Source: Planctomycetota bacterium (GTDB taxonomy: Bacteria; Planctomycetota; Phycisphaerae; WQYP01). From it: DNA of 32,092 bases. Both the position numbers and the translations under genes were made by a program. The DNA lies in NCBI GenBank assembly GCA_021809365.1, contig JAKBAC010000023.1, positions 1 through 32,092 of the forward strand, written 5' to 3'. Below, one piece after another: positions 1 through 32,092 of the stretch; the first letter of the stretch is position 1; the number at the start of each line of letters is the position of its first letter. The notes below the pieces were generated by a model. The model was not told the origin of the DNA. It searched no databases and was given only the letters and a program-made list of their open reading frames with translations.

Positions 1-61
1 TACCGTCCCGATTGCTACCGGCTGGAACGATTACTTTGCCGGGCGGGTATTTCCCCGCTGA
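1..61 (+). CDS. C-terminal end of an unidentified protein (partial)
   Basis: Read from base 2, the frame encodes about 19 residues ending in GRVFPR and a TGA at 59-61. The composition (TGWNDYFAG) looks like a genuine protein end rather than noise, but the rest of the gene lies before the window. The family cannot be named. No gene can be supported from here to 300. Confidence 0.3.
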   Translation, partial: TVPIATGWNDYFAGRVFPR

Positions 62-129
62 AAACTAACGCCTTGTCACGGCGCACCGTTGCTCGTTGCT
101 TGTTACAACAAGGCCCCGCGCCCCCATTC

Positions 130-178
130 TAACTCCTATCTCCTAACTCCTGAATACTTGGCCAACTCCTAACTCCTC
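130..178. repeat. short AACTCCT-type intergenic repeats
   Basis: The heptamer AACTCCT occurs four times, with a variant ATCTCCT, in about 50 bases downstream of the minus-strand rnfD gene. It resembles low-complexity spacer repeats seen in large planctomycete genomes. A small palindrome (CTTGTT, 2-base loop, AACAAG) lies at 99-112. No function is evident. Confidence 0.5.
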
Positions 179-300
179 AATGCTGGCAACACCACCGCGT
201 TGCAGAATCGGTCACAGGCCCGTCACGCTCGTAGTTGCCGCCGGGCATACCGCACTTGACCTCGCCCCTCCCTGGCCATAGTGATGCATGGCAGGACGGA

Positions 301-1488
301 TTACCGGAGCAACCAGGAGCGGCGGTGCAGAAACATGTCCAACACCGGGCCAACCGGCTGTAAAAATAAAATGGCAACCGTGGCCGGTGGAATTGGAATC
401 GCCAGCCGATGCAGCAGCGCGGCGGCAATTCCCGCGAGCACCAGAAATACTCTGCGCGCCATCGGTTCAATGGGTAGTGTACCCGGCAACGCCAGAAGAA
501 ACACCGACGCGAAAAGAAAATCGGCGCTGCCCATTTCATAGAATAAAAGCGTCATGGCCCGCTCCGGCGGCAAATACCATAATCCGCCCAAACTCTGCCA
601 GAATTCATGATGCAACACATGCCCGGACAGCGGTCCAAATACCAGCCCCGCTAATACCGACACCAGAAATAATCCCCAGGCACCGGGCGGAAGAATATTC
701 CGGTACGATAGAAAAAGCCCCGCCAGTATGATTGCGAAAATGCCAACCGTTCCAATAAGCCCCGGAACCCCGCCCATTAATAATGCCGGCGGCGAGGGCA
801 AATTTATCGCGAACATTGTGCGCAATGCCCGCCCGGCGCGCCGGCCCGATGGATTTGGCGCAATTTTTCTTTCCGTCTGTTGAATCACCTGTTCGGGTCG
901 CGGTAATGAAACCGCATCCACCCCGGCAACAGGCGAGCGCTTCGGCCACGTGTATCGATGGGTCGCGATGGAATGATGAATATCACCGATCGCAAGCCGA
1001 TCCAGTACCAGCACGGGCCATCGGCCCGGCAATGGCAGCATGGCCGATAGCGCCAATGGAGCCAGCAGCGCGATTTGAAATCGCTGCCGCCCGGGTAAGC
1101 CGGCGATCCAGATTAACAGCGTGACACACACGCCCGCGGCCAAAGCCCACAAGTATGGAACCAGCGGGGCCGTCAAACTGGCCGCGATCATCGCGTACGT
1201 CAGCGTATGATTCCAGGTCAGCAGGCGACCGCGTGTCGTATAGCGCGCCAGAAAAAAGTGCGTGGCGGCGGCGGCCACCAGCGTCGCCAGGATGATCAGC
1301 GCGGCCCGGAATCCAAATACCACGATTCCCCATAACAGCGGCAGCAACAGGGACAGACCGATGGTCTGGTAAAATTCCCGCCGCGCCACCGGCCACACAA
1401 GAAATGGACTTTCATGGCTTGCCACGGAAGTCATCTGGTTTCCCGCGTCTCCAACTCCCCTAAGCGCATGGCTGGAATTCGACGTCAT
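301..1488 (-). CDS. rnfD: RnfD/NqrB-like membrane subunit
   Basis: This 395-residue integral membrane protein resembles RnfD, the membrane subunit of the Rnf complex that couples ferredoxin:NAD oxidoreduction to ion transport. Hydrophobic helices fill both halves. The C-terminal part follows the RnfD order: a GGVPGLIGTVG loop, a pair of helices, a conserved PI-P segment, and an ending near GPVLDMF. The start is set by an ATGA overlap with the upstream rnfC stop and a strong ribosome site (GGAGGG) just before ATG 1488; a longer reading frame would run far into rnfC. Oddities: I cannot find the S/DGAT threonine motif on which RnfD and NqrB carry covalent FMN, and the hydrophilic stretch in the middle (about residues 175-225) is long. 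No rnfA, B, E or G follows within 300 bases. The RnfD assignment rests on topology plus the neighbouring rnfC. Confidence 0.72.
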   Translation of the reverse strand: MTSNSSHALRGVGDAGNQMTSVASHESPFLVWPVARREFYQTIGLSLLLPLLWGIVVFGFRAALIILATLVAAAATHFFLARYTTRGRLLTWNHTLTYAMIAASLTAPLVPYLWALAAGVCVTLLIWIAGLPGRQRFQIALLAPLALSAMLPLPGRWPVLVLDRLAIGDIHHSIATHRYTWPKRSPVAGVDAVSLPRPEQVIQQTERKIAPNPSGRRAGRALRTMFAINLPSPPALLMGGVPGLIGTVGIFAIILAGLFLSYRNILPPGAWGLFLVSVLAGLVFGPLSGHVLHHEFWQSLGGLWYLPPERAMTLLFYEMGSADFLFASVFLLALPGTLPIEPMARRVFLVLAGIAAALLHRLAIPIPPATVAILFLQPVGPVLDMFLHRRSWLLR

Positions 1489-2579
1489 GATCGCCCTCCG
1501 GAAACCAAAGCTGAATCCTGGTTCGTATGTTTCATTCCGCGGATGGTGACCGCCAGAGGCAGGCGGGATGGGCACACATAGCTGCACAGTCCACATTCGA
1601 TACATGCGTCGGCTTCATGCGCCGCCACCGCCGACAGGCAGTCCATGATACGCACTTGCGCCATCAATCCGGCGGGATTCAATCCCGATGGACAGGCGTT
1701 GACACACCAGCCGCAACGGATGCAGTCCACCGCCATTTCCAACGCGGGTGGCGGACGAAGGGATATCATCTGCATCCATGGCTCAAGCACAGTGGCTGCG
1801 GGGTCCACAAGTTTTCCAGCCATCATTCCATTGATGATGCACTGCCGCGAGTCACAATGGATACCGGCGTCGGTAAGTATTTTTGCCAGGGGCTGTCCCA
1901 GTGGAGCCGCGATAACACAAGGCCGCATATTGTGCGTGAATACTTCAATGGGATGCCAGTCCGGACATCGGCCCGTGTCCAGCCAATATCCCAGCGTCCA
2001 GCAGGTAATGGGATCCAGCAGAATAACGCCATGCCGGGCAGGCGATTCCCCCGGCTGTAATTTCAACCCCAGCAACGCCCGTAAGAGAATGGTCGGATGC
2101 CCCTGCGGATAACGATTGACCAGCGGACGAATCCGCCATTTATTTTTTTTGGCGCTGGCGCGCCATTGATAACGGAGGTTGTATTCGTTGCGGGCAATGG
2201 CCACCCGTGCCTGCGCAGCGGGAAAGCATTGACATACCCGTTGCAGTGCGGCCACCATCCGCGGCAACTCGAATTCACTTAGAAGCGAGGACATAATTGA
2301 TTCCGGCTGGGGTGGAATCAAGTTAAGAATGATGTATCGGGCTTCTTCCCCGGCAATACGGAGTTGCTCCGATAAGGACGGAGTCCAGATATCATTGCGG
2401 CTGAAATTCAATCGGTGCGCCAGTTCGCAAAGTTGCGTTGCCGATTGCGGCGCATCGGCGGGCGGCGTGGCCGCGATGGGATCGACGGCGGGCCAAAGCG
2501 GCGCGTCCCATGCCGGCGGTCCGAAATACAGGCCGCCGGGCACACGGTGGGATCGCAATGACATCTTTCCATTAAGCAT
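1485..2579 (-). CDS. rnfC: RnfC-like iron-sulfur protein
   Basis: This 364-residue protein resembles RnfC, the peripheral subunit that passes electrons between NADH/flavin and 4Fe-4S clusters at the membrane. Two ferredoxin-type motifs are visible near the C-terminus: C286-x2-C289-x2-C292-x3-C296-P and C326-x2-C329-x2-C332-x3-C336-P, enough for two [4Fe-4S] clusters. The N-terminal half (HRVPGG, then a PRMVAALQ segment and a YPQGHPTILLRALLG segment) follows the RnfC fold. It is shorter than many RnfC proteins (about 440 or more residues). It overlaps rnfD by 4 bases, so translation is probably coupled. The start at 2579 has only a weak ribosome site (GGGA). It begins about 25 bases after the hemoglobin terminator, so its own promoter is hard to place. 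An ORF confined to iron-sulfur transfer in another flavin system is the alternative. Confidence 0.82.
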   Translation of the reverse strand: MLNGKMSLRSHRVPGGLYFGPPAWDAPLWPAVDPIAATPPADAPQSATQLCELAHRLNFSRNDIWTPSLSEQLRIAGEEARYIILNLIPPQPESIMSSLLSEFELPRMVAALQRVCQCFPAAQARVAIARNEYNLRYQWRASAKKNKWRIRPLVNRYPQGHPTILLRALLGLKLQPGESPARHGVILLDPITCWTLGYWLDTGRCPDWHPIEVFTHNMRPCVIAAPLGQPLAKILTDAGIHCDSRQCIINGMMAGKLVDPAATVLEPWMQMISLRPPPALEMAVDCIRCGWCVNACPSGLNPAGLMAQVRIMDCLSAVAAHEADACIECGLCSYVCPSRLPLAVTIRGMKHTNQDSALVSGGRS

Positions 2580-2603
2580 GACGGTTCCCGGTTGGCACGC
2601 CTA

Positions 2604-2655
2604 ATAAAAAAGGGCCGGTACCCGTGCTCTGCGACAGAGCGCCATCCCGGCCCTT
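2604..2655 (-). terminator. Rho-independent terminator after the hemoglobin gene
   Basis: Read on the minus strand, an AAGGGCCGG arm pairs with CCGGCCCTT across about 30 bases that hold a second hairpin (GCTCTG/CAGAGC), followed by a T-run. It lies 30 bases beyond the hemoglobin stop and just before the rnfC start, so it separates the two units or attenuates read-through. Confidence 0.75.
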
Positions 2656-2684
2656 GTGGTTTGAATGTCCAAGTATTCCAAGAA

Positions 2685-3143
2685 TCAGTGGCCGACGATT
2701 TCGGACTTCATGGGCATTAACAGGCCCAGCAACTCGGATTGGGCGAGTTCGGGCACCTTTTCCTGTTTCAGAGTTGCCCCGAGGTCCTGCATGAACGCAC
2801 TCCACTGGGCGTCGGTGATATTCATTCCCTTATGGGCCTGATACATGTCCGGGCCGGTGTAAATCTCCGGGCCACCGGCCTTTTCGCCGATGAAGGCCAC
2901 AAGCTGCGTCTGCAATTCGGTCAGGTTGGCGTGGGCAAAGGCCGCGTTGATGCGCTTGTCTTTGCTGACATTAATGACAAAAGCGTGTACCACGGTGGTA
3001 ATCCCGGCCTGGCCGCCCAATTGCTGATACAGAGAAGGGCCGTTCATCTGGGCCTGCTTATAAGCGCAACCGCCCATGCCCATGGCCAGAATCAATGCGG
3101 CAATCATTCCAAGTTCAGCCGACAACATTGTTTTTTTTTGCAC
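2685..3143 (-). CDS. Truncated hemoglobin with lipoprotein signal (group 1)
   Basis: This 152-residue protein has a group 1 truncated hemoglobin domain at about residues 38-140. The SLYQQLGG opening, the GGP-x-YTGPDM segment and the proximal haem ligand H104 in YQAHKG are all visible, followed by MNITDAQW. Position B10, usually Tyr in oxygen- and NO-reactive family members, aligns to V56, so ligand chemistry may differ. Residues 7-26 form a signal peptide ending in a lipobox (GMGGC, Cys26), predicting export and lipid anchoring, which is uncommon for a hemoglobin. The GTG start at 3143 is supported by GGAG seven bases upstream; ATG 3128 would leave too short a signal. It is divergent from guaB and followed by its own terminator. 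A role in NO or oxygen handling is inferred from the family. Confidence 0.85.
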   Translation of the reverse strand: MQKKTMLSAELGMIAALILAMGMGGCAYKQAQMNGPSLYQQLGGQAGITTVVHAFVINVSKDKRINAAFAHANLTELQTQLVAFIGEKAGGPEIYTGPDMYQAHKGMNITDAQWSAFMQDLGATLKQEKVPELAQSELLGLLMPMKSEIVGH

Positions 3144-3299
3144 GGAAAGGCTCCTTCAAACGATTAACCCGGGCCGCCCCGGCATTTACCGGAGGATAGC
3201 GAGTCCCAAGCTGACGCTTTAGATAGCACGGAATGTCCAAACTGGCAAGTGAAAAAGCGGCAAAATAAAAAATTCTCCGGATTTCAGGCGCATGGACAG

Positions 3300-3328
3300 T
3301 TGACTTTGCCGCCGCGGGCGGGCATTAT
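3300..3328 (+). promoter_or_regulatory. Putative guaB promoter placing transcription start at the ATG
   Basis: TTGACT (3300-3305) and CATTAT (3323-3328) are 17 bases apart, a sigma-70 layout. The expected start of transcription falls at about 3335, which is the first base of the guaB ATG. No ribosome binding site precedes that ATG, so the message may be leaderless. Confidence 0.45.
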
Positions 3329-3334
3329 TGCTAC

Positions 3335-4822
3335 ATGGAATATCGAGATAAAATTATTGGGGAAGGCTTCACCTTTGACGACGTGCTCATGGTGCCGGGG
3401 CGCAGTGATTTTGTGCCGTCGGAGGCTGATACACACACGCGCCTGACGCGCCGCATTGAATTGAATCTACCGCTGATATCCGCACCGATGGATACCGTCA
3501 CCGAGGCCGCGCTGGCCATTGCGCTGGCCCAGGAGGGCGGAATCGGGTGCATCCATAAAAACATGTCCATTGAGCATCAGTGCCGCGAGGTTGAAAAGGT
3601 CAAACGTTCAGCCAACGGAATCATCACCGATCCCGTGACATTGCCGCCGGATGCCACGGTCGGCCATGCCCGGAAAATTATGAAGGAACAGAACATCAGC
3701 GGCATTCCGATTGTGGATTCCGCCGATGGCGCGCTGGTGGGCATTCTGACCCGGCGGGATCTGAAATTTATTGCCGGTGATGACAATCATGTGGTGCGGG
3801 AACTGATGACCCGTACCAATCTGGTGACCGCTCCGCCGGGGACATCACTGGAAAAGGCCGAGGTACTGCTGAATACCGCCCGGGTGGAAAAATTACTTCT
3901 GGTGGATGATCGCCACCGCCTGTGCGGCATGATCACGATGCGTGATATTGATAAAACCCATCAGTTTCCCAGAGCCTGCAAGGATGCGCGCGGGCGCCTG
4001 CGCGTCGGGGCGGCGGTGGGCGTGAAACATATTGACCGTGTGACCGCACTGATTCAATCCGGTGTGGATGTGGTGGTGGTGGACACCGCGCATGGCCACT
4101 CCACGAACGTGATAGAAACCGTCCGCGAGATCAAGCGGAAATTTGACATTGATGTGATTGCCGGGAATATCGCCACCGGTGAAGCTGCCGGAGATCTTAT
4201 CGAGGCGGGTGCTGATGCGGTGAAGGTCGGAATTGGTCCGGGCAGTATTTGCACCACGCGCATTGTCAGCGGTGTGGGTGTGCCCCAGATTACAGCGATT
4301 ATGAATGTCGTAGCGGTGGCCGGGCCATTGGGCGTTCCCGTCATTGCTGATGGTGGAATCCGCCACAGTGGTGACATCACCAAGGCGTTGGCCACGGGTG
4401 CCAACGCGGTGATGATGGGATCACTGTTCGCCGGATTGGATGAAAGCCCCGGGGAACTGGTCATTCACCGTGGCCGACGATTCAAGAGTTATCGCGGCAT
4501 GGGTTCCATGGGGGCGATGGTGCAAGGCTCGGCCGATCGCTACGGCCAGGGAGCCGTGCGGCAATCCAGCAAATTGGTGCCCGAAGGCGTGGAGGGCCTT
4601 GTGCATTACCGCGGCCCTCTGGGCGATTTTGTGTATCAGATGATCGGCGGCCTGCGCGCGGGGATGGGATATTGCGGCGCGAAAACCATTGACGAATTAC
4701 AACAGAAGGCCCGCTTTGTCCGGGTCACCCATGCCAGCATGGTCGAAAGCCACCCGCATGATATCACCATCACCCGTGAAAGCCCCAACTATTACACCGC
4801 TGATCGCGGCGCGGATGAATAA
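3335..4822 (+). CDS. guaB: Inosine-5'-monophosphate dehydrogenase
   Basis: GuaB oxidises IMP to XMP with NAD, the committed step of guanine nucleotide synthesis in the cytosol. At 495 residues it has the usual bacterial length. The barrel opening ([11 protein letters not shown], then [12 protein letters not shown]) is followed by a CBS pair at about residues 95-210 ([25 protein letters not shown]). The second half of the barrel carries the catalytic loop GPGSICTTR with Cys306, then [12 protein letters not shown] and GSLFAG. The flap [10 protein letters not shown] and the end [12 protein letters not shown] are intact. It stands alone, divergent from the hemoglobin gene. The start at 3335 fits the family N-terminus although no ribosome site is visible (see the promoter entry). 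Confidence 0.97.
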
Positions 4823-4884
4823 CTTCGTGTTCCCTCCCCGGCCTGTGCGCCAGGGCGGAAATTGAAACTCCCGCGGGCCTTATG

Positions 4885-5074
4885 CGGGTGTGTGACACTT
4901 TACACGGATTGCGAATACCGCAGTTGTCTCTCCCCCGAGCACCGCGATGATAATCCGGTGCCGTTCCGCTCCCTGCGAACCCCAACGGCACCGCATTACC
5001 ATGACGGTGCTCCGGGGGACTCGTGATTGCGGCGCAATAAAACCATACCCGCATCAAGTGTCACGCACCCTGAC
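4885..5074. repeat. Large inverted repeat (MITE-like, about 190 bp)
   Basis: Two diverged arms of about 80-90 bases face each other across an 18-base loop. The outer ends read GGGTGTGTGACACTT on the left and, complemented, GGGTGCGTGACACTT on the right. The inner ends form a perfect 9-bp stem, GGTGCCGTT (4957-4965) with AACGGCACC (4984-4992). A third related arm lies at 9913-9997. The element fills most of the gap between guaB and ctaB and looks like a small nonautonomous palindromic element; a structured RNA is the alternative. The remainder of the 540-base gap holds the hairpin and promoter listed next. Confidence 0.6.
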
Positions 5075-5138
5075 TACTTTCTCAACACCGGCGACTGCCG
5101 CGGAAAACGCGCGGTGCAAGCACGCGCGGCTAAAAGGG

Positions 5139-5160
5139 GAAATTTGAGACTTCAAATTTC
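5139..5160. repeat. Perfect AT-rich hairpin
   Basis: GAAATTTGA pairs perfectly with TCAAATTTC across a 4-base loop. There is no T-run on either side, so it is not a clear terminator. It resembles the low-complexity 'aaatttgaa' spacer repeats of other large-genome PVC bacteria. Confidence 0.5.
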
Positions 5161-5249
5161 AGATTGCGCAAGGGGATGGGGCGTCCCGGCACCACGGTTC
5201 GGATTTATTGCCACGCCCGGCGCTGGGTGGTGTGCTGGTCGCGGGGCAG

Positions 5250-5278
5250 TTGTATCAGGCGTGTCGAACGCCTAATAT
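5250..5278 (+). promoter_or_regulatory. Putative ctaB promoter with dyad operator
   Basis: TTGTAT (5250-5255) and TAATAT (5273-5278) have 17-base spacing. The spacer is almost filled by a perfect dyad, AGGCGT-GTCGA-ACGCCT (5257-5273), positioned where a bound repressor or spacer-bending activator would act. The leader to the ATG would be about 75-80 bases. Confidence 0.45.
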
Positions 5279-5362
5279 AAAGTAACTGTTAGTCTCCGTG
5301 CGCGAAGTACCGGCTTTCTTACGCGCGGCGGAGTTTTGTATGAAAAGGCTGCCTGATAATTT

Positions 5363-6355
5363 ATGAGCACACTGATCGAAATTTCCACGCCCGCCAGTCC
5401 CGCCCATGGAGCCACCGCGGCGACGGTGCGTACGTCGCTGCTTGGCGACATGATGGAACTGGCCAAAATCAGGCTTACCGGCATGGTCGTCATCACCACC
5501 ATGGTCGGGTTCTGGCTTGGTGGTGCCGCAGGGAGCGGCTGGTGGAGATTGGTTTGGGTTGCTCTGGGCACCTGGCTGCTGGCGGCCAGCGCCGCGGCGC
5601 TCAACCAGCTCTTTGAAGTCACACGCGATGCCCGGATGAAACGCACGCAAGGTCGCCCCTTACCGGCCCACCGGTTGTCGTCATCCACCGCCACCGCATT
5701 CGCCATTGTCACAGCCGCCGCCGGTATGGTCATGCTGGCGTTGGGCACCAACTCGCTCACGGTACTTCTCGGAATGGCCAATGTGGTTATTTACGCCTTC
5801 ATTTACACTCCCATGAAACGGTTTTCCACGCTTAACACACTCGTTGGCGCGATCTGCGGCGGAATTCCGCCGGTGATGGGTTATACCGCCGCCACGGGAC
5901 ATATCGCCGCTTCGGCAATCGCCCTGGGCGTATTACTGTTCGTCTGGCAGATTCCGCATTTTCTGGCGTTGGCGTGGCTCTATCGGGATGAATACGAAAA
6001 GGCCGGCTTCCGGATGCTGCCCGTCGTGGATCGCACCGGACGATTCACTTGCCGAATGATTTTATTGTACAGCATCCTGCTGATTCCGGCGGCCCTGGCG
6101 CAGAGCATTTTAGGCGGCTCCGGAGCGTGGTACGCCACCAGCGCGGTGGTGCTGGGAATGGCAATGGTTTGGCTGGCCGTGGCGTTGATCCGAGACCCCA
6201 GCCGAGCCGGCGCTCGCAAAGTATTTCTGGCCAGCGTGATGTATCTGCCGTTGTTGCTGATGATCATGGTGGCCGATACGCGGCCCGGTGCCGCTGATAC
6301 GCGCCGGGGAGTTACCGTTCAACTGCTGCCGGCCCCGGCGATCCATGCACAATGA
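5363..6355 (+). CDS. ctaB: Protohaem IX farnesyltransferase (haem O synthase)
   Basis: This UbiA-family membrane prenyltransferase adds farnesyl to protohaem to give haem O, needed for haem-copper terminal oxidases. At 330 residues it is slightly longer than typical because of a hydrophilic N-terminal tail of about 25 residues. The first Asp-rich site reads N81-QLFEVTRD-ARMKRTQGRPL, and the second conserved block is YTPMKR at Y148 followed by N-TLVGAICGGIPPVMGY and WQIPHF. About eight to nine membrane segments follow the family pattern. No oxidase subunits or haem A synthase lie in the window, so this copy is outside a cta operon. It overlaps the downstream DUF3179 gene by 4 bases (ATGA). Confidence 0.95.
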   Translation: MSTLIEISTPASPAHGATAATVRTSLLGDMMELAKIRLTGMVVITTMVGFWLGGAAGSGWWRLVWVALGTWLLAASAAALNQLFEVTRDARMKRTQGRPLPAHRLSSSTATAFAIVTAAAGMVMLALGTNSLTVLLGMANVVIYAFIYTPMKRFSTLNTLVGAICGGIPPVMGYTAATGHIAASAIALGVLLFVWQIPHFLALAWLYRDEYEKAGFRMLPVVDRTGRFTCRMILLYSILLIPAALAQSILGGSGAWYATSAVVLGMAMVWLAVALIRDPSRAGARKVFLASVMYLPLLLMIMVADTRPGAADTRRGVTVQLLPAPAIHAQ

Positions 6356-7509
6356 GAATTGAAGAGAAACCTTCCGTAGAAACCCCTGAGCAATCCGGCG
6401 AAGCCATGAAAAACAAATTCACTCATTTTTTTTCATCCGGATTATGGATTATCGTTCTGATGGTGCTGATTACCGCGGCGCTGGCGCTCAAGGAAATCAT
6501 CATCCCTCTGGCCAATGGCCAGTTCACCAGAACCATCGGCAATGGCACCAATGTCCGCACTTATGATTTCAATCTGCATCCGCTGCTGGGGAATCGCAAA
6601 CTGCTGGTCGCCTCCGGCAACAGCAAAGACGGCCTCAACGCGCTGGATCATCCCAGACTGCTTGTCCCGCCGCAAGTCAGCGCTATTAACGACGCCCGCC
6701 GCGATGCCGGCGGATTTATTCAGGGGCCGGACCGGGTGATCGGCGTGGTGATTCATGGCCAGGCGCGGGCTTATCCGCTGCCCATGATGAACTGGCATGC
6801 CGTATGCAATGATCGCCTCGGCGGCCAGGCCATTGCCGTGATATGGGATGGCTTTTGCGACACGGCGGTGGTGGTGCGCCGGCGCGTTGGCGGGGAAATT
6901 ATCCGCTTCGGCTACAGCGGTCTGGTCTATAACGGCAATGCTCTTCTTTATGACGTTGAGCCGAAGCTTTCCGACGAAAGTTTATGGAGCCCGATTGCCG
7001 GTCATGCCATCGCGGGTCCGGCGGCGGCACGCAAGGAAGCCTTAACCTTTTTGCCGTGTCAGGTCGTAACCTGGCGAAACTGGAAAAGTATGTATCCACA
7101 TACCACCATGATCGCCGGTGTCACCAGCCTCTATGCGGCCTATCGCAAGGATGTCTACGGCCCGTATGATCACAACCTTGCGGGGCCGCGGTATCCGATA
7201 GCACCACTTTGGAATCAACCGGCACCGGCGCTCAAGTCCCGGCTGATTCTTCTGCGCATCAAACATCATTGGCACCCCATCGCATTTTCATGGATTTTCG
7301 CCCGCCGAAATCGCGCGGGCGTAACACACCTGCAAATTGCCGGTGTGCCGGTGGTGCTCCAATGCTTTGCCGAGCCGCAATGGCGGACGGTGGCTGTGAT
7401 TTCACCGCAGCGCATCGCCACCGCGTACGGATTTGTATTTGCCTGGTATGCCCAGCATCCCGGCGATTTTACTTCCGGGCAATTTAACCCAGATCGGATG
7501 GGGCCATGA
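6352..7509 (+). CDS. DUF3179 family membrane-anchored protein
   Basis: This 385-residue protein has one N-terminal membrane segment (about residues 28-48, GLWIIVLMVLITAALALKEI) and a long outside domain. That domain carries the DUF3179 signature: DRVIGVVIHGQARAYPLP, then MNWHAVCND, then a hydrophobic strand and WDGFCDTAVV. Function of the family is not established; the pattern of Cys and His residues suggests metal or redox binding, which is inference only. The start overlaps the ctaB stop by 4 bases, so the two are co-translated, hinting at a link with respiration or haem. ATG at codon 19 is a possible alternative start. Its 3' end overlaps the convergent ammonium transporter by 26 bases. 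Confidence 0.85.
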   Translation: MRIEEKPSVETPEQSGEAMKNKFTHFFSSGLWIIVLMVLITAALALKEIIIPLANGQFTRTIGNGTNVRTYDFNLHPLLGNRKLLVASGNSKDGLNALDHPRLLVPPQVSAINDARRDAGGFIQGPDRVIGVVIHGQARAYPLPMMNWHAVCNDRLGGQAIAVIWDGFCDTAVVVRRRVGGEIIRFGYSGLVYNGNALLYDVEPKLSDESLWSPIAGHAIAGPAAARKEALTFLPCQVVTWRNWKSMYPHTTMIAGVTSLYAAYRKDVYGPYDHNLAGPRYPIAPLWNQPAPALKSRLILLRIKHHWHPIAFSWIFARRNRAGVTHLQIAGVPVVLQCFAEPQWRTVAVISPQRIATAYGFVFAWYAQHPGDFTSGQFNPDRMGP

Positions 7510-8896
7510 TGGACATCTCCGGCATGGCTCCAATATCCCAGCCGCTTTCGCCATGGATGCCCTGATCCAATCCTTCGGTCTCCACAATATCCGAGACCCG
7601 CAGGCCAAATGTTTTGTCCACAATAAATCCCACCACCGCCGTGCCGATGGCCACATACACCACAGCGCTGGTCGCCGCGATCAATTCAATCATCAACTGA
7701 TGGCCATTACCCGCAATCAGCCCGCGCACGCCATTGACCGCGGCCACCGCAAAAATACCGGTGAGCAACATGCCCAGAAAACCGCCCACGCCATGCACGC
7801 CAAACGCATCCAGCGAGTCGTCGTATCCCATGACGCCCTTGAACTGCACTGCCAGATAACATGCTACGCCGGCCAGCGCGCCGATAATCGGAGCCGACCA
7901 TAACGCCACAAAACCACATGCGGGTGTAATGGCCACGAGTCCCGCGACAATGCCCGATGCCAGGCCCAGCGTGGACGGGCGACGATGATGCACCCACTCC
8001 ACAAAATTCCACGCCACACCGGACGCTGCCGCCGCGATGGTGGTATTCAAAAAGGCCGCACCGGCCACCGCGTTGGCGGCACCGGCCGAGCCGGCATTAA
8101 AACCGTACCAGCCAAACCAGAGTATTCCCGCGCCGGTCAACGTCAGCGCCAGGGAGCTGGGCTGCAGCACCTGTGTGGGATAACCCAGGCGGCGACCCAG
8201 AAAAATTGCCATGACCAGCCCGGAAACACCCGATGCGATTTCCACCACCGTTCCACCGGCAAAGTCCGCGACGTGCATGGTATCCAGCCAACCGCCGCCC
8301 CAGACCCAATGCGCCAACGGGTCATATACCAGCGTGCTCCACAGCACCAGAAATAAAACAAATGAACGAAATTTCATCCGCTCCGCCATTGAGCCGGCGA
8401 TCACAGCGGGTGTAATCATCGCGAACATGGCTTGAAACACGCAGAATACCGTTTCAGGAATATAGGTTCCACCCTGCAGAACAAGATGTTTCGGGTTCAT
8501 CCCAATCAACAATATATCCCGCGGCTGCCAGCCGATCAGGCCATGCTGATCTCCGCCAAAAGCCAGCATGTACCCCACCACCATCCATTGCAGACACACC
8601 ACAACCAGCGCGGTATACGAATGCATCATCGTGGCCAGCACATTCTTCTTCCGGATCATGCCGGCATAAAACAGCGCCAGCCCCGGAATCATAAACATCA
8701 CAAGTGCCGTGGAAACCATCATCCACGCGGTGCTGCCGCTATCCAAAACGGGATGTATCGGCACCGAAAGTTGCCGCGTCACGGCTGGCGCGGTAGGAGC
8801 TTGCAACATTATTGCCAGAACTGCCACGGTAATAGGCACGACGCGAGCCATTGTGCCAAACCACGCGCGCCACCGCCTTGAAATTGTACAAACCAT
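7484..8896 (-). CDS. amtB: Ammonium transporter (Amt) with Glu at the first pore-His site
   Basis: This 470-residue inner-membrane channel takes up ammonium. Residues 1 to about 38 look like a signal peptide, followed by Amt helices starting at DSGSTAWMMVSTALVMFMIPGLALFYAGM. The start ATG 8896 is chosen because GGAGGA lies just upstream; the longer frame to 8965 has none. Family motifs are clear: AGMIRKKNVL, DFAGGTVV, and FGVHGVGGFLG. In the usual twin-His pore GGTVV is followed by His; here it is E219 (codon 8242-8240), while the second His, H368, is kept. Yeast Mep1/Mep3 have the same Glu/His pairing. No glnK lies next to it. The C-terminus converges on and overlaps the DUF3179 gene. Confidence 0.95.
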   Translation of the reverse strand: MVCTISRRWRAWFGTMARVVPITVAVLAIMLQAPTAPAVTRQLSVPIHPVLDSGSTAWMMVSTALVMFMIPGLALFYAGMIRKKNVLATMMHSYTALVVVCLQWMVVGYMLAFGGDQHGLIGWQPRDILLIGMNPKHLVLQGGTYIPETVFCVFQAMFAMITPAVIAGSMAERMKFRSFVLFLVLWSTLVYDPLAHWVWGGGWLDTMHVADFAGGTVVEIASGVSGLVMAIFLGRRLGYPTQVLQPSSLALTLTGAGILWFGWYGFNAGSAGAANAVAGAAFLNTTIAAAASGVAWNFVEWVHHRRPSTLGLASGIVAGLVAITPACGFVALWSAPIIGALAGVACYLAVQFKGVMGYDDSLDAFGVHGVGGFLGMLLTGIFAVAAVNGVRGLIAGNGHQLMIELIAATSAVVYVAIGTAVVGFIVDKTFGLRVSDIVETEGLDQGIHGESGWDIGAMPEMSIMAPSDLG

Positions 8897-8948
8897 GATT
8901 TTTCCTCCGCTGCAGGCAAGTCGGCCAGAAATGTCTGCATGATTTCCA

Positions 8949-8972
8949 TGCACGCGTTCATCCATGCGTGCA
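8949..8972. promoter_or_regulatory. Dyad in the amtB leader
   Basis: TGCACGC and GCGTGCA are perfect 7-base arms around a 10-base loop, lying in the presumed untranslated leader of amtB. It could be an operator or an RNA hairpin; nothing decides between them. Confidence 0.3.
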
Positions 8973-8985
8973 CATTCTAAACATC

Positions 8986-9047
8986 TGTGACTAATATGTA
9001 ATCACAAAGCAGAGAAAAAGATTACTCATTAGGCTATAAATATGCAA
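8986..9047 (-). promoter_or_regulatory. Putative amtB promoter with downstream dyad
   Basis: On the minus strand TTGCAT (9047-9042) and TAATCT (9024-9019) are 17 bases apart. A 21-base inverted repeat (TGTGACTA and TAATCACA around ATATG, one mismatch) spans 8986-9006, just after the expected transcription start, where a repressor would block initiation. I see no sigma-54 promoter, although nitrogen control often uses one. Confidence 0.35.
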
Positions 9048-9182
9048 TACTGCCGCATCATAAGGCATAATATTGAGCCGTTTCCGTGCAAGACTGCAAA
9101 AGTGCCTGCGGCGCGCCAATATCAGCACTTGAAACTTGTCCGACGTAACGGATCGTATCTATCAGCACCAGTGCCGCAATTC

Positions 9183-9527
9183 CTACCCCGCCGCGGCCAG
9201 TTCTTTACCGCGTGCGCGACCCTTGGAGGCACCTCCTCCTGACCGGAGCCGCATGCGAAAATCTAACGAAATCCCCGCACGCGCTGCCATATTTACCAGC
9301 GTGTCCAAACTGAACAGCGCTATTTTTCCACGGCGTAGATCGCTGATGCGGGGTTGACTCACGGCAAAAATGTCCGCTGCTGCGCTTTGGGTCAGATGAT
9401 GACGATGAATGTACTGGCACAATGCGGCCATGAGAACAGATCGCAGGCGGAGGTTCTGCGCCTCATCTGAAGAGTAACCCAAATCCTTAAATACATTACC
9501 ACCGGAACGAGAAATTTTAATATCCAT
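9183..9527 (-). CDS. XRE-family antitoxin (HigA-like)
   Basis: This 114-residue protein has a helix-turn-helix at about residues 44-90 (LTQSAAADIFAVSQPRISDL), typical of Xre antitoxins paired with phage Gp49/HigB-like toxins (the COG5606 type). It would neutralise the toxin and repress the operon. It is the second gene, overlapping the toxin by 11 bases. Its start ATG 9527 has GGAG eight bases upstream, inside the toxin gene. The Gly/Arg/Ala-rich C-terminal tail is probably disordered. Toxin-first order is typical of higBA loci. Confidence 0.85.
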   Translation of the reverse strand: MDIKISRSGGNVFKDLGYSSDEAQNLRLRSVLMAALCQYIHRHHLTQSAAADIFAVSQPRISDLRRGKIALFSLDTLVNMAARAGISLDFRMRLRSGGGASKGRARGKELAAAG

Positions 9528-9852
9528 GCTGTTGTCTCCATATTAAAAGCGACCTTAGTCGCGCGCGAGCCAGGTTAATATCGCGTTCGGAAGTAGCTCG
9601 CGTCTTTTTCGTAAAAACGTGCAGGACATAAACGCCTTCCGCATAGCGGGCCACGTAAAGAATGCGATACTCATTCTGCGCGTGGATTCGTATTTCCTTC
9701 ACGCCCAATCCGACGCCAACCATGTTCTTGCAATCGGACGGCTCCAAGCCCATTTGGACCAGATGCAGTTGGTGGCCCGCTTCCTGGCGAGCCATATCGG
9801 AGAGCAGCCTTATGTCTTCCTTTGCTGATCCGAGCCAGAATAGCGTTTTCAT
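9517..9852 (-). CDS. RelE/HigB-type toxin (phage Gp49-like)
   Basis: This 111-residue protein matches the phage-derived Gp49-like/HigB family of RelE-superfamily toxins (the COG4679 type), which cut mRNA at the ribosome. Characteristic blocks are GVGLGVKEIRIHA, EYRILYVAR, VYVLHVFTKKT and DINLARARLRSL. Basic residues in the KEIRIH and KKT segments are the likely RNA-contacting ones. The toxin comes first in the operon, before the HTH antitoxin. ATG 9852 lies only a few bases after the predicted transcription start and has no ribosome site. Confidence 0.87.
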   Translation of the reverse strand: MKTLFWLGSAKEDIRLLSDMARQEAGHQLHLVQMGLEPSDCKNMVGVGLGVKEIRIHAQNEYRILYVARYAEGVYVLHVFTKKTRATSERDINLARARLRSLLIWRQQHGY

Positions 9853-9859
9853 TGTTTCT

Positions 9860-9887
9860 ATTATACTGATTCTTATATACGGGTCAA
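9860..9887 (-). promoter_or_regulatory. Strong sigma-70 promoter for the toxin-antitoxin pair
   Basis: On the minus strand TTGACC (9887-9882) and a perfect TATAAT (9865-9860) are separated by 16 bases. Transcription should begin at about 9853, one base before the toxin ATG at 9852, giving an essentially leaderless message. The antitoxin, in contrast, has a good ribosome site, which could favour antitoxin synthesis. Confidence 0.65.
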
Positions 9888-9912
9888 CTGTTTGCCGATC
9901 AAGTTACTGCTC

Positions 9913-9997
9913 GTGGGTGCGTGATACTTTACGTGCGTGATGGATATCGCAGTATTCTCTCGCCAGAGCGCCGTGGTGATAACCCGCAGCCGTTTGT
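9913..9997 (+). repeat. Third copy of the guaB-ctaB repeat arm
   Basis: The stretch starting GTGGGTGCGTGATACTTTAC and running to CCGCAGCCG aligns with the left arm at 4885-4965, sharing the GGGTG-GTGA-ACTTTA opening and the GATAA-CCG--GCCGTT ending. Only one arm is present; the adjacent MITE-like element begins a few bases later and may have interrupted or replaced the other arm. Confidence 0.5.
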
Positions 9998-10000
9998 TTA

Positions 10001-10207
10001 GGGACCGCGCAAAAATAAATTCATGCTTTATGACGCAGGAATTTTGGCCGCTGGCTAGTGCCCTGTTCCACCCGTAATTACAGGTGGAACAGAGCACTAG
10101 GCGTGAGCGACGCGCATACCCCGCCAGTGGGTCTGTAAGGAGCGAATAACGATGCCAGCGGCCAAAAGGGCCGGCCAGGAAGTGTGAAGTTGTTTTTGCA
10201 CGGTCCC
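10001..10207. mobile_element. 207-bp MITE-like palindromic element at the uvrA stop
   Basis: The ends are inverted repeats: GGGACCGCGCAAAAA on the left and, complemented, GGGACCGTGCAAAAA on the right, matching at 20 of the first 23 bases. Each arm ends in a perfect 14-base inner repeat, TTTTGGCCGCTGGC (10042-10055) and its complement (10154-10167). The element is flanked by TTA on both sides (9998-10000 and 10208-10210), a possible 3-bp target duplication. The right TTA is the complement of the uvrA TAA stop codon. There is no room for a transposase, so it would be nonautonomous. Confidence 0.6.
10055..10100. mobile_element. 46-bp CTAG-ended palindrome nested in the larger element
   Basis: CTAGTGCCCTGTTCCACC (10055-10072) and its complement (10083-10100) match at 17 of 18 bases around a 10-base loop. 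Both ends are CTAG. IS630-family elements insert at TA, with CTAG favoured by IS630 itself, so this could be a minimal element of that family, or simply a hairpin terminator for nearby genes. Confidence 0.45.
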
Positions 10208-13042
10208 TTACCCCGCCGCGGCCAGCGGAGGATTCAGTAATTTATGCCGCAGATACCGCCCGGTGTGGCTCGTGGGATGCGCCGCCACCTGCTCCGGCGT
10301 GCCCGTGGCGACAACCTGACCGCCGCCGCTTCCGCCTTCCGGCCCCAGGTCAATAATCCAATCGGCGCATTTAATCACATCCAGATTGTGTTCAATAATC
10401 ACCACGGAATTACCCGCATCCGCCAGACGATTCAACACATTGAGCAGATTATGAATATCGGCAAAATGCAGCCCCGTGGTCGGCTCGTCAAGCACATACA
10501 GCGTATGGCCCGTGCCGGCCTTGCCCAACTCCGTGGCCAGTTTAACCCTTTGCGCTTCACCACCGGAAAGCGTGGTACTGGCCTGACCGAGTTGCACGTA
10601 GGACAATCCCACATCATTGAGCGATTGCAGCAACGCGCGAATGTGGGAAAAACTGTCGAAAAACGCCAGCGCCTCTTCAATGCGCATATCCAGTACGTCC
10701 GCAATGGATTTGCCGCGGTATTTTATTTCCAGCGTTTCCCGATTGTACCGCGTGCCGCGGCACTCTTCACAGGTTACAAAAACATCCGGCAGAAAGTGCA
10801 TCTCAATGCGCTTGGTGCCCTGCCCCTGGCAACTTTCGCACCGGCCCCCCTTGACATTAAAACTGAAACGGCCGATCTGGTAGCCGCGCATCCGGGCTTC
10901 GCGGGTTTTGGCATACAACTGTCGGATCAGGTCAAATACGCCCGTGTAGGTGGCGGGGTTGCTCCGCGGAGTGCGGCCAATCGGTGACTGATCAATCTCA
11001 ATAACCTTATCGATATTCGCGACACCGAGAATCTTTTTATGCCGGCCCGGATGTTCCTTGGAACCGTACAACTGCCGCTGCAGTCCTTTAAGCAAAATGT
11101 GGTTGACCAGCGAGGATTTTCCGGACCCGGAAACACCGGTCACACAGGTCATCACCCCCAGCGGAAATTGCACGTCAATTCCGCGCAGATTATTTTCCGC
11201 GGCCCCTGTGACCTCCAGCACGCGTTTGAAATCGGGCTTTCGCCGCTGCTGTGGCACGGGAATCTGATATTCGCCGGAAAGATATTTGGCGGTGATGCTT
11301 TCATGCGATGCCATGACTTGCGGAACGGTGCCCTGGGCGATGATCCGCCCGCCATGCGAGCCGGCACCGGGGCCGACATCAATGAGCCAGTCCGCGGCGC
11401 GGATGGTATCTTCATCATGCTCCACGACAATAACGGTATTGCCGATGTCGGTCAGGCGGCGCAGCGTGTGGATCAGCCGGTCATTATCACGTTGATGCAG
11501 CCCGATGGTCGGTTCATCAAGCACATAGCACACTCCCACCAGGCCCGACCCCACCTGCGTGGCCAGGCGGATTCTCTGCGCCTCGCCGCCGGAAAGCGTT
11601 CCAGTCTGGCGATCCATGGTCAGGTACTCCAGACCCACATTATTCATAAAGCCCAGGCGAGCGCGAATTTCCTTGAGAATCGGAGCCGCGATCAACTCCT
11701 GTTCTCCGGAAAATGTCATGCCCTCAAAAAGTTCAAGGGCGCCGGTGATCGTCAACGCGGTGATGGCACGGATGTTATGCCCGCCGATTTTCACCGCCAG
11801 GGCCTGCGGTTTGAGACGGTCACCATGACATTTTTCGCACGGCTGCTCGCTTAAATAGTCATGCAGACGGCTTTTGACGAATTCACTGTCCGTGTTTTCC
11901 CAGCGACGCTGCAGGTTGGGCAGTACGCCTTCAAATTCCGCACCATAGGTTTTTTCATCTCTGGCGGTTGTGCCATGCATGAGAATCTGCCGAATTTTTA
12001 TCGGGATATCCTCAAACGCCGTGGCCCCATCCACACCGAATTTCTCACAGAATTTCCGCAGCAGGTGGTTGTAATAGATGTTCATGCGCTTGCCGTTGCG
12101 GTGGAATGGCTCAATGGCCCCGTCCAGCAGACCAACGGTTTTATCCGGAACCAGCAATTCCTCATCAAATTCCAGAATGGTTCCAAGTCCATCACATTCC
12201 GCGCATGCGCCGTATGGGCTGTTAAAGGAAAACAGCCGCGGCGAAAGTTCCTCCAGCGAACTATCCGGATGTTGCGGACATGCGTACCGGGATGAATACG
12301 TGTGATCCATCCATTTTCCTGATTCTTCCCGGGCGATAATCACCAGTCCATCGGAAAGCTTTAACGCCAGTTCCAGTGAGTCCGCCAGACGCGTGCGAAC
12401 TTCGGGTTTGATCGCCAGGCGATCCACCACCGCTTCCACGGTGTGCGCAATTTTTTTATCCAACGGCGGAACAGATTTTATTTCCAGCACCTGCCCGTCC
12501 ACCCGCGCGCGCACAAAGCCCTGCCGCGTCATGGCGTCCAGCACGTCGAGTTGTGCCCCCTTTTGCCCGCGCACCAGCGGAGAGATAATCATGATCCGCT
12601 GCCCTTCCGGCCACTGCATGATACTGTCCACAATCTGCGACGCCGATTGAGCCGCTATGGGTTGGCCGCAAATCCAGCAGTGCGGCTTGCCCACCCGCGC
12701 AAACAAAACCCGCAGATAATCATAGATTTCCGTGGTGGTGGCCACGGTTGAACGCGGATTGCTGCCGCCGCCCCGCTGCTCAATGGCAATCGTGGGCGGC
12801 AGACCCTCTATTTCATCGCAATCCGGCTTTTGAGTCTGTTGAAGAAACTGCCGGGCGTAGGCGGAAAGGGATTCGATATACTTACGCTGTCCCTCGGCAA
12901 AAATCGTGTCAAATGCCAATGAACTTTTGCCCGATCCGGATAGACCGGTGATAACCACCAGTTGATCGCGTGGAATTTCCAAACTGACATCTTTGAGATT
13001 ATGCTCACGCGCGCCACGAATACGAATACTTTTAAGTGCCAT
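10208..13042 (-). CDS. uvrA: Excinuclease ABC subunit A
   Basis: UvrA is the damage-recognition ATPase of nucleotide excision repair, a dimer acting with UvrB. At 944 residues it has normal length. The start ATG 13042 has GGAG six bases upstream; the frame continues to 13081 without support. Features in order: N-terminal Walker A GLSGSGKSS, QKPDCDEIEGLPPTIAI, first zinc site, LSGGEAQR and LDEPTIGLHQRDN for the first ATPase, then a second Walker A GVSGSGKSS, the zinc finger GRCESCQGQG...CEECRGTR, and a second LSGGEAQR with LDEPTTGLHFADI. In the first zinc site the ligand pattern is CPQH followed by CAEC, so a His replaces one Cys. The stop codon abuts the MITE-like element, which may also act as the terminator. 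Confidence 0.98.
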   Translation of the reverse strand: MALKSIRIRGAREHNLKDVSLEIPRDQLVVITGLSGSGKSSLAFDTIFAEGQRKYIESLSAYARQFLQQTQKPDCDEIEGLPPTIAIEQRGGGSNPRSTVATTTEIYDYLRVLFARVGKPHCWICGQPIAAQSASQIVDSIMQWPEGQRIMIISPLVRGQKGAQLDVLDAMTRQGFVRARVDGQVLEIKSVPPLDKKIAHTVEAVVDRLAIKPEVRTRLADSLELALKLSDGLVIIAREESGKWMDHTYSSRYACPQHPDSSLEELSPRLFSFNSPYGACAECDGLGTILEFDEELLVPDKTVGLLDGAIEPFHRNGKRMNIYYNHLLRKFCEKFGVDGATAFEDIPIKIRQILMHGTTARDEKTYGAEFEGVLPNLQRRWENTDSEFVKSRLHDYLSEQPCEKCHGDRLKPQALAVKIGGHNIRAITALTITGALELFEGMTFSGEQELIAAPILKEIRARLGFMNNVGLEYLTMDRQTGTLSGGEAQRIRLATQVGSGLVGVCYVLDEPTIGLHQRDNDRLIHTLRRLTDIGNTVIVVEHDEDTIRAADWLIDVGPGAGSHGGRIIAQGTVPQVMASHESITAKYLSGEYQIPVPQQRRKPDFKRVLEVTGAAENNLRGIDVQFPLGVMTCVTGVSGSGKSSLVNHILLKGLQRQLYGSKEHPGRHKKILGVANIDKVIEIDQSPIGRTPRSNPATYTGVFDLIRQLYAKTREARMRGYQIGRFSFNVKGGRCESCQGQGTKRIEMHFLPDVFVTCEECRGTRYNRETLEIKYRGKSIADVLDMRIEEALAFFDSFSHIRALLQSLNDVGLSYVQLGQASTTLSGGEAQRVKLATELGKAGTGHTLYVLDEPTTGLHFADIHNLLNVLNRLADAGNSVVIIEHNLDVIKCADWIIDLGPEGGSGGGQVVATGTPEQVAAHPTSHTGRYLRHKLLNPPLAAAG

Positions 13043-13135
13043 TGCTTTCTCCGACTTGCCGGCGCGCAAAGTCACACGCATGGCAAGCTCTACATTTTAC
13101 CCCACCGGCCAGACACTTTCCAAATGCGCCCAACA

Positions 13136-13222
13136 GGCCACAAAAAGTTACGGCAACCTGATCCGCAAGGGTACAGCACCGCGCCCCTCCGGATTAATAG
13201 GCGGCTGTCCATCGTACCGCAT
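13136..13222. repeat. 87-bp direct repeat, copy 1
   Basis: This copy shares about 80 percent identity with 14011-14098 in the same orientation, including a 26-base identical core that opens ACCTGATCCG and ends in CACCGCG. It lies in the 348-base gap between the 153-residue membrane protein and uvrA. No coding potential is evident, and I see nothing else but the hairpin at 13345-13364. Confidence 0.65.
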
Positions 13223-13344
13223 CGTTATCATTTATAGTCAGCGCGGACATTGATGATACATTCACAAATAGCTTTAGTTATCAGCGGCGACATTATAGTA
13301 GGCATCGTCCGCAATGCCGTTATACGGCTGCAAAGCCACGCCAA

Positions 13345-13364
13345 CGGCACGAGGGCCCGTGCCT
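13345..13364. repeat. GGCACG hairpin downstream of the small membrane protein
   Basis: GGCACG (13346-13351) pairs with CGTGCC (13358-13363) around a 6-base loop. It sits 27 bases beyond the stop of the 153-residue minus-strand gene. There is no T-run, so it may be a Rho-dependent 3' end or another interspersed spacer repeat. Confidence 0.4.
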
Positions 13365-13390
13365 CCTACAGATGTCCCGTCCGGGCCGTT

Positions 13391-13852
13391 TCACTCCACC
13401 GGTGCCGCCCACCCGAAAATGCAAGCACCCAGGAAAGACAGTGCAACACTGAACGCCTCCCACAAATACTGCGACCACATCGCGCGAGTACCGTGTAAAT
13501 AGCCTAAGAACAAAGGAACAAAACAATTCACGCGCAGCGTTGCCACGATATCGGCGATCACGACGCACCGACTAAATACTCGCCGGTTCGCAACTCGACC
13601 GGTTGCATCCGGAGCATCAGTTCGGGCATTCGCCCGCGATCGAAGGCGGAGGAATCCGTAGAGGGGCAGAAACACGAGGGTGTAGACGCAGATTGCGAAT
13701 AAGATGCGCGCACCCCCGGCAATCAGGCGGTCTCCCGGGCCAGGCATGAGCACCGAAAGGACCGTGCCCAAACTGAGCGCCCCAACTAGGTATCTCAAGA
13801 CACGATTTCCGGGCCAGCCCTCCCTGTTGAAGGGACTGTTATAAAAGATCAT
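13391..13852 (-). CDS. Small multi-span membrane protein, unknown
   Basis: I do not recognise this 153-residue protein. Four hydrophobic segments can be seen: about residues 18-36 (VLRYLVGALSLGTVLSVL), 45-67 (ARILFAICVYTLVFLPLYGFL), 95-117 (VVIADIVATLRVNCFVPLFLG), and 128-148 (AFSVALSFLGACIFGWA). A basic loop rich in Arg lies between segments 2 and 3. The gene is supported by a strong ribosome site, GGAGG seven bases before ATG 13852. It lies between two copies of an 87-bp direct repeat and next to a PIN toxin module, so it may be a recent arrival. Function cannot be inferred. Confidence 0.6.
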   Translation of the reverse strand: MIFYNSPFNREGWPGNRVLRYLVGALSLGTVLSVLMPGPGDRLIAGGARILFAICVYTLVFLPLYGFLRLRSRANARTDAPDATGRVANRRVFSRCVVIADIVATLRVNCFVPLFLGYLHGTRAMWSQYLWEAFSVALSFLGACIFGWAAPVE

Positions 13853-14010
13853 TTACGAGCCTCCAATAGGGCAACCCGATCCATGACGCGGGCCGCACGC
13901 CCGCCCCGCCCGCCGCCCTCCGATGTACCCCACGACGTTACCCAGCGTGGAAATAGCCGTCAAGCGGTTTTTTTTCGTCAATGGTGATCGCCGGCCCACG
14001 CAAACCGGCA

Positions 14011-14098
14011 GGCCACGCAAAGATACAACAACCTGATCCGCAAGGGTACAGCACCGCGCGCACTCCGCATTAATAGGCGACTGTCCGTCGTATCATGC
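14011..14098. repeat. 87-bp direct repeat, copy 2
   Basis: Partner of 13136-13222, 875 bases away in the same orientation. It lies immediately downstream of the minus-strand PIN module, just as copy 1 lies downstream of the membrane-protein gene, giving a gene-repeat-gene-repeat arrangement. Confidence 0.65.
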
Positions 14099-14130
14099 GC
14101 ATGGGCCAAACTGTTGCCTTCATGGGCGTG

Positions 14131-14307
14131 TTATTCACTACGACTGCCAACGGATGTTTCGAACGCAACCACGCCAGCTTTGCGCGCCGCTTCAACCCGT
14201 TTCGCCCAGCGAAACATCCGATGCTTGTCCCCACCGCAATGTTTAACAATCCGTCGCCGCGAGGCGCGAACCCGTTCCACCACCGCGTCATCTTTGAATT
14301 CAGTCAT
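14131..14307 (-). CDS. Small partner of the PIN toxin (58 residues)
   Basis: This short gene begins MTEFKDDAVVERVR and ends TSVGSRSE, TAA at 14133-14131. ATG 14307 overlaps the end of the PIN gene by 8 bases and has GGAG seven bases upstream. A short acidic start followed by a VERVRASRRRIV-like helix is the pattern of small proteins encoded beside PIN toxins in many bacteria, where an 'ERVR-R' helix pairs with a 'K-R-F--A' segment. It is rich in Arg and Lys and lacks an obvious helix-turn-helix. I infer a cognate antitoxin or companion; no annotated family is certain. Confidence 0.65.
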   Translation of the reverse strand: MTEFKDDAVVERVRASRRRIVKHCGGDKHRMFRWAKRVEAARKAGVVAFETSVGSRSE

Positions 14308-14773
14308 GGTCAGTCTCCGTAAGCAAAAGGTCTGGTGTCGTCACGATCGGCGCAGCCAAGCCAAGTTCGGCATTGATCAATTGCAAATGTCGAACTTTAT
14401 TGGCATTGGCCAAGTGCCGACAGTTCCAAGTCAGCACGAAGTGCACTCCGTAATAGGAAGCTACGGCCAGGTGATACGCATCACCCAGCGGCATGAGTTT
14501 TCGCCGCACATAAACGGATACAATCTCCTCGACCGCCGGTACGATTTCAAGCAGATACAGAGATTCGGCCATGGCCAAAGCTTCGGACCGTCCCGGGTAT
14601 TGGCCTTCCTGCAATTCACCAATGACGAATGCCGAACCGTACAGGCGGTAATGCCGGCGCTCGCTTCGCCACCACCGCCGCGTGCTTTCCCGTCGGGCGA
14701 TCATCTCGGACTCGGATCGAACCTCGTAATAAAAGCTCGGGATGGTGGTCTCAATGTAAACTGATCTTTTCAT
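14300..14773 (-). CDS. PIN-domain ribonuclease (VapC-like toxin)
   Basis: This 157-residue protein has the PIN fold of metal-dependent RNases, used as toxins that cut tRNA or rRNA. The opening YIETTIPSFYY places an acidic residue (E8) where VapC has Asp; other likely metal ligands are E53 (FVIGELQ) and D98 (PLGDAYHLAVAS). The closing strand HFVLTWNCRHLAN carries N117, where many PIN proteins have Asp. This sequence style is that of the PIN subgroup encoded with a small downstream protein rather than an upstream antitoxin, and that partner is present here. There is no clear ribosome site; a TAGAAT box lies nine bases before the ATG. Confidence 0.82.
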   Translation of the reverse strand: MKRSVYIETTIPSFYYEVRSESEMIARRESTRRWWRSERRHYRLYGSAFVIGELQEGQYPGRSEALAMAESLYLLEIVPAVEEIVSVYVRRKLMPLGDAYHLAVASYYGVHFVLTWNCRHLANANKVRHLQLINAELGLAAPIVTTPDLLLTETDHD

Positions 14774-15755
14774 ACGATGGCTATTCTACCACATCCACGT
14801 CTACTCCGGCTCGCCGTCGAATGCCGTCGAATGCCAGGGCCAGAACACATGCTTTGTGATCGTCCCTACGCAGCGTCGGCGCTGCAGGCCATGTCCCCGG
14901 GCTTTCGTTCGCCGCGAAATAATGGCCGCCGACACGGCAAGCAAAATGTATTGTCACCGTAGTTGGCTTCGCTTTATGGACGCCACAGCCCAAGAACCGC
15001 CATTCCAGAACTCCTCCAGGCCCGGCTTGTTCACCGGTGGCTGCGTGCCGGATACGCTTTTTTCACCACGAAGGCACGACGACACGACGTTTTTTGAACC
15101 ACGAGGAAGGGGAGGCGAGCGGAGGGGAAATCTGGATTGGCGATCATCATGGCATAACGACGTAACACAATCTACGGACGTTTGAACCACAGAGGCGGCG
15201 GAGGAAAGCGGAGGACGGGTGGCGGGGGTGGGAAACCGAACCATCCCGGCGCGCCCGGGATAAACTCCTTTCTCGGATTCCACAGATTCTTGAACCGCCA
15301 AGGCGCAAAGAGCGCCAAGCCCGCGACTGGAGGCGAGGCCACCGGATTTGTGATTCAGGAGTTTTTCAGCCGATGCGACCAACGATGCATTCCTCTTCGA
15401 GCAATCCGGGATGGATTATAACGCCTGGCAAAACATCGACAAAGGAAATCAGGGCTGCCGTGCGTACAGCGAACACCCCCGAGCACATGTCAATCATGCT
15501 ATCTTTTTTATGGGTGCCTGTTTCTATTATCGACCCGCCCTTTGCCAACAAATATGGCCACACCCTTCTGGATTCTGCGTAGCTTTGCACGAACCTAACA
15601 AGGGGGTACAATCAACATCAGTCAAGATAGCCTTGATCCTTGTCGGAACAACGGCATACAGGGAGAAGCATGGCGCAAGCCGGCAATGAGGTGTGAGTGG
15701 ATGATGGCAATGGACAAGGAACATCCCGTTCTTGTATGTCAGCCATCCTCACATC
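14774..15755. other. Gene-poor spacer before the defence island
   Basis: Nearly 1 kb without a supportable gene. Its middle (15058-15323) is made of degenerate purine-rich repeats, listed separately. Open frames are present on both strands but their translations are compositionally abnormal and lack ribosome sites. The spacer marks the boundary between the toxin modules and the restriction genes, and I see no integrase or attachment site in it. Confidence 0.5.
15058..15323 (+). repeat. Four degenerate TTGAACCACGAAGGCG-type units
   Basis: Related units start at about 15058 (TTCACCACGAAGGCACGACG), 15092 (TTTTGAACCACGAGGAAGG), 15180 (TTTGAACCACAGAGGCGG) and 15291 (CTTGAACCGCCAAGGCGC), each followed by purine-rich sequence. 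The motif resembles a spacer repeat widespread in large planctomycete genomes. Confidence 0.55.
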
Positions 15756-18700
15756 ATGGGTTTTCGGCAACGCCGGAAATCACGCAATTACATTGGTACA
15801 GTGATCGCAATTGATGGGCTGGTTACTACCGTGAAAAGTGAAAATACTACAATGGAATTGCCTTTTCTCAACAGTGCCGGCTGGGATGATTGCATTGATT
15901 CGCGACTGCTCCGTGCGCAGGACTGGCAGGAGGCTCCGGAATTCAAGAGCCACGGCCACACGCTTCGGCGGCTCTTTACTGATCTGGAAATCAACGCTGT
16001 CCTTTGCGTCGGGAACCGCCCCACCGTTTGCGTGAAAGATGCGAGAGGGATGCCACCAAATGAGGTCGAGGATTTGAGGCGGCGGCTATGGAACATGGGA
16101 GCCACTGTTTTGTTGGTCACGGAGGGCAGGAGCGACATAAAAATATTTTCAACACTGTGCAAGCCCGCACCCGACGACAGCAACGGCAGCAGAGCACAAC
16201 TCTCTAAAGAGACAATACAAAATTTGGAGTCGGTTGAGATTGCTCTTAGATTGCGACGGCTTATTCGTCGCGTGGAGACGGGGGAAATCTATCGGGAAAA
16301 TAAATCTTTATTCGATCCCAAAAGTGCCGTTGATCGAAGTCTGTTGGAAAATTTATGCGCACTGCGCGAGAAGATCCTGTCGGGACGGTCGCGGAGGGAC
16401 TACCAGCGGGCCCACGCATTTATTGGCCGCTTCCTATTTTCCAGTTATTTGCTGGATCGGGGCATAATCGGACCTGCCTACCTTCAAAAAGCTCGTCTCC
16501 CGGAAGCGGAGGATATGGCAAAATTTTTAGAAAGAGCCGAGACGGATGGCTCTCGCGCTTTAGAGACACTGTTTGACGCATTGCAGCGGGATTTCAACGG
16601 CTCTCTTTTCGGCAATCTATTGGGTAATCATAGAATTGACGGCACGCAGATCGGTTATCTGCGAAGGTTTCTCGCCGGAGACAGTTTGGCTACCGGCCAG
16701 TTGTCACTTTTTAAGCTGTATGATTTCAGCGTTATTCCGGTTGAGCTTATTAGTTGCATCTATGAAGACTTTCTTGGGGCGGAAGCCAGGGCGACCGGGA
16801 GTACAGCTCCAGATATAGAGGCTAAGATGGGTACCCAACGCGCATCAGGCGCATATTATACCCCTCCCCGCCTGGCGGAATTGGCAGTGGATATTGCGAC
16901 CGAACGTTGGGAAACTTTGCTGGATAAACGTTGCCTGGATCCGGCCTGCGGCTCAGGAGTATTTCTGGTCATTATCTTCATTCGGATGGCGGAGGAGTGG
17001 CGTAAGCGCAATCCCAACGCTGACGCGCGCCGTCGCTATGACGAATTGAGGCGCATGCTGGCCGAAGATCTGCGCGGGATCGATACGCATTTGACGGCTT
17101 GCCTCGTTACCTGCTTCAGCCTGTATCTTGCTTTTCTGGATCAAATGGATCCCAAGGAAATAACGGAATTGCGGGAGGTTCTTGACCGCGACGGACGACA
17201 CAAAATTCTGCCCCATATCCTTTGGAAAGCCGATGGCACGGCTCCGAAGCCTCCGAACTCTGCGACCGTCCGGGAATCGGATTTCTTTGAGGTTCCGGCT
17301 GAAAAAACATTTGATCTTGTTATCGGCAATCCACCCTGGGTAAGCCGCAGAGCAGCTCCAAGTGCCAATAAGTGGCTTTCTTCCCCTGCAAACCCATATT
17401 TGGGCACGATCAGTGCGACTGAGAGGCCCCAGTCCCTGATGCCCGCAAAAGAACTGGCTGCCGCATTTATGTGGAAAGTTGGGTTGCATCTCAAGCCGGA
17501 AGGCCGCGTCTGCCAGATTTTGCCATCGCGAGTATTCCTCAGCAATAATACTGATCTTTTTCAAGCCGCATGGATAAACAAGCATCGCCTGGAAACGGTA
17601 TGGCTATTGGCGGATTGGAGTTTCATACTGTTTCCATCCGCAGCTTGCCCATGCTTTATTGGCCGCTACCATCCGCGCGGCGATGGGGAATCGTTGGGCT
17701 TTTTTGATTTCATCACGCCAAAAGTTGAATTGCTCGACCCGCGGGAAGCGCTAATCCCCGTGTATCCGGAAGATCAGAAAGCGCTTTCTGAATCCGATAT
17801 TGTCTCGGCCGCAAAACGCGGCGAGGCCGCCGCGGCATGGAAAAAACAGTACTGGGGTACGCCGCGTGACCTCCGGCTTATAGAGCGGTTGATGAGAATG
17901 CCGCGTCTGAATCGGATGGTAACTAGGCCACCGCGGAATCAAGATGCGGCAGCCAACCGTGTGGGATTCCAATGGTACAAGGGGCAGGGATTTCAGCCGG
18001 CCACTGCGAGTACGACGAATCAACAGCCGGTCTTTTGGAAGAAATCCGATCTTTTTCTTTCCGCCAATGTTCAGGTTTCGGGCCTCATCCTGTTGCGGAG
18101 CGAATGTAGGCCCATTGGCGTGCTTTACGAAAACACAGGCCTTCACAGGGCGAGGGCCCCTCAATTATTCAAGGCCCCTTTATTGCTTATCAACCAAGCC
18201 TGCACGAAATTTCTGTTCTCCGATTTTGACGTTTTATTTCATGATGATTTCCAATCAATCTGCGCGCCGGCTGGCGAGGAGGACGAACTTCTTTTACTTA
18301 CAGCCGTACTATCCAGCCCGCTTGCCCAATACCTATTGTTCCACACTACCGCCAATATTGGCGTAGAGCGTGACGTTGCCGGGCTGAAGGAAATGTTGGC
18401 TCTACCATTCCCATTACCGAAGGATACTGATGATCCGGCCAAGAGTACGAAAATTATGCGTGCGTGTGCTGAACACTTGCGGAAGCTCCACGCGATTCTT
18501 GGCAAACCGCAAAATCTCCTGCGGCACCAATCGCTGGTGAACGAAACACAAATGCATCTTAATAAGCTCGTCTACGACTATTTCACGGTTTGCGGTTGGG
18601 AGAGGCAACTCATCGAGGATACAGTAAATATATTCCGCCCAAGTTCCACACCGGCAACTTCGCATTCAAAGAAACTTTTCACTGTACAACGATCCACGCC

Positions 18701-19082
18701 AACCCACCGGGAGGAATATGCGGGTACATTGATCGAAACCTTTCGCGGCTGGATGCATGCGAAGAAAGCGATCTGGATTGAATGCACAGTCGCCGGTGAT
18801 CTGGGACTGGCAGTCGTCACCTTGGGCATCGGTGGCAAGGCCAGGGAATATAAGGAAACGCCACGCGATGATCGCGTGGCCGGTGTGCTTGAAAGACTGC
18901 GTAATGTTACCGCGCTGGACGGTGCAGTTTCTCGCGTGCTCCGAGGCTTTTTATTTTATGAACCGGATCGCGTCCACATCCTCAAACCGCTGAGCCGCCG
19001 ACATTGGACGAACACCGCCGCCTTGAACGATGCCGACGAGATTCTGACCCAGATGATGGAGGAAGATGGATGGCGCGATTGA
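15756..19082 (+). CDS. Eco57I-like N6-adenine DNA methyltransferase (long form)
   Basis: This protein of about 1108 residues carries a class I adenine methylase: GAYYTPPRLAELAVD, the AdoMet motif D395-PACGSGVFL, and the catalytic motif NPPW at N525 (IGNPPWVSR). Motif I before motif IV is the gamma-type order of Eco57I-like type IIG enzymes. An N-terminal region of about 360 residues precedes the methylase and a long C-terminal region with alpha/beta character, likely for target recognition, follows it. I see no nuclease motif in this chain; the next gene supplies one. The start is uncertain: ATG 15756 gives MGFRQRRKSRN, and a TTG at 15732 would add 8 residues; neither has a clear ribosome site. 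It overlaps the nuclease gene by 13 bases. Confidence 0.85.
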   Translation: MGFRQRRKSRNYIGTVIAIDGLVTTVKSENTTMELPFLNSAGWDDCIDSRLLRAQDWQEAPEFKSHGHTLRRLFTDLEINAVLCVGNRPTVCVKDARGMPPNEVEDLRRRLWNMGATVLLVTEGRSDIKIFSTLCKPAPDDSNGSRAQLSKETIQNLESVEIALRLRRLIRRVETGEIYRENKSLFDPKSAVDRSLLENLCALREKILSGRSRRDYQRAHAFIGRFLFSSYLLDRGIIGPAYLQKARLPEAEDMAKFLERAETDGSRALETLFDALQRDFNGSLFGNLLGNHRIDGTQIGYLRRFLAGDSLATGQLSLFKLYDFSVIPVELISCIYEDFLGAEARATGSTAPDIEAKMGTQRASGAYYTPPRLAELAVDIATERWETLLDKRCLDPACGSGVFLVIIFIRMAEEWRKRNPNADARRRYDELRRMLAEDLRGIDTHLTACLVTCFSLYLAFLDQMDPKEITELREVLDRDGRHKILPHILWKADGTAPKPPNSATVRESDFFEVPAEKTFDLVIGNPPWVSRRAAPSANKWLSSPANPYLGTISATERPQSLMPAKELAAAFMWKVGLHLKPEGRVCQILPSRVFLSNNTDLFQAAWINKHRLETVWLLADWSFILFPSAACPCFIGRYHPRGDGESLGFFDFITPKVELLDPREALIPVYPEDQKALSESDIVSAAKRGEAAAAWKKQYWGTPRDLRLIERLMRMPRLNRMVTRPPRNQDAAANRVGFQWYKGQGFQPATASTTNQQPVFWKKSDLFLSANVQVSGLILLRSECRPIGVLYENTGLHRARAPQLFKAPLLLINQACTKFLFSDFDVLFHDDFQSICAPAGEEDELLLLTAVLSSPLAQYLLFHTTANIGVERDVAGLKEMLALPFPLPKDTDDPAKSTKIMRACAEHLRKLHAILGKPQNLLRHQSLVNETQMHLNKLVYDYFTVCGWERQLIEDTVNIFRPSSTPATSHSKKLFTVQRSTPTHREEYAGTLIETFRGWMHAKKAIWIECTVAGDLGLAVVTLGIGGKAREYKETPRDDRVAGVLERLRNVTALDGAVSRVLRGFLFYEPDRVHILKPLSRRHWTNTAALNDADEILTQMMEEDGWRD

Positions 19083-19741
19083 GCCATTCGGGATCGACCC
19101 GTGACCTGCGAAGGGAATTATTCCCCCGCGGGTTCGCCGGCAAGGTGATGCAGCACATCGTTGAAACGTGGCGCGAGTTGGAACTGCCGCCTGATGTTTG
19201 CCATGAAACTCCCATAACCGCGCTTTTCAGGAAGGCATTAATTACCGCCTATGACGCCGCAGGCCGTTCATGGTTCATCACGTTGGAGGATCCGATCACT
19301 GATCCGGACGTTGGAACTCAGAATGGAAGGAATGATTTCCGTGTTTACCCGCCGAACCATGCGGGACAAACCGTTTTCTTTGCGGTTGAATGCAAACGTC
19401 TGCATGCCACCACAGATTCCGGCTTTTCGTGCCTTGCGGACAAGTACGTTGATGAAGGCGTACGCCGGTTTGCTGATGACAGGTACTCTACGGGCTTGCC
19501 GTGCGGGGGAATGGTTGGATATGTTATGGATAACCAGATGGATAAAGCGCTCGCATCTGTGCTAAAAGAAATTAGAAAGAAGGAACAGACATTGGGTTTG
19601 CCGATTCGGGCCGGAGTTCACACGCCGTCGTCAGCGTTACAGAATCATCGGTGGAGCATTGATACCCGGCACAATAGGTCCAACGGCCAGTTTACCCTGC
19701 ACCATGTGTTGTTGGGCGTCCGTGCCCGGCAGATTCCGTAG
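19070..19741 (+). CDS. PD-(D/E)XK nuclease-like partner of the methylase
   Basis: This 223-residue protein has a plausible PD-(D/E)XK core: D89 in RNDFRVYPP, then a strand with E107-C-K109 in FFAVECKRL. An N-terminal helical part (GKVMQHIVETWREL) may bind DNA or the methylase. I find no closer family name. ATG 19070 is preceded by GGAGGA six bases upstream and lies within the end of the methylase gene, so translation is coupled; a longer frame back to 19004 is unsupported. With its neighbour it forms a two-gene restriction-modification unit, the endonuclease half being this gene by inference. A non-catalytic DNA-binding role is the alternative. Confidence 0.65.
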   Translation: MARLSHSGSTRDLRRELFPRGFAGKVMQHIVETWRELELPPDVCHETPITALFRKALITAYDAAGRSWFITLEDPITDPDVGTQNGRNDFRVYPPNHAGQTVFFAVECKRLHATTDSGFSCLADKYVDEGVRRFADDRYSTGLPCGGMVGYVMDNQMDKALASVLKEIRKKEQTLGLPIRAGVHTPSSALQNHRWSIDTRHNRSNGQFTLHHVLLGVRARQIP

Positions 19742-19940
19742 GACTTCCAGTCCCGCCGCCCTCCCGGTATTCATGGACGAAATTTGTGTAATCTAAGATA
19801 TCCCGACCTACTACTCCTGCGAGGGCATCGAGAATTTCGGCATTCATGGCCCAATCTGTGGATCGCCCCGATGTATTGGACTTATGGGTGTTCTGCCGTT
19901 GTAATACGGCACATTGTGATTGACGACGGGAAAATGATGT

Positions 19941-21869
19941 ATGGGCCAAAATGATAATGACAATTCAGCCAAGCCTTTTGGGCCGGCCAATCCGCATCCG
20001 CTTTCTAAAATGAAAACGGAGTTGGTGTGGGAGGGAAAATATGATGAATATGGAAATCGCCGGGAGGTGGATATTGCCGGTTTGGCCATGCCGATGCAGC
20101 GCATTGAAACCATTGACCAGCCGCGCAGTGAAGCGGCCGCCGCCGGGCAGTTGGATTTGTTTAATAAAAAAACCAAACGGCTGGATGATTTCCGCAACCG
20201 CCTGATATGGGGCGATAACAAATTGGTCATGGCCAGTTTGTTGCAGGAATTCCGTGGCAAAATTGATCTGATATACATTGATCCACCATTTGATGTAGGT
20301 GCGGATTTTACCATGCAGGTGCCGATCGGTGACGGCTCCGAGGCCGTGGAAAAAGATCAGTCGGCGTTGGAGATGGTGGCATTCCGAGATATGTGGGGCA
20401 GGGGGACGGATTCGTATGTATATATGATGTATGAGCGACTACTCATTATGAGAGAACTTTTATCACGGAATGGCACGATATATATTCATTGCGATTGGCA
20501 TGTGGGACATTTTATTAAATTCCTTTGTTCGGAAATCTTCGAGAAAGAAAACTTTTTGAATGAGATCACATGGCATTATTATAATAAAATGGCTCCGGAA
20601 AGTTCCTGCTTCCCACGCGGATCAGATAGAATTATCTCATATACTAAATGTGCAGGTGAGCATATCTTCCATCAACAATATGAGCGTAGAGACAAACCGG
20701 TCAAACAATTAGTTCGTAGATTCATAGGCGGCAAAGCTATTAACGTAAGAGATCCATCGGGCGCTGTCCAATATCAAATTAAAGAAGAAAAAAGGCTGGA
20801 CGATGTCTGGCGAATATCCATGCTCCAACCTGCTGATAAAACACAATATTTAGCATATTCCACGCAAAAGCCCGAGGCTCTTCTTGAACGCATCATAAGA
20901 GCCTCCTCCAATGAGGGCGATCTTGTCGCCGATTTTTTCTGCGGCAGCGGCACCACCGGGGCGATGGCCGAGCGACTGGGACGCCGCTGGATTATGGCTG
21001 ATCTTGGACGTTTTGCCATTCACACCAGCCGCAAGCGGTTAATCGAACTTCAGCGGAAGCTGCACACCGACGATCAACCCTACCGGGCGTTTGATGTTTA
21101 CAACCTTGGCCGGTATGAGCGCCAATGGTGGCAAAAGGAAACCCTGCACGGTGCCAATGAGGAACATCGCCGCGTCGTGCTGGAATTTTTCCGCGCGGAA
21201 ATTATTTCTCCGGTTGGTTCGCCGTCGCCACTGCTCCATGGCCGCAAGGGCAATGCGTTCTGCCATGTCGATGGGATTGATTCCATATTTTCCCGTGAAG
21301 AGGCAACAGCCGTAGCCCAAGCGGTCAAGGCCGCCGGTGGGCGGGAATGTTATTGCCTGGCGTGGGAATTTGAAATGGATTTGCGACTTACCACGGCAGC
21401 GCTGGAAAAGGAACTGGGCGTGGCGTTGAAACTCATTCAGATACCGCGGGAAATTATGGAAAAAAACCGCAAAGGGCCGCCGCCATTTTTGGAGGTTGCC
21501 GTGCTCGAGGCCCAGGGTATCTCCAGAGACCCGGAGAAAAATGGCGACATGCCGGGCGTAGATGTAAAATTGACACGGTTTTTGCCATCGCTGGCGGAGG
21601 TCCCGGGCAGTGAACTTGAGGCGATAAAAGAACGGGCCATCAAAAGCGGTTTTGATTTTATTGATTTCTGGGCGGTGGATTTTGACTGGAAACCGGGCCA
21701 GCCCTTTAATCACCACTGGCAGGATTACCGCACGCGCAAAGACCGCTCACTGAAAACTGTCAGTGAAGCGGGGTATGTGTACGCCAAGCGCGGCGTGCAT
21801 ACGGTCTGTGTCAAGGTGGTGGACACGTTCGGCTGTGATACAAGTATCACGCTGGAGGTTAAGGTATGA
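19941..21869 (+). CDS. mod: Type III restriction system methylase (Mod)
   Basis: This 642-residue adenine methylase has the beta-class motif order of type III Mod proteins: catalytic DPPF at D114 (IYIDPPFD) precedes the AdoMet motif F333-CGSGTTG. Between them lies the target recognition domain, about residues 165-300, encoded by sequence clearly more AT-rich than the flanks. The C-terminal part (HGRKGNAFCHVDG, GRECYCLAWEFEMDLRL, and a beta-rich end VHTVCVKVVDTFGCDTSITLEV) is typical of Mod proteins paired with large DEAD-box Res subunits. Mod methylates one strand of its site and specifies targets for the complex. Res is encoded 1.9 kb downstream. Start ATG 19941 has only a weak GGGA upstream. 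Confidence 0.93.
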   Translation: MGQNDNDNSAKPFGPANPHPLSKMKTELVWEGKYDEYGNRREVDIAGLAMPMQRIETIDQPRSEAAAAGQLDLFNKKTKRLDDFRNRLIWGDNKLVMASLLQEFRGKIDLIYIDPPFDVGADFTMQVPIGDGSEAVEKDQSALEMVAFRDMWGRGTDSYVYMMYERLLIMRELLSRNGTIYIHCDWHVGHFIKFLCSEIFEKENFLNEITWHYYNKMAPESSCFPRGSDRIISYTKCAGEHIFHQQYERRDKPVKQLVRRFIGGKAINVRDPSGAVQYQIKEEKRLDDVWRISMLQPADKTQYLAYSTQKPEALLERIIRASSNEGDLVADFFCGSGTTGAMAERLGRRWIMADLGRFAIHTSRKRLIELQRKLHTDDQPYRAFDVYNLGRYERQWWQKETLHGANEEHRRVVLEFFRAEIISPVGSPSPLLHGRKGNAFCHVDGIDSIFSREEATAVAQAVKAAGGRECYCLAWEFEMDLRLTTAALEKELGVALKLIQIPREIMEKNRKGPPPFLEVAVLEAQGISRDPEKNGDMPGVDVKLTRFLPSLAEVPGSELEAIKERAIKSGFDFIDFWAVDFDWKPGQPFNHHWQDYRTRKDRSLKTVSEAGYVYAKRGVHTVCVKVVDTFGCDTSITLEVKV

Positions 21870-21948
21870 GAGGATGTTAAGATGCGATGGCTGAGGTTAC
21901 CGGCCCTTCCGCCCCGTTTGATCGGCAAAGGTAGAAAGGTTTTGCAGA

Positions 21949-22401
21949 ATGGACAACGCCGAATTTGAAACAATCCTATTGGATGGAAGCAAGACAATTG
22001 CGAGGGATATCCAATGGTCCGAGGATGAGGACCACTCCCCGGCGTGGGAATTTCGCGCTGCGGTGGATTCCCAGGCTGGCTGGCCGCTGTTTGTTCGCGG
22101 CAGCTACAACCCACTGGCGAAGGCCCTGACGTTTGCGCTTATCTTGAAACCAGTCGGAAGGATTTATGCGTTGGATGTCGGCAAGGACCACCATAATCCT
22201 ACCTGCCAACAAACCGGGGAGAAGCACAAGCACCGGTGGAGCGAGCAGTTTTCGGACAAACAGGCGTATGTTCCGGCAGATATTACCGCCGGGGTGGATG
22301 ATCCGGTTGCCGTCTGGGAACAATTTTGTGCCGAGGCTAAAATAGCGCATAATGGGAAAATGGAATCTCCCTCAACCCTGCAAAAGGAGCCATTCCTATG
22401 A
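21949..22401 (+). CDS. DUF6978-like protein in the type III locus
   Basis: This 150-residue protein carries a His/Cys-rich segment at about residues 76-98 (LDVGKDHHNPTC, then HKHRWSEQ), suited to metal binding, followed by YVPADITAG and an FCAEAKI segment. From memory this pattern belongs to DUF6978, which I recall as a neighbour of DUF1828 genes; that name should be confirmed. Function is unknown. It overlaps the next gene by 4 bases (ATGA) and lies 79 bases after mod, so the two form a translationally coupled pair inserted between Mod and Res. No membrane segment or signal is seen. An antitoxin-like or sensor role in defence is speculative. Confidence 0.68.
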   Translation: MDNAEFETILLDGSKTIARDIQWSEDEDHSPAWEFRAAVDSQAGWPLFVRGSYNPLAKALTFALILKPVGRIYALDVGKDHHNPTCQQTGEKHKHRWSEQFSDKQAYVPADITAGVDDPVAVWEQFCAEAKIAHNGKMESPSTLQKEPFL

Positions 22402-23177
22402 ATCCATCAGGCATGTGTGAAAGACTCTCGACGGGCATAGGCCGGCTGTTTGTATGTAGCAATGTCGGTGAATATGAGCGCATTCGCACACCGTATCTGT
22501 ATCCCGACGGCGATAACATAGACCTTTTCTGCCGGAAGCAGATGGGCACCGTTTCAATCAGCGATCTGGGAGAAACAACACGCTGGCTAAGAATGCAAAC
22601 GTCATCGCCGAGGCGGTCTTCGCGGCAGAGCCATTTGATTGATGATATTTGTCTGACGCACGGCGTGGAGTTTTTCAAAGGAACGATCGTAGCCCGATGC
22701 CGGGTTGACGATGATATTGCGGCGGTAGCCACGCGCGTGGCCCAAGCGGCAGTGCGGATTTCTGATTTATGGTTCACATTTCGTGCCAATGGTATCGAAA
22801 CCGCATCCGAGGAGGTCGCCGGGATTTTAACGGATAAGCACATTGCCTTCGAGCGCAACGAGCGTTTGATCGGACGCTGCGGACGAAGTTGGACCATCGA
22901 CTTTCACGTCCGCGCGGCCAGCCGCAGTTCGCTGGTGAGCGTGCTGGCGACGGGGAGCCGATCGGCGGCGCGTCCTATAGTTGATCATGTCGTGGCCCAG
23001 TGGCACGATCTAAGCCATCTGGCCGCCGGGCCGGAAGCCTTGCATTTTGTGTCTCTCTTTGACGACACGGCCGATGTCTGGCGGGAAGAGGATTTTCAAT
23101 TGCTTGCCGATTTATCAACCATCTCACGGCTCTCCGCGCCAGAGCAACTTCTGCTCGACTTAGATGCAGCCGCATAA
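22398..23177 (+). CDS. DUF1828/DUF1829 two-domain protein
   Basis: This 259-residue protein has the DUF1828 pattern near the N-terminus (YERIRTPYLYPDGDNIDLF, then TVSISDLGETTRWLRM, about residues 27-66) and a DUF1829-like C-terminal half (FHVRAASRSSLVSVLATGS and VDHVVAQWHDLSHL). The function of both domains is unestablished; they occur in phage and defence-rich contexts. The start ATG 22398 has AAGGAG eight bases upstream. It is coupled to the preceding gene by an ATGA overlap. Its position between mod and res suggests a part in immunity, such as control of Res or sensing of phage, but this is inference from context. Confidence 0.75.
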   Translation: MNPSGMCERLSTGIGRLFVCSNVGEYERIRTPYLYPDGDNIDLFCRKQMGTVSISDLGETTRWLRMQTSSPRRSSRQSHLIDDICLTHGVEFFKGTIVARCRVDDDIAAVATRVAQAAVRISDLWFTFRANGIETASEEVAGILTDKHIAFERNERLIGRCGRSWTIDFHVRAASRSSLVSVLATGSRSAARPIVDHVVAQWHDLSHLAAGPEALHFVSLFDDTADVWREEDFQLLADLSTISRLSAPEQLLLDLDAAA

Positions 23178-23179
23178 AT

Positions 23180-23265
23180 GTGCCAAAGCGCGTCAGGGCG
23201 GCCGGTGGGCACGAATGCTACTGTCTGGCGTGGGAATCTGAGATGAATTTGCGACTTGCCCCGCC
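23180..23265 (+). pseudogene. Relic of a second mod gene C-terminal segment
   Basis: The frame from 23180 reads RAAGGHECYCLAWESEMNLRL, closely matching AAGGRECYCLAWEFEMDLRL of the intact Mod (DNA 21331-21390). The bases differ at many third positions, so it derives from a diverged paralog rather than a recent copy. It begins 3 bases after the DUF1828 stop, has no start or domains of its own, and runs into stops. It overlaps the 3' end of the antisense 102-residue gene. Confidence 0.7.
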
Positions 23266-23526
23266 AGCGATGGCATGCGAGAAATATCCTAAATCTATGG
23301 AAGAATCCGTTACCATTTGGATAGAGTAGATGCTATCTTTGATGAATGCTTCCGCCACCTGCCGTGCGTCCAGAGCGGTCGAGTAGCAGCCGAGAATTTT
23401 TCCGGCCTTCATCAGTGCGTACCGATCCCGCCGGGTCGGAAGAATCGACGGGAGAGCTTTAAGAAACGCCTCGTAATTGCGGTCAACCTCCGCCTGAATA
23501 TCTGCTGAATTATGAGATTGGTTCAT
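23218..23526 (-). CDS. Small conserved protein, unknown, with altered C-terminus
   Basis: This 102-residue soluble protein resembles a widespread family of small proteins with the pattern NYEAF--LP, YALM--GKI, DARQVAEAF, and an SIQ-VT---DLGYFSH ending, often encoded near retropepsin-like genes; no such partner is seen here. ATG 23526 has AAGGG seven bases upstream, supporting expression. Family members typically end soon after FSHA; here the last 15 residues or so (GGASRKFISDSHARQ) are read from the antisense of the mod relic, so the natural C-terminus was probably replaced. It is antisense to the surrounding genes. The family name is not recalled, and no function is assigned. Confidence 0.65.
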   Translation of the reverse strand: MNQSHNSADIQAEVDRNYEAFLKALPSILPTRRDRYALMKAGKILGCYSTALDARQVAEAFIKDSIYSIQMVTDSSIDLGYFSHAIAGGASRKFISDSHARQ

Positions 23527-23722
23527 TGCATGCCCTTGAAAAAGAACCGTTCTCTTGACACAGATATAATTGTCATTGGCGTGCCGGAACAGTCGGCAAA
23601 CACAGCAGGTCCCGAGCCGTGGGATCCCATCCCGATGTTAACCGGGACTGCCGCCCTGAGGGCGACCCACGGGTGTTCTCGCGCACACCTGCATTAAATA
23701 TGTTATACCATTGGGCGGGACA

Positions 23723-23737
23723 GGTAAAGTTTTTACC
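23723..23737. repeat. Small hairpin upstream of res
   Basis: GGTAAA pairs with TTTACC around a 3-base loop, about 45 bases before the res ATG. It could be part of the res leader; no clear promoter could be fixed in the 256 bases between the antisense gene and res. Confidence 0.3.
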
Positions 23738-23782
23738 GGTAGTTTTTGCCCGTATTCGTGTTTTAGTGCTAGGTGACTCATT

Positions 23783-26700
23783 ATGGCCGGTGAAACGCCC
23801 GTTACCGAAGGACAATCCGCACTGGAACCTCTTTTTGAGCCGTGGGAAGAACCGCGCTCGCATCGCGTGCGGAACCCTGAATCTGGCAAACCGGCTCTGA
23901 TCATCCCGCACCGACGGCCATCGCCGATTGCCATCGTGCAGAATCTTCGGGCGGAGATCAGGCAATGGCGCGAGGGCTTTTACATCGGGGCCAGCGAAAC
24001 GACCTTCCGCTTGCTTAAGCACTGGTTCGAGCGTCCGCACCGCATGACAACGCCGTCCGGGGATGAATATGAATTCCGTTATTACTACTGCCAGCGCGAA
24101 GCCATTGAAACGCTGATTTATCTCAAGGAAGTGCGGCGGATTGATTGCCTGTCGCAACTGGTTGCTGATTTCGGCGGGGCGGACCGGGAAATTGCGGCAC
24201 TGGGAATTACCGAGGATGAAAACCTCTGGACGCGGTACGCCTTCAAACTGGCCACCGGGGCGGGCAAAACCAAGTGCATGAGTTTGGCCATGGTATGGAG
24301 TTATTTTCATGCCCTGCGCGAATCGGATTCCCCGATGGCCCGGCACTTTGTGATTATTGCGCCAAACCTCACGGTCTACGAAAGGCTCAAAGATGACTTT
24401 GCGGGCGGGAAAATATTTGACACTGATCCGCTGATTCCACCCGAATGGCGCGGTGATTGGAACTTAAGCGTGGTGCTGCAGGATGAAGCGGGCGGGACGA
24501 CCACGGGGGGCGTATTATATCTCACCAATATCCACAGGCTTTACGATAATTCGGAAAAGCGTGGGCGGGATGCGGAAACCTATGGTTTCATGGGGCCTGC
24601 GGTATCCAAGAGCAAGGCTCTGGACACGGGGGCACTGCTGCGAGACCGCATTACTTCCCATAAGCGGCTGATGGTGTTCAATGATGAGGCGCATCACGTT
24701 TGGGATCCTGATTCGGCGTGGAATGAGGCAATCGGGTTTCTCCATGACGCTACGCGGGCACGCACCGGCACCGGGCTGGTGGCCCAGTTGGATTTCTCCG
24801 CGACACCCAAGGACAACAGGGGGCAGCCCTTCAAGCACATTGTGTGCGATACGCCGCTGGGCGAAGCGGTGGACGGCGGCATTGTTAAAACCCCGATCAT
24901 CGGCAGCGCGGGTGATTCTCTGCATGAAGAACCGAGCGATAATGCCGCCTTCCGCTTTGATCGCCACCTGCGGCTGGGATATGAACGCTGGAACCGCAGC
25001 CGTGTGGAGTGGGAAAAAAGCGGCAAGAAGGCGTTGATGTTCGTGATGTGCGAGGACACCGCAGCCGCTGATGCGATTGCCCAACGTCTGAACACCGATG
25101 AGGCATTCAAGCATCTCAACGGCAAGACCATCAATCTGCACACGAACCTCAAGGGGCGGGTGAAGACGGTCGGTAAGGGGGCCAATGCGCGTAAGGAGTT
25201 CGTGGAAAGTGACCGCGAGATTACGGATGAGGACCTCAAGGCGTTGCGCGAACTAAGCCGCTCGCTTGATGATAATTCCACGCCTTATCGGTGCATTGTA
25301 TCGGTACTGATGCTGCGCGAGGGTTGGGACGTGCGGAATGTCACAACCATTGTTCCACTGCGGCCATACTCATCCAAGGCGGCGATTCTGCCGGAGCAAA
25401 CACTGGGACGCGGGCTTCGCCGCATGACGCCGCCGGGGGGACAGGGTGCGGCCGAATTGGTCTCCGTTGTCGAACACCCGATGTTTGCGGCGCTGTACAA
25501 GGAGCAACTTGCACAAGAGGGCGTAGCCATTGACTCGGTCGATGTTGAACACATTCCCGCCACGACAATATCCATCTATCCTGACGAGGCACGCAAGGAT
25601 TTCAGGGCGCTTGAGATCACGCTGCCCGGTTTGTCGCAGGCGCATCGGATTTTACCGACGTTACAAGGCTTGGCCCTTGATGACGTGAAGAAAGAATTCG
25701 CCAGATACAGACCGCTCCCGCTGGGCCGGGCGGTGAAGCCCGAAATAGATTATGAGGGAAAGCATTTATTCACCGGCGAGGTTGTGGAGCGGATGCAAAT
25801 CCATTTGCCGCTCCTGGGCACCGGTTTTGGCGCGGTGAGTTATTATGTGCAGCAAATTGAACAGGTATGCAAACTCCGCAATTTACATCCGGTACTGGGA
25901 ACGCTGATGCAGACATTCCTTGAGGAGATATTATTCGACGAGAAGACAAGTCTGTCGGATCAACGCCTCATCGCGAGACTTAGTGATTCCGACGTGGCGG
26001 AACACATTCGGGCGGTGTTTGTACCGCTGGTACGGTCGCGCACGACTACGGTTGAGAAACGTGCCGTTGTCGGACCGGCTATAAAGCTATCGGGCTGGAA
26101 GCCGTACCAGGTCACGCATAGCGAAACGCATCCGGCGGTGGAGGCTAAAAATACGCTCTTTAATCTTGTCCCCTGCAACCGAGCGCTGGAACAGGCAGCC
26201 ACTGCGTTCATTGATCACGCGGGCGACACGGCTGCATTTGCCAAGAATGCCGGCCCGCAATGCTTGCGCATTGATTTTCTGGGACATGCGGGAAGTCTGG
26301 CGTTTTACACGCCTGATTTTTTTGTCCGCACTAAACCGGGAAAACATTACATTGTTGAGACCAAGGGAAGAGAGGATCTGGATGTACCTAAAAAGGCAAA
26401 GGCCGCGATAACCTGGTGCGCGTCGGCGAGCAGCAAGGCCTGCCCTTGGGAATACCTGTATATCCCGCAGGGTGTCTTTGAACGCATGAAGGGTTCTACT
26501 CTTGCGGAATTGGCCAACGCCTGCCGGCCCGCCTTACAGAATCTACTGGAGAGCGATGAGGGTGCTGCATCACCGAACCTTTTCGCGGTCGATTTTGCAG
26601 ATGCTGATGAGAAGAAGTCGGAATCGCCCCTGGTTGCCGCAGAAGTGATTCATGCTTTGCCGCCGCGCTATCGGCAGGCAGCCGAACAGGCCACGACGCT

Positions 26701-27247
26701 TTTCCGGTTTATGGAAGGAAAGCCGGGAAGCAATTATGCGGCAGCATTTACCGCTCTTCTGGGGCCTCTGGATGATGCGGCCCGAGAATTGATGATTCGT
26801 CGGCTCGCACCCGCGATGCCCGTCGATTCCGCGAGCCAGCAATCATGGTTCGCGACCTATCTCCCCTATGGGACTGCGGCTGGTGTGCAAAAGCGTTACG
26901 AACAGACCGCATTGAATCTGAAAAAGACATTGGTTTTCAAAAGCGGAACCATGCCGATTGGCTTGTTGCGGACATGCCTTGATTTGGCTCTTAATGAGCG
27001 ATCACGACCTGGTAAAGTGTTTGAATCTATCGCCGCCGCGTTCAAGTTGGACGGTGCAAAGCGTCTGTTGGAACGAATTCAGAAGGTCTACGATTTTCGC
27101 AATGCCTATGTGGCTCATCAGCAGCAGGAACTTAAAGATGCGGGCTTGGCGAAACGACAGATCATTTTGTGGATTGAAACGCTCGGATTACTGGCCACAG
27201 AAATACGCGCGGCGGCAAGCACGAAGACGGAACAGCCGCCAAAGTGA
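23783..27247 (+). CDS. res: Type III restriction subunit Res with C-terminal HEPN-like domain
   Basis: This 1154-residue protein is the ATP-dependent helicase-nuclease of a type III-like restriction system. Visible parts: Walker A ATGAGKT (157-163), DEAH (301-304), SATP (339-342), and the helicase motif QTLGRGLRR after LREGWDVRNVT. A PD-(D/E)XK nuclease follows with D845 (TPDFF) and E859-T-K861 (VETKG). The last 200 residues are helical and contain R1106-N-AYVA-H1112 in a DFRNAYVAHQ context, the RNxxxxH pattern of HEPN RNases, which is beyond the usual end of Res. ATG 23783 has a GGTGA ribosome site. It lies 1.9 kb downstream of mod, separated by two DUF genes and a relic. A purely structural helical tail is the alternative for the extension. 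Confidence 0.93.
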   Translation: MAGETPVTEGQSALEPLFEPWEEPRSHRVRNPESGKPALIIPHRRPSPIAIVQNLRAEIRQWREGFYIGASETTFRLLKHWFERPHRMTTPSGDEYEFRYYYCQREAIETLIYLKEVRRIDCLSQLVADFGGADREIAALGITEDENLWTRYAFKLATGAGKTKCMSLAMVWSYFHALRESDSPMARHFVIIAPNLTVYERLKDDFAGGKIFDTDPLIPPEWRGDWNLSVVLQDEAGGTTTGGVLYLTNIHRLYDNSEKRGRDAETYGFMGPAVSKSKALDTGALLRDRITSHKRLMVFNDEAHHVWDPDSAWNEAIGFLHDATRARTGTGLVAQLDFSATPKDNRGQPFKHIVCDTPLGEAVDGGIVKTPIIGSAGDSLHEEPSDNAAFRFDRHLRLGYERWNRSRVEWEKSGKKALMFVMCEDTAAADAIAQRLNTDEAFKHLNGKTINLHTNLKGRVKTVGKGANARKEFVESDREITDEDLKALRELSRSLDDNSTPYRCIVSVLMLREGWDVRNVTTIVPLRPYSSKAAILPEQTLGRGLRRMTPPGGQGAAELVSVVEHPMFAALYKEQLAQEGVAIDSVDVEHIPATTISIYPDEARKDFRALEITLPGLSQAHRILPTLQGLALDDVKKEFARYRPLPLGRAVKPEIDYEGKHLFTGEVVERMQIHLPLLGTGFGAVSYYVQQIEQVCKLRNLHPVLGTLMQTFLEEILFDEKTSLSDQRLIARLSDSDVAEHIRAVFVPLVRSRTTTVEKRAVVGPAIKLSGWKPYQVTHSETHPAVEAKNTLFNLVPCNRALEQAATAFIDHAGDTAAFAKNAGPQCLRIDFLGHAGSLAFYTPDFFVRTKPGKHYIVETKGREDLDVPKKAKAAITWCASASSKACPWEYLYIPQGVFERMKGSTLAELANACRPALQNLLESDEGAASPNLFAVDFADADEKKSESPLVAAEVIHALPPRYRQAAEQATTLFRFMEGKPGSNYAAAFTALLGPLDDAARELMIRRLAPAMPVDSASQQSWFATYLPYGTAAGVQKRYEQTALNLKKTLVFKSGTMPIGLLRTCLDLALNERSRPGKVFESIAAAFKLDGAKRLLERIQKVYDFRNAYVAHQQQELKDAGLAKRQIILWIETLGLLATEIRAAASTKTEQPPK

Positions 27248-27277
27248 CAACCTATACCAGGACGTGACACCCCGGTG

Positions 27278-27305
27278 AAACGGGGACGTACCCCGTTTTA
27301 ATATT
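27278..27305 (+). terminator. Rho-independent terminator after res
   Basis: AAACGGGG (27278-27285) pairs with CCCCGTTT (27291-27298) around ACGTA, followed by TTAATATT. It lies 30 bases after the res stop and closes the defence island. Confidence 0.75.
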
Positions 27306-27626
27306 CGGCGAGATTCAACTTGGTTTGCATACTCTTCATACAATGCCTCTACTGATCAGGCCTCGCAGGCTCTCTTACGTGTCCGATGGATCCACGCCGT
27401 ACCCTTTAGCTCTCCTCGCAGAGTGCGAAAGGCCACCCTTTCGTTTTCACCCTCCGTTATTATAGCTGTTTACACCGTTTACAATTCGTGTGGGCCAGCA
27501 CAGCTGCGCATTGAAATCAATACCAGTAGCGCCTTGCTTCGAAGCATTGGCTGGATTGTATTGGGGGCTGTCTTTGGTATTACCTGGAATTATGCGCTCT
27601 GATGAAAGCTCAATAGTAAGATTTAA
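27306..27626. other. Spacer with open frames on both strands, probably decayed
   Basis: The plus strand has an open frame of about 100 codons ending near 27602 in LLRSIGWIVLGAVFGITW, which looks like a membrane helix. The minus strand reads RTLRGELKGTAWIHRTRKR, a stop, then LYEEYANQVESRRIL in the same frame. Neither has a start or ribosome site. It may be the remains of one or two genes; no family can be named. Confidence 0.35.
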
Positions 27627-28724
27627 TCACAGCGTCTCAATGGCGCGGGGAAAGCTGCCCAGAATTGCCAGATGCAGGCAGTGGGATCGTACTTCATCCA
27701 GTGCGGCCTTGACCGCGGAATCTTCGATATGTCCCACCAGATCGGTGAAAAAATAATATTCAAAATTCCGTTTCTGACTGGGACGGGTGTCAATATTGGT
27801 AAGGTTAATGCCGTGCTTGCGGAACACATCAAGCACATCCACCAATGCACCGGATTTATGGGCCGTTGTGAAAATAATGGAGGTTTTGTCATCCCCGCTG
27901 CGGCGCGGAAAATGCCGCCCGATGACAAGAAACCGTGTGACATTATTGGGATTATCTTCAATGTTCGCGAAAAGTGTTTTGAGCATATAAAGTTCAGCCG
28001 CCAGCGATGAGCCGATGGCCGCCGCATGTGATTCCGCCGCCGCCAGCTCCGCCGCCTTGCTGCTGGATGCCACGGGCAGCCGCTGCACATCCGGCATGGT
28101 GGCATTAAGCCAGCGTCGGCATTGATTGAGCACTTCCGGTTTGCTGTATACTTTTTTCACCTGTCCCGGTTCGCACAGGGCCAAGAGGTGGTGATGCACC
28201 ATAATCTGCATTTCCGCCACGATGGTGACTTGCGGATATTCAATGAACGCATCCATGCTTTCAACGATGCCGCCGATGGTTGAATTTTCAATGGGTACCA
28301 GCCCCATATCGGCGTGGCCGCGGGCCACTTCATCAAAAACGCCGGCAATGTCCGCCACGGGTTCATGATCCACCGATGACCCGAACTTTTTGACCGATGC
28401 CAGATGGGAAAAACTCCCCTTAGGCCCCAGATAGGCGATGCGTAAAGGCTTTTCCAAAGCGAAACTGCCCGACATTAATTCCCGGTAAATCGCCTCCAGA
28501 CACGCATCCGGCAGCGGCCCACCGACGTTTTTGTTGGCTTTGCGTATGCGTTCGAGAACAATTTTTTCCCGATCCGGCGCGTAAATCGGCGCGTTGGATT
28601 GCTGTTTTATTTTTCCAATGTCCACCACAATCCGCGCCCGCGCGTTGAGCAGTTCCACAATCTGGTGGTCAAGCTGATCAATACGCTCCCGCAGTGCCGC
28701 CAATGGATCGGACTGTGTCATCAT
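27627..28724 (-). CDS. pheA: Bifunctional chorismate mutase/prephenate dehydratase
   Basis: PheA converts chorismate to prephenate and then to phenylpyruvate, for phenylalanine synthesis. Domains in order: AroQ chorismate mutase at about residues 5-90 (ERIDQLDHQIVELLNARARI; KNVGGPLPDACLEAIYREL), prephenate dehydratase at about 95-270 (YLGPKGSFSHLA, PIENSTIGGIVES, and the catalytic TRF triad in NNVTRFLVIGR), and a C-terminal ACT domain (SGALVDVLDVFRKHGINLTNIDTRPS) for feedback by phenylalanine. ATG 28724 is preferred for AGAGGT six bases upstream; nearby ATGs at 28730 and 28721, and a TTG at 28757, are alternatives. It is a single gene, converging on the spacer after res. Confidence 0.95.
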   Translation of the reverse strand: MMTQSDPLAALRERIDQLDHQIVELLNARARIVVDIGKIKQQSNAPIYAPDREKIVLERIRKANKNVGGPLPDACLEAIYRELMSGSFALEKPLRIAYLGPKGSFSHLASVKKFGSSVDHEPVADIAGVFDEVARGHADMGLVPIENSTIGGIVESMDAFIEYPQVTIVAEMQIMVHHHLLALCEPGQVKKVYSKPEVLNQCRRWLNATMPDVQRLPVASSSKAAELAAAESHAAAIGSSLAAELYMLKTLFANIEDNPNNVTRFLVIGRHFPRRSGDDKTSIIFTTAHKSGALVDVLDVFRKHGINLTNIDTRPSQKRNFEYYFFTDLVGHIEDSAVKAALDEVRSHCLHLAILGSFPRAIETL

Positions 28725-28982
28725 GTTCATACCTCTGCTTAAAGTCCTTCCGGCCAAGGCGCAAGACCATGCCCAACCGAAAAAGTTATATGAATCCTAA
28801 TCGCCGGTATTGGGATGGGCAATTGAGCGCAAGTGAAATGGGCCTTTGACATTTGCCATCGGCCCGCCGGGCTGGGGCTTCCGGAGCATTGGAGAGTGGC
28901 ATGAATCCTTGGCAAAATATCTGGCATGGCGTTTGCAGTAGACTGGGGCAATCTGTCATTTTATCCATACGCAAGAATACTA

Positions 28983-29012
28983 TTGGCGTTCGCCGCATAC
29001 CGATGCTAAAAT
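28983..29012 (+). promoter_or_regulatory. Possible rpoD promoter
   Basis: TTGGCG (28983-28988) and TAAAAT (29007-29012) are 18 bases apart in the 572-base gap between pheA and rpoD. It would give a leader of about 280 bases before the GTG. Apart from this I see no definite feature in the gap; a reading frame of the rpoD phase is open from 29039 but has Cys/Gly-rich, non-sigma-like translation. Confidence 0.3.
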
Positions 29013-29296
29013 GAGAGGTTCGGATTTGGCTTCGTCCGGTGCCCGGGGAATGCGGAAACGTCCATCGGGTTTTGGCCGTAAAGGTATTTTCGGGAGGGCC
29101 GGGAGGAGGATACGTCGGCTTTGACTGCGGGTGCTGTTGGATCCGCGGTGGGTTATTCTTTGAGCCGCCGCATTGCATGTTACGTATAAATGAAGCGTGG
29201 CATGGGAGTGTGAAAATTTGTTCCGGCGTCGCGCTTCGATTTGAAGAACGCCGATTATCATACGCCGTCCGAACTTTGGACGCATTGGAGAAAATT

Positions 29297-31102
<1,806 letters not shown>

Positions 31103-31129
31103 TATGTCAACGCCGGTCTTGGGGAACTG

Positions 31130-31996
31130 ATGATTTCCAATCATGAATCGTCGCAGAATGGTGACTTACCCGCACGCGATATGTGGCGCGTGTTTCGTAT
31201 CATGGCGGAATTTGTCGAAGGATTTGAAGCACTTGCTTCCATCGGTCCCGCGGTGACCATTTTCGGTTCCGCCCGAACGCCGCGAAAAGACCCATACTAT
31301 AAAAAGGCCCGACTGCTGGCCGCCATGCTGGCGCGAAAAAAATTTGCGGTGATTACCGGTGGCGGCCCCGGCATTATGGAAGCTGCCAATTCCGGCGCAC
31401 ATGACGCGGGCGGCGTGTCGGTCGGACTTAACATCAGCCTTCCGCATGAACAGAACGCCAATCCCTATCAAACCATTGCCTTGAATCACCATTATTTTTT
31501 CGTCCGTAAGACGATGTTCATTAAATATTCCCATGCCGTAGTCTGCTTTCCCGGCGGATTTGGCACAATGGATGAGTGCTTCGAAACCCTGACACTCCTT
31601 CAAACCCTGAAAATCGATCCACGCCCGCTGGTGCTCATCGGTCGTGATTACTGGGGCGGTCTGCTGGATTGGTTGGCAAAAACCATGCAAAAGAAATTTC
31701 AGTGCGTTGGGCCGGAGGATCTCAAACTTTTTTTGCTTACCGATGATCCAGCGGAGGCCTGCGCCATAATCACCGAGTCGGAGGCGGATCGATGCTGGTT
31801 GCCACCGGCGGTGCCATTCTCCGGTAATAATGCCGCCCGTCAAATGACATCGGAAGGTACGCGCATGGGCGTTCCACCCCAGATCAGCGGCGAAAAAATC
31901 AGGCAGCCTCTGCTGCCCGTGGACATTGCTCATCAAGATGCCGACAATGCCGGAAAACGCCCCGTCAAACCCCGGCGACCCCGCCGCTCCACTTAA
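31130..31996 (+). CDS. LOG-family Rossmann protein (TIGR00730 type)
   Basis: This 288-residue protein has the LOG ('lysine decarboxylase-like') fold: TIFGSARTPRKDPYY, then ITGGGPGIMEAANSGA, and the nucleotide motif P141-GGFGTMDE. Family members often cleave nucleoside 5'-monophosphates (cytokinin-type phosphoribohydrolases) or have unclear roles in nucleotide metabolism. Here the core covers about residues 25-230, and a Pro/Arg-rich tail follows, ending RPRRST. The start ATG 31130 lies 27 bases after the rpoD stop with GGGGA nearby, so it may be co-transcribed with rpoD. Confidence 0.88.
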   Translation: MISNHESSQNGDLPARDMWRVFRIMAEFVEGFEALASIGPAVTIFGSARTPRKDPYYKKARLLAAMLARKKFAVITGGGPGIMEAANSGAHDAGGVSVGLNISLPHEQNANPYQTIALNHHYFFVRKTMFIKYSHAVVCFPGGFGTMDECFETLTLLQTLKIDPRPLVLIGRDYWGGLLDWLAKTMQKKFQCVGPEDLKLFLLTDDPAEACAIITESEADRCWLPPAVPFSGNNAARQMTSEGTRMGVPPQISGEKIRQPLLPVDIAHQDADNAGKRPVKPRRPRRST

Positions 31997-32092
31997 GGCA
32001 TCGCGAAAAAATAACCTGAGCATTCTGGCTGGTACTTTTGGCCGCCGGCGGCGTTGCCCGCTCGTTACAGAATCCATGCGGATATGCGCCTC

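Follow-up and report, generated by a model that had tools for sequence, protein, structure and literature searches.

The gene for PrrC sits inside an hsd cassette. Its product is an anticodon nuclease which, in the PrrC-EcoprrI system, is described as being silenced by the type I restriction-modification (R-M) enzyme and released by phage Stp, a translation-disabling back-up that is genetically linked with R-M (PMC2610378), and it is through this system that a toxin linked to R-M has a precedent. TgvAB, a two-gene cassette within a type I R-M operon, was reported to defend without the restriction activity of HsdR (PMC11411939). HipAD, also named DS-6, likewise consists of two genes, which encode a HipA-like kinase and a DUF3037-DUF1829 protein; the system is validated, its DUF1829 protein is the proposed antitoxin, and the available passages of its description make no mention of R-M. 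TumE, the validated translation-blocking toxin of the bicistronic TumE-TumA system (DUF6516/PF20126), is described as having two helices on a seven-stranded antiparallel sheet and no confident match in the PDB (PMC10584680). In addition, PADLOC-DB v2 (2023) holds models of phage-defence candidates (PDCs), called mostly unvalidated (PMC10855318), and PDC-M24 is one of them. No functional work on DUF1828, DUF6978 or PDC-M24 was found in the accessible part of the open-licence literature, where the mentions of DUF1828 and DUF6978 are S. aureus gene tables (PMC10821479, PMC13210130).

In the window, by which we mean the whole stretch of 32,092 nucleotides that was analysed, two genes, designated A and B, lie between genes for Mod and Res. 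The features of the locus are as follows.

19941..21869, plus strand: Mod, predicted type III (beta-class N6/N4) DNA methyltransferase, 642 aa (PADLOC, Pfam, motifs)
21949..22401, plus strand: protein A, DUF6978 / PDC-M24A, 150 aa (Pfam DUF6978 E 1.4e-11; PADLOC PDC-M24A E 3.5e-68)
22398..23177, plus strand: protein B, DUF1828 / PDC-M24B, 259 aa (Pfam DUF1828 E 5.3e-12; PADLOC PDC-M24B E 3.1e-99)
23182..23273, plus strand: mod-gene fragment, 92 nt, direct repeat D1 (83% nucleotide identity to mod 21315-21405; blastn E 2e-20)
23218..23526, minus strand: antisense ORF, 102 aa, overlapping the mod fragment at the 3' end of the ORF
23599..23693, minus strand: DUF3800-VII RNA, Rfam RF02967 (cmscan 73.3 bits, gathering 36.2, model positions 1-90 of 90)
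23783..27247, plus strand: Res, predicted type III-like restriction subunit, 1154 aa, helicase and PD-(D/E)XK motif (Pfam, motifs)
about 27276..27300, plus strand: possible intrinsic terminator hairpin after res (fold of 27268-27312)

Judged by profile matches and motifs, Mod and Res are a type III R-M module. Mod matches PADLOC MTase_III (E 3.5e-225) and Pfam N6_N4_Mtase (E 7.1e-42), and its DPPF motif precedes FCGSGTTG, which is the beta-class order. Res matches Pfam ResIII (E 3.7e-12), partially PADLOC REase_III (E 7.6e-22) and, under the cut-off of that model, the NCBIfam BPTD_3080 family restriction endonuclease (E 4.8e-73); its motifs GAGKT, DEAH, GRGLRR and PDFF..ETKG are intact and describe an SF2 helicase with a C-terminal PD-(D/E)XK motif. 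Upstream of Mod, a type IIG-like methylase (15732-19082; PADLOC E 9.5e-66) and the small protein encoded after it, which has a D...VECK motif, together look like a second R-M system, and the region may thus be regarded as a small defence island. An earlier note on this DNA, made from the sequence alone, had placed a translationally coupled gene pair between type III-like mod and res genes; both flanking genes are indeed present with intact motifs, and A and B overlap as ATGA (A ends at 22401, B starts at 22398).

The gap between B and Res measures 605 nt. It had been said to contain a decayed second mod, of which the 92-nt mod-derived stretch exists but a recognisable gene does not, and a small antisense gene, which is present as the 102-aa ORF but has no family match in Pfam, NCBIfam, PADLOC or PHROG; for this ORF, searches of plasmids gave no match and those of viral contigs no confirmed relative. 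The DUF3800-VII RNA, overlooked before, lies on the same minus strand, with 72 nt between its end and the antisense ORF downstream of it. A pattern scan for its relatives picked 33 viral contigs, none of which was upheld by Rfam, and the scan found the RNA in 0 of 59 genomes and also in 0 of 14 controls, so that it says nothing about absence. That all forward genes share one terminator, as had been proposed, is plausible: the 45-nt stretch 27268-27312 after res is predicted to fold into a hairpin at -17.6 kcal/mol (z -2.3), but this hairpin is not among the sites of the consensus scan, in which terminator-like sites were no more frequent than by chance (14 vs 12.7) and promoter-like sites were at chance level as well. 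On the whole, the locus had been described mostly correctly, with the second mod and the terminator overstated and the RNA missed.

The pair itself already has a name. Both proteins match the PDC-M24 models of PADLOC-DB v2 near full length, are adjacent and stand in the same order, and by these matches A-B is a copy of the phage-defence candidate PDC-M24 embedded in a type III module. The view of the locus as an undescribed defence system is therefore not tenable, and we found no difference between PDC-M24 and the pair in the window, whose type III embedding also occurs in one of the 14 R-M-adjacent loci described below.

We surveyed 38 loci carrying B, of which 13 were found by similarity in genome contigs and 25 by profile searches in five phylum draws (349, 347, 345, 350 and 247 genomes, the last overlapping the third). 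From the first draw only the new match below E 1e-20 (G150) was counted; the count excludes the matches in nine other new genomes and at a second place in G001, several of which were used in alignments, and it excludes a second contig piece in G1359 as well. The near-identical loci L002/L003 and L008/L009 were counted once per pair in a non-redundant set of 36. In 34 of the 38 loci, A is the gene immediately before B; it was not found in L010, L037 and L038, and L043 stops at the contig edge. One Phycisphaerae record contains an A and a B that are 86-87% identical. An R-M gene on the same strand was present within 2.5 kb in 14/38 loci (12/36 non-redundant), in comparison with a mean over strands of 1.0 of 55 control regions (plus 0, minus 2), which comprised 15 hand-chosen and 40 random coordinates from 10 contigs of B-bearing genomes and included three partly overlapping pairs of regions. 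Within 8 kb on either strand, 2/55 control regions had an R-M gene. Against 1/55, Fisher's p was 7e-6 for 14/38 and 4e-5 for 12/36; against 2/55, it was 2e-4 for 12/36, and the loci from the phylum draws alone (5/25) gave 0.01. No R-M gene was adjacent in 24/38 loci and none was found in the fetched flank in 23/38, counts which may miss R-M genes near B since some contigs are short.

The R-M types of the 14 loci were type I in 13 and type III in one (L052, in the order Res-A-B-Mod), where assignments other than L009 and L052 were made with local HMMs seeded from L002, L006, L007 and L009 proteins, which favour those types, and the Mod and Res queries were proteins of the window and L052 only. 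PADLOC confirmed HsdM, HsdS and HsdR in L009; in L052 it matched Mod and PDC-M24A/B and left Res unmatched, the Res of that locus being a Pfam ResIII protein. In seven loci (L002, L003, L007, L009, L010, L011, L054) B stands inside a type I operon with hsdM upstream and hsdR downstream, and in five of them hsdS is upstream as well; A is missing from one (L010). B precedes hsdR in L006, L008 and L012 and hsdM in L043 and L047, and in L035 it sits between hsdM and hsdS. Thus the A-B pairing is near-constant, and the embedding in R-M recurs in records labelled with several phyla. An accessory specific to type III systems can be ruled out, type I being found in 13/14 R-M-adjacent loci. The co-occurrence with R-M genes goes beyond chance, but a link to type III mod and res in particular is not supported. 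Moreover, the 24/38 loci without an adjacent R-M gene mark the pair as a separable cassette, and as some of them (L030, L032, L034, L037, judged by eye) seem to be set among housekeeping genes, the tie to R-M is not general. A preprint cited under doi 10.1101/2024.01.29.577857 reportedly treats embedded defences.

The predicted fold of A (AlphaFold2, pLDDT 92.5) starts with a helix, continues with seven strands and a second helix, and closes with a short strand of three residues, and its model had no confident match in PDB or BFVD. DUF6978 was the sole Pfam match at E up to 0.1, and no kinase family and no TumE (PF20126) match appeared at that threshold; in PHROGs, A has a weak phage-family relative (phrog_2017, E 9e-4). 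A His/Cys-rich segment had been attributed to the pair; it is present, but confined to A (HHNPTCQQTGEKHKH, residues 81-95). Its motif HHNPxC..G..HKHRW holds a cluster of invariant residues, and H81, N83, G90, H93, K94, H95 and W97 are invariant in 58 aligned sequences, the window included.

B was modelled with two domains (AlphaFold, pLDDT 85.7). By fold matches of the model, the N-domain resembles type III secretion chaperones and YbjN, and the C-domain has a PD-(D/E)XK-like core fold. B as an active nuclease was rejected because no (D/E)xK catalytic motif is found anywhere in the protein. The homologue in L052 matches Pfam DUF1829 (E 3.5e-28) in the region that corresponds to the C-domain of B, and DUF1829 was matched by two of ten B-type proteins scanned (L052, L025); the B of the window had no DUF1829 match at E up to 10. 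The DUF1829 of the HipAD partner thus corresponds to the C-domain region of a B homologue. HipAD differs from the pair in that A matches no kinase family and B has DUF1828 and no DUF3037. PrrC differs as well, having ABC ATPase motifs, and TgvAB is GmrSD-like and of other families than A-B. With B as the only query, tblastn found no match at E 1e-3 in 50,697 phage and 72,556 plasmid records, and in IMG/VR a pattern scan limited to close relatives confirmed none; in PHROGs, distant phage relatives of B were found (phrog_5059, E 2.9e-17; phrog_1960, E 4.4e-11). The homologue searches, at the E-values chosen, yielded 951 and 978 proteins.

The model of A agrees with TumE in its counts of helices (two) and strands (seven), both are encoded in a bicistronic setting, and an H..HxH motif aligns between them; TumE is mostly encoded downstream of its partner, whereas A lies upstream of B. 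Profiles of three A subfamilies were compared with a TumE profile of 13 proteins collected by HMM. The subfamily of the window (A1) matched Asub2 with an hhalign probability of 96.6 and Asub2 matched Asub3 with 90.5, and pooled A matched Asub3 with 86.9; the direct probability of A1 with Asub3 was 1.3%, so that the subfamily of the window is tied to Asub3 only through intermediates. Asub3 against TumE gave a probability of 58 and a score of 35.9, the best of 200 column shuffles reaching 18.9. Pooled A gave 9.7 and a score of 25.0 (17.2 in 100 shuffles) with Asub3 included, and 8.5 and 24.8 (best shuffle 21.5) without it; a TumE set of five proteins gave 21.1 with pooled A and 6.8 with Asub3. 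Direct comparison of TumE with the own A subfamily of the window was not significant (probability 0.4-0.5%), and a TumE query against PDB sequences returned nothing below E 0.49. We treat a distant relationship of A to TumE, as partly supported by these profiles, as a lead.

The anatomy of the locus, the gene pairing, the embedding and the predicted architectures are observations. To the reading that A-B would be an effector with its restraining partner, embedded in R-M as a back-up, we assign a probability of roughly 45%. A, small and with an invariant His/Lys/Asn cluster, would be the effector and may be distantly related to the translation-blocking toxin TumE. B would bind and restrain A; its N-domain has a predicted fold like that of chaperones, and its C-domain, PD-(D/E)XK-like but lacking the catalytic motif, may be of the DUF1829 kind, as found in the protein that accompanies the HipA-like toxin in HipAD. 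When a phage infects or the neighbouring restriction enzyme fails, A would be freed and growth would stop, and A-B would thereby back up R-M as a second line of defence. In this scheme, which appears to be the likeliest, the toxicity of A, its neutralisation by B and its release on infection are inferred. Two loci in which B is interrupted and A is whole (L012, L033) count against a plain toxin, which would not tolerate that; six loci show a whole B with a damaged or missing A (L008=L009, L010, L013, L030, L031, L036), and in L034, L037 and L038 both are damaged or partly missing, all of these counts being soft in either direction given possible MAG errors. A more specific form of this scheme, in which B would be a DUF1828/DUF1829 chaperone-antitoxin that restrains a TumE-like A and keeps watch on the neighbouring restriction enzyme, so that phage anti-restriction proteins disarming type I or type III R-M would unleash the toxin, strikes us as improbable; it would be likened to Stp with PrrC, yet with an unrelated protein pair serving several R-M types.

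Of the alternatives, an independent, non-toxic defence effector that hitchhikes in R-M operons within a defence island, for example a modification-dependent or nucleic-acid-binding pair arranged comparably to TgvAB, survives best, although we hold it to be rather unlikely. The embedding recurs without a fixed R-M type, copies occur away from R-M, and the same spot in L009 also nests a SIR2 PDC-S65 protein and a nucleotidyltransferase-substrate-binding protein, while the type I-embedded TgvAB shows that such a cassette may defend without restriction by HsdR (PMC11411939). However, a nuclease-like domain without (D/E)xK in B and an A without a recognised fold leave no obvious direct DNA-cutting activity, and the DUF1829 precedent is a proposed antitoxin.

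That A-B could belong to the R-M system itself as an accessory or regulator, acting on Res through dosage, assembly or control during establishment, would agree with its place between Mod and Res in the window and with the tight spacing elsewhere, as the end of B overlaps the start of the HsdR ORF or lies within 4 nt of it in L002, L003, L008 and L009, and overlaps it in L011. We nevertheless consider this doubtful, since the pair accompanies unrelated R-M types, a related Mod-Res pair on plasmid NZ_AP017989 does without the insert, its genes overlapping by one base, and the 24/38 loci without an adjacent R-M gene speak against a dedicated regulator of Res. From the interpretation in the earlier note, the association with R-M is thus retained, whereas novelty, the type III link and the regulation of Res are not. 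Least probable is that the pair plays no part in defence and is a mere passenger, mobile debris left in an island prone to integration. The signs of recombination in the gap (mod fragment, orphan antisense ORF, DUF3800-VII RNA), the damaged A or B of other loci and the distant phage-family relatives of B (PHROG 5059, E 2.9e-17) would point to this, but hundreds of homologues with invariant residues (951 and 978 proteins) and an A-B order kept across subfamilies speak against it.

The feature is real and well conserved, and what is new about it is the architecture and the model of a toxin with its partner. PDC-M24, so far apparently just a name in a candidate list, hereby gains a domain architecture, a partner-toxin hypothesis for which there is a precedent, and a preference for R-M operons that is backed by counts. 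If the pair should indeed guard R-M, the problem solved by PrrC would have been solved a second time, by unrelated proteins.

Proteins of 150-180 aa sit ahead of the DUF1828 proteins in four loci (L021, L022, L024 and L029) and have a similar H..HxH layout. Profile comparison connected this group to DUF6978, the family of protein A, via intermediates with a probability of about 87-90, and to TumE, the translation-blocking toxin family, with a probability of 58. A Pfam scan of the L022 and L029 proteins gave no family above its cut-off. In-frame TAG codons break the gene of the DUF1828 protein B once in L012, once in L033 and twice in L034, at positions that differ among these three genomes. 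Separately, several genes are nested inside one type I operon in L009 (2141-11924): HsdM comes first, followed by an NTase_sub_bind protein, an HsdS that has an additional N-terminal part, the SIR2 protein PDC-S65, a frame-split A, B and finally HsdR.

The window also holds the following features outside the A-B pair:

9183-9852, minus strand: probable toxin-antitoxin pair
14300-14773, minus strand: 157-aa ORF
15732-19741, plus strand: apparent second restriction-modification system, type IIG-like methyltransferase and overlapping 245-aa protein
23599-23693, minus strand: DUF3800-VII RNA

The type IIG-like methyltransferase was identified with PADLOC (E 9.5e-66), and the 245-aa protein, for which no good family match was obtained, carries a PD-(D/E)XK-like D..VECK motif. 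The genes at 9183-9852 probably form a toxin-antitoxin pair: one encodes an HTH protein (phrog_2339), and the protein of the other matched phrog_2523 and, weakly, the toxin family phrog_3445. The 157-aa ORF, by its appearance possibly a PIN-domain protein, had no match in PHROGs, the sole database run for it.

The Rfam match to the DUF3800-VII RNA is strong and full-length (73.3 bits). This RNA is divergent from res, and the 102-aa antisense ORF starts 72 nt downstream of it. The ORF matched nothing in Pfam, so the RNA has no recognised DUF3800 protein beside it.

Phage proteins in PHROGs include distant relatives of B and, weakly, of A (pair at 21949-23177). DUF1828/DUF6978 genes appear in listings within S. 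aureus papers, and in one such listing the gene adjoins a prophage site (PMC10821479, PMC13210130).
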